From: Comamonas flocculans
Lineage (GTDB): Bacteria; Pseudomonadota; Gammaproteobacteria; Burkholderiales; Burkholderiaceae_C
Direction: 5' to 3'
DNA length: 64,000 bases
NCBI RefSeq assembly: GCF_007954405.1
Contig: NZ_CP042344.1
Coordinates: 3,038,001 to 3,102,000, forward strand
Shown here: positions 1 to 64,000 of the stretch, piece by piece
Position numbering within the stretch: the first letter of the stretch is position 1
Layout: each line of letters opens with the position of its first letter
Notes under the pieces: model-generated
Databases searched by the model: none
What the model saw: only the letters and a program-made list of their open reading frames with translations
What the model was told of the DNA's origin: nothing
Made by a program: the position numbers and the translations under genes

Positions 1-990
1 CTGGTGGGCCACCTGCTGGGCGGCGCGGGCCTGGCGCAGGCCGGGGTGGCCGTCCTGCGCGGCAGCCAGGAAGGTGTCCACCGCAGGCAGTGGCCGGGTT
101 TGCAGGAAGAGCGCATTGGTGGGTGCCACCGGCTGTTCGCTGCGCAGCAGCTGCTGCAGGGTCTGCACGGCGGCGGCGTGTTCGCCCTGGGCGCGCTGCA
201 TGCCGCGTTCGGCGCTGTCGCGCGCCACTTGCACCTGCAGCACGCGGGCCTGGCTCAGCACGCCCTGGGCCTGCATCTTGCGGGCGTTGCCCAGATGCTC
301 GTCAAAACCCGCCAGGGTGTCGCGCGTTACGACCAGCACCTGCTCGGCCAGCACCTGGCCGAAGTAGGCCTTGGCCAGGGCAAAGCGCTGGGCCTCGTGC
401 AGGCCGTCGCCCGCGGCCTGGGCCACGTCCACGCCCGAGCGCGCGGCGGCCCTGGCGGCGGTGATGGCGCCGCCGGTGTACAGCGGCACGACGGTGGACA
501 GCGTGGGGTGCCACAGGCTCTGGCGGCTGCGCGCGCTGATCTCGTCCGGGATGGGGCGGAACATGCTCGGCAAGGCTGCCTGCACCTGATCAATGACCTG
601 GCTGACCGCCCCCGGGTCGATGCTCGGCAGGCCGCGGTCGGCCATCTGGCCCAGAACGGTTCCGGCAGCGCCCTGGGCGCGCTCGCGCAGATCACCCAGC
701 GACACGGTCACCGTCTTCTGGTAGTACAGGCCCTGCATGTCGAAGTGGATGCGCGGCATGGCCAGCGCCTTGAGCGCCTCGGCCTGCTGGCGCGCGGCCT
801 CGGTGCTGCGGCTGGCGCCCAGCAGGGCGTCGGAGCGCTCGGTCAGCAGCAGGGCGGACTGTTCGTAGCTCAGCGGCAATGCGGGCGTGCCGGCCTGGCT
901 CTGCCAGGCGTGGCCTGCAAGGCCCAGGGGCAGCAGGGTTGCGCACAGCAGTGCCTGGCGCAGCCGACGGGATGACGGGGCGGCTTTCAT
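1..990 (-). CDS. TolC-family outer-membrane efflux protein (partial, C-terminus outside window)
   Basis: The reading frame is open from the ATG at 990 to the window edge (330 codons, no stop), so the C-terminus is missing. The N-terminus is a signal peptide: a basic start (MKAAPSSRRLRQ) followed by a hydrophobic stretch ending near residue 30. The body is rich in Ala, Gln and Leu with long predicted helices, and has the alternating amphipathic pattern of TolC/OEP proteins, which form trimeric outer-membrane exit ducts for efflux pumps or type I secretion. No pump partner lies inside the window; it may lie beyond position 1. Family assignment comes from overall sequence character and the signal peptide, not from a single catalytic motif. 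Confidence 0.72.
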   Translation of the reverse strand, partial: MKAAPSSRRLRQALLCATLLPLGLAGHAWQSQAGTPALPLSYEQSALLLTERSDALLGASRSTEAARQQAEALKALAMPRIHFDMQGLYYQKTVTVSLGDLRERAQGAAGTVLGQMADRGLPSIDPGAVSQVIDQVQAALPSMFRPIPDEISARSRQSLWHPTLSTVVPLYTGGAITAARAAARSGVDVAQAAGDGLHEAQRFALAKAYFGQVLAEQVLVVTRDTLAGFDEHLGNARKMQAQGVLSQARVLQVQVARDSAERGMQRAQGEHAAAVQTLQQLLRSEQPVAPTNALFLQTRPLPAVDTFLAAAQDGHPGLRQARAAQQVAHQ

Positions 991-1147
991 GGGTGCGAAG
1001 TGTAGAAGCGCCACTGCGAGCCGGCATGCGGGCTCCGGCTGTCGGTGCCGGCGGGGTTTGGGGTGCGCAACTGCATCCAGGCGGCCCGCTTGCGCACGCC
1101 GGATACATTCGCGGTGTCGGGGTCGGGCTTCGCCTTAACATGGGGCC

Positions 1148-1879
1148 ATGGCTTCTGGCGCTTCCCTTGAACGTGTGGCGCGCACCCTGGCGCGCGACCT
1201 GGATCATCTGAGCTGGCACACGCCCAGCCACGTCTACAACCCGCTGATCTACGCCTGGGACGGCCACCGCCAATACCTGCAGCGCTTTAGCGCGGGCAGC
1301 GGGCGCGTGCTGCTGGTGGGCATGAACCCCGGCCCCTGGGGCATGGCCCAGACCGGCGTGCCCTTTGGCAGCGTGGGCGCGGTGCGCGACTGGTTTGGCA
1401 TGCAGCCGCGACTGGCGCGTGTCTTGCCGCCGCAGCACCCTCGCTACCCGCTGCTGGGCATGCAGTGCCAGCGCGACGAAGGCAGCGGCAAACGCCTGTG
1501 GGGTTGGGCGGCGCAGCGCGTGGGCACGCCCGAGGCATTCTTCGCGCGCTTCTTCGTCTGGAACTACTGCCCGCTGCTCTTCCTGGGCCAGGGGCACAAC
1601 CTGATTCCGTCCCAACTCAAGTCGCCGGAGCAGCGCGCGCTGGAAGCGCCGTGCAATGCCGCGCTGGTGCAGGTGGTACGCCGGCTGCAGCCGCAGGCGG
1701 TGGTCGCCTTCGGGCGCTATGCCCAAAAGCAGCTGCAGACCGTGCTGGGGGACGCGGTGCCGGTGCACTACCTGCTGCACCCCAGCCCCGCCAACCCGGT
1801 AGCCAACCGCAGTTGGGCGCAGCATGCCGAACAGGTGTTGGCACCCTGGCTCCCGGCCCTGCCCGCCGTGCCGGGCTGA
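1148..1879 (+). CDS. SMUG1-like uracil-DNA glycosylase (UDG family 3)
   Basis: A 243-residue protein carrying both family 3 uracil-DNA glycosylase signatures. The first is GMNPGPWGMAQTGVPFG at residues 58-74, where the Asn of GMNPG takes the role of the catalytic/water-positioning residue. The second is HPSPANP at 211-217, the minor-groove intercalation loop. SMUG1 excises uracil and 5-hydroxymethyluracil from DNA to start base-excision repair. The enzyme is best known from animals and is only sporadic in bacteria. The length (about 240-270 in the family) suggests a complete protein. The start is the ATG at 1148; an in-frame start further upstream cannot be excluded. It is divergent from the TolC gene with about 150 bp between them, so it probably has its own promoter. 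Confidence 0.88.
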   Translation: MASGASLERVARTLARDLDHLSWHTPSHVYNPLIYAWDGHRQYLQRFSAGSGRVLLVGMNPGPWGMAQTGVPFGSVGAVRDWFGMQPRLARVLPPQHPRYPLLGMQCQRDEGSGKRLWGWAAQRVGTPEAFFARFFVWNYCPLLFLGQGHNLIPSQLKSPEQRALEAPCNAALVQVVRRLQPQAVVAFGRYAQKQLQTVLGDAVPVHYLLHPSPANPVANRSWAQHAEQVLAPWLPALPAVPG

Positions 1880-1924
1880 AGCGTGCCTGCGCTTGCGTGG
1901 ATGCATGGGCGGCACGGCGAAGAG

Positions 1925-1955
1925 GGAAATTTTCCAATTATGGGTAAAATACCCA
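1925..1955. promoter_or_regulatory. Double inverted repeat upstream of the Phd-type antitoxin
   Basis: Two adjacent palindromes lie in an unusually AT-rich patch: GGAAATTTTCC at 1925-1935 and TGGGTA-AAA-TACCCA at 1941-1955. They end 26 bp before the antitoxin ATG at 1982. Paired palindromes in this place are typical of autoregulated Phd/YefM antitoxin operators. TAAAAT at 1945-1950 could be a -10 box lying inside the second palindrome. The operator role is inference. Confidence 0.5.
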
Positions 1956-1981
1956 GAATGCCTTTTGCAAGGAGATGGGCC

Positions 1982-2347
1982 ATGTCCGCTGCTGCCGCTG
2001 CACTCGCAGTCCCCGCGTTTTCCGCCTTGGCGCACACGCCGGCGTCCGATGTCAAGAAGCTCGGTTGGCGCGGCGTGATGCGCGTGGTGGGCGAGCAGGG
2101 CGCGGTGCTGGTCACCAACCACGACCGCCCGGAGGCGGTGATCCTGTCCACCACCGAATACCAGCGCCTGCTCAAGGCCGCCGAGGCCGCGCGCGCCATC
2201 CAGCAAGATGCCTTGCAGGCGCTGCGCGAACGTTTTGACGAGCGCCTGGCCAGCCTGCAGGCGCCCGACGCCGCTGATCGCCTGCGTGGCCTGCTGGCGC
2301 AGCCCCTGTCGCTGGCGGGGCAGGTGCGCGCAGGGCAGACCTGCTGA
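1982..2347 (+). CDS. Phd/YefM-family antitoxin (prevent-host-death type)
   Basis: A 121-residue protein. Residues from about 18 to 62 match the Phd/YefM fold: an ASDVKKLGWRGVM helix, then AVLVTNHDRPEAVILSTTEYQRL, where a beta hairpin precedes the conserved EYxxL helix. The C-terminal half is helical and acidic/Gln-rich, suited to wrapping a toxin. Start 1982 was chosen because an AAGGAG Shine-Dalgarno sequence (1969-1974) lies 7 nt upstream; a longer frame reaches back to 1883. The N-terminus is unusually hydrophobic (MSAAAAALAVPAFSALA) and could be mistaken for a signal peptide. The next gene on the same strand is a Zeta-like kinase 61 bp downstream, so the two probably form a toxin-antitoxin pair. 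The gap holds a copy of the dispersed palindromic element. Confidence 0.78.
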   Translation: MSAAAAALAVPAFSALAHTPASDVKKLGWRGVMRVVGEQGAVLVTNHDRPEAVILSTTEYQRLLKAAEAARAIQQDALQALRERFDERLASLQAPDAADRLRGLLAQPLSLAGQVRAGQTC

Positions 2348-2357
2348 TCCGATTCAA

Positions 2358-2408
2358 CTCTTTTGATAGCTTGCAGCGCTTGATACACGGGCGCTGAGGC
2401 CGTTTTTC
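2358..2408 (+). repeat. Dispersed palindromic element, copy 1 (between antitoxin and toxin)
   Basis: The element reads TTTTGATAGCTTGCAGCGCTTG, then an imperfect inverted half, GGGCGCTGAGGCC and a T-run. It fills nearly all of the antitoxin-toxin gap and ends directly at the toxin ATG (2409), so it supplies the toxin's 5' context in place of a recognisable Shine-Dalgarno. Confidence 0.75.
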
Positions 2409-3044
2409 ATGCTGATTTCCCGCCCCGTCATCTATGTTCTGGCCGGGGTCAATGGCGCGGGCAAAAGCTCGATAGGCGGGCATTTCCTCAGTCGCGCCGG
2501 CCTGGCCTGGTTCAACCCCGACAGCTATGCCCGGGAGCTGATGGCCGCCGGCATGGGCGAGCAAACCCAGGCCAACGCCGCCGCCTGGAGCGAAGGCATG
2601 CGCCGCCTGGATGAAGCCGTCGCGCAGGGGCGCAACCACGCCCTGGAAACTACGCTCGGGGGCGAGAGCGTGACCGCGCGGCTGCGCGGCGCCTGCCGCA
2701 CGCACGACGTGCTGGTCTGGTTCTGCGGCCTGGCCAGCCCCGAGCTGCACCTGCAGCGCGTGCGCGAGCGCGTGGCCGCGGGCGGCCACGACATCCCCGA
2801 AGCCAAGATCCGCGAACGCTGGACCAGCGCCATCACCCACCTGATCGCGTTGCTGCCGCACCTGCTCGAAGCGCGCCTGTTCGACAACAGTGCCAGCGTC
2901 GCGGCGGGTGAGCCCGTGCCCGACCCGCTGCCCGTGGCGGTGTTTCGCGAGGGGCGGCTGGTCTGGCCGGTGCCGGGCGACCTGAAGCAACTGGCGCGCA
3001 CGCCCGACTGGGCCAAGCCGGTGCTGGAGGCGGGCCTGGCATGA
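2409..3044 (+). CDS. Zeta-toxin-like P-loop kinase
   Basis: A 211-residue protein with Walker A GVNGAGKSS at 13-21, NPD at 36-38 after the second strand, ETTL at 80-83 and an Arg-rich lid region RVRERVAAGGHDIPE near 115-130. These are landmarks of the Zeta toxin/COG4185 kinases. Characterised Zeta toxins phosphorylate UDP-N-acetylglucosamine and so block cell-wall synthesis. The size is close to small chromosomal members. The usual partner is an Epsilon or HTH (PezA-like) antitoxin; here the upstream gene is Phd-like. The stop codon overlaps the first base of the A-tract belonging to the opposite-strand terminator at 3045-3075. Substrate is not shown by the sequence. Confidence 0.82.
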   Translation: MLISRPVIYVLAGVNGAGKSSIGGHFLSRAGLAWFNPDSYARELMAAGMGEQTQANAAAWSEGMRRLDEAVAQGRNHALETTLGGESVTARLRGACRTHDVLVWFCGLASPELHLQRVRERVAAGGHDIPEAKIRERWTSAITHLIALLPHLLEARLFDNSASVAAGEPVPDPLPVAVFREGRLVWPVPGDLKQLARTPDWAKPVLEAGLA

Positions 3045-3075
3045 AAAAAGGGTGTTGCCTTCGCCGGCAACACCC
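3045..3075 (-). terminator. Rho-independent terminator of the mms operon
   Basis: On the minus strand a perfect 10-bp stem (GGGTGTTGCC at 3050-3059 with GGCAACACCC at 3066-3075, 6-nt loop) is followed by a run of T (A-tract 3044-3049 on the plus strand). It lies 20 bp after the mmsB stop and abuts the convergent Zeta gene. Confidence 0.88.
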
Positions 3076-3095
3076 TGGGCACGAAGCTCGCGCGC

Positions 3096-3992
3096 TCAGC
3101 CCTTCTTCTGCACCATCTTGATGATGCTGGAGAAGTCCTCGGCGCCATGCCCGGCCAGGCTGTGCGCGGCATACAGCGCGCGCGCCAGCCCCCCCAGCGG
3201 CGTGGAGGCGCGCATGGCGGTGGCGTTTTCCTGCGACAGGCCCAGGTCCTTGAGCATCAGGTCGGTGCCGAAGCCGCCGGCGTAGCCCTTGCTGGCCGGG
3301 GCGTTCTCATGCACGCCGGGGTAGGGGTTGTACTTTTCCAGCGCCCAGTTGCCGCCCGAGCTGCGGCGCATGATCTCGGCCAGCACCTTGGGGTCCAGGC
3401 CGTTGGCCACGCCCAGGCTCATGGCCTCGCTGGTGCCTATCATCAGCACCGCCAGCAGCATGTTGTTGCAGATCTTGGCGGTCTGGCCCGCGCCGATGGC
3501 ACCGGCGTGGAAGATGTTGGCGCCCATCTTTTCCAGCACCGGGCGGGCGCGCTCCAGGTCGGCGTCCGAGCCGCCCACCATGAAGGTGAGCGTGCCGGCC
3601 ACCGCGCCGCCCACGCCGCCGGAAACCGGCGCGTCGATGAAGGCGAGGCCCGCGGCCTGCGCCGCCTTGGCCACCTTCTGGCTGGTGGCGGCGGCAATGG
3701 TGGAGCTGTCGATCACCAGCGTGCCCTTGGCGATGTGCGCGAGCAGGCCGCCGCTGCCGTCACGGCCCAGGTACAGGCCCTCGACGTGCTGGCTGGCGGG
3801 CAGCATGCTGATGACGACTTCGGCGCCCTTGACCGCCGCTTCGCCGCTGGCGGCAATCTGGACGCCCGCGGCCTTGACGTGCTCGCAGGCGGCAGTGGCG
3901 AGGTCGAAGGCCTGCACCTTGTGACCGGCCTTGTGCAGGTTGATGGCCATGGGGCCGCCCATGTGGCCCAGGCCGATGAAAGCGATTTGCAT
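3096..3992 (-). CDS. mmsB: 3-hydroxyisobutyrate dehydrogenase
   Basis: A 298-residue NAD-dependent dehydrogenase that oxidises 3-hydroxyisobutyrate to methylmalonate semialdehyde in valine catabolism. The Rossmann motif GLGHMG is at 7-12, the substrate-binding signature DAPVSGG at 120-126, and the catalytic Lys in GAGQTAKICNN at about residue 173. Length and C-terminal helical domain are standard for the family. The ATG at 3992 follows an ACAGGAGAC ribosome site. It is the last gene of a minus-strand set with the acyl-CoA dehydrogenase and mmsA, and is followed by a strong terminator. The leader (3993-4146) contains a G/C-rich repeat. No enoyl-CoA hydratase or 3-hydroxyisobutyryl-CoA hydrolase lies between these genes, so those steps must be encoded elsewhere. 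Confidence 0.93.
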   Translation of the reverse strand: MQIAFIGLGHMGGPMAINLHKAGHKVQAFDLATAACEHVKAAGVQIAASGEAAVKGAEVVISMLPASQHVEGLYLGRDGSGGLLAHIAKGTLVIDSSTIAAATSQKVAKAAQAAGLAFIDAPVSGGVGGAVAGTLTFMVGGSDADLERARPVLEKMGANIFHAGAIGAGQTAKICNNMLLAVLMIGTSEAMSLGVANGLDPKVLAEIMRRSSGGNWALEKYNPYPGVHENAPASKGYAGGFGTDLMLKDLGLSQENATAMRASTPLGGLARALYAAHSLAGHGAEDFSSIIKMVQKKG

Positions 3993-4042
3993 GGTGTTGT
4001 CTCCTGTGGGGTGGTAAGAGTTGTCGGGTTCGGGTTTTTACT

Positions 4043-4133
4043 CCTTCCCCCTTTGGGGGAAGGTGGGGATGGGGGCGGGCTTTGTGCTGGCGCCGCTGGC
4101 CCCCACCCCAACCCTCCCCCAAAGGGGGAGGGA
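4043..4133. repeat. C/G-tract palindromic repeat, copy A
   Basis: CCTTCCCCCTTTGGGGGAAGG, a spacer, then CCCCCACCCCAACCCTCCCCCAAAGGGGGAGGG. Each end is itself a palindrome around CCCCC(T/A)TTGGGGG-type cores and the two ends are mutually inverted, so the whole unit can form a large cruciform or hairpin. A related unit lies at 5384-5490. Confidence 0.75.
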
Positions 4134-4146
4134 GCTCTCTGTCACG

Positions 4147-5307
4147 TCAGCGGATGGCATCGGGCGCATCGCCGTCGAGCATCCTGCGCCCGACGATCAC
4201 GCGCATGATCTCGTTCGTGCCTTCCAGGATCTGGTGCACGCGCGCGTCGCGCAGCAGGCGCTCCAGCGGAAAGTCGCGCAGGTAGCCGTAGCCGCCGTGC
4301 AGTTGCAGGGCCTCGTTGATCACGTCGAAACAGGTGTCGGTGGCAAAGCGCTTGGCCATGGCGCAGTACGTCGTTGCATCACGCGCGCCGGCGTCCAGCT
4401 TGCTGGCGGCCAGGCGCACCATTTGGCGCGCGGCGACGAGCTCGGTGGCCATGTCCGCCAGCTTGAATTGCAGCGCCTGAAAGCTGGAAAGCTGCTTGCC
4501 GAACTGCTTGCGCTCCTGGATGTAGCGCTGCGCGTGCGTGAGCGCCCCTTGCGCCGCGCCCACCGAGCAGGTGGCGATGTTGATGCGCCCGCCGTCCAGG
4601 CCCTTCATGGCGATCTTGAAGCCTTCGCCCTCGCGGCCCAGCAGGTGGCTGGCCGGGATGCGCACGTTGTCGAAGCTGATGGTGCGCGTGGGCTGGCTGT
4701 TCCAGCCCATCTTGTGTTCCTTCTTGCCGTAGCCGATGCCGGGAAGCTGAGCGGGCACGGCAAAGGCGGAGATGCCGCCCGCGCCCGCGTCGCCGCTGCG
4801 CGCCATCAGCACCAGCAGGTCGGTGGAGCCGGCGCCGCTGATGAAGGCCTTGCCGCCGTTGATCACGTATTCGTTGCCCTGCAGTTCGGCGCGGGTCTTG
4901 ATGCTGGCGGCGTCCGAGCCGCTGCCCGGTTCCGTCAGGCAGTAGCTGGCGAGCTTCTGGCCGCTGGTCAGCTGCGGCCCCCAGGCGTCCCGCACCTCGT
5001 CCGTGGCCCAGGTGCCCAGCATCCAGGTGGCCATGTTGTGGATGGAGATGAAGGCCGTGGTCGAGGGATCGACGGCCGCAAGTTCCTCGAAGACCAGCGT
5101 GGTATCAAGGCGCGGCAGAGCCAGACCACCGGCGTTCTCGGGCGCGTACAGGCCGCAGAAGCCCAGCTCGCCGGCCTTGGCAATCGCATCAACCGGGAAG
5201 ATGGCTTCCTCGTCCCACTGGGCCGCGTGCGGGGCCAGCTCGCTCTGGGCAAACTGGCGTGCGGTTTCGGCAAAGGCGCGCTGGTCTTCGGAGAGTTCGA
5301 AATCCAT
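4147..5307 (-). CDS. Isobutyryl-CoA dehydrogenase-like acyl-CoA dehydrogenase
   Basis: A 386-residue flavoprotein of the acyl-CoA dehydrogenase family. The N-terminal helical domain starts FELSEDQRAFAETARQFA. The FAD/substrate motif CLTEPGSGSDAASIKT and the WNSQPTRTISFDNVRIP middle-domain segment are present. The C-terminal LEGTNEIMR carries the catalytic base Glu at about residue 362. The WNSQPTR sequence and the position between mmsB and mmsA point to isobutyryl-CoA (or 2-methyl branched-chain) dehydrogenase, which forms methacrylyl-CoA in valine breakdown and passes electrons to ETF. The ATG at 5307 follows an AGGAG motif. Exact chain specificity is inferred from neighbours. Confidence 0.88.
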   Translation of the reverse strand: MDFELSEDQRAFAETARQFAQSELAPHAAQWDEEAIFPVDAIAKAGELGFCGLYAPENAGGLALPRLDTTLVFEELAAVDPSTTAFISIHNMATWMLGTWATDEVRDAWGPQLTSGQKLASYCLTEPGSGSDAASIKTRAELQGNEYVINGGKAFISGAGSTDLLVLMARSGDAGAGGISAFAVPAQLPGIGYGKKEHKMGWNSQPTRTISFDNVRIPASHLLGREGEGFKIAMKGLDGGRINIATCSVGAAQGALTHAQRYIQERKQFGKQLSSFQALQFKLADMATELVAARQMVRLAASKLDAGARDATTYCAMAKRFATDTCFDVINEALQLHGGYGYLRDFPLERLLRDARVHQILEGTNEIMRVIVGRRMLDGDAPDAIR

Positions 5308-5321
5308 GCGGGGCGTCTCCT

Positions 5322-5375
5322 GTTTTTTATAGCTGTTGGCGCTTGATGGGCAAGGGCTGGAGCCCGATTTTGCTT
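5322..5375 (+). repeat. Dispersed palindromic element, copy 2 (mmsA-acd spacer)
   Basis: TTTTTTATAGCTGTTGGCGCTTG, a short loop, CAAGGGCTGGAGCCCGATTTT. It lies in the leader of the acyl-CoA dehydrogenase gene, just upstream of its ribosome site. Confidence 0.75.
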
Positions 5376-5383
5376 GTATTCAT

Positions 5384-5490
5384 CCTCCCCCTTTGGGGGA
5401 GGGTAGGGTGGGGGCTTGGGGTGTTTGACCAGGCATCGTGCTCATGCCAAGGCCGCTGGCCCCCACCCCTGCCCTCCCCCAGAGGGGGGG
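5384..5490. repeat. C/G-tract palindromic repeat, copy B
   Basis: CCTCCCCCTTTGGGGGAGGG, a spacer, then GGCCCCCACCCCTGCCCTCCCCCAGAGGGGGGG: the same architecture as 4043-4133. A further G-rich tail (5491-5550, GGGGCCCCCAGCGGGGGGAGGGAG..) extends toward the mmsA stop. Both units lie in intergenic regions of the mms operon, where they could form stable mRNA hairpins that affect 3' ends or decay of the upstream message. Confidence 0.72.
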
Positions 5491-5561
5491 GAGCCAAGAG
5501 GGGCCCCCAGCGGGGGGAGGGAGCCAGGAGGGCGCCTTCCCCGGCGGGGGGCAGCCGCACA

Positions 5562-7082
<1,521 letters not shown>

Positions 7083-7196
7083 GGCAGATGTCTCCTGTGA
7101 AAACGGGGGTGATCGAAAGCGGATCGGCACCATGTTAGTTGTGCAAATTTGAATATGCAATAGACAATACTGCACTTTCGCTTTGCAATTTCGCAC
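7083..7196. promoter_or_regulatory. Divergent mmsA/LysR control region
   Basis: This 114-bp AT-rich gap contains four TGCA half-sites (7142-7145, 7156-7159, 7171-7174, 7184-7187). The first two form TGCA-N10-TGCA. Divergent LysR genes usually bind such T-N11-A type sites in the shared intergenic region. No unambiguous -35/-10 pair was assigned. Confidence 0.5.
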
Positions 7197-8108
7197 ATGA
7201 AAAAACTCTCCTCGCTGGATTGGGACAATCTGCGCTACTTCCTGGAGCTGGCGCGCAGCGGCACGCTGGCCGCCGCCGCGCGGCGCACCGGCGTGGAGCA
7301 CACCACGGTGGCGCGGCGCATCCAGCAGCTGGAAAAGCGCATGGGCGCGCCGCTGTTCGTGCGCGAGGCGGCGGGGCACCGCCTGACCGAGGCGGGGCGC
7401 CAGCTGCTGCCTTCGGTGGAGGCGATGGAGACCGCCGCGCTGGGCGTGGAGCGCGTGGCGGCCCGGGGCGCCTCCAGCAGCGGGCCCGCCGGCCTGGTGC
7501 GCGTGGGCGCGACCGAAGGATTCGGCACGCTGATCCTGGCGCCGCAGCTGGCGCAGCTCACGCGCCAGCATCCGCACCTGTCCATCGACCTGCTGGCGGT
7601 GCCGCGCATGCTGCACCTGTCGCGGCGCGAGGCGGACATCGTGATCTCGCTGGAACGCCCCAAGCAGGGCTCGGTCATCGTCACGCGCCTGGCCGACTAC
7701 ACGCTGATGGTCTACGGCCAGCGTGAATACCTCGCGCGCCGCGCGCTCATCACGCGCCTGGAAGACCTGCGCCAGCACGAGTTCGTCAACTACGTGGACG
7801 ACCTGCTGTTTTCCAAGGAGCTGCAGTTCCTCGAAGACGTGTTTCCGCCCGAGCGTTTCACGCTGCGCTCCACCAGCATCATGGCGCAGTACCAGGCGGT
7901 GCGCGCGGGTGCGGGCCTGGCGGTGCTGCCCGCCTTCCTGGCCGACCGCGACACCTCGCTCACCCGCGTGCTGCCCGCGCTGGCACGCTTTACCCGCACC
8001 TTCTGGATGAGCATGCCGGCCGAGGGCAAGCACCAGGCGCGCATCCAGGCGGTATGGGAATTTCTCAAGCAGGTGGGGCAGGCGCAGGCCGCGCGGCTGC
8101 GCCCCTGA
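7197..8108 (+). CDS. LysR-family transcriptional regulator, divergent from mmsA
   Basis: A 303-residue LTTR. The winged helix-turn-helix occupies about residues 8-66 ([21 protein letters not shown].. then [20 protein letters not shown]), followed by the linker helix and a periplasmic-binding-like effector domain (about 95-295). LTTRs usually control the divergent operon, so the best inferred target is mmsA-acd-mmsB, with a valine-pathway intermediate as possible effector. That is context, not demonstrated. The start follows an AT-rich leader without a clear Shine-Dalgarno. Confidence 0.88.
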
Positions 8109-8207
8109 GCGGCCGGCACGGGGTCTGTAAAGCTACTTGTAAACGGTGTTCAGAAGCATCGCCATCCGTTATGCTGCACGCTTTTTGCATCAACCGCACC
8201 GTCCGAA

Positions 8208-11200
8208 GTGCATCCAAGCCGCCCTTCACAGCATTTCCCCTGGCACTGGCTGCCCGTGGCGCTGGTGCTCGCCCTGGGGCTGCTGGGCAGCTACGGACTA
8301 TGGCGCTACCAGAGCACCCTGACCAAGGAACTGGTGCGCGAGCGCTTCGAGGCCAAGGTGGCCAACGTCACCGCGGCGCTGCAGCAGCAGGTGGAGCTGC
8401 AGGTGGATCTGCTGTCGGGCCTGCGCAACCTGATGAGCGTGGAGCCGCACCTGAGCCGGCGCGACTTCGAGTGGGCGCTGGGGCAGCTCGACGTCATGCG
8501 CACGCACCCGAGCGTGGAGCACATCGACTTCGTGCGCCAGGTGCCGGCGCAGGAGCGTGCGGGCTTTGAAGAACTGGCGCTGGGCCAGCCCCATCTGAGC
8601 GGGCGCCCGCCACTGGGCTTCAAGGTGCATCCGGCGCAGACCCTGCCCGAGTACTTCGTGGTGGACTTCACCTGGCCGGTGTCGGGCAACGAGGCCCGCC
8701 TGGGGCTGGAGCTGCACTCGCAACCGGTGGCGCTCGAAGCCTATTCGCGCGCCCGGCGCACAGGCCAGCTCGCGGCCTCGGCGCCCTTCATGCAGCACGG
8801 CGCGGTGGGAGTGACGCTGAATTTGCCGGTGTTCGACCACACCCAGGACCTGAGCATGGAGCAGGGCTTCATCGGCACCATAGGCCTGACCGTGAACGTG
8901 CCGCGGCTGCTCGAAATCCTGCGGCGGAACAGTGAAACCGATGGCTTGTCGCTGGAGCTGTCCGACCGGGGGCTGGTCGCGGCGTCGCAGCCGTCCGAGC
9001 CGCGCTCCATGGCCGCCATCACGCAGACGCCCTGGGACGCGGCCAGCGGCCGCGAGATCGATCTGCCCGTGGGCGGGCGGCGCTGGCAGCTGCGCTTCAT
9101 GCCCGAGCCGCAGCTGCTCTCGGAAGTGGAGCGCTACCGCCCCGCCACCGCTGCCGGCGCGGGCGTGCTCATCACCCTGTTGCTGGCCGCGCTGGTGGCG
9201 GTGCTGGCGCTGCGCCGCCTGCACGCGCTGCAGGATGCGGACGCGGCGCTGGCGCGCCAGCAGAGCTCGGAAAACCGCTTCCAGGCGGTGTTCAACCAGG
9301 CCTCGGTCGGCATCGTGCAGCTGCACCCCGAGACCGGCAAGGTGCTGCGTGCCAACCGGTATTTCTGCGACCTGCTGGGCTATTCGCAGGCGCAACTGCA
9401 GCAGATGCGCTTTTCCGACTACACCGTCGCCGACGACATGCAGCTGAGCTGGGACGCCTTCAGCCAGCTGGTGAACCAGCAGACCGAAGGCTCGCGACTG
9501 GAAAAGCGCTACCGGCGCAAGGACGGCGGGGTGGTGTGGGTGGACATCTCGGCCACGCTGATGAAGGCCGCCGGCGACGAGACCGCCTCGCACCTGGTGA
9601 TCGCCCAGGACATCAGCGCGCGCAAGCGCATGGAGCTGGAGCTCGCGCGCAGCGAGGAGCGCTACCGCGACATCTTCAACCACATGCCGGTGGGCGTGGC
9701 GCACGTGGACCAGGGCCAGATCCTCTACCTCAACGACAGGCACGTGCAGATCTGCGGCTATTCGATGAACGACGTGGCGGACATCGACGAGTGGTGGCGC
9801 TGCGTCGTGCCCGACGAGCAGGAGCGCGAGCGTGCGCGCGCCGCCTGGCAGGCCGCGCGCGACGCGGCCCAGTTCGAGGTGGATGGCACGATACGTCCGG
9901 TCAACTTCGTGCTCACCGCCAAGGGCGGCACGCGCCGCGAGGTGGAGCTCTCGGGCATGGCCGCGGACACGGGCCACATCGTGGTGCTGGTGGACGAGAG
10001 CCAGCGCAAGCGTGCCGAGCAGGAGATTGCCTATCTGGCGCGTACCGACGTGCTTACCGGCCTGGTGAATCGCCGGGTGCTGCTCGAACGCCTGCAGCAG
10101 GCGGTGGAGCGCGCCGAGCGCAGCGGCCAGTACGGCGCGGTGCTGATGCTGGGCATAGACCGCTTCAAGACCATCAACGAGACCTTCGGCCACGAGGTCG
10201 GCGACCGCCTGCTGGCGCTGGTGGCCCGGCGCCTGAGCGGGCGCGTGCCCGCGCAGGACACGGTGGCGCGCCATGGCGGGGACGTGTTCGTCGTCGTCCT
10301 CGGCGACCTGGCGGGCAGTGCGGAGGAAGCGGCGCTGGCGGTGCAGAACCTGGCCGACCGGCTGCTCGAAGCCGTGGCCGAGCCCTACAAGATAGGCCAG
10401 GGCCGGCCGCTGCAGGCCAGCTTGAGCGTGGGCGTGGCGCGCTTCGGGCGCGAGGCCGTGACCGCTGAAGAACTGCTCAAGCGCAGCGACATGGCGATGT
10501 ACGCGGCCAAGGCGGCGGGGCGCGGGCTGCTGCGCTTCTTCGACCCGGCGATGCAGGTGGCGGTGGCCGAGCGCGTGCAGCTGGAAAGCGACATGCGCAG
10601 CGGCATCGAGGCCGGGCAGTTCGAGCTCTACTACCAGCCCAAGGTGCAGCAGGGACGCATCATCGGCGCCGAGGCGCTGGTGCGCTGGAACCACCCCGAG
10701 CGCGGGCTGGTGTCGCCGCTGCAGTTCGTGCCGCTGGCCGAAGAGTCGGGCCTGATCCTGCCGCTGGGCGAATGGGTCATGAAGAGCGCCTGCGAGCAGC
10801 TGGCGCGCTGGAGCACGCACCCGGTGCTCGGGCACCTGAGCGTTTCCGTCAACGTCAGCGCGCTGCAGTTTCGCCAGCCCGAGTTCGCGCAGCAGGTGCT
10901 GGCCACGCTCGCGACCACCGGAGCGCCGACGCGGCTGCTGAAGTTCGAGCTGACCGAAAGCATGCTGATCGGCGACATCGAGGCCACCATCACCAAGATG
11001 GGGCAACTCAGGGGTTATGGCGTGCGCTTCTCGCTCGACGACTTCGGTACCGGCTATTCCTCGCTGTCCTACCTCAAGCGCCTGCCGCTGGACGAGATCA
11101 AGATCGACCAGAGCTTCGTGCGCCACGTGCTCACCGACCCCAACGAGGCGGCGATCGCCCGCACCATCATCGCGCTGGGCGCGAGCCTGGATCTGGAGGT

Positions 11201-11357
11201 GATCGCAGAAGGCGTGGAGACCGAAGAGCAGCGCGTGTTCCTGGAGCGCAACGGCTGCGACATGTGGCAGGGCTATCTGCTGAGCAAGCCGGTGTCGCTG
11301 GCGGCATTCGAGGCGCTGGTGCATGCCAGGACTCCGGCGCCGGGCGCCGAGCCTTGA
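8208..11357 (+). CDS. Membrane CHASE-PAS-PAS-GGDEF-EAL cyclic-di-GMP protein with degenerate GGDEF
   Basis: A 1049-residue sensor. It has a TM helix at about 13-32, an extracytoplasmic CHASE domain (about 70-290), a second TM at about 305-330, two PAS domains (about 350-480 and 480-605), a GGDEF domain (about 610-775) and an EAL domain (about 785-1045). The GGDEF signature reads GGDVF at residues 690-694, so the Glu needed for metal/GTP catalysis is missing. The EAL domain looks intact: EALVRW at 822-827, DDFGTGYSSLSYLK, KIDQSFV. The likely output is c-di-GMP hydrolysis, with the GGDEF domain regulatory. The start is GTG at 8208; the TM helix directly after it supports this choice. It is followed by an intergenic repeat and smc. 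Confidence 0.9.
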   Translation: MHPSRPSQHFPWHWLPVALVLALGLLGSYGLWRYQSTLTKELVRERFEAKVANVTAALQQQVELQVDLLSGLRNLMSVEPHLSRRDFEWALGQLDVMRTHPSVEHIDFVRQVPAQERAGFEELALGQPHLSGRPPLGFKVHPAQTLPEYFVVDFTWPVSGNEARLGLELHSQPVALEAYSRARRTGQLAASAPFMQHGAVGVTLNLPVFDHTQDLSMEQGFIGTIGLTVNVPRLLEILRRNSETDGLSLELSDRGLVAASQPSEPRSMAAITQTPWDAASGREIDLPVGGRRWQLRFMPEPQLLSEVERYRPATAAGAGVLITLLLAALVAVLALRRLHALQDADAALARQQSSENRFQAVFNQASVGIVQLHPETGKVLRANRYFCDLLGYSQAQLQQMRFSDYTVADDMQLSWDAFSQLVNQQTEGSRLEKRYRRKDGGVVWVDISATLMKAAGDETASHLVIAQDISARKRMELELARSEERYRDIFNHMPVGVAHVDQGQILYLNDRHVQICGYSMNDVADIDEWWRCVVPDEQERERARAAWQAARDAAQFEVDGTIRPVNFVLTAKGGTRREVELSGMAADTGHIVVLVDESQRKRAEQEIAYLARTDVLTGLVNRRVLLERLQQAVERAERSGQYGAVLMLGIDRFKTINETFGHEVGDRLLALVARRLSGRVPAQDTVARHGGDVFVVVLGDLAGSAEEAALAVQNLADRLLEAVAEPYKIGQGRPLQASLSVGVARFGREAVTAEELLKRSDMAMYAAKAAGRGLLRFFDPAMQVAVAERVQLESDMRSGIEAGQFELYYQPKVQQGRIIGAEALVRWNHPERGLVSPLQFVPLAEESGLILPLGEWVMKSACEQLARWSTHPVLGHLSVSVNVSALQFRQPEFAQQVLATLATTGAPTRLLKFELTESMLIGDIEATITKMGQLRGYGVRFSLDDFGTGYSSLSYLKRLPLDEIKIDQSFVRHVLTDPNEAAIARTIIALGASLDLEVIAEGVETEEQRVFLERNGCDMWQGYLLSKPVSLAAFEALVHARTPAPGAEP

Positions 11358-11404
11358 GCACGCGCAGGGCCAAGTCTGTCCGCGGCATGCGCGTCCAGGG
11401 ATCA

Positions 11405-11463
11405 AACTCCGTATTTGATAGCTTGCAGCGCAGGCGCGGCAAGGGCTAGGACCGTATTTTATT
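11405..11463 (+). repeat. Dispersed palindromic element, copy 3 (upstream of smc)
   Basis: TATTTGATAGCTTGCAGCGC, a degenerate centre, GGCAAGGGCTAGGACCGTATTTT. It lies in the 180-bp gap between the EAL gene and smc; the palindrome is weaker than in other copies. Confidence 0.65.
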
Positions 11464-11537
11464 GAAACATACAGGCGCGGCGCCCACGGTATGATTGCCG
11501 CCTTGCCTGCCCTCGTGCTCGCCCTGCACCGCCCGCC

Positions 11538-15050
<3,513 letters not shown>

Positions 15051-15061
15051 ACACCACCGCC

Positions 15062-18239
<3,178 letters not shown>

Positions 18240-18240
<1 letters not shown>

Positions 18241-19214
18241 TGGCGCTCGCGCGCCGCACTCCGCGCCTGGGCCTGGTGCTGGGCAGCGGCTCGGCGCGCG
18301 GCTGGGCGCACATCGGCGTGCTGCAGGTGCTGCAGGAAGAGGGCGTGCGCCCGGACGTGGTCTGCGGCGCCTCGATCGGCGCGCTGGTGGGTGCGGCCTA
18401 TGCGGCCGGCGAGCTGGAGCGCTTTGCCGACTGGGTGCAGAGCCTGGGCATGCGCGAGGTCTTCGGCTTCATGGACTTTCGCCTCTCGGGCGGCATGCTC
18501 AAGGGCGAGAGGCTGATCGATTTCTGGCGCAGCCACTTTGCCGACTTCAACATCGAAGACTCGCCCATGCGTTTCGGCGCGGTGGCCACCGATCTGCATT
18601 CGGGCGCCGAGGTCTGGCTGCGCGAAGGCTCGATCGCCGACGCGGTGCGCGCCTCGATCGCGCTGCCCGGGCTGTTCACGCCGGTGCAGCGCAGCGACGG
18701 GCGGCTGCTGGTGGACGGCGGCATCGTCAACCCCGTGCCCACCTCGCTGGCGCGCGCCATGGGCGCGGACATCGTGATCGCGGTGGACCTGAATGCCGAC
18801 ATCCTGCACCGGCACATGCAGCCGCTGGCCGTGATGGCGCCTGCGCCCGAGGCTGAAGCCCAAGCCACGCAGCCCGAGCCCGGGCCGGCCGAGCCCGAAG
18901 TCCCGGTGCCGGCCGAAATGGCGCCACCCCACTGGCGCGAGCGTCTGCGCGCCTGGCTGCCCGCATGGCACGCCAGCGGTGCGCCGGCGCGGGCCAAGCC
19001 ACCGTCGGTGCTGGACGTGGTCATGACCAGCGTGAGCATCATGCAGATGCGCATCACCCGCAGCCGCATGGCGGGCGATCCGCCCGAGGTGGTCATCGCA
19101 CCCAGCCTTGCGCACCTGGGACTGCTTGATTTTCACCGCGCCGCCGAGGCGATCGAGGAGGGCCGGCGCGCCGCGCACGCGGGCCTGCCGCAACTGCGCC
19201 GCTTCATGCAGTGA
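18240..19214 (+). CDS. Patatin-like phospholipase (RssA/YchK-like)
   Basis: A 324-residue serine hydrolase of the patatin family. The oxyanion-hole motif GSGSARG is at 15-21, the nucleophile Ser45 in GASIG (43-47) and the catalytic Asp159 in DGG. Together they give the Ser-Asp dyad of patatins. A low-complexity Pro/Glu/Ala-rich segment (about 200-240) interrupts the C-terminal half. No signal peptide is seen, so it is probably cytosolic or membrane-associated, acting on lipid acyl esters. The ATG overlaps the ligA stop by one base, so it belongs to the smc-zipA-ligA transcript. Confidence 0.88.
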
Positions 19215-19281
19215 GGCCGGCCTTTGCCCGCATTTGCAACAGGGCCACGGCTGGTGCCGGGCGGGGCGCCGGCCTACACTG

Positions 19282-19304
19282 AAGTGTCATTTCAAATGCA
19301 CCTT
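19282..19304. promoter_or_regulatory. NsrR-like palindrome upstream of the DUF2249 gene
   Basis: AAGTGTCATTT and AAATGCACCTT are separated by one base (C19293). The right half inverted reads AAGGTGCATTT, matching the left half at 8 of 11 positions. The arms follow the AAG-TGCATTT / AAATGCA-CTT pattern of NsrR (nitric-oxide-sensing repressor) sites. It ends 7 bp before the start codon, so it must overlap the transcript start or the ribosome site. Confidence 0.55.
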
Positions 19305-19311
19305 CAATTCC

Positions 19312-19560
19312 ATGCACGACCACACCAGCGCTGAAGCGATCTACCCCTTTGATGCCCGCGGCATTGCGCGGCGCTTTCGCCATTCGGCCATCTTCGGCGC
19401 GCTCGATGCGCTGCACCCGGGCGAGACCATGCGCTTCATGAACGACCACGACCCGCTGCCGCTGCTGAGCCAGATCGAGATGCGCTACGGCGAGGGCGTG
19501 GCCATCGAATACCGCCAGCGCGAGCCCGGCGAGATCGTGATCGATTTCCTGCGCCAGTAG
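19312..19560 (+). CDS. DUF2249 domain protein, candidate nitric-oxide-responsive
   Basis: An 82-residue protein covering one DUF2249 domain: FDARGIARRFRHSAIFGALDALHPGE, then RFMNDHDPLPLL and a C-terminal IVIDFLRQ. The NDHDP motif is characteristic. The molecular function of DUF2249 is unknown. In many denitrifying proteobacteria the family accompanies NO-detoxification and hemerythrin-like proteins under NsrR or FNR-type control, which agrees with the NsrR-like palindrome just upstream. The start at 19312 matches the domain boundary; a longer frame from 19108 is not domain-like. No clear Shine-Dalgarno is seen. No NO reductase genes are near. Confidence 0.8.
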   Translation: MHDHTSAEAIYPFDARGIARRFRHSAIFGALDALHPGETMRFMNDHDPLPLLSQIEMRYGEGVAIEYRQREPGEIVIDFLRQ

Positions 19561-19881
19561 TCGCCGCTGCGGCGCCGACGGCAGCCGCACAGGGAAAGGG
19601 CGCCCTCCCGGCAGCGGGCGGCGCCCTTGGCATTTTCCGGACTCTGGTGGCGCCGGCGCGAGCCGAGGCCGGCGCAAAACCCGGGGCCGGGCCTCTGCGC
19701 CCGGCCCCGGGTCTGCCAGCCACCTTCCCCACCAGGAACATGGCCACGGCGGCGGCTCTTCTCCCTCCCTCGCTCTTCTTGTATCGCTGCGGGTCCGAGC
19801 ATGCCAGCTGCAGCGCGGCGCCACCAGTGACCAAAGTCATGCATGGATGGGCGCTGTTCCGGGCCAGCGCCGCGCCGCGCC
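19561..19881. other. Intergenic region with two hairpins, no gene recognised
   Basis: This 321-bp gap separates convergent genes. AAGGGCGCC (19596-19604) pairs with GGCGCCCTT (19620-19628), a possible terminator for the DUF2249 transcript although followed only by ATTTT. A second, very stable hairpin is listed separately. The rest (19713-19881) carries short frames on both strands without recognisable proteins. Confidence 0.5.
19676..19712 (-). terminator. Strong hairpin downstream of the histidine kinase gene
   Basis: CCCGGGGCCGGGC (19680-19692) and GCCCGGCCCCGGG (19699-19711) form a perfect 13-bp stem, extended by an A-T pair, with a 6-nt loop. On the minus strand it is followed by TTTT, so it fits a terminator for the minus-strand kinase operon about 170 bp after its stop. 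Confidence 0.65.
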
Positions 19882-21660
19882 TCAGCCGCGGGTGTCCGCG
19901 ATGGCCTGCAGCAGCTGCTCGCTCCCCACCGGCTTGAACAGCACCGGCACGCCGGCACTGCGCACGTGGCGCAGGCGCTCGGGTGCGGTCTCGCCGGTGA
20001 CCAGCAGCAGCGCCAGGGGCGCGAATTCGCGCGCCAGCGCTTCGCCCGCCTGCAGGCCGTCGGCGTCGCCGGCGAGGCGAAAGTCGCAGATCAGCAGCGC
20101 GAAGGGCTTGCCCGCGGCCTGCGCCTGCATCAGCTGCGCACGCGCCTGCGCCTCGTCGGCCACGGCGTGGGCATCGACGTCGTAAGCCTGCAGCAGCTGC
20201 GTCATGGCGCTGCGCACGTCGGCCTCGTCGTCGAGCAGCAGCACGCGCCGGGGCAGCGGCCGCGTCCCGGCGGCTACGCTCCATGCGGTGGCGGGCGGCA
20301 GGGCGGGCCCCGCGCGGGTGCGAAGCGGCGTGGCACGCGGCAGCACCAGGCGAAAGCGGGTGCCCCTGCCCAGCGTGGAGCGCTGCTGCAGCGAATGCTC
20401 CAGCAGCCGCGCCAGCCTGGCGACGACGGACAGGCCTATGCCCAGGCCCAGCGCGCGGTCGCGCCCCGGGTTGCCCACCTGGTAGAACTCCTCGTAGACG
20501 CGGCCTTGCTGCTCGGGCGCGATGCCGATGCCGGTGTCGTAGACCTCGATCCAGACCTGCGTGGCCCGCCCGCGCGCCAGCACCAGCACGCCGCCCTCGC
20601 GGGTGTACTTGATGGCGTTGTCCAGCAGGTTGGACAGCAGGCGGCGCAGCAGCTGCGGGTCGCTGTCGGCCCACAGCTCGGTGGCGCGCAGGCGCAGCGT
20701 GATGTCCTTTTCGCTGGCGGCGTTGACGAAGCTCTGTCCCAGCGACTGGAAGATCTCCTGCAGGGCGATCGGCCGGCGCTTGGCCGCGACGACGCCGGCG
20801 TCCAGGCGTGAGACGTCCAGCATCGCGTCCAATGAATGGGTGAGTGTGCCAACGGCCTGCATCAGGCGCTCGGCGGTGGTCTCCTGCGCATGGCCGGCCA
20901 GCTGCTTTTGCAGCGCCGCGCCCAGCAGCGCGATGGCGTGCAGCGGCTGGCGCAGGTCGTGGCTGGCCGAGGCGAGAAACCGCGTTTTCTGTTGGCTGGC
21001 TTCCTCGGTGGCGCGCATCTGGCGTGCCAGTTGCGCGGCCAGCGCCTCTTTTTCGAAGCGGGCGTGCAGCGCCTGCACCAGCAGCTCGGATTGCGCGCGC
21101 GCAAAGCGCAGTATCGAGCCGAGGAAGATGGCGCAGCACACCGCCAGAAAAACGTGCATGGCGCTGGGGCGGATCAGCAGCGCCAGCATCAGGCAGACCA
21201 GCATGGGAATGAGGTAATGGCGTGCGGCCCGCGCGAGCGGCGACACCGCCGACACGCCGGCGGCGCACAGCCCCATCATGACCAGCATCATCAGCGCCGT
21301 CAGCGGCAGGCTGTCGGGCAGGAACAGCAGCGGGGCCAAGCCCCAGGTCAGGCTGTTCAGGCGCAGTTCGCGGCAATAGGTGTCGGCCCAGTGCTGCAGG
21401 CGCTGGTCGGCCTGCGGGTCCTTGAAGTAGGCCGTCAGCAGCGGCATGCGCGAGGTGTTGTACAGGTGCAGCAGCATCCAGGCCAGGATGGGCCAGGCGC
21501 GCATTTGCCAGTACATCGCGCTGCCGAAAGCCAGCGCCAGCAGGAAGTCGCCCAGCGTGGCGGTGCGGATGGTGGAATACAGCATGGCTACCTGCTCGCG
21601 CAGCACCTTTTCGGCGTAAGGCGATGGCGGCGCGGCGGGCGCGCTGGTGCTTGCGCTCAT
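19882..21660 (-). CDS. Membrane hybrid sensor histidine kinase with C-terminal receiver
   Basis: A 592-residue protein. The N-terminal region (about 30-190) has five to six hydrophobic helices. HisKA follows with His234 in SASHDLRQP, then HATPase_c (NLLDNAIKYT N-box; DTGIGIAPEQ G1; GLGIGLSVVARLA G2), then a receiver domain with phospho-acceptor Asp526 in LLICDFRLAGD. No separate periplasmic domain is present, so sensing probably occurs through the membrane helices. Its ATG overlaps the stop of the upstream LuxR-type regulator by 4 bp (ATGA), so the two are one two-component system. The signal is unknown. Confidence 0.9.
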   Translation of the reverse strand: MSASTSAPAAPPSPYAEKVLREQVAMLYSTIRTATLGDFLLALAFGSAMYWQMRAWPILAWMLLHLYNTSRMPLLTAYFKDPQADQRLQHWADTYCRELRLNSLTWGLAPLLFLPDSLPLTALMMLVMMGLCAAGVSAVSPLARAARHYLIPMLVCLMLALLIRPSAMHVFLAVCCAIFLGSILRFARAQSELLVQALHARFEKEALAAQLARQMRATEEASQQKTRFLASASHDLRQPLHAIALLGAALQKQLAGHAQETTAERLMQAVGTLTHSLDAMLDVSRLDAGVVAAKRRPIALQEIFQSLGQSFVNAASEKDITLRLRATELWADSDPQLLRRLLSNLLDNAIKYTREGGVLVLARGRATQVWIEVYDTGIGIAPEQQGRVYEEFYQVGNPGRDRALGLGIGLSVVARLARLLEHSLQQRSTLGRGTRFRLVLPRATPLRTRAGPALPPATAWSVAAGTRPLPRRVLLLDDEADVRSAMTQLLQAYDVDAHAVADEAQARAQLMQAQAAGKPFALLICDFRLAGDADGLQAGEALAREFAPLALLLVTGETAPERLRHVRSAGVPVLFKPVGSEQLLQAIADTRG

Positions 21661-22466
21661 GCGTGCAGCTTGATGATGAGCTGGGTGCGCGAACGCACGC
21701 CGAAAGTGAGCAGCAGCATGGAGACGTGGTTCTTGACGGTTCCCTCGGTCAGGTGGGCAATCTCGCTGATCTCGCGGTTGCTCTTGCCTTCGAGTACCCA
21801 TTGCAGAATTTGCAGCTGGCGCGTGGTGAGCTGGGCCAGCGCGTCGCGGCGTGCATGGGCACCGGCAAACGCGGTGCCGTGCACGTTGCCCGGGTGGGCA
21901 AGGTGCGGGCGCGGGCCGCCCGGGTGCGGCGCATCTGCATGCGCGCAGGCATGCACGAAGCCCAGCATGGCGCCGAGGTCGCCCGACTTCTCGAAGAAGG
22001 CCAGTGCGCCCAGCGTCAGCGCGTCCTGTGCCATCTGCGCGCTGGCGGTGCCCGAAAGCACGACGACGGGCGCCTGCGGACAGGCCTGGCGAAAGCGGAT
22101 GAGGCCGCTCAGGCCCTCGGTGTCGGGCAGGTTCAGGTCCAGCACCACCACGGCGATGCAGGCGCGCTGCTGCTCGTAGCATTGCAGCGCCTCGGCCAGC
22201 GTGGTGGCGCCAAGCACGTACAGCGGCGGTTCACCCGCTTCGCCGCTCCGGGCCGCCACCAGGGCGCGAAAGCCCAGGCGCACCAACTCGTGGTCGTCCA
22301 CCAGCAAAATGGCGCGCGCGGGCCGTGCCGCGCCGGACAGATCGGGGTTGTCGGAGGTGGGTGTGTCGGCGCAGCGGATCATGGCGGTGGCGGCAGGGCG
22401 GGGGCGGACGGCCGGGTGCCTGAATTGGCCCCGAAAAACGCCGGCTTGTCCAGTGCCTGAAGTCAT
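21657..22466 (-). CDS. NarL/LuxR-type response regulator
   Basis: Receiver domain (about residues 50-175; AILLVDDHELVRLGFRAL, phospho-acceptor Asp in VVVLDLNLPDTEG) plus a C-terminal LuxR helix-turn-helix (LTTRQLQILQWVLEGKSNREI, EGTVKNHVSMLL). The frame gives 269 residues from 22466. The start at 22382 (MIRCADTPTSD..), which removes 28 Pro/Arg-rich residues, is equally plausible. It is co-transcribed with the hybrid kinase gene that overlaps its 3' end, and probably is its partner. Targets are unknown. Confidence 0.88.
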   Translation of the reverse strand: MTSGTGQAGVFRGQFRHPAVRPRPAATAMIRCADTPTSDNPDLSGAARPARAILLVDDHELVRLGFRALVAARSGEAGEPPLYVLGATTLAEALQCYEQQRACIAVVVLDLNLPDTEGLSGLIRFRQACPQAPVVVLSGTASAQMAQDALTLGALAFFEKSGDLGAMLGFVHACAHADAPHPGGPRPHLAHPGNVHGTAFAGAHARRDALAQLTTRQLQILQWVLEGKSNREISEIAHLTEGTVKNHVSMLLLTFGVRSRTQLIIKLHA

Positions 22467-22505
22467 GGGCCGCGCCGCGCCGCAGCGGCCGGGCGCAGGC
22501 AGGCG

Positions 22506-22964
22506 CTACCAGCCCCAGGTCAGGCGCTTGGCCACCCAGCCGCGCTGGCCGTTGCTGCGTTGTACCTGGACCCAGCCGCCGCGCGTGGTCAGCGTGCGCA
22601 CGATCTCGTTGCCGGCAAGCGTCGCCAGGATGCGCTGGCCCGTGCCCGGGCCCGCGCGCAGCCGCGCCCTGGAGGCGGTGACGATGCGGTGCGGCGTGTG
22701 CTCGGTCAGCGGTGCGTACACCCAGCCCAGCGTGGCCTCGAAGTCCGCCACCTTGAGCCAGCGGCCCTTCTTTTGCTGCACGCGCAGCGGGTAGCCCTGG
22801 TCCAGTTCCCACTGCACCGGCGCGCGGGTACTGGGCTGGGCGCGCACGTTGACGGCGTTGCCCTTGATGCTGACGAACTCCGCCGCCTGCGCGGCCAGCG
22901 GCGTGGCGGCGCCGAGCATCAGCGCCAGGAAGAGGTGAAGCAGGACGGAAAGAAAGCGGTGCAC
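22506..22964 (-). CDS. Secreted protein with two bacterial SH3 (SH3b) domains
   Basis: A 152-residue protein from a GTG start at 22964 (VHRFLSVLLHLFLALMLGA), chosen because it opens directly onto a signal peptide cleaved near AAQAAEF and has a GGAG site about 10 nt upstream. The mature part holds two SH3b modules: about 32-90 (NAVNVRAQPS.. GRWLKVADFEATLGWV) and 95-152 (RARLRAGPGTGQ.. GGWVQVQRSNGQRGWVA). SH3b domains usually bind peptidoglycan peptides or act in envelope integrity. It lies downstream of proX on the same strand, separated by a G/C hairpin (22996-23013). Confidence 0.85.
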   Translation of the reverse strand: MHRFLSVLLHLFLALMLGAATPLAAQAAEFVSIKGNAVNVRAQPSTRAPVQWELDQGYPLRVQQKKGRWLKVADFEATLGWVYAPLTEHTPHRIVTASRARLRAGPGTGQRILATLAGNEIVRTLTTRGGWVQVQRSNGQRGWVAKRLTWGW

Positions 22965-23023
22965 GCGGCAAAACTCCAGTCGGGGGCGAAACACGGCCGG
23001 CCCACGGGCCGGCGGGGCAGGCA

Positions 23024-24034
23024 TCAGCGGGCGGCGGCGCGGGCCTGGGCGATCCAGCCGTCAAAGGTTTCCTGGTGCGCCTTGATCCACTGGTCGGTGT
23101 GGCGCTCGATGTCGGCGGCCTTGTTCTGGCCCTGGCTCATCAGGTAATTTTGCGCGTTGATGTCGGCAATCGGCAGCTGCATGATGGAAAACAGCTTGGC
23201 CGCGGCCGGATTGGCGTCGCACCAGGCCTTGTTGGCCACGATCTGCTGATTGTTCACTACGAAGCCGTAGTTCTTGCCGTTGGGCAGCTTGGTGTCGATG
23301 TCCTTCTGCTCACCGGGCAGCGAGGAAAACGGCACTTCCAGCCAGACCACGTCCTTGCCGGGCTTGAGCTCGTTGCTCACCCAGTAGGGCGTCCAGGTGT
23401 AGTAGAGGATGGGCTTGCCGGCCTTGTAGCGCGTGATGGTGTCGGCGATCAGCGCCGAATAGCTGCCCTGCTGGTGCGTGACGGTCTTGCGCAGGTCAAA
23501 CGCGGTGAGCTGGTGCTCGATCACCGCCTCGCAGCCCCAGCCGGGGTTGCAGCCGGTGAGGTCGGCCTTGCCGTCGCCGTCGCTGTCGAACAGCTTGGCG
23601 ATCGCCGGGTCCTTGAGCTGCGCGATGTTGGTGATCTTGTGCGCGTCGGCGGTCTTCTTGTCGATCAGATAGCCCTGGGCGGCGTTGGGCGAGAAGATGC
23701 CCTCGCGAAACAGCTTGGCGTCGCCGCCGGCGTTCTTGTAATAGTCGGCGTGCAGCGGGTTCCAGTGGTCGGCCAGGAAGGTGGCGTCGCCATTGCCGAT
23801 GGCGATGTGCGCGGTGGGGTATTCCACCTCCTTGATGGGCTGCACCTCGTAGCCGAGTTTTTCCAGCGCCTTCATCACCAGCAGGGTCTGGAAGGTTTCC
23901 TCGGCGATCGAGCTCTTGAGCGGCAAGACCTTGACGCCCTTGCCGGGCAGGTCGGCCGCGCTGGCGGCGATGGCGAAGGTGCTGGCCGCGGTGGCCAGCA
24001 CCAGCAGGCGGCGAAGAGGGGAGAGACGGGACAT
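23024..24034 (-). CDS. proX: Glycine betaine/proline-betaine substrate-binding protein
   Basis: A 336-residue periplasmic protein with a signal peptide ending at SAADLPGKG, the same mature start as E. coli ProX. Landmarks of the family follow: [37 protein letters not shown] (aromatic cage region), and CNPGWGCE with two Cys. It captures betaine-type compatible solutes for the ProVW transporter. The ATG follows AAGGAG. It is third gene of the minus-strand proV-proW-proX operon, separated from proW by 83 bp that contain a dispersed palindromic element. Confidence 0.95.
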
Positions 24035-24077
24035 GGGATGCTCCTTCTTGGGTGAAAAGTGGAAATGAAAATATGAA

Positions 24078-24130
24078 TGAAACAGGGCTCAAACGCTTGC
24101 TGGGCAAGCGCTGACAGCTATGTTTTTGAA
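24078..24130 (-). repeat. Dispersed palindromic element, copy 5 (proW-proX junction)
   Basis: Reverse orientation: CAGGGCTCAAACGCTTGCTGGGCAAGCGCTGACAGCTATGTTTTT. A clean hairpin CGCTTGC-TGG-GCAAGCG sits at the centre. The proW stop codon (TAG, 24118-24120) lies inside the AGCTATG part, so the element supplies the end of proW. Confidence 0.8.
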
Positions 24131-25194
24131 GGTTTGCGCTGCAACAGGCCCAGCGGCCCGCCGCTGTACCAGCGCTGGCCGCCGCGCCGCGGCTCGCCCA
24201 TGGCCTGGGTGATGCGGTCGAGCACGATGGCCAGCAGCACGATCCCGAGGCCGCCGACGGTCGCCAGGCCCATGTCCAGGCGGCCGATGCCGCGCAGCAC
24301 CATCTGCCCCAGGCCCCCGACGGCGATCATCGAGGCGATCACCACCATGGACAGGCTCAGCATCAGTGCCTGGTTGATGCCGGCCATGATGGAGGGCATG
24401 GCCAGCGGCAACTGCACCTTCAGCAGCAGCTGCGCGGGCGAGGCGCCGTAGGCGCGGCTGGCCTCGATCAGATCGGGGCGCACCTGGCGTATGCCCAGAT
24501 TGGTCAGGCGCACCAGCGGCGGCAGCGCGAAGACGATGGTGACGATCACGCCCGGCACGTTGCCGATGCCGAACAGCATGACGACGGGCACCAGGTAGAC
24601 GAAGGCCGGCGTGGTCTGCATCGCGTCCAGAATCGGGCGGGTGATGCGCTGCGCGCGGTCGCTGGCCGCCAGCAGCACGCCCAGCGGCAGGCCGATGAGC
24701 ACGCAAAACAGCAGCGAGGTGAACACCAGGGCCAGCGTCACCATGGTGTCGCCCCAGATGCCCAGCAGCGCCACCGCCAGCAGCGAGAGCGCGGTGCCCA
24801 GCGCCAGCCAGCGCCCGGCAAACTGCCAGGCGACGAGCGCGATCAGCAGCACCATCAGCGGCCAGGGCACGGCCAGCAGGCCGTCGGTGATGCCCGAGAG
24901 GATCGCGTCGATCGGCGTGCGCACGGCCTGGAAGAAGGGCCTGAAGTGGCTGACCACCCAGGCCAGGCCGTCGTTGATCGGGCCCTGCACCGGCAGGCCG
25001 TCGGTGCTGATCTGCTGCCAGAGCGTGGCCAGGCTGCCGCCGCCATCGGGCGCGGCGGCGCCGGCGGGTGCGTCCAGCCAGCCCGCGCCGCCTTGCGCGC
25101 CGTCCATGGCGCTGCCCCAGGCGTCGGGTTCGGCGGGGGTGGCGGGGGGCGCGCTGGCGGCGCTCCAGGGGTCGGTCGTGGCTTCATCGGCCAT
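24118..25194 (-). CDS. proW: Glycine betaine ABC transporter permease
   Basis: A 358-residue membrane protein. The soluble N-terminal tail is rich in Ala/Pro/Asp with an [12 protein letters not shown] start, as in E. coli ProW. The core has about six to seven TM helices and the binding-protein-dependent transport signature near [22 protein letters not shown]. It forms the channel for osmoprotectant import with ProV and ProX. The ATG at 25194 is 18 bp from the proV stop. Confidence 0.95.
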
Positions 25195-25212
25195 GGTCTT
25201 GTCCTTTTCTTG

Positions 25213-26502
25213 TCATGCGGCCCGCACGATGGGCTCGGCCGCCTGGTGCGGGAACTGCGGGTTGAGCTGCAGCGGGGCCACTTCGGGCTGCTCGGGCAGC
25301 ACCGGGGGGGTGTCGCGGTCGAGGAAGCGCATCAGCGTGGTGCGGCTGACCACGCCCAGGTACTGGCCGGCGTCGTCGATCACCGGCAGCGGGCATGGCG
25401 CATGCACCATGGCGCCGTAGAGCTCGGCCACGGGCGCGTTGGCTTCCAGCGGCACGACCTCGCGCATGAAGGCGTTTTTCAGCCCCAGTGCGCCCTGGTG
25501 TCCGCGCAGCGCCTCGCGCAGCGACTGCGAGGACACCGTGCCCAGGTAGTGCTTGCGCGGGCTGAGCACGTAGGCCACGTCGCGGTCGGAATCTTCCAGG
25601 ATGCGCAGCGCCGCGCGGCAGCCGCGGTCGCCCTGCTCGGAAATGACGGTAAGCGCCTGGCGCGCGATGTCGCTGGCCTTGAACACGGCGGCGGCGTCCA
25701 CCCCGCGCACGAAGTCGCGCACGTAGTCGTCGGCCGGCGCGCGCAGGATCTCGTCGGGCGTGCCCACCTGCACCACGTGGCCGTCCTTCATGATGGCGAT
25801 GTGGTCGCCGATGCGCATGGCCTCATCCAGGTCGTGCGAGATGAAGACGATGGTGCGGCGCTTGCTCTCCTGCAGGCGCAGCAGCTCGCTTTGCATCTCG
25901 GTGCGGATGATGGGGTCGAGCGCCGAGAACGCCTCGTCCATCAGCAGGATGGAAGGGTCGGCCGCCAGCGCCCGGGCCAGGCCCACGCGCTGCTGCATGC
26001 CGCCGGAGAGCTCGTCCGGGTAGCTCGCCTCCCAGCCCGCCAGGCCCACTTGCGCCAGTGCCTCCGTGGCGGCGCGCTCGCGCTCGGCCCGCGGCACGCC
26101 CGCCAGCTCCAGCCCGAAGGCGGTGTTTTCCAGCACCGACAGGTGCGGCATCAGTGCGAACGACTGGAACACCATGGAGATGTCCTTGCGGCGCAGCTCG
26201 CGCAGGCGCTTGTCGCCATAGTCGTTGATGTTCTCGCCATCGACGAGGATGCGCCCGCTGGTGGGCTCGATCAGCCGGTTGAGCATGCGCACCAGCGTGG
26301 ACTTGCCCGAGCCCGACAGGCCCATGACGACGAAGATCTCGCCGGCGGCGATGTCGAAGCTGGCGTTGAACACGCCGATGGACTGGCCGGTGCGCTCCAG
26401 GATCTGCTGCTTGGAAACACCGGCGCGGGCCAGGCGCAGCGCCTGTTCGGGCGCGTCGCCGAAGACCTTGAATACCTTGTCGATAGTGATTGACTTGGCC
26501 AC
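25213..26502 (-). CDS. proV: Glycine betaine ABC transporter ATPase with CBS domains
   Basis: A 429-residue ATPase from the GTG at 26502 (VAKSITIDKVFKVFG), chosen because it matches the E. coli ProV N-terminus; the frame extends to 26562 without homology. Walker A GLSGSGKST, Q-loop, signature LSGGMQQRVGLARA and Walker B ILLMDEAFSALDP occupy the first 240 residues. The characteristic N-terminal insert ALRLARAGVSKQQILERTG is present. Two CBS domains (about 285-400) form the C-terminus and in related OpuA/ProV proteins sense ionic strength. First gene of the operon, behind a leader of roughly 400 nt. Confidence 0.95.
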   Translation of the reverse strand: MAKSITIDKVFKVFGDAPEQALRLARAGVSKQQILERTGQSIGVFNASFDIAAGEIFVVMGLSGSGKSTLVRMLNRLIEPTSGRILVDGENINDYGDKRLRELRRKDISMVFQSFALMPHLSVLENTAFGLELAGVPRAERERAATEALAQVGLAGWEASYPDELSGGMQQRVGLARALAADPSILLMDEAFSALDPIIRTEMQSELLRLQESKRRTIVFISHDLDEAMRIGDHIAIMKDGHVVQVGTPDEILRAPADDYVRDFVRGVDAAAVFKASDIARQALTVISEQGDRGCRAALRILEDSDRDVAYVLSPRKHYLGTVSSQSLREALRGHQGALGLKNAFMREVVPLEANAPVAELYGAMVHAPCPLPVIDDAGQYLGVVSRTTLMRFLDRDTPPVLPEQPEVAPLQLNPQFPHQAAEPIVRAA

Positions 26503-27046
26503 CTGGTGGGTTCTTTCTTGTGGATTGAACTCGCCCCGCGCACGCTGGTGGGCGCAGGGCACGAAAGGGCCGAAGCATGAAAATCACCCAACCCCGATGC
26601 GATGACATCGCCCAAAGTGCATGCCCTTGTCGGGACGCACACGGAGAACGCTGCCGGGGATAGTGACTACCTTCCGGGGTAGCCGGTTGGCTCGAATGGC
26701 ACGCTGCAAAGGGGTGCGCAAGAGCCGGTGCGCGGACGGGGGCGCGGCGTCAGACGCCAGGCAGGCCCATCCGGAGCATCGAGGCCGAGGCTTCGGCCGT
26801 GGCTGGCGGCAAGTGCCCGTGGGGCAAGGCGCCTGACCGTGTTCCATGCCGGCGTGCAAAAGGCACCACGGGCATGAGCGACCTGCGTTGCAGGTTGTAA
26901 GACACGTCGTGATTATAAATACCGAATCTGAAGCGCAGTCAAAGCACGGGTTTGTCGCATGCCGGCCGGCAGCGGCACGCGTGCTCGGCCAAAATCGGGC
27001 TGCGGCTTGCGCGCATCGTGCAGGCCTTTTGTTTCCAGGGTATCCC
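26503..27046. other. Long intergenic region: proVWX leader with several hairpins
   Basis: No recognisable gene. On the minus strand a candidate promoter near 26912-26942 would give a leader of about 400 nt before proV. The leader holds TGCCCGTGG (26814-26822) pairing with CCACGGGCA (26866-26874), GGCCGA-GGCT-TCGGCC (26783-26798), the palindrome GGCGTCAGACGCC (26746-26758) and CTACC..GGGTAG near 26669. Frames on either strand (for example minus 26584-27090) have no family resemblance. Confidence 0.45.
26912..26942 (-). promoter_or_regulatory. Candidate proVWX promoter
   Basis: Minus strand: TTGACT (26942-26937), 19-bp spacer, TATAAT (26917-26912). The -10 is perfect and the spacer somewhat long. 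Position upstream of a betaine-uptake operon suggests osmotic control, which is inference. Confidence 0.5.
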
Positions 27047-28030
27047 ATGCACCAGAGAGCGGACACGCCACCGTCGATTTCCTGCGTCATGCCGGCCTAC
27101 AACGAAGCGGCCAGCTTGCCGGAGCTCATTGCCCGCACGCTGCAGGCGCTGCGTGCGCTGTCGCCGCGCGTGGAGCTGGTGGTGGTCAACGACGGCAGCC
27201 GCGACGACACCGAGGCGGTGTTGCGCGGGCTGTGCGCCGGCGAGCCGGCGCTGCGCCTGGTGCAGCTGTCGCGCAATTTCGGCAAGGAGGCGGCGCTGAG
27301 CGCCGGCCTGGCCGCCGCGCGCGGCGAGGTGGTGGTGCTGATGGACGCCGACGGCCAGCACCCGCTCAGCCTGCTGCCCGAGATGCTGCGCCACTGGCGC
27401 GAGGGCGTGGATGTGGTCTATGCGGTGCGGCGCACGCGCGACGACCAGTCGGCGCTGCACCGGCGCCTGGTGGCCGGCTTCTACGGCGTCGTCAACTGGG
27501 GCGGGCGGGTGCGCATACCGCGCAATGCCGGGGACTTTCGCCTGATGGACCGGCGCGTGGTGCAGGCGCTTTTGCGCCTGCCCGAGCGCCACCGCTTCAT
27601 GAAGGGCCTGTACGCCTGGGTCGGCTTTCCCAGCGTGGCGCTGGACTACGAGCCGCTGCCGCGCCAGGCCGGCGAGAGCCATTTCGGCCTGCGCGGCGCG
27701 CTCAGCCTGGGCACCACCGGCTTGTTCGCCTTCACCGCGGTGCCGCTGCGCCTGCTCGGGCTGGTCGGCGGCGTGCTGTCGCTGTCGTCCATCGGCTACG
27801 GGCTGTGGGTGATAGGGGAGTATTTCCTGCGCGGCATCAACGTGCCGGGCTATGCCACGCTGGTCGTGGGCATGATGTTCCTGAGCGGCGTGCAGCTCAT
27901 GTCCATAGGCCTGCTGTCCGAATACGTGGCGCGCATCTACGACGAGGTCAAGCAGCGCCCGCTCTACATCGTGGCCGACGAGGCCGGGGCCGGCCTGCCG
28001 CCGCCGACTCGGGAGCAGGGCGGCGCATGA
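27047..28030 (+). CDS. GT2-family membrane glycosyltransferase (GtrB/ArnC-like)
   Basis: A 327-residue polyprenyl-phosphate glycosyltransferase type. The N-terminal GT-A domain has SCVMPAYNEA, the DDG-type NDGSRDD and the DADGQHP metal/nucleotide motif; RNFGKEAALSAGL is also typical. Two TM helices (about 235-260 and 270-300) close the protein. Such enzymes move a sugar from UDP/GDP to undecaprenyl phosphate for later flipping. The start at 27047 (MHQRADTPPSISC) fits the domain boundary; the frame runs upstream to 26846 without similarity. Its stop overlaps the gtrA-like ATG (ATGA), pointing to coupled translation with the flippase candidate. Confidence 0.88.
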   Translation: MHQRADTPPSISCVMPAYNEAASLPELIARTLQALRALSPRVELVVVNDGSRDDTEAVLRGLCAGEPALRLVQLSRNFGKEAALSAGLAAARGEVVVLMDADGQHPLSLLPEMLRHWREGVDVVYAVRRTRDDQSALHRRLVAGFYGVVNWGGRVRIPRNAGDFRLMDRRVVQALLRLPERHRFMKGLYAWVGFPSVALDYEPLPRQAGESHFGLRGALSLGTTGLFAFTAVPLRLLGLVGGVLSLSSIGYGLWVIGEYFLRGINVPGYATLVVGMMFLSGVQLMSIGLLSEYVARIYDEVKQRPLYIVADEAGAGLPPPTREQGGA

Positions 28031-28419
28031 GGGTGCAGCCGCTGCCCGCGCCGGCGCGCGAAGGCGCCTGGTTCATCGCGGTGGGCGCGGGCGCGGCCGC
28101 CACGCACGCGGCGGTGTTCTGGCTGGCGCAGCACGCGCTGCTGGCCGAGCTGGCCAACGCGCTGGGTTTCATCGTTGCGTTCTTCGTCAGCTTTGCCGGC
28201 CACCGCTGGCTGAGCTTTCGCGATGCCGCCACCGGCATGGGCCAGAGCCTGCTGCGCTTTGCGCTGACGGCGCTCGCGGGCTTTGCGGTCAACGAGCTGG
28301 TGTTCTCCGCGCTGCTGCGCCTGGCGCACTGGCCTTCATGGCTGGCGCTGCTTGCCGCCATGCTGGTCGCCGCAGGGCAGACTTTCGTGCTCGGGCGCTA
28401 CTGGGCCTTCCGGCGCTGA
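28027..28419 (+). CDS. GtrA-family membrane protein, candidate polyprenyl-phosphate-sugar flippase
   Basis: A 130-residue protein with four TM helices and the GtrA pattern (FIVAFFVSFAGHRWLSFRD and a closing FVLGRYWAFRR). GtrA proteins are thought to flip lipid-linked sugars across the membrane. The gene overlaps the GT2 gene by 4 bp upstream. Its last 84 bp overlap, on the opposite strand, the 3' end of the convergent GT39 gene. The short size is normal for the family. Confidence 0.88.
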   Translation: MRVQPLPAPAREGAWFIAVGAGAAATHAAVFWLAQHALLAELANALGFIVAFFVSFAGHRWLSFRDAATGMGQSLLRFALTALAGFAVNELVFSALLRLAHWPSWLALLAAMLVAAGQTFVLGRYWAFRR

Positions 28420-29913
28420 GGCGTGCAGCGTCCAGCGCAGCCCCGCGCGCACGCTGCGCCAGCCGGGGGGCGGCGCCTGGCCGCTGGGCGCCAGCAGCCA
28501 GGCGCGCTGGTGGCGATCGCGGGCGGCGAACTGCGCGGGCGTCTGCAGGATGCGCCGGGCGGCTTCGGGCTCGAAGTCGCCGGCCTCGAACAGCTCGCGC
28601 CGCCAGTTGTCGCCGGTGCGGCTGCGCAGCAGCGGCCAGTCTTGCACCACGATGAGCGGAGCGTGCAGCCGCGCGAGGAAGGGCAGGTCGTAGGGATAGC
28701 CGCCGCAGACATAGACGGCGTCGCCCGGCTGCAGCCGGGCGGCCAGGGCGGGGGCGACGTCGGTACTCAGGCGCCTGGTGTCGCGCCCCGGTCCCAGGGT
28801 CAGCGCCAGGGCGGCCGCGGCCGGCAGCAGCGCCAGCAGCGCGAACCAGCGCTCGCCATGGCGGCGCGTGGCCATGGTGCGCTGCCAGCCCAGCGCGGCC
28901 AGCAGCGCCAGCGCCGGGGTGACCGGCAGCACGTAGCCAGCGAGCTTGGAGCGCGGCAGCGAGAAGAACACGACGATGACCGCCACCCAGATCCAGCACA
29001 GCACGCGCAGCTGGTTTGCTCCCGTATCCGGAGCTGCTTGCCCAGGCTCAGCAAGGGTTTTGAGCGAAAAAGGCAGGAAAAAGCTCCAGGGCAGCAGCAT
29101 CAGCGCCAGCACCGCCGGGTAGAACCAGGGGCCGTGCTGGTTGTTGAACACCGTGCCGGTGTAGCGGCCGAACTGCTGCGCGCCGAACAGATAGCTCCAC
29201 AGCCCCGGGTGCTGCTGGCCGGCCAGCACGAACCAGGGCAGGGCCAGCAGCGCGAACACCAGCAGCCCGCTGAACCAGGGCAGGCGCAGCACGCGCGGCC
29301 ACAGGCGCGCCCAGCTGATCCACGCCAGCAGTACCAGGCCGGGCAGGGCCACGCCGATCAGTCCCTTGGTCAGCAGCCCGAGCGCGCAGCAGGCAAAGCC
29401 CAGGCGTGCAAGCCGGGCGTGCGGCCGGGGCCCGTGCAGCAGCGCCAGCGCAAAGCACCAGATGGCGCTGGCGATGAAGCTGGCCACCAGCATGTCGTGG
29501 TTCACGTACTGGCCCCCGACCAGGAAGACGCCGCTGGCCGCCAGCACCAGCGCCGCGCGCCGCGCCAGCGCCGCGTCGGCCACGCGCCGCACCGCCAGGT
29601 ACAGGCTCGCCACCATCAGCACGGCGGCCGCGGCCGGCACCAGCCGGGCGGACCAGGCGCTCACGCCCACCACGCCCATGGCCGCGGCCTGCAGCCAGTG
29701 CAGCAGCGGCGGCTTGTGGAAGAAGGGCAGGCCATCGAGGCGCGGCGTGAGCCAGTCGCCCGAGGCCAGCATCCAGCGGCTGATCTCGGCATAGCGCCCT
29801 TCGTCGGGCACGCTCAGCGGGCGCAGCGCGGCCAGCAGCAGGAGTAGGCCCAGCAGCAGCGCGAGCCAGCGCCACAGCGGCGCCGTGGCTTCGGGGGGGA
29901 CGGTTTGCTTCAT
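28336..29913 (-). CDS. GT39/ArnT-like glycosyltransferase
   Basis: A 525-residue integral membrane protein of the ArnT/PMT class. An acidic PDEGRYAEISRWM motif lies in the first periplasmic loop after TM1 (the catalytic-acid region), followed by FFHKPPLLHWL and about eleven TM helices, then a soluble C-terminal domain (about 385-525). It is expected to transfer a sugar from a polyprenyl carrier to lipid A or another envelope acceptor, matching the GT2/GtrA pair next door. The ATG overlaps the stop of the deacetylase gene by 4 bp. The C-terminus is antisense to the end of gtrA. Confidence 0.86.
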   Translation of the reverse strand: MKQTVPPEATAPLWRWLALLLGLLLLLAALRPLSVPDEGRYAEISRWMLASGDWLTPRLDGLPFFHKPPLLHWLQAAAMGVVGVSAWSARLVPAAAAVLMVASLYLAVRRVADAALARRAALVLAASGVFLVGGQYVNHDMLVASFIASAIWCFALALLHGPRPHARLARLGFACCALGLLTKGLIGVALPGLVLLAWISWARLWPRVLRLPWFSGLLVFALLALPWFVLAGQQHPGLWSYLFGAQQFGRYTGTVFNNQHGPWFYPAVLALMLLPWSFFLPFSLKTLAEPGQAAPDTGANQLRVLCWIWVAVIVVFFSLPRSKLAGYVLPVTPALALLAALGWQRTMATRRHGERWFALLALLPAAAALALTLGPGRDTRRLSTDVAPALAARLQPGDAVYVCGGYPYDLPFLARLHAPLIVVQDWPLLRSRTGDNWRRELFEAGDFEPEAARRILQTPAQFAARDRHQRAWLLAPSGQAPPPGWRSVRAGLRWTLHASAPEGPVAPEHESLPCGDQHGGKQRQP

Positions 29914-30773
29914 CGGGGTTGCGGCGCGCGCGCGCCGCGGTAGAGGGTGCTGCCGCGCACCAGGCGCACGCGGGCGCTGGCAAGCTGCGCACCGAAGGCG
30001 CTGCTGCCCAGGTGAGCGGCCTCGTGCGCACGCGCACCGGCAATCGGGTCGGGCGGTGCGTCGGGGTCGGCATGGCCATCGCCCGGGTGGCACATCAGCA
30101 GCGCACCGGCCGGTGCGCTCGCCAGCCACTGGCCCATGCGGCGCGCATAGCCCGCCTGATCGCCCTTGAAATCATAGATGCCGCAGAGCCATCTTGCGCT
30201 TGGCACGCTTGCGTCTGCAGCTATCGCCGTGAGAGCATCTGCGCCCATGCGCGCGATGGTGCGGCTCTTCAGGTCGGCCTGCCCCGGTGCGGGGCGCGAG
30301 ACGCGCAACCAGGGGCAGTCGGCGCCGTAGCGGCGCACCAGCAGCCCTACCAGCGGCTCGCGAATGCCGGCGAACTGCTGCACGTGCTGGTGCCCGTCCA
30401 CATGGTCGGGCGGCGCCTGCCAATGGGCTTCGAACAGGTCGAGCTGGCGCTCGATGGCCTCGCGCGCCCGGCTGCGATCGAAGCCGCCGAGCAGCGCGCG
30501 CGCCATGGCCGCCCCCAGGCCCAGGCCATGGCCGGCGGCGCGGGCGTAGGCGCTGGTCCAGTCCAGGTGCAGGCCCACGTCGATCAGGTCGCGCAGGGGC
30601 GCAAGCGCCGCCGCCTCTTCGGGCCAGCGCGGCGCCAGCACCATGGCGCTGGTGGCGCTCAGCCGCCCCTGCGCGGCAAGCCGGCGAATCGCCTGGCTCA
30701 CGCCGCTGTCCTGGGCGTAGTCGTCGGCGCAGAGCACCAGGGGTTTCGGGCCGGTGGCGGGTGCTGTGCTCAT
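29910..30773 (-). CDS. hpnK: ChbG/HpnK-family (YdjC-like) deacetylase
   Basis: A 287-residue YdjC-fold carbohydrate deacetylase. The metal-binding motifs CADDYAQDSGVSQAI (residues 14-28), GLHLDWT, HVDGHQHVQQF and a C-terminal MCHPGDG are all present. Members deacetylate N-acetylated sugars of chitooligosaccharides, hopanoids or glycolipids. Between a GT39 gene on each side, and overlapping both by 4 bp (ATGA), it probably acts on the same glycolipid intermediate. The symbol is by family, not by proven hopanoid role. Residues AIAADASVPSARW (about 180-195) are encoded by a copy of the dispersed palindromic element. Confidence 0.85.
   Translation of the reverse strand: MSTAPATGPKPLVLCADDYAQDSGVSQAIRRLAAQGRLSATSAMVLAPRWPEEAAALAPLRDLIDVGLHLDWTSAYARAAGHGLGLGAAMARALLGGFDRSRAREAIERQLDLFEAHWQAPPDHVDGHQHVQQFAGIREPLVGLLVRRYGADCPWLRVSRPAPGQADLKSRTIARMGADALTAIAADASVPSARWLCGIYDFKGDQAGYARRMGQWLASAPAGALLMCHPGDGHADPDAPPDPIAGARAHEAAHLGSSAFGAQLASARVRLVRGSTLYRGARAPQPR
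30189..30228 (-). repeat. Dispersed palindromic element, copy 6 (inside hpnK)
   Basis: On the minus strand GATAGCTGCAGACGCAAGCG, then TGCCAAGCGCAAGATGGC. The AT-AGCTGC start and paired AAGCG cores match the element, read through in frame. Confidence 0.55.
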
Positions 30774-32263
30774 GGGGAGGGAGTCTTTGGGTGGTCCGGA
30801 CCGCCCGGGCGCCAGGCCCAGCCAGGCATGGCGCGGTAGGCGCCGGCGGGCAGCTCGGCCGCGGGAAACAGGCTGATCACCCGGGCGCTGCGCAGTTCCT
30901 CGGCGCTGATCCAGGGGCTGATCGCGAGCTTGCCGTCGATCAGCACGCGCGGGTGCTCGGCCATGCGCAACGCCAGCGCGCCGGCCTCCTTGTAGGGGCC
31001 GCTGATGATGTCTATCGGCCCGCCCAGCAGCTCGCGCGCGGGCTGCGCCACGCCCTGCGCCAGGCGGTCGGACGGGAAGTTGCGCCAGTGCACCGAGCGC
31101 CAGCGCTCGGGCCCGTAAACCGAAGACAGCAGCAGCTGCGCCAGCAGCAGCACCTGCGCCGCGGCAAACGCCCGCCCGGCAGCACGCCGGGCCGGCCAGG
31201 CGAGGGCGCGCGAGGGCAGCAGCACCATGACCGCCGCCACCGTCCACAGCGTGAAGGCGGTCAGCCACTGCAGCTGCAGATCGGTGCCCAGCGCCAGGCC
31301 GAGCAGCGCCATCATCAGCGCCGGGGCCATGCCCCACAGCAGCAGGAAGCGGCGCGAGGCCTCTGGTGCAGTCGCCGTCGGCGCAGCCGCGCCGTCGCCC
31401 GGCTGCGGGCGTGCGCCCCACCATGCGGCCGCCAGTACCAGCCAGGCGAGCACCGGGCGGTTGAACAGCCAGTCGGCCAGCCACAGCAGCGTGTGCTTCA
31501 GGCGCGCCAGCGGCGCCAGGCCCACGCCCAGCGAGCTGTGCTGCGCGTAATGCAGCGGCGCAAAGTCGTGCTGCCACAGCCACAGCGCATGCGGCAGGAA
31601 GACCAGCGCGGCCACCGCTGCGCCCAGCCACAGCCCGACGCGGTGCACCGGGTGGCGCCAGCCGCGCAGTTGCAGCCACCACAGCAGCACGCAGACACCG
31701 GCCACGGCCGTCTGGTACTTGGCCAGCATGCCCAGGCCCGCGCACAGCCCCAGCAGCGCCCAGGTGGCCAGGCTGGGGCGCACGCTCAGGCGCCAGCAGG
31801 CCCAGACCATGGCGGCAATGGCGGGCATCATCACCACGTTGTGGTTGAAGTAGTACAGCCGCCCGTTGTAGAAGGTCACGCACAGCGCGGCCAGCAGCGC
31901 GACGTGGGCGAATTGCGGGCCGCGGCATTCACGCAGCAGCTGCCAGAAGATCAGCAGCGACGCCAGCGTGCAGGCCGCGCCCAGCAGGTACAGCGGCAGC
32001 GGGCCGTGCCCGCCCGCGGCGGTGGCGGCCGCGGCCAGCCAGGTGGGCAGCGGCGGATGCTTGTAATAGCCCCATTGCAGCGAGCGCAGCCAGATGCTCT
32101 GCTCCACGTTGTCCAGCGGCGGGGTGACGGCGGTGCCCGCCAGTGCCAGCAGCCAGACCGCGCCAAAGGCCAGCAGCAGCAAGGCGGCGGTGCGCGCGGA
32201 CAGCGGCGCGCGCCCCGCCGGGGGCGGAGCATGCGGGCCGCGCATCGGAGGCTGCCTGCCCAC
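30770..32263 (-). CDS. Second GT39/ArnT-like glycosyltransferase
   Basis: A 497-residue multi-pass protein with about ten TM helices. The first loop TPPLDNVEQSIWLRSLQWGYYKHPPLPTW resembles the acidic/aromatic donor site of family 39 enzymes, and YYFNHNVVMMP follows. The soluble C-terminus is short. The GTG at 32263 lies 3 bp after the NUDIX stop; an alternative ATG is at 32245. It overlaps hpnK by 4 bp. The two GT39 proteins are not closely similar, so they likely add different sugars or use different acceptors. Confidence 0.8.
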   Translation of the reverse strand: MGRQPPMRGPHAPPPAGRAPLSARTAALLLLAFGAVWLLALAGTAVTPPLDNVEQSIWLRSLQWGYYKHPPLPTWLAAAATAAGGHGPLPLYLLGAACTLASLLIFWQLLRECRGPQFAHVALLAALCVTFYNGRLYYFNHNVVMMPAIAAMVWACWRLSVRPSLATWALLGLCAGLGMLAKYQTAVAGVCVLLWWLQLRGWRHPVHRVGLWLGAAVAALVFLPHALWLWQHDFAPLHYAQHSSLGVGLAPLARLKHTLLWLADWLFNRPVLAWLVLAAAWWGARPQPGDGAAAPTATAPEASRRFLLLWGMAPALMMALLGLALGTDLQLQWLTAFTLWTVAAVMVLLPSRALAWPARRAAGRAFAAAQVLLLAQLLLSSVYGPERWRSVHWRNFPSDRLAQGVAQPARELLGGPIDIISGPYKEAGALALRMAEHPRVLIDGKLAISPWISAEELRSARVISLFPAAELPAGAYRAMPGWAWRPGGPDHPKTPSP

Positions 32264-32266
32264 GCC

Positions 32267-32815
32267 TCAGCTCAGGTCCATGCAGTGAAAGCCGAACCGG
32301 CCCGTCCGCCGGTCGGCGAAATAGCACTCCAGCGTCCTGCGCACGGTGCGAAACGCCAGCTGCTCCCACGGGATTTCGTCTTCGGTGAACAGCCGCGCCT
32401 GCATGGTTTCATGGCCGGGGTCGAAGGCGTCGCTCAGCAGCGTGGCGCGGTAGTAGAGGTGGACCTGACCGACCTGGGTCACGTTCAGCAGGGTGAACAG
32501 CGGACCCATCTCGATCTGCGCGCCGGCTTCCTCGTCGGTTTCGCGCGCCGCGCCCTGGGCAGTGGTCTCGTCGAGCTCCATGAAACCGGCCGGCAGCGTC
32601 CACAGGCCGCGGCGCGGCTCGATGTTGCGCTGGCACAGCAAGACGCGCTCGCCGAGCACCGGAACGGTGCCCACTACCATCAGCGGGTTTTCATAGTGCA
32701 CCGTGGCGCAGCGGGTGCAGACGGCGCGCGGGTGGGTGTCGCCGTCGTCGGGCAGGCGATAGACCACGGTGGCGCCGCATTCACGGCAGTGCAGGATAGG
32801 ACGGCGGGCAAACAT
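32267..32815 (-). CDS. NUDIX hydrolase with N-terminal zinc ribbon
   Basis: A 182-residue protein. Two CxxC pairs (CREC at about 10-13, CTRC at about 33-36) form a zinc ribbon. The NUDIX domain carries the complete box G-x5-E-x7-RETDEEAGAQ after LWTLPAGFMELDETTAQGAA. NUDIX enzymes cleave nucleoside diphosphates linked to another moiety; zinc-ribbon members include NADH pyrophosphatase-like proteins. Substrate cannot be read from the sequence. It heads the minus-strand operon with the GT39 and hpnK genes, with a palindromic element in its leader. Confidence 0.88.
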   Translation of the reverse strand: MFARRPILHCRECGATVVYRLPDDGDTHPRAVCTRCATVHYENPLMVVGTVPVLGERVLLCQRNIEPRRGLWTLPAGFMELDETTAQGAARETDEEAGAQIEMGPLFTLLNVTQVGQVHLYYRATLLSDAFDPGHETMQARLFTEDEIPWEQLAFRTVRRTLECYFADRRTGRFGFHCMDLS

Positions 32816-32822
32816 TTTGGGT

Positions 32823-32878
32823 ATGAAACAGGGCGTTTGCGCCCGTGGGTATTGCGACAGCAGCTACTTTTTTGGATA
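32823..32878 (-). repeat. Dispersed palindromic element, copy 7 (NUDIX leader)
   Basis: Reverse orientation: GAAACAGGGCGTTTGCGCCCGT, then GCGACAGCAGCTACTTTTTTGG. Ends are conserved (CAGGGC..GCAGCTA..TTTTT) while the centre is degenerate. Confidence 0.6.
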
Positions 32879-32882
32879 GCCG

Positions 32883-33578
32883 TCAAACCATCTCGAGCTG
32901 CAGCGGCGCCAGGCCCGTGACCTCGGCGCGCAGCCGGTCGCCACGCACCACCGCGGCCACGCCCGCGGGCGTGCCGGTGAATACCAGGTCGCCCGGCTGC
33001 AGCGCCCACAGGCGGCTCAGGTGGCTGATGACCTCGGCGCAGCTCCAGATCATCTGCTCGATGCGCCCGCTCTGGCGCAGCGCGCCGTTGACGCTGAGGG
33101 TGATCGCGGCGCCGTCGATGTCACCCGCCTGCGCCGCGGGCGTGATTGCGCTGATCGGCGCGCTGGCGTCAAAGCCCTTGGCGGTGCACCAGGGACGGCC
33201 GAGCTTCTTGGCTTCGGCCTGCAGGTCGCGCCGCGTCATGTCCAGGCCCACCGCATAGCCCCAGATGTGGCCGGGCGCGTCCTGCACCGCGATATCGCTG
33301 CCGCCGCGGCCCAGGGCCAGCACCAGCTCCACCTCGTGGTGCAGCTCGGCGGTCTGCGGCGGGTAGGGCATGGCGGCGCAGGCATCCGCGGCCGCGGGCA
33401 GGACGGCGTCGGCCGGCTTCATGAAGAAGAAGGGCGCCTCGCGGCCGCTGGCGCCCATTTCGCGCGCGTGCTCGGCGTAGTTGCGTCCGACGCAATAGAT
33501 GCGGTGGACCGGAAAACGCTGCGCCGAGCCGGTGACCGGCACGCTCGCGCTGGCGGCGGGAGGAAAGACGTGGTTCAT
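32883..33578 (-). CDS. Fumarylacetoacetate hydrolase (FAH) family protein
   Basis: A 231-residue single-domain FAH protein. It has YCVGRNYAEHAREMG at the N-terminal boundary, the metal-binding ELHHEVELVLALG (Glu/Glu), the second acidic residue in AVGLDMTRRDLQ, AKGFDASAPISAI, and PGDLVFTGTPAGV near the C-terminus. Family members include fumarylpyruvate hydrolase and oxaloacetate tautomerase/decarboxylase (FAHD1/YcgM-like), which is the closest look-alike by length. The start at 33578 is the ATG preceding the conserved domain; the frame runs far upstream only as antisense of pgeF. Confidence 0.87.
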   Translation of the reverse strand: MNHVFPPAASASVPVTGSAQRFPVHRIYCVGRNYAEHAREMGASGREAPFFFMKPADAVLPAAADACAAMPYPPQTAELHHEVELVLALGRGGSDIAVQDAPGHIWGYAVGLDMTRRDLQAEAKKLGRPWCTAKGFDASAPISAITPAAQAGDIDGAAITLSVNGALRQSGRIEQMIWSCAEVISHLSRLWALQPGDLVFTGTPAGVAAVVRGDRLRAEVTGLAPLQLEMV

Positions 33579-33638
33579 GTCTGGGCTGGGAGGAAAGTGC
33601 GCAAGCGAGTGTGCCACGCGTTGGCTTATGCTGGCGCC

Positions 33639-34454
33639 ATGTCTGCCATGCCCAGCGACTGGATCGTCCCCGACTGGCCCGCGCCGCCCGGCGTGCGCGC
33701 CCTGTGCACCACGCGCGCGGGCGGGGTCAGCGCTGCGCCCTGGCAGGGCTGCAACCTGGGTGAATACGTGGGCGACGCACCGGCCGCGGTGGCGGCCAAC
33801 CGCCGCCTGCTGCACGCCGCGCTGCAGGCGCCATCGGCCCCGGTGCGCCCGGTCTTCCTGCGCCAGGTGCACGGCTGCCGCGTGGCCGAGCTGCATGCCG
33901 CGCTGCCCGACGGCCTGCAGGCCGACGCCAGCACCAGCACCGAGGCGGGCCTGGCCTGCACCGTGATGGCGGCCGACTGTCTGCCGGTGCTGCTGTGCAA
34001 CCGCGCCGGCACGCGCGTGGCCGCCGCCCATGCGGGCTGGCGCGGACTGGCGGCGGGTGTGCTGGAAGCGGTTTTGCAGCCTTTTCGGGCTCAAACCGTT
34101 GATGGGCAAGCGCAACCAGCTCCTGAAAACGAAGTCATTGCCTGGCTGGGTCCCTGCATAGGCCCGCGGGCCTTCGAGGTGGGTGCCGAGGTGCGCGCGG
34201 CGTTTTGCGCCGTCGATGCCGACGCGGCGCGGCATTTCGTCCCCACGGGCCAGCCGGGCAAGTTCCTCGCCGATCTGGCAGGGCTGGCGCGTCAGCGCCT
34301 GCGCCGCGCCGGTGTGCAGTCCCTGCACGGCAACGACGCCAGCCCGCGCTGGTGCACCGTCAGCAACCCTTCACGGTTCTTCTCGCACCGGCGCGACGCC
34401 GTCTCCCTGGGCAGCAGCGGGCGCATGGCCGCCTGTGTCTGGCTGCAGCCCTGA
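33639..34454 (+). CDS. pgeF: Multicopper-oxidase-fold (YfiH/laccase-domain) purine nucleoside phosphorylase-like protein
   Basis: A 271-residue YfiH protein. The conserved zinc/copper ligands are in RQVHGCRV, ADCLPVLL and HAGWRGL. The LGPCIGPRAFEVG segment and the closing RWCTVSNPSRFFSHRRD signature confirm the family. Characterised homologues act on purine nucleosides or as peptidoglycan-editing factor PgeF. Residues around FRAQTVDGQAQPAPENEV (about 148-166) correspond exactly to an in-frame copy of the dispersed palindromic element and sit in a loop between the HAGWRG and LGPCIGP motifs. Its last 84 bp overlap a small membrane protein on the opposite strand. Confidence 0.9.
   Translation: MSAMPSDWIVPDWPAPPGVRALCTTRAGGVSAAPWQGCNLGEYVGDAPAAVAANRRLLHAALQAPSAPVRPVFLRQVHGCRVAELHAALPDGLQADASTSTEAGLACTVMAADCLPVLLCNRAGTRVAAAHAGWRGLAAGVLEAVLQPFRAQTVDGQAQPAPENEVIAWLGPCIGPRAFEVGAEVRAAFCAVDADAARHFVPTGQPGKFLADLAGLARQRLRRAGVQSLHGNDASPRWCTVSNPSRFFSHRRDAVSLGSSGRMAACVWLQP
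34076..34132 (-). repeat. Dispersed palindromic element, copy 8 (inside pgeF)
   Basis: Reverse orientation: GGGCTCAAACCGTTGATGGG, then CAAGCGCAACCAGCTCCTGAAAAC. It encodes an extra loop in PgeF without breaking the frame. Confidence 0.7.
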
Positions 34455-34658
34455 AGGAGGCGGCGCAGCGCCCTGCGCATCGGCGCTGCGGCGCTTGCGC
34501 CGCGCGCGCAGCAGGAAGTAGCCCATCAGCGCGCCGGGCAGCAGGCCGTAGAAGACGAGGGTGGCCAGCGCGCCCGCAAGCGAGCCCCGGGGCGCCGTGG
34601 CTTCTGCCAGCGCCATCAGCACGGTCACGTAGAGCCAGGCGACGAGTACGAGCAGCAT
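34371..34658 (-). CDS. Small two-helix membrane protein of unknown function
   Basis: A 95-residue protein from the ATG at 34658 (MLLVLVAWLYVTVLMALAEAT). Two hydrophobic helices lie at about 2-18 and 30-52 (ALATLVFYGLLPGALMGYFLL), followed by a basic cluster RARRKRR and a Pro/Gly/Gln-rich cytosolic tail. The last 84 bp are antisense to the end of pgeF, which explains the odd tail composition. I do not recognise a family. The positive-inside pattern supports a real membrane protein, with both termini possibly cytosolic. Confidence 0.6.
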   Translation of the reverse strand: MLLVLVAWLYVTVLMALAEATAPRGSLAGALATLVFYGLLPGALMGYFLLRARRKRRSADAQGAAPPPSGLQPDTGGHAPAAAQGDGVAPVREEP

Positions 34659-34745
34659 CCGTGGAAGTATGCCGCGCCCGCTGCCGCAGCAGGGCTTTCT
34701 CGGCATATAGTGGCTTGTCACGTACAACCGAGCAAAGGAGCCGCC

Positions 34746-36461
34746 ATGTCATTCGACCCTGACTGGGCCCGCAACGCGGGCGCCTTGCAGCAGCTCTGGG
34801 CGCAGGCCTGGGGCCAGATGCTGCAGGCATACAAGCCCGTGGACGTGGGCGCCCTGGCCACCAGCATGCAGCCGCTGCAAGCCGTGAGCTTCTCGCCGGA
34901 AAGGCTCGCGCAGTTGCAGCAGGAATACCTGGACGGCGTGCGCGAGCTCTGGGGACGCAACTGGGGCACCGCCGCCCTCCAGCCTTCGGACGACCGGCGC
35001 TTTAGCGCGGGTTCGTGGAGCAGCAACCCGGTCTCGGCCTTCACCGTGTCCGCCTACGAACTGCAGGCACGCACGCTGCGCGCCATGACCGACGCGGTGC
35101 AGGCGGACGAGAAGACGCGCGAGCGCATCCGCTTCGGCGTGGAGCAGTACCTGGCGGCGAGCGCGCCGAGCAACTTCCTGGCCTTCAACGTCGAAGCGCA
35201 GAAGAAGGCGCTGCAAACCCAGGGCGAGAGCCTGGCGCAAGGCATGGCCAACCTGCTCAAGGACATCCAGCAGGGCCATATCTCGATGACCGACGAGAGC
35301 CAGTTCGAGGTCGGCACGAACGTCGCCACCACCGAGGGTGCGGTGGTCTACCAGAACGCGCTGTTTCAGCTGATCGAATACAAGCCGCTCACCGCCAAGG
35401 TGCACGAGCGGCCCTTCCTGATGGTGCCGCCGTGCATCAACAAGTACTACATCCTCGACCTGCAGCCGGACAACTCGCTGATCCGCTATGCGGTGCAGCA
35501 GGGCCAGCGCACCTTCGTCGTGAGCTGGCGCAACCCCGACATGACGCTGGCGGACAAGACCTGGGACGACTACATCGAGGACGCGGTCATCGAAGCCATC
35601 GAGACGGTCAAGGCCATCACCGGGGCCGCGCAGATCAACGCCCTGGGCTTTTGCGTGGGCGGCACCATGCTGGCCACTGCGCTGGCCGTACTGGCCGCGC
35701 GCGGTGACGACTCGGTGGCTAGCAGCACCTTCCTCACCACGCTGATCGACTTCACCGAAACCGGGGTGCTGGACGTCTTCATCGACGAGAACTTCGTGCG
35801 CCTGCGCGAGCTGCAGATGGGGCAGGGCGGGCTGATGAAGGGGCAGGACCTGGCTTCGACCTTCAGCTTCCTGCGGCCCAACGATCTGGTCTGGAACTAC
35901 GTCGTGGGCAACTACCTCAAGGGCGAGACGCCGCCGGCCTTCGACCTGCTGTACTGGAACTGCGACAGCACCAACCTGCCCGGGCCCTATTACGCCTGGT
36001 ACCTGCGCAACTTCTATCTGGAAAACCGCCTGGTGCAGCCCGGCGGCGTGACCGTGTGCGGTGAAAAGATCGACCTTGCCCAGGTCAAGCTGCCGGTCTA
36101 CATCTATGGCTCGCGCGAGGACCACATCGTGCCCATAGGCGGCGCCTATGCTTCCACCCAGGTGCTGCCGGGCAAGAAGCGCTTCGTCATGGGCGCATCG
36201 GGCCACATCGCCGGCGTCATCAACCCGCCGGCCAGAAAGAAGCGCAGCCACTGGCTGCGCGAGGACGGCAAGTTCCCGCGCGAAGTCGACGCCTGGATCA
36301 AGGGCGCCACCGAGCATCCCGGCAGCTGGTGGGAGGACTGGGCCGCGTGGCTCAAAGGCCACGGCGGCAGGCAGATCGCCGCGCCCAAGGCCTACGGCAA
36401 GGCGCCGCGCTACAAGGCGCTGGAGGCCGCACCCGGCAGCTACGTGCGGCAAAAGGCCTGA
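34746..36461 (+). CDS. phaC: Class I poly(3-hydroxyalkanoate) synthase
   Basis: A 571-residue alpha/beta-hydrolase-fold polymerase that joins 3-hydroxyacyl-CoA into PHA at the granule surface. The lipase-like box is GFCVGG with nucleophile Cys303; catalytic Asp459 is in YGSREDHIVPI and His487 in GASGHIAGVINPP. Length and the N-terminal region (ISMTDESQFEVGTNVATTEG) match class I PhaC of Cupriavidus type. Start ATG 34746 follows AAAGGAG. First gene of phaC-phaA-phaB. No phaR or phasin gene is adjacent. Confidence 0.96.
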   Translation: MSFDPDWARNAGALQQLWAQAWGQMLQAYKPVDVGALATSMQPLQAVSFSPERLAQLQQEYLDGVRELWGRNWGTAALQPSDDRRFSAGSWSSNPVSAFTVSAYELQARTLRAMTDAVQADEKTRERIRFGVEQYLAASAPSNFLAFNVEAQKKALQTQGESLAQGMANLLKDIQQGHISMTDESQFEVGTNVATTEGAVVYQNALFQLIEYKPLTAKVHERPFLMVPPCINKYYILDLQPDNSLIRYAVQQGQRTFVVSWRNPDMTLADKTWDDYIEDAVIEAIETVKAITGAAQINALGFCVGGTMLATALAVLAARGDDSVASSTFLTTLIDFTETGVLDVFIDENFVRLRELQMGQGGLMKGQDLASTFSFLRPNDLVWNYVVGNYLKGETPPAFDLLYWNCDSTNLPGPYYAWYLRNFYLENRLVQPGGVTVCGEKIDLAQVKLPVYIYGSREDHIVPIGGAYASTQVLPGKKRFVMGASGHIAGVINPPARKKRSHWLREDGKFPREVDAWIKGATEHPGSWWEDWAAWLKGHGGRQIAAPKAYGKAPRYKALEAAPGSYVRQKA

Positions 36462-36560
36462 AAAGGACCTCGCGCCCGCTGCCATGGGCGCGGCGGCACA
36501 ATGGTTTCGTGACCGTGGCGGCGCGTGGCTGCCACGGCGGATTTTGCAGAAAGGACCATC

Positions 36561-37742
36561 ATGGAAGACATCGTCATCGCATCGGCCGTGCGCACGGCCA
36601 TAGGCAAGTTCGGCGGCGCCCTGTCGCACACCCCGGCGACCGAGCTCGGCGCCATCGTCATCAAGGAGGCCCTGGCGCGCGCCAAGGTGCCGCTGGACCA
36701 GGTGGGCGAGGTCATCATGGGCCAGGTGCTGGCCGCAGGCAGTGGCCAGAACCCCGCGCGCCAGGCCATGATGAAGGCCGGCGTGGCCAAGGAAACGCCG
36801 GCCATGACCATCAACGCGGTCTGCGGCTCGGGCCTGAAGGCGGTGATCCTGGCGGCCCAGGCCGTGGCCACCGGCGACAGCGACATCGTCGTGGCCGGCG
36901 GGCAAGAGAACATGAGCCTGGCGCCGCACGTGCTGCACGGCTCGCGCACCGGTCAGCGCATGGGTGACTGGAAGATGGTCGATTCCATGATCGTCGACGG
37001 CCTGTGGGACGTGTACAACCAGTACCACATGGGCATCACCGCCGAGAACGTCGCCAGGGAGCACGCGATCACCCGCGACATGCAGGACGCGCTGGCCCTG
37101 GCCAGCCAGCAAAAGGCCGCCGCGGCGCAGGACGCGGGCCGCTTCGCCGACGAGATCGTGCCGGTCAGCCTGGCGCAGAAGAAGGGCGACCCCATCACCT
37201 TCGAGGTGGATGAATTCGTCAACCGCAAGACCAGTGCCGAGGTGCTGGCCAAGTTGCGCCCGGCCTTCGACAAGGCGGGCACGGTGACGGCCGGCAATGC
37301 TTCGGGTATCAACGACGGCGCGGCCGCGGTGGTGGTGATGAGCGCGAAGAAGGCGGCGCAACTCGGCATCACGCCGCTGGCGCGCATCAAGGCCTATGGC
37401 ATCACCGGGCTCGACCCGGCGACCATGGGCATGGGGCCGGTGCCGGCCTCGCGCAAGGCGCTCAAGCGGGCAGGCTGGAACGTGGCCGACGTCGACCTGT
37501 TCGAGCTCAACGAAGCCTTCGCGGCACAGGCCTGCGCGGTGAACAAGGAGCTGGCGGTCGATGCGTCCAAGGTCAATGTCAACGGCGGCTCGATCGCCAT
37601 TGGCCACCCCATCGGTGCGTCGGGTTGCCGCATTCTCGTGACGCTGCTGCACGAGATGCAGCGCCGCGGTGTCCACAAGGGCCTGGCGGCGCTGTGCATA
37701 GGCGGCGGCATGGGCGTTTCGATGGCTGTGGAGCGCGGCTGA
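36561..37742 (+). CDS. phaA: Acetyl-CoA acetyltransferase (beta-ketothiolase)
   Basis: A 393-residue biosynthetic thiolase that condenses two acetyl-CoA to acetoacetyl-CoA. The active residues are nucleophile Cys88 in NAVCGSG, His349 in [14 protein letters not shown], and Cys379 in LCIGGGMG. Start ATG 36561 follows GAAAGGA. A GCGCCC/GGGCGC hairpin (36472-36491) lies in the gap after phaC. In the pha operon it supplies substrate for PhaB. Confidence 0.96.
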
Positions 37743-37841
37743 GGCGCAGCGGGCGGCGGCGCGGGCTTGGTGTTTTCCATGGGGCGGGCCGCCGCCAATC
37801 TCGGTTAGAGTGGGGCGAACAAGACAGAAGGAGAACAGGTC

Positions 37842-38579
37842 ATGGCTCAAAGAACGGCATACGTCACCGGCGGCATGGGCGGCATAGGCACCGCGATCTG
37901 CCAGCGTCTGCACAAGGACGGCTACAAGGTGATCGCGGGCTGCGGCCCGACGCGCGACTTCCAGAAATGGCTGGACGAGCAGAAGGCGCAGGACTACACC
38001 TTTCACGCCTCGGTGGGCAACGTGAGCGACTGGGACTCCACGGTGCAGGCCTTCGAGAAGGCCAAGGCCGAACACGGCGCCATCGACGTGCTGGTGAACA
38101 ACGCGGGCATCACGCGCGACCGCATGTTCGTGAAGATGAGCCCCGAGGACTGGCGCCAGGTGATAGACACCAACCTCAACAGCATGTTCAACGTCACCAA
38201 GCAGGTGGTGGCCGACATGGTGGAGCGCGGCTGGGGGCGCATCATCAACATCAGCAGCGTCAACGGGGAAAAGGGCCAGGCGGGCCAGACCAATTATTCG
38301 GCCGCCAAGGCCGGCATGCACGGCTTCACGATGGCGCTGGCGCAAGAGCTGGCCACCAAGGGCGTGACGGTCAATACCGTGGCGCCGGGCTATATCGGCA
38401 CCGACATGGTGCGGGCGATCCGCCCGGACGTGCTGGAGAAAATCGTCGCCACGGTGCCGGTCAAACGCCTGGGCGAGCCCAGCGAGATCGCCTCCATCAT
38501 CTCCTGGCTGGCATCCGATGAAGGCGGCTACGCCACCGGGGCCGAGTTTTCGGTCAATGGTGGCCTGCACATGGCTTGA
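37842..38579 (+). CDS. phaB: Acetoacetyl-CoA reductase
   Basis: A 245-residue short-chain dehydrogenase that reduces acetoacetyl-CoA to (R)-3-hydroxybutyryl-CoA with NADPH. N-terminal TGGMGGIG nucleotide motif, NNAG at about 86-89, catalytic Ser in ISSVNGEKGQ, Tyr152-x3-Lys in NYSAAKAG, and TVAPGYIGTDMV. The ATG follows AAGGAGAACAGGTC. It ends the phaCAB operon, 38 bp before a strong terminator. Confidence 0.96.
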   Translation: MAQRTAYVTGGMGGIGTAICQRLHKDGYKVIAGCGPTRDFQKWLDEQKAQDYTFHASVGNVSDWDSTVQAFEKAKAEHGAIDVLVNNAGITRDRMFVKMSPEDWRQVIDTNLNSMFNVTKQVVADMVERGWGRIINISSVNGEKGQAGQTNYSAAKAGMHGFTMALAQELATKGVTVNTVAPGYIGTDMVRAIRPDVLEKIVATVPVKRLGEPSEIASIISWLASDEGGYATGAEFSVNGGLHMA

Positions 38580-38617
38580 GACGGCTTTGCCCGCAAGCGC
38601 AGAGGAAGAACGACTTC

Positions 38618-38644
38618 AAAAAGCCCCGCTTGGCGGGGCTTTTT
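38618..38644 (+). terminator. Rho-independent terminator after phaCAB
   Basis: AAAAAGCCCCGC-TTG-GCGGGGCTTTTT: a perfect 12-bp stem (GC part 38623-38629 with 38633-38639), 3-nt loop and T-run. It is symmetric, so it can also terminate minus-strand transcription of the small ORF at 38694-38792. Confidence 0.92.
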
Positions 38645-38693
38645 CATTCCTGGCGCCGGCAGACCGGGAGGCCGGTCGGCCGCAGGGGCGTGC

Positions 38694-38792
38694 TTACAAC
38701 GCGCCGCGAACCGGGGCGCGCTTGCGGTCGCGCTCGTCATCGGGCCAGAGGCTGGTCTGGGCGGCGGGGGTAGTTGCGATGAACATGGGCAT
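38694..38792 (-). CDS. 32-residue small protein with strong ribosome-binding site
   Basis: A short frame on the minus strand, ATG 38792 to TAA 38694, preceded by AAAGGAGTT, one of the best Shine-Dalgarno sequences in the window. A second in-frame ATG lies at 38786. The peptide begins MPMFIATTPAAQTSLWPDD and ends in a highly charged DERDRKRAPVRGAL. It has no TM helix and no family I recognise. A TATAAA box (38866-38871 as read on the minus strand) with TTGAAC about 15 bp further upstream is a possible promoter. The symmetric terminator at 38618-38644 follows it. Translation is likely; function is unknown. Confidence 0.6.
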   Translation of the reverse strand: MPMFIATTPAAQTSLWPDDERDRKRAPVRGAL

Positions 38793-38927
38793 AACTCCTT
38801 TGATTGCCTGTTCAACGCCGCTGCACCGCGCTGGTTGACACTGTGATGTTAAAAAGTTCGGGTTTATACCTACTTGCAGTGAAGTTCAAGTATGTCCGCC
38901 AAGCAGCTGTCAAACAACGGTTTTTTA

Positions 38928-40895
38928 TCAGGGCGCGTCGGCGACGAGCGCGGCTGACAGCTTTTCCATGGTTTCAGACAGTTGCAGCCAGCGCTCTTCG
39001 CTGGCCTGCAGCGTATCGGTGATCACCTTCAGGCGCTTGCCCGCCTGGGCGATGTCCTGGGCCTGCGGGCTGCTGCACAGCAACTCTTCCAGCGTGCTCT
39101 TTTCTGCTTCCAGGCGGGCCATTTCGCGCTCCAGCGTGGCCAACTCCTGCTTCAGCGGCCGGGTCTTTTGCGCCGCCTGCTGGCGCGCCTGGGCGGCCAG
39201 TCGGCGTTGCTCGCGCGGGTCCACGCCTGCGGAGCTGGACGGGGCAACGCCGTCTTGCGCTGCGCGCCGGGCCGGCTCGCGCGTGCGCCGGGCATCGTCC
39301 AGCAGGTAGCGCTGGTAGGCGTCCAGATCGCCGTCAAAAGGCTGCACGGCGCCATCCGCCACCAGCCAGAAATCGTCGCATACCGCGCGCAGCAGGTGCC
39401 GGTCGTGGCTTACCAGCATGAGCGTGCCGTCGAAGTCGTTGAGCGCCATGGCCAGCGCCTCGCGCGTGGCCAGGTCCAGGTGGTTGGTCGGCTCGTCCAG
39501 CAGCAGCAGGTTGGGGCGCTGCCAGACGATGAGCGCCAGCACCAGCCTGGCCTTCTCTCCGCCGCTCATGCTGCCCACGCTCTGTCCCACCATGTCGCCG
39601 CTGAAGTTGAAGCTGCCCAGGTAATTGCGCAAGTCCTGCTCGCGCGACTGCTCGCCGCCAGCGCCCATTTCGCGCGCCAGTCCGATGAGGTGTTCCAGCG
39701 GAGTGTCCTGCGGACGCAGTACGTCGAGCTCCTGCTGCGCGAAGTAGCCGATGCTCAGTCCCTTGCCCTCGGTCAGCGTGCCCGACAGCGGCGCGAGCGT
39801 GCGCGCAATCGTCTTGACCAGCGTGGATTTGCCCTGGCCGTTGGCGCCGAGAATGCCTATGCGCTGGCCCGCCAGCACGGTCTGGGTGACGCCCCGCACG
39901 ATGGGCAGCGCGCGCCCGTCCTCGCCGCGGTAGCCGAAGCTTGCGTCGCGGATGGCCAGCATCGGGTTGGGCAGGTTCGCCGGCTCGCGGAAGGTAAAGG
40001 AAAAATCCGCCTCGGCCAGCACCGGCGCCACCTTTTCCATGCGTTCGATCTGCTTGACGCGGCTCTGCGCCTGTCTGGCCTTGGTCGCCTTGGCCTTGAA
40101 GCGGTCGATGAAATGCTGCAGGTGGGCGATTTTTTCCTGCTGGCGCTCGTAGGCCGCCTGTTGCAGCAGCAGCTGCTGGGCGCGCTGCTCTTCAAAGGCG
40201 CTGTAGTTGCCGCTGTAGCGCGTCAGCCTGGCATGCTCGATGTGCAGGGTGACCTGGGCGATGGCGTCGAGGAATTCGCGGTCGTGGCTGATCATCAGCA
40301 GTGTGCCCGGGTAGCGCCTGAGCCAGCCCTCCAGCCAGACCAGGGCGTCCAGGTCGAGGTGGTTGGTGGGTTCATCCAGCAACAACAGATCACTCGGGCT
40401 CATGAGCGCGCGGGCCAGTTGCAGGCGCATGCGCCAGCCGCCGGAGAAGCTGTTGACCGGCTGCTCCAGCTGCGCCACCTGGAAACCGAGGCCGAGGATC
40501 AGCGCCTGCGCGCGCGCCCGGGCGTCGTGCGCGCCCGCGTCGTGCAGGTCGGCATGCAGCTGGGCCATGGCCATGCCGTCGCCCGCCTGCTCGGCGCCCG
40601 CCAGCCGCGCCTGCAACTGCTCCAGCCGCTCGTCGCCCGCCAGCACGAAGGTGGTGGCGTCTTGCGCGGTTTCGGGCATCTCCTGGGCCACGCTGGCGCT
40701 GCGCCAATGCGCCGGCAGCTGCAGCTCGCCGCCGTCTTCGTGCAGCTGGCCCTGCAGCAGCGCGAACAGGGACGACTTGCCGGCACCGTTGCGCCCGACG
40801 AGGGCCACGCGTTCGCCCGCCTGGATGGTGGTGCTGGCGCCGTCGAGCAGCACCTTGGTGCCGCGGCGCAGGGTCAGGTTGCTCAGGATCAGCAT
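38928..40895 (-). CDS. ABC-F family ATPase (YheS/Uup-like)
   Basis: A 655-residue soluble protein with two ABC ATPase domains. Walker A motifs GRNGAGKSS and GANGQGKST, signatures FSGGWRMRLQLARAL and MSGGEKARLVLAL, and two LLLLDEPTNHLDL Walker B motifs are visible. The P-site tRNA interaction motif linker lies between them (about 245-310, basic, RFKAKATKARQAQSRVKQ). The C-terminal coiled coil (about 560-650) resembles YheS/Uup. ABC-F proteins bind the ribosomal E site and relieve translation stalling. No TM helices. Start at 40895 (MLILSNLTLRRG) matches the family; the longer frame to 40916 does not. Confidence 0.92.
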   Translation of the reverse strand: MLILSNLTLRRGTKVLLDGASTTIQAGERVALVGRNGAGKSSLFALLQGQLHEDGGELQLPAHWRSASVAQEMPETAQDATTFVLAGDERLEQLQARLAGAEQAGDGMAMAQLHADLHDAGAHDARARAQALILGLGFQVAQLEQPVNSFSGGWRMRLQLARALMSPSDLLLLDEPTNHLDLDALVWLEGWLRRYPGTLLMISHDREFLDAIAQVTLHIEHARLTRYSGNYSAFEEQRAQQLLLQQAAYERQQEKIAHLQHFIDRFKAKATKARQAQSRVKQIERMEKVAPVLAEADFSFTFREPANLPNPMLAIRDASFGYRGEDGRALPIVRGVTQTVLAGQRIGILGANGQGKSTLVKTIARTLAPLSGTLTEGKGLSIGYFAQQELDVLRPQDTPLEHLIGLAREMGAGGEQSREQDLRNYLGSFNFSGDMVGQSVGSMSGGEKARLVLALIVWQRPNLLLLDEPTNHLDLATREALAMALNDFDGTLMLVSHDRHLLRAVCDDFWLVADGAVQPFDGDLDAYQRYLLDDARRTREPARRAAQDGVAPSSSAGVDPREQRRLAAQARQQAAQKTRPLKQELATLEREMARLEAEKSTLEELLCSSPQAQDIAQAGKRLKVITDTLQASEERWLQLSETMEKLSAALVADAP

Positions 40896-40967
40896 GAAAC
40901 GGAGGCCGGCATGCAAGCCGGCCCGTCAGGAGAGGAGGTGAAGCGGGCGTGCGCCCGCTGGAGAGGG

Positions 40968-42131
40968 TCAGCCGGGCTTGACGTCGAGCACGATCTCGGT
41001 GAACGACGGGCCCGATTCTTCCACCGGCGCCTGGCTCTGCTTTTGCGCCTGCGCGGCCTTGGCGGCCACGCTGAAGTCGTTTTGCAGACGCCAGAGCAGG
41101 TTGGTGGGCGAGTCGGAATTGGCCAGGCCTTCCTTGCGCGTGATCTTGTCTTCCATGATGAGCTTGGCGAGCGACTCTTCGAAGGTTTGTGAACCTTCAG
41201 CCATGGACTTTTCCATGGCGTCGCGCACGCCGGAGAAATCGCCCTGTTCGATCAGGTCGCTCACCAGCTTGGTGTTGAGCATGACTTCGACGGCCGGCAC
41301 GCGCCCGCCCGTCGTGGTGCGCACCAGGCGCTGCGAGATGATGGATTTGAGCGCGGAGGCGAGGTCGGTGAGCATGGTGGGCCGCACTTCCACCGGGTAG
41401 AAGGACAGGATGCGATTGAGCGCGTGGTAGCTGTTGTTGCCGTGCAGCGTGGCCAGGCACAGGTGGCCCGACTGCGCGTAGGCAATGGCGGCCGACATGG
41501 TCTCGCGGTCGCGGATTTCGCCGATCAGGATCACGTCGGGCGCCTGGCGCAGCGCGTTCTTCAACGCGGTCTGCAGGCTGCGCGTGTCGCTGCCCACTTC
41601 GCGCTGGTTGACGATGGACTTGCGGTTCTTGAACTGGTATTCGATGGGCTCTTCCACCGTCAGGATGTGGCCCGTCGATTCGCCATTGCGCTTGTCGATC
41701 ATGGCTGCCAGGGTCGTGCTCTTGCCCGAGCCGGTGGCGCCGACGACGAGGATGAGGCCGCGCTTTTCCATGATCAGGTCGCTGAGCACCGGCGGCAGGC
41801 CAAGCTTGGCGAGTTCCGGGATCTGGTAGGTGATGAAGCGGATCACGACGGCATAGCTGCCGCGCTGGCGCATGGCGCTGATGCGAAAGCGCCCCACGCC
41901 GGTCAGTGGCACGCCCATGTTCAGCTCACCGGTTTCCTCCAGCTCTTCAATGCGTTCGGGGGCAATGATTTCGGCCAGCAGGCTTTTGGGGGCATCGGGC
42001 GCGAGCGACTGGTTGTTGATGGGTACGCAGTCGCCGTTGATGCGGATCAGCGCCGGCGCGCCGGCCGAAAGGTAGACGTCGGAGGCCTGCTTTTCCCCCA
42101 TCAGTCGCAATATGCGTTCCATCGTGCCCAT
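40968..42131 (-). CDS. pilU: Type IV pilus retraction-associated ATPase
   Basis: A 387-residue secretion-superfamily ATPase. Walker A GATGSGKSTT, the Asp box (IVNQREVGSDT), Walker B DVILIGEIRDRETM and the His box HLCLATLHGNNSYHALNRI are intact. The length and the C-terminal sequence MAEGSQTFEESLAKLI..EGLANSDSPTNLLWRLQND identify PilU rather than PilT. PilU works with PilT in pilus retraction. pilT, usually adjacent, is not in the window. Start 42131 follows GGGAGG; the frame extends upstream to 42248 without homology. Confidence 0.93.
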   Translation of the reverse strand: MGTMERILRLMGEKQASDVYLSAGAPALIRINGDCVPINNQSLAPDAPKSLLAEIIAPERIEELEETGELNMGVPLTGVGRFRISAMRQRGSYAVVIRFITYQIPELAKLGLPPVLSDLIMEKRGLILVVGATGSGKSTTLAAMIDKRNGESTGHILTVEEPIEYQFKNRKSIVNQREVGSDTRSLQTALKNALRQAPDVILIGEIRDRETMSAAIAYAQSGHLCLATLHGNNSYHALNRILSFYPVEVRPTMLTDLASALKSIISQRLVRTTTGGRVPAVEVMLNTKLVSDLIEQGDFSGVRDAMEKSMAEGSQTFEESLAKLIMEDKITRKEGLANSDSPTNLLWRLQNDFSVAAKAAQAQKQSQAPVEESGPSFTEIVLDVKPG

Positions 42132-42272
42132 GTGCCGCCCTCCCGGTGCTGTCCAGTGTTCATTATCGGACATGCGTGCGCGTGCAGGCACGATCCGCGC
42201 CCCGCATGCTGGAGTTGACGGGCGGGAATCTGTACACTGTTCAGACACGATTCGTCACACGAGGCAAGTGGC

Positions 42273-43766
42273 ATGAATGGCACCGTATTTCTGCGTCCCG
42301 GCATCTGGCTACTGCATCGATTCGCGTTGGGCGGGCGATTCACGCTGCTGGGCCTGCTGGCGTTGCTGGCGCTGGCGCTGGCAGTGCTGGCGCCAGCCGC
42401 GGTCTGGCTCTGGTGCCTGGCGGGGGCGCTGTGGCTGTATTTGATGGCCTGCGTCTGGCAAGGGCTGGAGGGCGATCTGGCACAGCTTGATCGCGTCATG
42501 GAAAGCGTTGCCCAGGGTGACTTGTCGGTGCGCGCCGCGGTCGTCGGCCGCGGACAACTCGCGCAGCTCGGTGAGCGTCTCAACCAGATGGTGCTGACGC
42601 TGTCGGCCATGGTGGCGGACATACGCAGCAACGCCGCATTGGTGGCCCACGCCGGCCAGTGCTTGCTGGCGGACAACGAGCAGCTTGCCCAGCGCACCGA
42701 TCAGCAGGGCGACCACCTGGAGCGCACCACGGCCAGCGTGCATGAGTTGACCACCGCCCTGGAAAACGACGCCCAGGCTGCACGCGATGCGGACGAGCAG
42801 GCGGGCCGGGTGCGCCACGCGGCCGATGCGGGCGTGCAGGCCATGGAGCGTGCGGTCGAGTCGGTGCACACCATCCAGAACGGTGCCAAGCGCATGAACG
42901 AGATCATCGGCGTGATCGACGGGATTGCGTTCCAGACCAATATCCTGGCGCTGAACGCTGCCGTCGAGGCCGCACGCGCGGGCGAGCAGGGGCGCGGCTT
43001 CGCGGTGGTAGCCGGCGAGGTGCGTTCTCTGGCAGGGCGTTCTGCCGAGGCGGCGCGCGAGATACGCGGCCTGATCGGCACGTCGGTGACGCAGGTGCAG
43101 GCCAGCGCCGACCAGATCCGCACCGCGGGCGACGGCATCCAGGCGATGGCCACGGGGATACGCTCGGTGGCCGACCGGCTCGGGGGCATTTCCAATTCGG
43201 TGCATGAGCAGCACCTGGGTCTGAACGAGATCGGCGACGCGGTGCAGCAGCTCGAGAGCATCACCCAGAGCAATGCCGACATGGTGGGCGACGCGGTGCA
43301 GCAGGCGCAGGCCTTGCAGGCGCGGGCGTCCACGCTCACCCAGGCGGTGCGCAAGTTCCGCCTGCAGCAGGGCACGGCCGAGGAGGCGGTGGCGCTGGTG
43401 GAGCGCGCGCATGCGCTGTATGGCAACAGTTCCGACGAAGTCTTCCTGCAGACGCTGACGGACAGGAATCAGCCCTTTCACGACCGCGACATGTACGTCT
43501 TCGTGCTGGACGCCAGTGGCAAGTATCTGGCCTTCGGCGGCAACCCGGCCCGCGTCGGCACGCGCGTGCAGGAAGTGCCGGGTGTCGACGGCGACGGCCT
43601 GACGCGGGCCATCGTCGAGCAGGCGCGCCGCGGCCCTGGCTGGGTGGAATACGACTACACCAATCCCACCAACGGCAAGGTACAGACCAAGATGTCCTAC
43701 GTGCGCCTGGCTGGGGAAAATTACTACGTCGGCTGCGGCGTCTACAAGACGCTGGCCAGCGCCTAG
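42273..43766 (+). CDS. Methyl-accepting chemotaxis protein with C-terminal Cache domain
   Basis: A 497-residue receptor with an unusual order. Two N-terminal TM helices (about 20-38 and 40-58) have almost no periplasmic loop between them. A HAMP-like segment (about 62-110) and the MCP signalling domain follow (about 115-370; hairpin tip [41 protein letters not shown]). After it comes a Cache_2-type sensor module (about 380-497; [17 protein letters not shown].. [12 protein letters not shown].. [10 protein letters not shown]). With no TM after the signalling domain, the Cache module should be cytosolic. Divergent from pilU, so it may feed a pilus or flagellar chemotaxis system. Confidence 0.88.
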
Positions 43767-43932
43767 GAAAGGCCGGCAGACTGCCTGCGTGGGTTGCCGG
43801 CGCAGCTCCGGGCGGTCCGGGGCCTTGCCCTTCTGGCTGATGGCCGCCGCCGTCGGCCGCAGAAAGCACTTGGCATCTTGCCCGGCCTGCGCTGTCGCCC
43901 GCCCACGTGAGGGTCACGCAGGCCTTCCCCGG

Positions 43933-44568
43933 CTATTGCGTCTGGCGTACCTGGGCCACGATCGCGTCGATGGTGGCATGGCGCGCCTCGGCGTCGGACG
44001 GCGCGGGCCGCGCGGGCGTGCGTGCGACGTAGCCCAGTTCCCTGTCCGCGCTCAGCCGCGCCTGGCGCGCGGTGTAGCGGCTGCGCGCATGTTCCTGCAG
44101 TTGCTCCGACCAGGCGGCCCAGCCGGTTGCCTCTCCGGTCACGTCTTCCATGCTGATGCAATCGACCGGGCAGGCGTCCACGCAGAGCTCGCAGCCGGTG
44201 CAATGCTCGTCCAGGATGGTGTGCATGCGCTTGTGGATGCCGACGATGGCGTCCGTCGGGCAGACCTTCATGCAGCGCGTGCAGCCTATGCACCAGTCTT
44301 CATCGATGACCGCAAGCGCGCGCGGCTTTTCCAGGCCGTGTTCGGGGTTCAGCGCCAGCGCGCTCTGGCCGGTGATGGCCGCCAGGCGCGCCACACCCTC
44401 GGCGCCGCCGGGTGGGCACTGGTTGATGGCGGCTTCGCCGCTGGCGATGGCGTGGGCGTAGGCGGCGCAGTCGGCAAAACCGCAGCGCGTGCACTGCGTC
44501 TGCGGCAGCGCTGCGTTGATGCGCTCGGCCAGGTGCGCTGTCTTCGAATCTTCGGGCGGGATGCTCAC
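43933..44568 (-). CDS. rnfB: RnfB-like soluble ferredoxin with three [4Fe-4S] motifs
   Basis: A 211-residue iron-sulfur protein. An N-terminal 4Fe-4S domain (CTRCGFADCAAYA..INQCPPGG) resembles RnfB, and two ferredoxin clusters follow (CIGCTRCMKVCPTDAI and CTGCELCVDACPVDCI). The C-terminus is helical and basic. The N-terminal TM anchor of RnfB in the RnfABCDGE complex is missing, and no other rnf gene is near, so it probably acts as a free electron carrier. Start GTG 44568 overlaps the phaZ stop by 4 bp (GTGA), coupling it to PHB depolymerase. Confidence 0.82.
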   Translation of the reverse strand: MSIPPEDSKTAHLAERINAALPQTQCTRCGFADCAAYAHAIASGEAAINQCPPGGAEGVARLAAITGQSALALNPEHGLEKPRALAVIDEDWCIGCTRCMKVCPTDAIVGIHKRMHTILDEHCTGCELCVDACPVDCISMEDVTGEATGWAAWSEQLQEHARSRYTARQARLSADRELGYVARTPARPAPSDAEARHATIDAIVAQVRQTQ

Positions 44569-45902
44569 GCTGCCTTGCGCTTGCGCGCCGGGGTGCTCCT
44601 GCGGGCGGTGACCGGCACAACCGCAGCAGCCGGCGGGCTGGCCTGGTGCTTCAGGATGAAGTCGCGTACCACCGGGTAGACGATCTCGCGCCAGCGACGG
44701 CCGCTGAAGATGCCGTAATGGCCCGCGCCCTGGACTTCCAGGTGCTGGCGGCGGTCGGCGGCGATCGCCGTGCACAGGTCGTGCGCGGCCCGGGTCTGGC
44801 CGCAGCCGGAGATGTCGTCGAGCTCGCCCTCGACCGTCAGCAATGCCGTGCGTGCAATGTCCTGTGGGCGCACGCGTTCGGTCTCGCCCGCGGGCGAGAC
44901 CACGTCCCAGGTGCCATTGACCAGGCTGTAGTCCTGGAACACCGTGCGTATCGTGTCCAGATAGTAGGCGGCGTCCATGTCCAGCACCGCGTTGTATTCG
45001 TCGTAGAACTTGCGATGGGCTTCGGCGTTGTTGTCGTCGTCCTTGATCAGGTTCAGGAAGTAGTCGTAGTGGCTGGATGCGTGGCGGTCCGGGTTCATGG
45101 CGATGAAGCCCGCGTGCTGCAGGAAGCCCGGATAGACCGCGCGACCGCTGCCCGCAAAGCGGCTGGGCACGCGGTAGATGACGTTGTTCTCGAACCACTC
45201 GAAGCTGTGCTGGATGGCCAGGTTGTTCACCGAGGTGGGCGAGCGGCGCGCGTCGATGGGCCCGCCCATCATGGTCATGGTCTGCGGCGTCTGTTCGCCG
45301 CGGCTGGCCATGAGCGAGATGGCGGCGAGCACCGGCACCGTGGGCTGGCACACGCTGATCACGTGGCAGTAGCCGTAGATGCCCTGTACGTGGCGGACGA
45401 ACTCCTGCACGTAGTTGACGTAGTCATCCAGGCCGAAGATGCCGTCATCGAGCGGCACGTCGCGCGCATTCTTCCAGTCGGTGATGTAGACCTTGTGGCC
45501 CGTCAGCAGCATGCGCACCGTCTCGCGCAGCAGCGTCGCGTGGTGGCCCGACAGTGGCGCGACCACCAGCACCACCGGCTGGGCCTTGAGTTTTTCCAGC
45601 GTCGGCGGATCGTCCGAGAAGCGCTTGAAGCGGCGCAGCTCGCAAAACGGCTTGTCGACTTCGATGCGCTCGTCGATCGCCACATCCACGCCGTCCACCG
45701 GCACCTTGCGGATGTCGAAGCCGGGCTTCTCGTAATCCTTGCCCAGGCGGTAGAGCAGGTCGTAACCGGCGGAAACGCGGTGCGCCAGCTGGGTTTCGCT
45801 GAAGGGCCACTGCGGGTTGCTGTAGAACTTGGACAGGCCCTTGGCCATGTAGGAGATGGGCTCCATCAAGGTGCGCTGGGTCTCGTAAAGCGTGTAGAGC
45901 AT
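44565..45902 (-). CDS. phaZ: Intracellular poly(3-hydroxybutyrate) depolymerase
   Basis: A 445-residue PhaZ of the Cupriavidus PhaZa1 type, which mobilises stored granules. The N-terminus MLYTLYETQRTLMEPISYMA is typical. The nucleophile is Cys185 in SVCQPTVPVLA, in place of the Ser of a lipase box; the closing GAGHYGIFSGRRWRE carries the catalytic His. A basic, Ala/Pro-rich tail ends the protein. It is transcribed with the overlapping RnfB-like gene. It complements phaCAB located 6 kb away. Confidence 0.93.
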   Translation of the reverse strand: MLYTLYETQRTLMEPISYMAKGLSKFYSNPQWPFSETQLAHRVSAGYDLLYRLGKDYEKPGFDIRKVPVDGVDVAIDERIEVDKPFCELRRFKRFSDDPPTLEKLKAQPVVLVVAPLSGHHATLLRETVRMLLTGHKVYITDWKNARDVPLDDGIFGLDDYVNYVQEFVRHVQGIYGYCHVISVCQPTVPVLAAISLMASRGEQTPQTMTMMGGPIDARRSPTSVNNLAIQHSFEWFENNVIYRVPSRFAGSGRAVYPGFLQHAGFIAMNPDRHASSHYDYFLNLIKDDDNNAEAHRKFYDEYNAVLDMDAAYYLDTIRTVFQDYSLVNGTWDVVSPAGETERVRPQDIARTALLTVEGELDDISGCGQTRAAHDLCTAIAADRRQHLEVQGAGHYGIFSGRRWREIVYPVVRDFILKHQASPPAAAVVPVTARRSTPARKRKAA

Positions 45903-46153
45903 GGCAGTACCGTGGCTATGTTGCGGCGCAATATATCAATAATCGAAGAAGCGTGTACCGGGGGCTTCCCCCCATGGCCTGTCACACATGGGACTCGGAA
46001 GTAGCAGCTGTTTACGTTTTGCGCGGGCCGGGCGGCCGCGGATGCCGCGGGCTTGGTCGCTGCATTGTGCGGCCTGCGCGGACCGGCAATCGGGTGAACA
46101 TGCTCGGCGCAGCAGGGCAATTCAGGGGCTCGGGCTTCGCGCTGGCGGCGCTG
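45903..46153. other. Intergenic region, nothing recognised
   Basis: 251 bp between dusA and phaZ, both minus strand. AT-rich just upstream of phaZ (AATATATCAATAATCG near 45931-45946), which probably holds the phaZ promoter; the remainder is GC-rich without a supported ORF. Confidence 0.4.
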
Positions 46154-47167
46154 TCACGGTGCCAGGGCGTCGGCCGCTTCGCGCACCGGCGCCGCGTGCG
46201 CGCGCGCCATCACTTCCTGCGGGGCAAGGTGCCTGAGCCGATGGTCGCTCCAGGTGCGCCGCCAGTGGCGTGCGCCCGGCAGGCCGCTTCTGAGGCCGAG
46301 CATGTGCCGCGCGATCGTTGCCCAGGGGGTGCCATGCGCTTGCGCCTCGCGCTGCATGTAGCCGACCATCGCGCGCTCCACCGCGTCGCGCTCGGGCGCG
46401 GGGCCACTGAGGCCGAAGAAGGCGCCGTCCCACGAGGCGAGCAGCCAGGGATTGTGGTAGGCCTCGCGTCCCACCATCACGCCATCGAGCAGGGCCAGTT
46501 GCGCGGCAATGGTTGCGTTGGTCTTGAGTCCGCCGTTGACCACGATGCACAGCCCGGGGAAGTCCTGCTTGAGCCGCTGCGCGACCTCATGGCGCAGCGG
46601 CGGGATCTCGCGGTTTTCCTTGGGCGAGAGGCCTTGCAGCCAGGCATTGCGTGCATGGACGATGAAGACGCGGCAGCCCGCATCGGCCACGGTGCCGACG
46701 AAGTCGCGCACGAAGGCGTAGCTCTCGTCCTGGTCTATGCCGATGCGATGCTTGACGGTGACGGGGAGCTGGACCGCATCCACCATCGCCTTGACGCAGT
46801 CGGCCACGAGTTGCGGCTCGCGCATCAGGCAGGCGCCAAAGGCGCCGCGCTGCACGCGCTCGCTCGGGCAACCGCAGTTGAGGTTGATTTCGTCATAGCC
46901 CCAGCGCTGCCCGATCTGGGCGGCCTGCGCCAGCTCGGCCGGCTCGCTGCCTCCCAGCTGCAGCGCAACGGGGTGTTCGAGCGCATCAAAGCGCAGGTGG
47001 CGTGCCACATCGCCATGCAGCAGCGCGCCGGTGGTCACCATCTCGGTATAGAGCAGGGCGTGGCGCGTGAGCAGGCGGTGAAAGTAACGGCAGTGGCGGT
47101 CCGTCCATTCCATCATGGGGGCAACGGACAGGCGCCAGGGTGAACAGGACAAGGAGACTTCAGGCAC
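46154..47167 (-). CDS. dusA: tRNA-dihydrouridine(20/20a) synthase
   Basis: An FMN enzyme that reduces uridine in the tRNA D-loop. WRLSVAPMMEWTDRHCR opens the TIM barrel, catalytic Cys is in NLNCGCPSERV, and SPKENREIPPL with the FMN-phosphate motif GVMVGREAYHNP follows. HMLGLRSGLPGARHWRR is typical of DusA rather than DusB/C. Start is uncertain. I use GTG 47167 because only ten residues then precede the conserved WRLSVAPM, and because a -10-like TAGAAT lies upstream at about 47193-47198. An ATG at 47227 would add 20 non-conserved residues encoded by the palindromic element. Confidence 0.9.
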   Translation of the reverse strand: MPEVSLSCSPWRLSVAPMMEWTDRHCRYFHRLLTRHALLYTEMVTTGALLHGDVARHLRFDALEHPVALQLGGSEPAELAQAAQIGQRWGYDEINLNCGCPSERVQRGAFGACLMREPQLVADCVKAMVDAVQLPVTVKHRIGIDQDESYAFVRDFVGTVADAGCRVFIVHARNAWLQGLSPKENREIPPLRHEVAQRLKQDFPGLCIVVNGGLKTNATIAAQLALLDGVMVGREAYHNPWLLASWDGAFFGLSGPAPERDAVERAMVGYMQREAQAHGTPWATIARHMLGLRSGLPGARHWRRTWSDHRLRHLAPQEVMARAHAAPVREAADALAP

Positions 47168-47208
47168 GGGCAAGCAGGCGGGAGGGGAGCCGTATTCTAA
47201 TGAATTTG

Positions 47209-47254
47209 GCTTCCTGCGCTTTGCCATCAAGCGCAAGCAGCTATGAAAAACGTA
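47209..47254 (-). repeat. Dispersed palindromic element, copy 9 (dusA/GntR junction)
   Basis: GGCTTCCTGCGCTTTGCCATC, then AAGCGCAAGCAGCTATGAAAAA in reverse orientation. It fills the space between the gntR stop and dusA, on the minus strand. Confidence 0.75.
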
Positions 47255-47257
47255 GTA

Positions 47258-47893
47258 TCAACCGGCGGCTTGCAGGCCGTTGGCAAAGTGCTCGCGCACG
47301 GCCTGCGCGGCGGCTTCAGGCTGGCGCTCGCGCAGCGCGGCCATGATGGCGCGGTGCTCGGCCAGCGAATCGGCGATGCGCCCGCGCTTGAACAGCGAAT
47401 TGTGGCGGTTGAGCTTCATCACCTTGCGCAAATCGCCCACCATCTGCTGGCGCCAGCGGTTGTCGGCAAGCTCCAGCACACGGATGTGAAAGTGTTCGTT
47501 GAGTGCGAAGAAGCGCTCGTGCTGGTCCGCCGCGCCTTCCAGTTCGTCGTGCAGCGCCTGCAGCTCGGCCAACTCGGCGCCGCTGGCAGCGCGCGCCACT
47601 TCGGCGGCCGCGTCGCTTTCGAGCAGGGCCAGCAGGTGGTAGATGTCGCGCAGGTCTTTTTCGGAAGTCTCGGTCACGTAGGCGCCGCGGCGTACCTTCA
47701 TCGTGACCAGTCCCTCGGTGGCGAGCACCTTCAGCGCCTCGCGCAGGGGCGTGCGGCTGATGCCGAATTCCTCGGCGATCCTGAGCTCGTCTATCCAGCT
47801 GCCCGGCTCCAGTTCGCGCTGGAAGATGCGCTGGCGCAACTGCTCGGCCACTTCTTCGTAGAGCGCGCGGTGGTTCAGGGTAGCGTGGGGCAT
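47258..47893 (-). CDS. GntR-family regulator with FCD domain
   Basis: A 211-residue regulator. The N-terminal winged HTH (about 10-70) has LYEEVAEQLRQRIFQRELEPG, then the recognition region EEFGISRTPLREALKVLATEGLVTMKVRRGAYV. The C-terminal all-helical FCD effector domain (about 80-205) has the His/Asp metal-binding positions (LNEHFHIRVLELA, HRAIMAAL). FCD regulators commonly sense carboxylic acids. It is divergent from the methylmalonyl-CoA mutase gene, which makes the propionate cluster the likely target. Start 47893 (MPHATLNHRALYEE) was preferred to the longer frame from 48025. Confidence 0.9.
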   Translation of the reverse strand: MPHATLNHRALYEEVAEQLRQRIFQRELEPGSWIDELRIAEEFGISRTPLREALKVLATEGLVTMKVRRGAYVTETSEKDLRDIYHLLALLESDAAAEVARAASGAELAELQALHDELEGAADQHERFFALNEHFHIRVLELADNRWRQQMVGDLRKVMKLNRHNSLFKRGRIADSLAEHRAIMAALRERQPEAAAQAVREHFANGLQAAG

Positions 47894-47900
47894 GGGCGCA

Positions 47901-47947
47901 CTGTAACCGAAATGGAATAATGAATTAATAATTACAGACTCTGTTAG
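47901..47947. promoter_or_regulatory. Candidate operator/promoter between gntR and methylmalonyl-CoA mutase
   Basis: A strikingly AT-rich patch in GC-rich DNA. It holds AATTA-A-TAATT (47923-47933), ACAGA-C-TCTGT (47934-47944, perfect arms) and a spaced CTGTAA (47901-47906)/TTACAG (47932-47937) pair. Palindromes in a divergent spacer fit GntR binding; assignment is inference. Confidence 0.5.
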
Positions 47948-48037
47948 ACTTCGTCCATTGCATTTCGGCAGGCCCAGGGCCGGTCGTGCGTGCCCGTCGG
48001 GCACGTCCTGCCCCTTTCTCCACACCTCGCAGCCACC

Positions 48038-50194
<2,157 letters not shown>

Positions 50195-50215
50195 GCCGGG
50201 CAGTTGAGATACAGT

Positions 50216-50226
50216 AATACCGTATT
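50216..50226. promoter_or_regulatory. Operator-like palindrome before the CopG/PIN pair
   Basis: AATAC-C-GTATT within ATACAGTAATACCGTATTTC, 18 bp upstream of the antitoxin ATG and next to the GGAGG ribosome site. Ribbon-helix-helix antitoxins usually bind such short palindromes to repress their own operon. Confidence 0.5.
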
Positions 50227-50244
50227 TCAACCGGAGGATGCACC

Positions 50245-50592
50245 ATGGCCGTTTCCGTTCGCATGGACCCCTTGCTTGAAAAGGAGCTGGAGCAGGCCGC
50301 GCGCCGCCTGGGGAAAACCAAGTCGCAGTTCATCATCGACGCGGTCGAGCGCGCGCTGGGGCGCAAGGACCCGGCGCAGCTCTATCACGAGGTCATGGCA
50401 TCCGCGGCGCAATATCGCGTAGCCGACCCCGCGCCCGACGATGCATCGGCGCAGCCGCAGAGCACCGGCGAGCGCCTGCGGGACAAACTGCGCTCCCAGA
50501 ACGAGGCGCAGAGCCGTGACTGGCTGGCATACCAGGCAGCGCGCAAGAAAGGCGTCGCCTGGGTGCCCGACAACGAGGACGGTGCGCAGTGA
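50245..50592 (+). CDS. CopG-type ribbon-helix-helix antitoxin
   Basis: A 115-residue protein. Residues 1-42 form a ribbon-helix-helix: MAVSVRMDPLLEKELEQAARR beta strand and helix A, then GKTKSQFIIDAVERAL helix B. The rest is a flexible, Gln/Asp-rich tail ending ARKKGVAWVPDNEDG, suited to neutralising a toxin. ACCGGAGGATGCACC precedes the ATG. The stop overlaps the downstream PIN gene start (GTGA). The pair interrupts the order mutase-meaB. Confidence 0.85.
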   Translation: MAVSVRMDPLLEKELEQAARRLGKTKSQFIIDAVERALGRKDPAQLYHEVMASAAQYRVADPAPDDASAQPQSTGERLRDKLRSQNEAQSRDWLAYQAARKKGVAWVPDNEDGAQ

Positions 50593-51005
50593 ACGTCGCG
50601 CTGCTCGATACCGGCCCACTCGTCGCCTTGTTCGATGAGGACGACATCGCCCATGACCATTACCGTCAGTTGCTGCAGCAAGAGCGGGCCGGATGGCATC
50701 TCACGACCACCTGGCCGTGCGTGGTCGAGGCTTCGCACTTCCTGCCCGTGCAGATAGGCACGCGCATGCTGCTCTGGGTGGAGCAGGGCGGCGTCTCGGT
50801 CTTTCCGTTTGATCCCGAGCATCTGCAAGAGATGCGCGCGCTGATGCAACGCTACACCGACGGTCGCCGTACCCGAATGGACTTTGCGGATGCGAGCCTG
50901 GTCTGGGCAGCAGGCGAAACTGCCATCGCGCAGGTCTGGACCATCGATGTGCGCGACTTCTCACGCTACCGCCTGCCCGACGGGCGCGCGTTTGAAATTC
51001 TCTGA
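50589..51005 (+). CDS. PIN-domain ribonuclease toxin (VapC-like)
   Basis: A 138-residue PIN protein. The acidic metal-binding residues are recognisable: Asp7 in LLDTGPLVALFDEDD, Glu near 49 in VVEASHF, Asp near 98-101 in RMDFADASLVWA, and a C-terminal Asp in VWTIDVRDFSRY. VapC-type toxins cleave tRNA or rRNA. GTG start 50589 overlaps the antitoxin stop by 4 bp. It ends 7 bp before meaB, so the toxin pair may be co-transcribed with the propionate genes. Confidence 0.87.
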   Translation: MNVALLDTGPLVALFDEDDIAHDHYRQLLQQERAGWHLTTTWPCVVEASHFLPVQIGTRMLLWVEQGGVSVFPFDPEHLQEMRALMQRYTDGRRTRMDFADASLVWAAGETAIAQVWTIDVRDFSRYRLPDGRAFEIL

Positions 51006-51012
51006 TCTACCC

Positions 51013-52041
51013 ATGGTTGTCCCTTCGCTGCTTGAACCCCTGCTGCATGGCACGCCCATGGCACGTCGGCGCGCCATGGCCAAGGCCATCACGCTGCTGG
51101 AATCCACGCGCGCCGACCACCGGGCGCAGGGCGATGCCCTGCTGACCGAGCTGCTGGCGCACACCGGCCGCGCGCTGCGCCTGGGCATCAGCGGTGTGCC
51201 GGGTGTGGGCAAGTCCACCTTCATCGAGGCGCTGGGCCTGTACCTGATTGCCCAGGGGCTGAAGGTGGCGGTGCTGGCGATCGACCCTTCCTCCACCGTC
51301 TCGGGCGGCTCGATCCTGGGCGACAAGACGCGCATGGAGCAGCTCGCGAGCCAGGAGCATGCCTACATCCGCCCCAGTCCCTCCAGCGGCACGCTGGGCG
51401 GCGTGGCCGAGAAGACGCGCGAAGCCATTCTGGTGTGCGAGGCCGCGGGCTACGACGTGGTCATCGTCGAGACCGTGGGCGTGGGCCAGAGCGAGACGGC
51501 GGCGCACGGCATGACCGACATGTTCTGCGTGCTGCAGCTGCCCAACGCCGGCGACGACTTGCAGGCGATCAAGAAGGGCGTGATGGAGCTGGCGGACCTG
51601 GTGGTGGTCAACAAGGCAGACATCGACCCGCGCGCGGCGATCCGCACGCGCACGCAGATCACCTCCAGCCTGCGCATCATGGCGATGCAGGGCAACCCCA
51701 AGCACGCCCAGAACGACCCGCAGCGCTGGCATCCCAAGGTGGTGACGATCAGCGCCCTCAAGGGCGAGGGCGTGCAGGACTTCTGGGCGGCGGTGAGCGA
51801 ATACCGCCGCCTGCAAAGCGCCAATGGCGAACTGGCCGCGCGCCGCGAGCGCCAGGCGCTGGCCTGGATGTGGGAGCGCATCGACGCCGGCCTGCGCAGC
51901 GCCTTCCGCCAGCACCCCGCGGTGCGGCAACTCTTGCCGCAACTGCAGGCCGACGTCGTCGCCGGGCGCATCGCCGCCAGTACGGCAGCACGAAATCTGC
52001 TTGCGGCGCAGGCAGGGCAAGCGCCGCAAGCTATCCGTTGA
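51013..52041 (+). CDS. meaB: Methylmalonyl-CoA mutase chaperone GTPase
   Basis: A 342-residue G3E-family GTPase (MeaB/ArgK) that gates cofactor loading and protects the B12 mutase. Walker [10 protein letters not shown] at 61-69, switch region [18 protein letters not shown], Walker [10 protein letters not shown], and NKAD base-recognition motif. The C-terminus ([12 protein letters not shown]) is encoded by half a dispersed palindromic element. Start ATG 51013 is 7 bp after the PIN toxin stop. Confidence 0.94.
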
Positions 52042-52043
52042 AG
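52010..52043 (-). repeat. Dispersed palindromic element, half copy 11 (meaB C-terminus)
   Basis: GCAGGGCAAGCGCCGCAAGC, then TATCCGTTG: the reverse-orientation GGGCAAGCG..GCAAGCTAT half. It encodes the last residues and stop of MeaB. Confidence 0.5.
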
Positions 52044-52073
52044 AGTCAACCCGATCACAAGCAAGGACCAAGC

Positions 52074-53606
52074 ATGCAAACCATCCTGGAACAACTGGAG
52101 CAAAAGCGCGAACTTGCGCGCCTGGGGGGCGGGCAAAAGCGCATCGATGCGCAGCACGCCAAGGGCAAGCTCACCGCGCGCGAGCGTATCGAGCTGCTGC
52201 TCGACGAAGGCACCTTCGAAGAGTGGGACATGTTCGTCGAGCACCGCTGCGCGGACTTCGGCATGCAGGACAACAAGATTCCGGGCGACGGCGTGGTCAC
52301 CGGCTACGGCATGATCAACGGCCGGCTAGTGTTCGTCTTCAGCCAGGACTTCACGGTCTTTGGCGGTGCATTGAGCGAGGCGCATGCCGAGAAGATCTGC
52401 AAGATCATGGACCAGGCGATCAAGGTCGGTGCGCCGGTCATCGGCTTGAACGATTCGGGTGGCGCGCGCATCCAGGAAGGCGTGGCCTCGCTCGGCGGCT
52501 ACGCCGAGGTGTTCCAGCGCAACGTGCTCGCCAGCGGCGTGGTGCCGCAGATTTCCATGATCATGGGCCCGTGCGCGGGCGGCGCGGTCTACAGCCCGGC
52601 GATGACGGACTTCATCTTCATGGTCAAGGACAGCAGCTACATGTTCGTGACCGGTCCCGAGGTGGTCAAGACTGTCACGCACGAGGAAGTCACGTCCGAA
52701 GAACTGGGTGGAGCCATCACCCACACCACCAAGAGCGGCGTGGCCGACATGGCCTTTGACAACGACGTCGAGGCGCTCCTGATGCTGCGCCGTCTGTACA
52801 ACTACCTGCCTTTGAGCAACCGCGAAAAGCCGCCGGTGCGACCGAGCAAGGACCCGATAGAGCGCGCCGACCTGAGCCTCGATACCCTGGTGCCGGCCAA
52901 CCCCAACCAGCCCTACGACATGAAGGAGCTGATCCTCAAGACCGTGGACGACGGAGACTTCTTCGAGCTGCAGCCCGACTACGCGAAGAACATCGTCATC
53001 GGGTTCGGGCGCATGGACGGCCACCCCGTGGGCATCGTCGCCAACCAGCCGCTGGTGCTCGCCGGCTGCCTGGACATTCGCAGCTCCATCAAGGCCGCGC
53101 GCTTCGTGCGCTTTTGCGATGCCTTCAACATTCCCATCATCACTTTCGTGGACGTGCCCGGCTTCATGCCCGGCACCTCGCAGGAATGGGGCGGCATCAT
53201 CCGCCATGGCGCCAAACTCTTGTTCGCCTACGCCGAAGCCACGGTGCCCAAGGTGACGGTGATCACGCGCAAGGCCTACGGCGGCGCGTACGACGTGATG
53301 AGCTCCAAGCACCTGCGCGGCGACGTGAACCTGGCCTGGCCCAACGCCGAGATCGCCGTCATGGGCGCCAAGGGCGCGGTGGAGATCATCTTCCGCCAGG
53401 ACAAGGGCGACCCGGAAAAGCTCGCCGCGCGCGAGGCCGAATACAAGACCCGCTTCGCCAACCCCTTCGTCGCGGGTGCGCGCGGCTTCATCGACGACGT
53501 GATCCAGCCGCACGAGACGCGCAAGCGCATCTGCCGCTCCCTGGGCATGCTGCAGAACAAGCAACTCGAAAACCCGTGGCGCAAGCACGGCAACATGCCG
53601 CTGTGA
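52074..53606 (+). CDS. pccB: Propionyl-CoA carboxylase beta (carboxyltransferase) subunit
   Basis: A 510-residue carboxyltransferase that moves CO2 from carboxybiotin to propionyl-CoA. Crotonase-fold N and C halves: [41 protein letters not shown] and, in the C half, [26 protein letters not shown] and [18 protein letters not shown]. Together these form the acyl-CoA and biotin oxyanion sites. Start 52074 ([20 protein letters not shown]) matches the family. It is followed 135 bp later by pccA, with a duplicated pccA start between them. Confidence 0.95.
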
Positions 53607-53625
53607 GCAGGCGGGGAGAACCACC

Positions 53626-53740
53626 ATGTTTGAAAAAATCCTGATCGCCAACCGTGGCGAAAACGGCCACGGAGTGGGCGTTTCTGCACATTGCATGGCA
53701 CGCGAAGCGGGCACGGGCGATTTCGCCACGGAGAACCACC

Positions 53741-53748
<8 letters not shown>
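53626..53748 (+). pseudogene. Duplicated, truncated pccA start (40 codons)
   Basis: The first copy of the pccA start opens with MFEKILIANRGE, then runs into unrelated residues (NGHGVGVSAHCMAREAGTGD..) and stops at TGA 53746-53748, which overlaps codons 2-3 of the true pccA. Its ribosome site is the same as that of pccA, so it is probably translated. Termination 7 nt inside pccA could permit reinitiation and act as a leader ORF. Confidence 0.7.
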
Positions 53749-55789
<2,041 letters not shown>

Positions 55790-55831
55790 GTGAAGGCTGC
55801 AGGTGGCGCGAGGACGAAGGCAGGCATAAAA

Positions 55832-55847
55832 TATAACGAACGTTATA
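55832..55847. promoter_or_regulatory. Operator-like palindrome before the AbrB/Doc pair
   Basis: TATAACG-AA-CGTTATA, perfect 7-bp arms, in the only AT-rich stretch of the 78-bp gap between pccA and the antitoxin. Overlapping TATAAC could be a -10. AbrB/MazE antitoxins bind such palindromes for autoregulation. Confidence 0.6.
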
Positions 55848-55867
55848 ACTTGCTTGCGAGGTCTCTC

Positions 55868-56101
55868 ATGTCCACCGCCACCGCCTTGAAAGTCACCCAG
55901 ATCGGCAACTCCATGGGCGTCATCCTGCCCAAGGAGGTGCTGGCGCGCCTGAAGGTGCAAAAGGGCGATTCGCTCTTTCTGAGCGACTTGCCCGACGGGG
56001 TGGCCTTGCGCCCCTATGACGAGGAGTTTGCCGAGCAGATGGCCATGGCGCGCGAGATCATGCGCAAGCGGCGCAACGTTCTGCGTGAGCTGGCCAAATG
56101 A
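55868..56101 (+). CDS. AbrB/MazE-type antitoxin
   Basis: A 77-residue protein. Residues 8-48 match the swapped-hairpin AbrB DNA-binding domain (KVTQIGNSMGVILPKEVLARLKVQKGD). A short helical, basic C-terminus (REIMRKRRNVLRELAK) follows. Start 55868 opens on the domain; the frame from 55790 reads through the operator. The stop overlaps the doc-like ATG by 4 bp (ATGA). AbrB rather than Phd as antitoxin for Doc is a recognised alternative pairing. Confidence 0.87.
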   Translation: MSTATALKVTQIGNSMGVILPKEVLARLKVQKGDSLFLSDLPDGVALRPYDEEFAEQMAMAREIMRKRRNVLRELAK

Positions 56102-56496
56102 AGGCGGCCAATGCCTCCTGGCGCTGGGTCACGCACGAAGTGTTGATGGCCGTGCATGAGGAGCAGTTGGCTGAACATGGCGGCGCGGCCGGTCTGCGCG
56201 ACGCCGGTCTGTTCGAGTCCGCTCTGACACGCCCCCGCAATCTCGCGCTGTACGGCGAACCCGATGCCGCCGATTTGGCCGCGGCCTACGCCTACGGCCT
56301 GGTGCGCAACCATCCTTTCATAGATGGCAACAAGCGCACCGCCTACGTTTGCGCTGAACTGTTTTTGGTGGCCAACGGCTACGACATGACGGCCAGCGAC
56401 GAAAGTGCAACGCTGCAGACCCTCGCCCTGGCTGCCGGCGATCTGCAAGAGGCCGACTTCGCCGCCTGGCTGCGCCAATACCTGCTGCCGCGTTGA
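56098..56496 (+). CDS. Doc-family (Fic fold) toxin
   Basis: A 132-residue Doc protein. The active-site loop HPFIDGNKRTAYV (residues 72-84) matches HxF-x-[DN]-[AG]-NKR; the N-terminal helix region VLMAVHEEQLAEHGGAAGLRDAGLFESAL is typical. P1 Doc phosphorylates EF-Tu and stops translation. The inhibitory motif normally provided by the antitoxin is not in this chain. Convergent with the ubiquitin gene, whose stop lies 30 bp away. Confidence 0.9.
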   Translation: MKAANASWRWVTHEVLMAVHEEQLAEHGGAAGLRDAGLFESALTRPRNLALYGEPDAADLAAAYAYGLVRNHPFIDGNKRTAYVCAELFLVANGYDMTASDESATLQTLALAAGDLQEADFAAWLRQYLLPR

Positions 56497-56525
56497 TGGC
56501 AAAGAGGCTTTGTCGCGGCGGTACG

Positions 56526-56861
56526 TCAGCGGGGCGCGCGCCTGCTGCGCAGCCGGATGAGTGCCAATGCCGCGATGCCGCTGGCTGTGGCCATCAGCCC
56601 CCAGGTCGAAAGCGAGGGAATGGGCGCGATCCCCGCAGCGTGCAGGCGCAGCACCAGATGCAAGGTGGACTCTTTTTGAATGTTGTAGTCGGACAGCGTG
56701 CGGCCGTCTTCGAGCTGCTTGCCGGCAAAAATCAGGAGTTGCTGGTCCACGGGTATGCCTGTCTTGTCCAGTATCCGGTATTTGACCTGCTGGATGCTGT
56801 CGCTGGAAGAGACTTCGAGGGTGATCGTCTGGCCGGTCAGGGTTTTGATGAATATTTGCAT
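56526..56861 (-). CDS. Ubiquitin fused to an IPTL-CTERM-like sorting/anchor tail
   Basis: A 111-residue protein. Residues 1-73 are ubiquitin. Compared with human ubiquitin, I count 13 differences: V5I, K11Q, E18S, P19S, T22S, E24Q, N25Q, A28Y, K29R, Q31L, E34T, P38V, R42L. Residues 43-73 are identical. Kept are Lys6, 27, 33, 48 and 63 and the hydrophobic patch Leu8, Ile44, His68, Val70. The conjugating RGG end is replaced by HAAG, followed by [11 protein letters not shown], a hydrophobic helix ([12 protein letters not shown]) and RLRSRRAPR. This matches the IPTL-CTERM sorting-signal pattern: Pro-rich motif, TM helix, basic end. The frame has a TAG 14 codons upstream of ATG 56861 and no other start, so no signal peptide. 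GC is about 54% in the ubiquitin part and about 70% in the tail. No E1/E2/E3 gene is near. Confidence 0.93.
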
Positions 56862-56967
56862 GTTGGGTGTCTGCCGCTGGACGGCGCGTGCAGGAACTGG
56901 CTACACGCTCGCCATCGTGCTCGCAGGGGTGCTGCAGAAGGCCCGCTGACGCGTGGCGTCACCCGGG

Positions 56968-56997
56968 ATTATGGGTGGGGCCGCTCTGGCCTGACAA
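56968..56997 (-). promoter_or_regulatory. Candidate promoter of the ubiquitin gene
   Basis: Minus strand: TTGTCA (56997-56992), 18-bp spacer, CATAAT (56973-56968). This would give a leader of about 100 nt. The -35 box touches the first base of the divergent DUF167 start codon. No strong Shine-Dalgarno precedes the ubiquitin ATG (GGCAGACACCCAAC). Confidence 0.5.
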
Positions 56998-57323
56998 TGG
57001 CGGGCATGCCGCCCACGCTCATGCTGTCCATCCACGCCACGCCGGGTGCGCGGCGCACCGGGCCGGCCGGCGCCCATGGTGCGGCGCTGCGCGTGTGCCT
57101 GGCCGCGCCGCCGGTCGATGGCAAGGCCAATGCCGCCTTGCTGGCCTGGGCGGCGCAGGTCTTCGGTCTGCCCCGCGCCCGGGTGCGGCTGCTGGCCGGC
57201 GCGGCGGCGCGGCGCAAGCGCCTGGGGCTGGAATTTGCGTCGGAGCAGGAACTGGCCCGCGCGCGCGAGCAGGTGGCAGTCTGGATGCGCCAGGGTGGCG
57301 CCGATGAAATTTTCAAGGAGTAA
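56997..57323 (+). CDS. DUF167 (YggU-family) protein
   Basis: A 108-residue protein of the YggU/DUF167 fold: [41 protein letters not shown] and [17 protein letters not shown], the core sequence of the family. Molecular function is not established. An alternative ATG is at 57006. It is 5 bp before the VOC gene, so the two are likely co-transcribed, and divergent from the ubiquitin gene. Confidence 0.88.
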
Positions 57324-57328
57324 AGCGC

Positions 57329-57793
57329 ATGGCAAGTCGTCCATTCAAGGTTCTCGGCATACAGCAGGTCGCTATCGGCGGCACTGACAAAGCGGCCCTG
57401 CGCCGCTTGTGGGTGGACATGTTCGGCCTCACGCCCACCGGCAGCTTCCAGAGCGAGCGCGAGAACGTGGATGAAGACATTCTGGTCATGGGCAGCGGCG
57501 CCTCCAGGGTGGAGGTCGACCTGATGCAGCCGCTGGACATCGACAAGAAGCCGGCGGTGCATATTCCGCCGCTGAACCACATCGGCCTGTGGATAGACGA
57601 CCTGCCCGGGGCGGTCGACTGGCTGACGGCGCAGGGCGTGCGCTTTGCGCCGGGCGGGATACGCAAGGGCGCTTCGGGCCATGACGTGTGCTTCATGCAC
57701 CCCAGGGGCAATGAGCAGTTTCCGATCAGCGGCGAAGGCGTGCTGCTGGAGCTGGTGCAGGCCCCGCCCGAGGTGATTGCCGCCCTGGGCTGA
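57329..57793 (+). CDS. VOC-family protein, candidate methylmalonyl-CoA epimerase
   Basis: A 154-residue protein with two beta-alpha-beta-beta-beta modules of the vicinal oxygen chelate fold (glyoxalase I, methylmalonyl-CoA epimerase). The opening [13 protein letters not shown], the central [10 protein letters not shown] with His84 and the closing VLLELVQAP with Glu141 line up with epimerase metal ligands. The first ligand, His in known epimerases, is Gln here (residue 12 or 13). Proximity (1.5 kb) to propionyl-CoA carboxylase and mutase genes, which need an epimerase between them, supports the assignment. Lactoylglutathione lyase or another VOC activity remains possible. AAGGAGTAAAGCGC precedes the ATG. 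Confidence 0.7.
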
Positions 57794-57806
57794 GGCAGCG
57801 GCGGCT

Positions 57807-60800
57807 TCAGCGAAAGTCGCGGCTCCTGCCGCTGTGCCCGGCAAGCCGGCCGAGCAGCGGCGTGAGATCGGCCAGTTGCCCCGCCACCAGATGGCAGGCG
57901 GCGCTGCCCGCGCCGGGTTCCGCTGCGCACGTGCGCTGCCAGCGGCCCTGCACCGCGAGCAAGCGAGCGTGCAGCAGCACTTGGCGCTGGCGCTCGCGCA
58001 GTTCGGCCCCGATGATGACGTTCACGGTGCCGGTTTCATCTTCCAGCGTGACGAAGACCGTGCCGCCCGCGGTCTGCGGGCGCTGGCGCACGGTGACCAG
58101 GCCGCAGGCGCGCACGCTGCGCCCGCTCGGCAGGGCCAGCAGGGCGGCGGCGCTGCTCAGGCGCCGGCGCGCCAGGTGCGGGCGCAGCAGCGCCAGCGGA
58201 TGGCGGCGCAGCGTCAGGCCCAGGGCGGCGTAGTCGTGGATGATTTCCTCGGCCTCGGCGGCCGCGGGCAGGCACAGCCGCGCCTCACCCACCGGCGCGT
58301 CCTGCAGCAGCCGGGGGGTGCCGTGCAGCGCGGCGGCCTCCCAGGTCTGCTGGCGCCGGTGGCCTGCGAGACTGGCCAGCGCATCGGCCGCGGCCAGGGC
58401 GTTGAGTTCGCCGCGGCCAAGCCGCGCGCGCAGCGCTAGGTCTTCGGTGCCGGCCAGGGGCCGCAGGGTGCGCGCCTGCACGATGCGCGCGCCGGCCTCG
58501 CGCCCCAGCGAGCCGACCAGGCGCAGCCCCAGGCGCACCGCGGGGCGAAGGTCGGCATCAGCTTTGTTTTCGATAGCTGAAAGCGCTTTACCAGCAAGCG
58601 TTTGTGGCCGATTTGGCTTGCAATCCTGCACCACCGCCTGCGGGTACTGCAGACGGCAGTCCCAGTCGCTTTGCGTGACGTCCACCGGCAGCACTGCGAC
58701 GCCGTGGCGGCGCGCGTCCTGGATGAGTTGCGAGGGGGTGTAAAAGCCCATGGGCTGGGCGTTGAGCAGCGCGGCCAGGAAGGCCTCGGGCTCGTGGCAC
58801 TTGAGCCAGGCGCTTTCGTAGGCCAGCAGCGCAAAGCTCCAGGCATGGCTTTCCGGGAATCCGTATTCGCCAAAGCCCTTGATCTGCTCGAAGATGCGCC
58901 GCGCGAAGTCCGGCCGGTAGCCGCCCGCCACCATGCCGCCGATGAAGCGCGCCTCGAACTTGTGCACGTTGCCGCCGTACTTGAAGGTGGCCATGCCGCG
59001 GCGCAGCGCGTCGGCCTCGCCGGGTGAAAAACCCGCGGCGAGGATAGCCATCTGCATCACCTGCTCCTGGAAGATGGGCACGCCCAGGGTGCGCGCCAGC
59101 GCCTGCATCAGGCGCGGCGGCTGCGCAGGGTCTTCCAGGGCCGAGCGTTCGTAGCGCGTGGCCCGGCCCGCCGCGCGGCGGCTGCGCGCCAGCAGGTAGG
59201 GGCGCACCATGCCGCCCGCCACTGGACCGGGACGCACCAAGGCCACCTGCACCACCAGATCGTAGAAGGTGGCGGGTTTCAGGCGCGGCAGCATGGCCAT
59301 CTGCGCGCGGCTTTCGATCTGGAACACGCCCACGGTGTCGGCGCGGCGCGCCATGGCGTAGGTGGCGGGGTCGTCCGGCGGGATGTCGTAGCGCGTGAAG
59401 GGCGCGCCCCGGCGCTCACTGACCAGCTCCAGCGTGCGGCGGATCGCGCTGAGCATGCCCAGCGCCAGCACGTCCACCTTCATCAGGCCCAGGTCTTTGA
59501 TGTCGTTCTTGTCCCACTGGATGACGGAGCGCCCCGCCATGGCGGCGTTTTCCACCGGCACCAGGCAGGTGAGCGGGGTCTGCGTGAGCACGAAGCCGCC
59601 CACGTGCTGACTCAGGTGGCGCGGCAGGCCCAAAAGCTGGCGCGCCAGCAGGGGCCAGAGCAGGGCGCTGCGCTCGCTCAGCGGCTGGCCGCCGGTGCGC
59701 ACCGCCAGCGCCTGCAGGTGGGCGGCGCCGGGCGCTTCATGAAAGCCCGGGTGGTCCTGGGCATAGGCGTCGATCAGGGTCTGGGGCAGGCCGAGCGCCG
59801 CGCCCACCGCGCGGATGGCGCTGCGCGGGCGCCAGGTGATGACGGCCGCGGCCAGCGCGGCGCGTTCGCGCCCGTACTTGGCGTAGAGGTACTGGATGAC
59901 CTCCTCGCGCCGCTCATGCTCGAAGTCCACGTCGATGTCGGGCGGCTCGTGGCGCCGCTCGCGGCTGATGAAGCGCTCCAGCAGCGGGTGCGAATGCTCG
60001 GGGTTGGCCGCGGTGATGCCCAGGCACCAGCAGACCACCGAGTTGGCCGCCGAGCCGCGCCCCTGGCACAGGATGCCCCGCTCGCGCGCAAAACACACGA
60101 TGTCGTGCACCGTGAGGAAGAACATCTCGTAGCGGCAGGCGGCGATCAGCCTGAGCTCCTTGACCAGGTAGCGCCTGATTTGCACGGGCGTGCCGCGCGG
60201 GTAGCGCTCGGCCATGCCCTGCAGCACGCGCTGGCGCAGCGCCTGGCTGGGCGTGAGGCCGGCGGGCAGGCTCTCCTGCGGGTAGTCGTAGTGGATCTGC
60301 GCCAGGTCAAAGCCGCTGCAGCGCTGCACCACCTGCAGCGTGGCCTGCAGGAGCGCGCGCGGGTAGATGCGCGAGAGCAGCAGGCGGTGGCGCAGGTGGC
60401 GCTCGGCGCTGGGCTGAAGCTGCAGGCCGCAGTCGGCCACGGGGCGGTTCAGGCGCGTGGCGGTCAGCACGTCCTGCAGCGGCTTGCGCGAGCGCCGGTG
60501 CATGCAGACCCCGCCCGCGGCCACCAGCGGCAGGCCGTGGCGAGCGCCCAGCAGGCGCAGCGTAGCCAGCCACAGCGGGTCTTCAGGGCTGCGCAGCAGC
60601 TCCACGGCCAGCCACAGATGTTCAGGGTCAAATCTGGCTGTAACGCTTGCCAGGCAAGCGCTGACAGCTTCTTCATCGATAGCGCTGTTGGTGGGTGGTT
60701 CGGGCACCCAGAGGATTTCGCAGCCGGCCAGCAGGCTGAAGCTACCGTGCTGCCAGTCGATTTGGTAGCTGCCCTTGGCGGCGCCCCCGGTGCGCGCGGC

Positions 60801-61121
60801 GGTGATGAAGCGGCACAGCCCGCCCCAGCCCTGCAGATGGCGCGCGATGGCGATCAGCCGCCCGCCGGGCAGGGCGAACTCGCTGCCGTACAGCAGGGCA
60901 AAGCCCTCGGGCACGCGGCCTTCTTCCCTGAGTTCGCGCAGCCTGGCCCAGGCGCGCACCACGCCCGCCACCGAGCATTCGTCGGTCAGCGCCAGGCCGG
61001 CGTAGCCAAGCTCCACCGCGCGCTGCACCAGCTCCTGCGGCAGCGAGGCGCCGCGCCCGAAGCTGAAGGCGCTGATCGCATGCAGCTCGGCATAGCCGGG
61101 CAGGGCGGCGGGCTCAGGCAT
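57807..61121 (-). CDS. dnaE2: Error-prone DNA polymerase, DnaE2/ImuC type
   Basis: A 1104-residue C-family polymerase for SOS mutagenesis. The N-terminal PHP domain begins AELHAISAFSFGRGASLPQELVQRA. The palm carries the acidic metal-binding residues in PPDIDVDFEHERREEVIQYL (about 405-424) and KVDVLALGMLSAI. A C-terminal OB-fold (about 980-1080, RACGLVTVRQRPQTAGGTVF) is present. It lacks the PolC-type exonuclease. ATG 61121 overlaps the imuB stop by 8 bp. Two copies of the dispersed palindromic element lie inside the gene (58566-58621 and 60634-60686), in frame and outside the catalytic motifs. Confidence 0.94.
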   Translation of the reverse strand: MPEPAALPGYAELHAISAFSFGRGASLPQELVQRAVELGYAGLALTDECSVAGVVRAWARLRELREEGRVPEGFALLYGSEFALPGGRLIAIARHLQGWGGLCRFITAARTGGAAKGSYQIDWQHGSFSLLAGCEILWVPEPPTNSAIDEEAVSACLASVTARFDPEHLWLAVELLRSPEDPLWLATLRLLGARHGLPLVAAGGVCMHRRSRKPLQDVLTATRLNRPVADCGLQLQPSAERHLRHRLLLSRIYPRALLQATLQVVQRCSGFDLAQIHYDYPQESLPAGLTPSQALRQRVLQGMAERYPRGTPVQIRRYLVKELRLIAACRYEMFFLTVHDIVCFARERGILCQGRGSAANSVVCWCLGITAANPEHSHPLLERFISRERRHEPPDIDVDFEHERREEVIQYLYAKYGRERAALAAAVITWRPRSAIRAVGAALGLPQTLIDAYAQDHPGFHEAPGAAHLQALAVRTGGQPLSERSALLWPLLARQLLGLPRHLSQHVGGFVLTQTPLTCLVPVENAAMAGRSVIQWDKNDIKDLGLMKVDVLALGMLSAIRRTLELVSERRGAPFTRYDIPPDDPATYAMARRADTVGVFQIESRAQMAMLPRLKPATFYDLVVQVALVRPGPVAGGMVRPYLLARSRRAAGRATRYERSALEDPAQPPRLMQALARTLGVPIFQEQVMQMAILAAGFSPGEADALRRGMATFKYGGNVHKFEARFIGGMVAGGYRPDFARRIFEQIKGFGEYGFPESHAWSFALLAYESAWLKCHEPEAFLAALLNAQPMGFYTPSQLIQDARRHGVAVLPVDVTQSDWDCRLQYPQAVVQDCKPNRPQTLAGKALSAIENKADADLRPAVRLGLRLVGSLGREAGARIVQARTLRPLAGTEDLALRARLGRGELNALAAADALASLAGHRRQQTWEAAALHGTPRLLQDAPVGEARLCLPAAAEAEEIIHDYAALGLTLRRHPLALLRPHLARRRLSSAAALLALPSGRSVRACGLVTVRQRPQTAGGTVFVTLEDETGTVNVIIGAELRERQRQVLLHARLLAVQGRWQRTCAAEPGAGSAACHLVAGQLADLTPLLGRLAGHSGRSRDFR
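58566..58621 (+). repeat. Dispersed palindromic element, copy 12 (inside dnaE2)
   Basis: GTTTTCGATAGCTGAAAGCG, then CTTTACCAGCAAGCGTTTGTGGCCGATTTGG. One of the best copies, read on the minus strand as PNRPQTLAGKALSAIENKAD of DnaE2. Confidence 0.8.
60634..60686 (-). repeat. Dispersed palindromic element, copy 13 (inside dnaE2)
   Basis: AAATCTGGCTGTAACGCTTG, then CCAGGCAAGCGCTGACAGCTTC. Perfect CGCTTGCC/GGCAAGCG inverted repeat. Encodes IDEEAVSACLASVTARFDPE near DnaE2 residue 150. Confidence 0.75.
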
Positions 61122-62400
61122 ACAGGCCGTGCAGATACCAGCGCGGCGTGGCGTCGCCGGGGTTTTGTTCGCGGTAGATCCACACCAGGCCCTGGCCGGG
61201 TGCCTGGGCGATGAAGTAGTCGCGCCGCGGCGGCGCATGGGCTTCTTCCCACCAGCCGGTTTCGATGCGCTGCGCGGGGGTGAGCCGCGCGAGCGCCCGC
61301 CCTTGCCACTGCGGGCGCTCGTCCTGGGTGGTCAGGGGCTGGGGCGTGGCCAGCAGCCAGGTGGGGGCCAGCGGCAGGGCGGTGCAGGGGGGCGCTGCGC
61401 GCTGCGCCTGCGCAAGCACTTGCTGCGCCGGCACCCAGCGCTGCATGCGCTCGGGCCGGTGGTCGGCGTGGGGCTGCGCCATCAACACTTGCGTGGGGCC
61501 CAGGCGGGCGCTCAGGCGCTCGACCAGCTCATGCAGCGCCTCGCCCCGGCCTTGTTCACCCGGCAGCAGGCCGGCTGCCTGGCCTTGCCAGGGCGCGAGC
61601 TGCAGCGTGCGCAGGCCCAGGCGGTTGACCGGCGCGGCCAGCGGCGTGCGCGCCAGGTGTTCGTCGATGAGACGGCGCAGATGGGCCATGCCCTGCACCG
61701 GCTGGGCGGTGCGGATGTCCAGCGCCGCGCCGGGGGGCAGCTCTGCGCCGTTCAGGCGCCGCTGGTCGAAGCGCCAGTGCAGCGCAATCGCCGACGCGCC
61801 CAGCACCCGCGCCGTGAGCCAGACCTGCAGCCGCAGCAGCAGGTGTTCCAGCGCCGGGTGCAGCTCGGCCGTGGTGGTGGCCAGCACGGGCAGCTCCAGC
61901 GCTTCATCAAAGCGCTCGGGCAGCTGCTCCCAGGCGTGGATGTCGGGCGCACGGCCTTCGGCCTGGTCCAGCGCCGCCAGCAAGTCAGCACCCAGGCGCC
62001 GCGCCACCCCGGCGCGGGGCAGGGCGCGCAGATCGCCCCAGGTGCGGCAGCCCAGGCGGGCCAGCACCGGCAGATGGGGCCGGGCGGCGCTCAGGGTGGC
62101 CAGCGGCAGGGCATGGGGCGGTGTATCCGGGTTTTGCGCAGGCGGCAGGCGCAGGCGTGCCAGTGCTATCAGGGATGAAGCGCCTTGCGCTTGTCTGGCG
62201 GGCGCTGGAGCCGATTTTTGCTCAGATATTCTGGCCAGCAGGCGCTTCAGCCCGCCCCACAGGCGCAAACAGCTTTGCACCTCCATCAGCACCGCCTCTT
62301 CCACCAGCGCCACGCGCGGGGTGTAGCCCAGCATGCGCCAGGCCAGCAATTGGCGGCCCTCGGGCGTGTCATCGCGCGGGTGCAGGGCGATCCAGTGCAT
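61114..62400 (-). CDS. imuB: ImuB, catalytically degenerate Y-family polymerase homologue
   Basis: A 428-residue Y-family-like protein that in other bacteria links the SOS mutasome to the beta clamp. It opens MHWIALHPRDDTPEGRQLLAWRMLGYTPRVALVEEAVLMEVQSCLRLWGG. The Y-family catalytic acidic residues are not evident in the expected places, as is normal for ImuB. The HhH-like segment LARLGCRTWGDLRALPRAGVARRLG is recognisable, and the C-terminus is variable. It lies 4 bp downstream of imuA. Residues about 80-98 are encoded by a dispersed palindromic element. Confidence 0.92.
   Translation of the reverse strand: MHWIALHPRDDTPEGRQLLAWRMLGYTPRVALVEEAVLMEVQSCLRLWGGLKRLLARISEQKSAPAPARQAQGASSLIALARLRLPPAQNPDTPPHALPLATLSAARPHLPVLARLGCRTWGDLRALPRAGVARRLGADLLAALDQAEGRAPDIHAWEQLPERFDEALELPVLATTTAELHPALEHLLLRLQVWLTARVLGASAIALHWRFDQRRLNGAELPPGAALDIRTAQPVQGMAHLRRLIDEHLARTPLAAPVNRLGLRTLQLAPWQGQAAGLLPGEQGRGEALHELVERLSARLGPTQVLMAQPHADHRPERMQRWVPAQQVLAQAQRAAPPCTALPLAPTWLLATPQPLTTQDERPQWQGRALARLTPAQRIETGWWEEAHAPPRRDYFIAQAPGQGLVWIYREQNPGDATPRWYLHGLYA
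62163..62222 (+). repeat. Dispersed palindromic element, copy 14 (inside imuB)
   Basis: GCTATCAGGGATGAAGCGCC, then TTGCGCTTGTCTGGCGGGCG and CTGGAGCCGATTTTTGC. It encodes SEQKSAPAPARQAQGASSLI, a low-complexity loop of ImuB. Confidence 0.7.
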
Positions 62401-62404
62401 GGCG

Positions 62405-63235
62405 CTAAACAGCCTTTGCCAGCACCGCCCGGGGTGGTGGGCGGTCTTGCGGCCCACGGCTCCTGCCAGCGACAGGGTCTGCGCAAAGCGCCTGCGCGGG
62501 CGCTCGACTGCGCAAGGCCTGTGGCGTCTCTTGGCCCGGGGCTTCGCGGGGCTGGCGGCTGGCGGCCAGCAGCGCGCGCAGGGCCGGGGGCTGGGCGGGC
62601 AGCCGCAGCGGCGCGCTCAAGGGCGGACCGTGGCGCTTGAACAGGTCCAGCGTCAGGCTTTCGCCGTCGCCCTCCAGCAGCAGGCGCAGCGGCGCGGGCG
62701 AGGGCTGAACACGTGCGGTGTGCGGGCGCAGGGCGAACAGCGGCCGCGCCCGGCCGCGCGCCGCCAGATGCAGGCGGCGCAGCGCGTGGTCTTGCGCGTG
62801 GGGCAGCCACAGCAGCAGCGCGAGCACGTCGGGGCAGCGCAGCGCCTGCTCCGCGGCCCACAGGCGCTGCAGCGGCGCTGCCGCGGGAACGCACAAGAGC
62901 CGCTCGGCGGGCAGGCCGCGCGCGGCCAGCGCCGGGCCAAAGGGCAGGTGGGGCGCGCCCACGAGCGCGATCACGCCGCGCTGCCCGCCGGCCAGCTGCG
63001 CCAGGGCGGGCAGCAGCAGCGCCCATTCATGCAGGCCGGGGCGGCGCTGCAGCAGCTCCACCAGCGCCCCCAGCGGCCAGCCGCCACCGGGCAGTTCGGC
63101 GTCCAGCGGGGCGTGGCGGCTGCAGAGCACCGCGCCCTCGGCCGCGCCCAGCGTGCCGCCGCGCCAGACCTGAGCGGGCAGGGACGCCAGCGCAGGGCGC
63201 GGGCCATCCGGAACGAGGGGGCGAGGGGCAGACAT
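62405..63235 (-). CDS. imuA: ImuA (SulA/RecA-like SOS mutagenesis protein)
   Basis: A 276-residue RecA-fold protein. VWRGGTLGAAEGAVLCSRHAPLDAELPGGGWPLGALVELLQ marks the ImuA N-terminus; a Walker-A-like loop is absent or degenerate. A basic, low-complexity C-terminus follows. ImuA is required with ImuB and DnaE2 for damage-induced mutagenesis. Start 63235 (MSAPRPLVPDG) was preferred to the frame beginning at 63298, because the latter would place the start inside the LexA box region. First gene of imuA-imuB-dnaE2. Confidence 0.9.
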   Translation of the reverse strand: MSAPRPLVPDGPRPALASLPAQVWRGGTLGAAEGAVLCSRHAPLDAELPGGGWPLGALVELLQRRPGLHEWALLLPALAQLAGGQRGVIALVGAPHLPFGPALAARGLPAERLLCVPAAAPLQRLWAAEQALRCPDVLALLLWLPHAQDHALRRLHLAARGRARPLFALRPHTARVQPSPAPLRLLLEGDGESLTLDLFKRHGPPLSAPLRLPAQPPALRALLAASRQPREAPGQETPQALRSRAPAQALCADPVAGRSRGPQDRPPPRAVLAKAV

Positions 63236-63271
63236 GGCAGCGGGCGGAGCGCCTGGTTTTTCGTTAATTGG

Positions 63272-63287
63272 CTGTTGATTTATACAG
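63272..63287. promoter_or_regulatory. LexA (SOS) box upstream of imuA
   Basis: CTGTTGATTTATACAG fits the CTGT-N8-ACAG consensus exactly. It lies 37-52 bp upstream of the imuA start in an otherwise AT-rich spacer, so it should repress imuA-imuB-dnaE2 until DNA damage. Confidence 0.9.
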
Positions 63288-63375
63288 TATTGTGCCACCC
63301 TCTGTCAGGTCTGCCACGGATAATCAGCCGCTTCTTTGGGCGGCTTTTCGCGGGATGCAGGCACAGGGGCAGACC

Positions 63376-64000
63376 ATGGTGGACAGCGTGCAATGCGTGG
63401 TGGTGGGCGCGGGTGTCGTCGGCCTGGCGGTGGCGCGCGCGCTGGCCCTGCGCGGGCGCGAGGTGCTGGTGCTGGAGGCCGAGGCGGCCGTCGGCACGCA
63501 GACCAGCGCACGCAGCAGCGAGGTGATCCACGCGGGCATCTACTACCCGCCAGGCTCGCTCAAGGCGCGCCTGTGCGTGCAGGGCAGCGCGATGCTCTAC
63601 GACTATTGCGCTCGCCGCCAGGTGCCGCACCGGCGCTGCGGCAAGCTCATCGTGGCCACCTCGGCGCGGCAGACCGAGGCGCTGCAGGCTGTGGCCGCCA
63701 GGGCCCAGGCCAATGGCGTGCACGACCTGCAGTGGCTGGGCGCCGCCGCCGCCCACCGGCTGGAGCCCGCGCTGCAATGCCATGCGGCCCTGCTTTCGCC
63801 CGGCACCGGCATCATCGACAGCCACGCGCTCATGCTTGCGCTGCAAGCCGACCTGCAGCAACACGGGGCCATGGTGGTCCTCAATACCAAGGTAGTGCAG
63901 CTCGATGCCACCCGGGGCGCGCTGCGGCTGCGCACGCAGGAGGGCGCCGAGCTGGCGGCCAACCTGGTGGTGAACGCCGCCGGCCTGCATGCACCCGCCC
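63376..64000 (+). CDS. FAD-dependent oxidoreductase, L-2-hydroxyglutarate oxidase (LhgO)-like (partial)
   Basis: 208 codons to the window edge. The N-terminal Rossmann motif [16 protein letters not shown] and the acidic strand end [38 protein letters not shown] are typical of the DAO/LhgO group; [10 protein letters not shown] and [16 protein letters not shown] follow. These enzymes oxidise 2-hydroxyacids or amino acids and pass electrons to the membrane pool. An alternative in-frame ATG at 63355 adds seven residues. Divergent from imuA, with about 140 bp between them. The C-terminal half and thus the substrate domain lie outside the window. Confidence 0.85.

Follow-up and report, generated by a model that had tools for sequence, protein, structure and literature searches.

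The window analysed here, a 64,000-nt stretch of the Comamonas flocculans chromosome, contains a short gene on the minus strand in which a ubiquitin is followed by a tail resembling the IPTL-CTERM sorting signals. A preliminary description had placed the open reading frame correctly, leaving the strand unsaid. The gene lies between a Fic/Doc-family gene, itself preceded by a MazE-type antitoxin gene, and a DUF167/YggU gene (Table 1).

Table 1. Features of the ubiquitin locus, in window coordinates.
Feature	Position	Strand	Evidence
Antitoxin gene (MazE type) preceding Fic/Doc	55868..56101	+	PF04014, 31.9 bits
Fic/Doc-family gene, left neighbour	56098..56496	+	PF02661, 68.2 bits; aligned in sister genome
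489-nt stretch opposite a 119-nt spacer of the closest sister genome (empty site)	56497..56985		alignment
Gene for ubiquitin with IPTL-like tail	56526..56861	-	ORF of 111 aa beginning at ubiquitin Met1; ATG at 56861, stop ends at 56526
Predicted C-terminal helix, residues 86-107	56541..56606	-	AlphaFold2 and charges; predicted N-out/C-in
IPTL-CTERM-like stretch, residues 79-105 (hydrophobic helix and first arginines included)	56547..56627	-	PF18203, 19.2 bits (cut-off 20.8)
Ubiquitin domain, residues 1-73	56643..56861	-	60/73 identical to human ubiquitin; PF00240; AlphaFold2 fold
Promoter-like site TTGTCA-18-CATAAT	56968..56997	-	upstream of the ubiquitin gene; consensus match only
DUF167/YggU gene, divergent right neighbour	57006..57323	+	PF02594, 72.2 bits

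The ubiquitin gene is present in one of nine genomes of the genus. The closest sister genome (G005) aligns with positions 53727-56496 of the window at 91% and with 56986-58000 at 93%, the two pieces being 119 nt apart. Two other genomes (G006 and G004) gave no match to the Fic/Doc pair; in both, the YggU-side match is separated by 10-11 nt from the biotin carboxylase gene, whose 3' end is at window 55787. The interval corresponding to window 55787-57008 thus holds 10-11 nt in two genomes, the Fic/Doc pair in another, and the pair plus ubiquitin here. Stepwise addition of small genes between biotin carboxylase and YggU thus seems to have taken place in this genus. The ubiquitin gene is a single-gene gain on a chromosome assembled in one contig, and not contamination.

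No transposase was found among the five window neighbours scanned, and the 10-nt inverted repeat that flanks the ubiquitin gene (56524-56533 and 56942-56951) is short enough to occur by chance. In another family genome (G026), an integrase-core (rve) transposase gene (L097:9086-9961, minus strand) lies about 1.5 kb from a related ubiquitin gene, L088, and is a possible vehicle there. The promoter-like site upstream of the window gene matches the consensus at 10 of 12 positions, with 0.1 such sites expected in shuffled sequences; inspection by eye showed no clear ribosome-binding site. No neighbour of the immunity or E1/E2/DUB kind recurred in six loci of the family; this covers ORFs called heuristically in the middle of each locus and a Pfam scan of eight neighbouring ORFs, two of which had no family at all. 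In one genome (G154), the ubiquitin gene adjoins a gene for a 1029-aa DUF11/SpaA-like protein (L096:7852-10941, minus strand) that itself ends in a VP motif, a hydrophobic stretch and a basic tail.

The ubiquitin part is close to the eukaryotic protein. Its identity to human ubiquitin amounts to 82% over residues 1-73 and is complete over residues 43-73 (31/31). The protein is a member of the Pfam ubiquitin family by score (97.1 bits, E 5e-28, cut-off 25.4). The structure prediction that had been proposed as a check gives a ubiquitin fold, with block pLDDT values of 93-96 over residues 1-70, and a separate helix; the best match of the model in the PDB is a ubiquitin, with an rmsd of 0.7 Å over 75 columns. 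The preliminary description was thus right to see a near-authentic ubiquitin encoded by a bacterial chromosome. Its emphasis on the high identity as something exceptional is not borne out, since one exported bacterial ubiquitin (L009) shares 71 of 72 residues with the human protein.

Lysines 6, 27, 33, 48 and 63 are retained, while position 11 is Gln and position 29 Arg. Arg42 is replaced by Leu, and positions 74-76 read HAA where ubiquitin has RGG, so that the loss of the RGG end reported earlier is real. A conjugating ubiquitin carries a C-terminal RGG, either free or exposed by processing, and the window protein has neither. Genes for E1, E2 or DUB enzymes were not seen beside it, in the ORF list or in the Pfam scans of the neighbours. 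The E2 family PF00179 was found in none of ten ubiquitin-positive genomes and likewise nowhere in the control set.

After HAA come the residues PIPSLSTWG and a hydrophobic helix, and the C-terminal end is rich in arginine. These are the parts of an IPTL-CTERM signal, and to that extent the tail is what it was first taken for; the curated models do not follow. PF18203 falls just short of its cut-off, TIGR04174 gives no report at E values up to 10, and the weak NCBIfam report for midcut_by_XrtH, the only one from that collection, scores 18.6 against a cut-off of 45. The tail is therefore IPTL-like by its motif and not a member by curated score, although it may well work like one. A search with residues 64-111 found the query itself alone among 19 candidates.

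Five relatives share with the window protein a further trait, the lack of a signal peptide: four come from other genomes of the family (L087, L088, L093 and L094) and one from a Nitrosomonas MAG (L008). PF18203 was reported for none of the five. L087, the closest of them to the window protein, passes TIGR04174 (21.1 against 20.5 bits) and L093 passes a MYXO-CTERM model (17.8 against 15.85), whereas L088, L094 and L008 exceed the cut-off of no sorting-tail model. Four ubiquitin-IPTL fusions with a signal peptide, in contrast, clearly pass TIGR04174 (L092, 25.7 bits; L002, 30.1; L003, 33.6; L039, 30.6). Compared with these, the tails of the signal-less proteins are weaker forms of the IPTL tag, which tells against sorting. 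A proline motif precedes the hydrophobic stretch in all six signal-less proteins, in the form [IV]P[ST]L in five and VPSA in L008.

The charges around the hydrophobic stretch point in one direction. In the window protein, the N-side flank of the helix has a charge of 0 and the C-side flank +4; in the six signal-less ubiquitins together, the ubiquitin-side flank ranges from -2 to +1 and the other side from +3 to +6. The positive-inside rule is used to infer membrane orientation from such flank charges. All six tails fit it with the ubiquitin part favoured outside.

How the protein would get there is less obvious. No signal peptide was seen by eye in three frames over 289 nt upstream of the window gene; an in-frame stop lies 13 codons before Met1, and no start codon intervenes. 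The same inspection over 180 nt upstream of the five signal-less relatives found none, and in L094, where the frame is open further upstream, there is no ATG, GTG or TTG in it. An N-terminal signal peptide is usual for IPTL-CTERM proteins, and two of the three in the window genome begin with a signal-peptide-like stretch by eye. The third, a short gene (L085:1144-1611, plus strand; 25.4 bits), has such a start, again by eye, in another frame and is possibly frameshifted. Since the window protein lacks what the clear IPTL proteins of the same genome have, its simple export cannot be taken as given. Nor does it have the cleaved signal peptide before Met1 by which a toxin like BfUbb, the secreted ubiquitin of Bacteroides fragilis, would be recognised. 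The exported or membrane-displayed ubiquitin of the preliminary description therefore stands in part: it has the IPTL-like tail and, in the same genome, an exosortase H on its side, while the absence of a signal peptide had been overlooked.

A low content of charged residues was considered as a sign of translocation by the tail. Signal-less ubiquitins have fewer charged residues (p 0.003, six against 71 rows), a comparison in which nine of the 80 listed loci were left out and the set had been gathered by conserved words. With five signal-less and eight exported ubiquitins found by HMM, p was 0.06, and the idea was set aside.

That the tail still matters is best supported by its co-occurrence with exosortase H (XrtH, TIGR04177), although this is a correlation and is weakened by shared ancestry. 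An exosortase-type partner, which had been suggested from the tail, does exist in the window genome: XrtH scores 234.2-235.7 bits against a cut-off of 86, and its gene directly follows that of a long, clear IPTL-CTERM protein (51.5 bits). The genome also encodes XrtD. In an evenly drawn sample of 399 family genomes, ten had a match to PF00240. Five of these encode a signal-less ubiquitin with a tail (the window, L087, L088, L093 and L094), three a ubiquitin with signal peptide and tail (L089, L090 and L092) and one a ubiquitin with a signal peptide and no tail (L091); L095, a weak match inside a long repeat protein, was excluded from the tailed set. A tailed ubiquitin is thus found in eight of the 399 genomes, that of the window included.

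XrtH exceeded its cut-off in 52 of the 399 genomes, in nine of the ten positive for PF00240 and in all eight whose ubiquitin is tailed. The tenth, G162, which lacks XrtH, encodes an untailed ubiquitin with a signal peptide. Fisher's test gives p values of 5e-8 for the eight tailed-ubiquitin genomes and 3e-5 for the five signal-less ones, both too small because the genomes are related. The fairer comparison is at the level of genera, where all six with tailed ubiquitins are within the 22 of 141 that have XrtH (p 8e-6).

Exported bacterial ubiquitins proved to be numerous. A search with the full protein was swamped by eukaryotic polyubiquitins, while a scan of representative genomes yielded at least 114 confirmed ubiquitin loci, 80 of which were analysed. 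By a crude rule, a signal-peptide-like stretch precedes Met1 in 73 of these 80, with small residues at -1 and -3 in 67, and 14 have a hydrophobic tail. Many of the relatives are on MAG contigs, some of which may be misbinned; others come from long contigs of named isolates (for example Denitrificimonas caeni, Dyella, Cocleimonas flava, Sphingomonas canadensis and Flavobacterium species). By record title, they stem from free-living as well as gut bacteria. The PF00240 model exceeded its cut-off in two of 369 genomes of the class and four of 399 of the order, the window's own genome being counted in each; the three new loci of the order have signal-peptide-like starts by eye, and two of them a hydrophobic tail. 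Such starts were seen by eye in all of L089, L090, L092, L131 and L132, the other tailed relatives in family and order. Three plasmid records had partial matches (Ruminococcus albus and Pseudoalteromonas), and no phage was matched. One of the plasmid matches, on the Ruminococcus albus 7 plasmid (NC_014824.1:388174-388422), is annotated as a 'ubiquitin family protein' and is 66% identical over 82 residues.

Other exported ubiquitins appear, by eye, to carry other kinds of C-terminal region. Six (L013, L016, L023, L026, L057 and L130) have long regions like outer-membrane beta-barrels, as in autotransporters. In three from Ruminococcus/Clostridiales MAGs (L021, L024 and L025), signal peptide and ubiquitin are joined to a dockerin-like part, which suggests attachment to cellulosome-type scaffolds. 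Four further ubiquitin proteins (L040, L044, L046 and L078) end like sortase-type anchors, in a motif resembling PQTGD/PKTGN that is followed by a hydrophobic stretch and then by basic residues.

The joining end of ubiquitin is rarely kept. Among the matches listed, RGG is found in six of 84 distinct bacterial rows, made up of the 80 listed loci minus six (L006, L017, L018, L031, L061 and L077) plus the window and nine HMM-found loci; of those dropped, L006, L017 and L018 show RGG too. The I44 patch is not specially conserved, at 0.78 against 0.75 for other surface positions in 42 divergent rows. Gln2 and Phe4 form an exposed patch on ubiquitin and hardly vary in the 84 rows (0.99 and 1.00); the listed rows had been gathered by words that include these two residues, and the eight exported rows found by HMM keep both as well.

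A tree of 51 rows and 74 columns was built from 31 of the 80 listed loci, ten HMM-found loci including the window, and ten eukaryotic sequences out of twelve. Three of the eukaryotic rows are visibly odd partial copies and 27 of 48 inner forks are open, so that local groupings alone were used. The window protein and L087 are nearest neighbours (98/79) and fall together with L088 and L002 (97/71), although none of the forks around it reaches the star of the tool. The eukaryotic rows are scattered over the tree. The signal-less rows are scattered likewise and, with L093 with L094 and L008 lying apart, do not make one group (three changes); the signal-less layout may thus have several origins. 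The window protein is 85% identical to L087 over 74 columns, compared with 82% over 73 for human ubiquitin. Across six pairs of genes dN ranges over 0.04-0.19; dS reaches 1.3-1.4 in two of them (dN/dS of 0.042/1.39 for L002 and L087, and 0.16/1.34 for L002 and the window) and has no value in the other four, which were taken as saturated.

The gene is real, intact and bacterial. The function that fits it best is that of an outward-facing, XrtH-handled, non-conjugating ubiquitin that binds targets of neighbouring cells in the manner of BfUbb, to which we give a probability of about 0.42. The hydrophobic tail would insert the protein into the inner membrane with the ubiquitin facing out, as the flank charges predict. 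Exosortase H of the same genome would then process the tail, as co-occurrence and motif suggest. By analogy with BfUbb, the ubiquitin might act on neighbouring cells as a binding protein, without tagging any protein. The main doubts about this outward, XrtH-linked reading come from the lack of a signal peptide and from a tail that scores below threshold. It is tempting to speculate further that the protein is a surface weapon: having dropped its signal peptide, it would be exported as a folded ubiquitin by the C-terminal tag alone and would disable neighbours on contact. It would then belong, as one branch, to a large family of exported bacterial ubiquitins, most of it undescribed, in which the surface anchors are exchangeable. 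In this full form the proposal is rather doubtful.

The same two doubts would be natural if the protein never left the cell. Bacterial tail-anchored proteins ending in a helix and arginines exist, and a C-terminal helix might simply hold the ubiquitin on the cytoplasmic side with no involvement of XrtH; signal peptides are absent in all six proteins of this layout, and most of their tails are under the IPTL cut-offs. Yet the charge balance favours the opposite orientation in all six, XrtH accompanies the signal-less ubiquitin in five of five family genomes, and L089, L090, L092, L131 and L132 combine a tail with a signal-peptide-like start. A cytoplasmic anchor is, in our view, doubtful.

Outward display might also be aimed at eukaryotes, with the ubiquitin serving as a decoy or suicide substrate for protists or other eukaryotic cells. 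Complete identity to the human protein over residues 43-73 agrees with this, as does the behaviour of recombinant BfUbb, which is reported to bind human E1 and inhibit ubiquitination in vitro (PMC3352274). However, the end required for E1 chemistry is replaced by HAA and the tail, no delivery system was noticed by eye beside the gene, and the relatives live freely as well as in guts, all of which makes a eukaryotic target unlikely.

If, on the other hand, a ubiquitin-IPTL gene with a signal peptide had been acquired and had lost that peptide, the present gene could be a functionless remnant drifting towards decay. The missing signal peptide, the sub-threshold tail, the lack of a clear ribosome-binding site and the presence in one genome of nine are what such a remnant would look like. 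Against this, the frame is open across ubiquitin and tail, residues 43-73 are identical to those of human ubiquitin, the layout recurs in a Nitrosomonas MAG and in four further genomes of the family, and dN is low where dS is high. Decay is thus an improbable account.

Eukaryotic contamination or a chimeric assembly, named earlier as what would overturn the finding, could be suspected from the closeness to a eukaryotic protein and a gene G+C of 0.60 in a window of 0.69, but is ruled out for practical purposes by an assembly in one 3.33-Mb contig (completeness 100, contamination 0.25), flanks syntenic with the sister genome, a protein cluster of two sequences on two contigs, a bacterial-type tail, bacterial nearest rows in the tree, and a third-position GC of 0.77-0.82 beside 0.77-0.89 in the neighbours.

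Ubiquitin is emblematic of the eukaryotic cell, with the secreted copy of one gut bacterium as its well-known exception. The window protein adds a second design of bacterial ubiquitin, with a sorting-type tail and a statistical tie to one sorting enzyme. Its many exported relatives, in several phyla, keep the body of ubiquitin while the joining end is mostly gone. If the outward reading is true, bacteria would make wide use of ubiquitin as an extracellular binding module, and the branch without signal peptides would make it testable how a lone C-terminal tag exports a fast-folding domain.

Several known systems invite comparison. The conjugating ubiquitin-like systems of bacteria, of the Bil/Bub type, are operons with E1, E2 and DUB genes. 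They share with the window protein the ubiquitin fold in a bacterium, whereas no such genes were seen beside the window gene in the ORF list or the Pfam scans, and its product has no free Gly-Gly. With IPTL-CTERM/XrtH sorting the protein shares the proline-serine-leucine motif, the hydrophobic helix, the arginine end and an XrtH in the genome; it differs in a tail under the curated cut-offs and in the lack of a signal peptide. Close in layout are L002 (a Brevundimonas MAG), which is also near the window protein in the tree, L003 (Denitrificimonas caeni), L039 (Cocleimonas flava) and L092. In these four the IPTL tail follows almost directly after the ubiquitin, as in the window protein; unlike it, they have a signal-peptide-like stretch immediately before Met1 and TIGR04174 scores of 25.7-33.6 bits. 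Among the matches listed from open-licence literature on IPTL-CTERM, on PEP-CTERM/exosortase and ubiquitin, on XrtH and on bacterial or secreted ubiquitin, no paper on a ubiquitin with a sorting tail was seen.

The closest described protein is BfUbb, the product of ubb of Bacteroides fragilis. It is a secreted protein without the terminal glycine and is inhibitory to some strains of B. fragilis itself (PMC5705921); it occurs in some strains only and, by the authors' data, needs no immunity protein (PMC3352274; PMC5705921). Both BfUbb and the window protein are near-eukaryotic ubiquitins in a bacterium, confined to some strains, that have lost the Gly-Gly end. They differ in their identity to human ubiquitin, 82% over 73 residues for the window protein and a reported 63% for BfUbb (PMC3352274), and in architecture: BfUbb is untailed and begins with a signal peptide that is cleaved off, while the window protein is signal-less with a C-terminal hydrophobic tail. 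The earlier view that no system of this kind had been described was therefore too strong, given that a secreted, non-conjugating ubiquitin is on record in these papers and that, among the matches listed, many ubiquitins are exported and at least three (L002, L003 and L039) have IPTL tails over the cut-offs. The window protein is a further variant of the exported bacterial ubiquitins, a kind already known.
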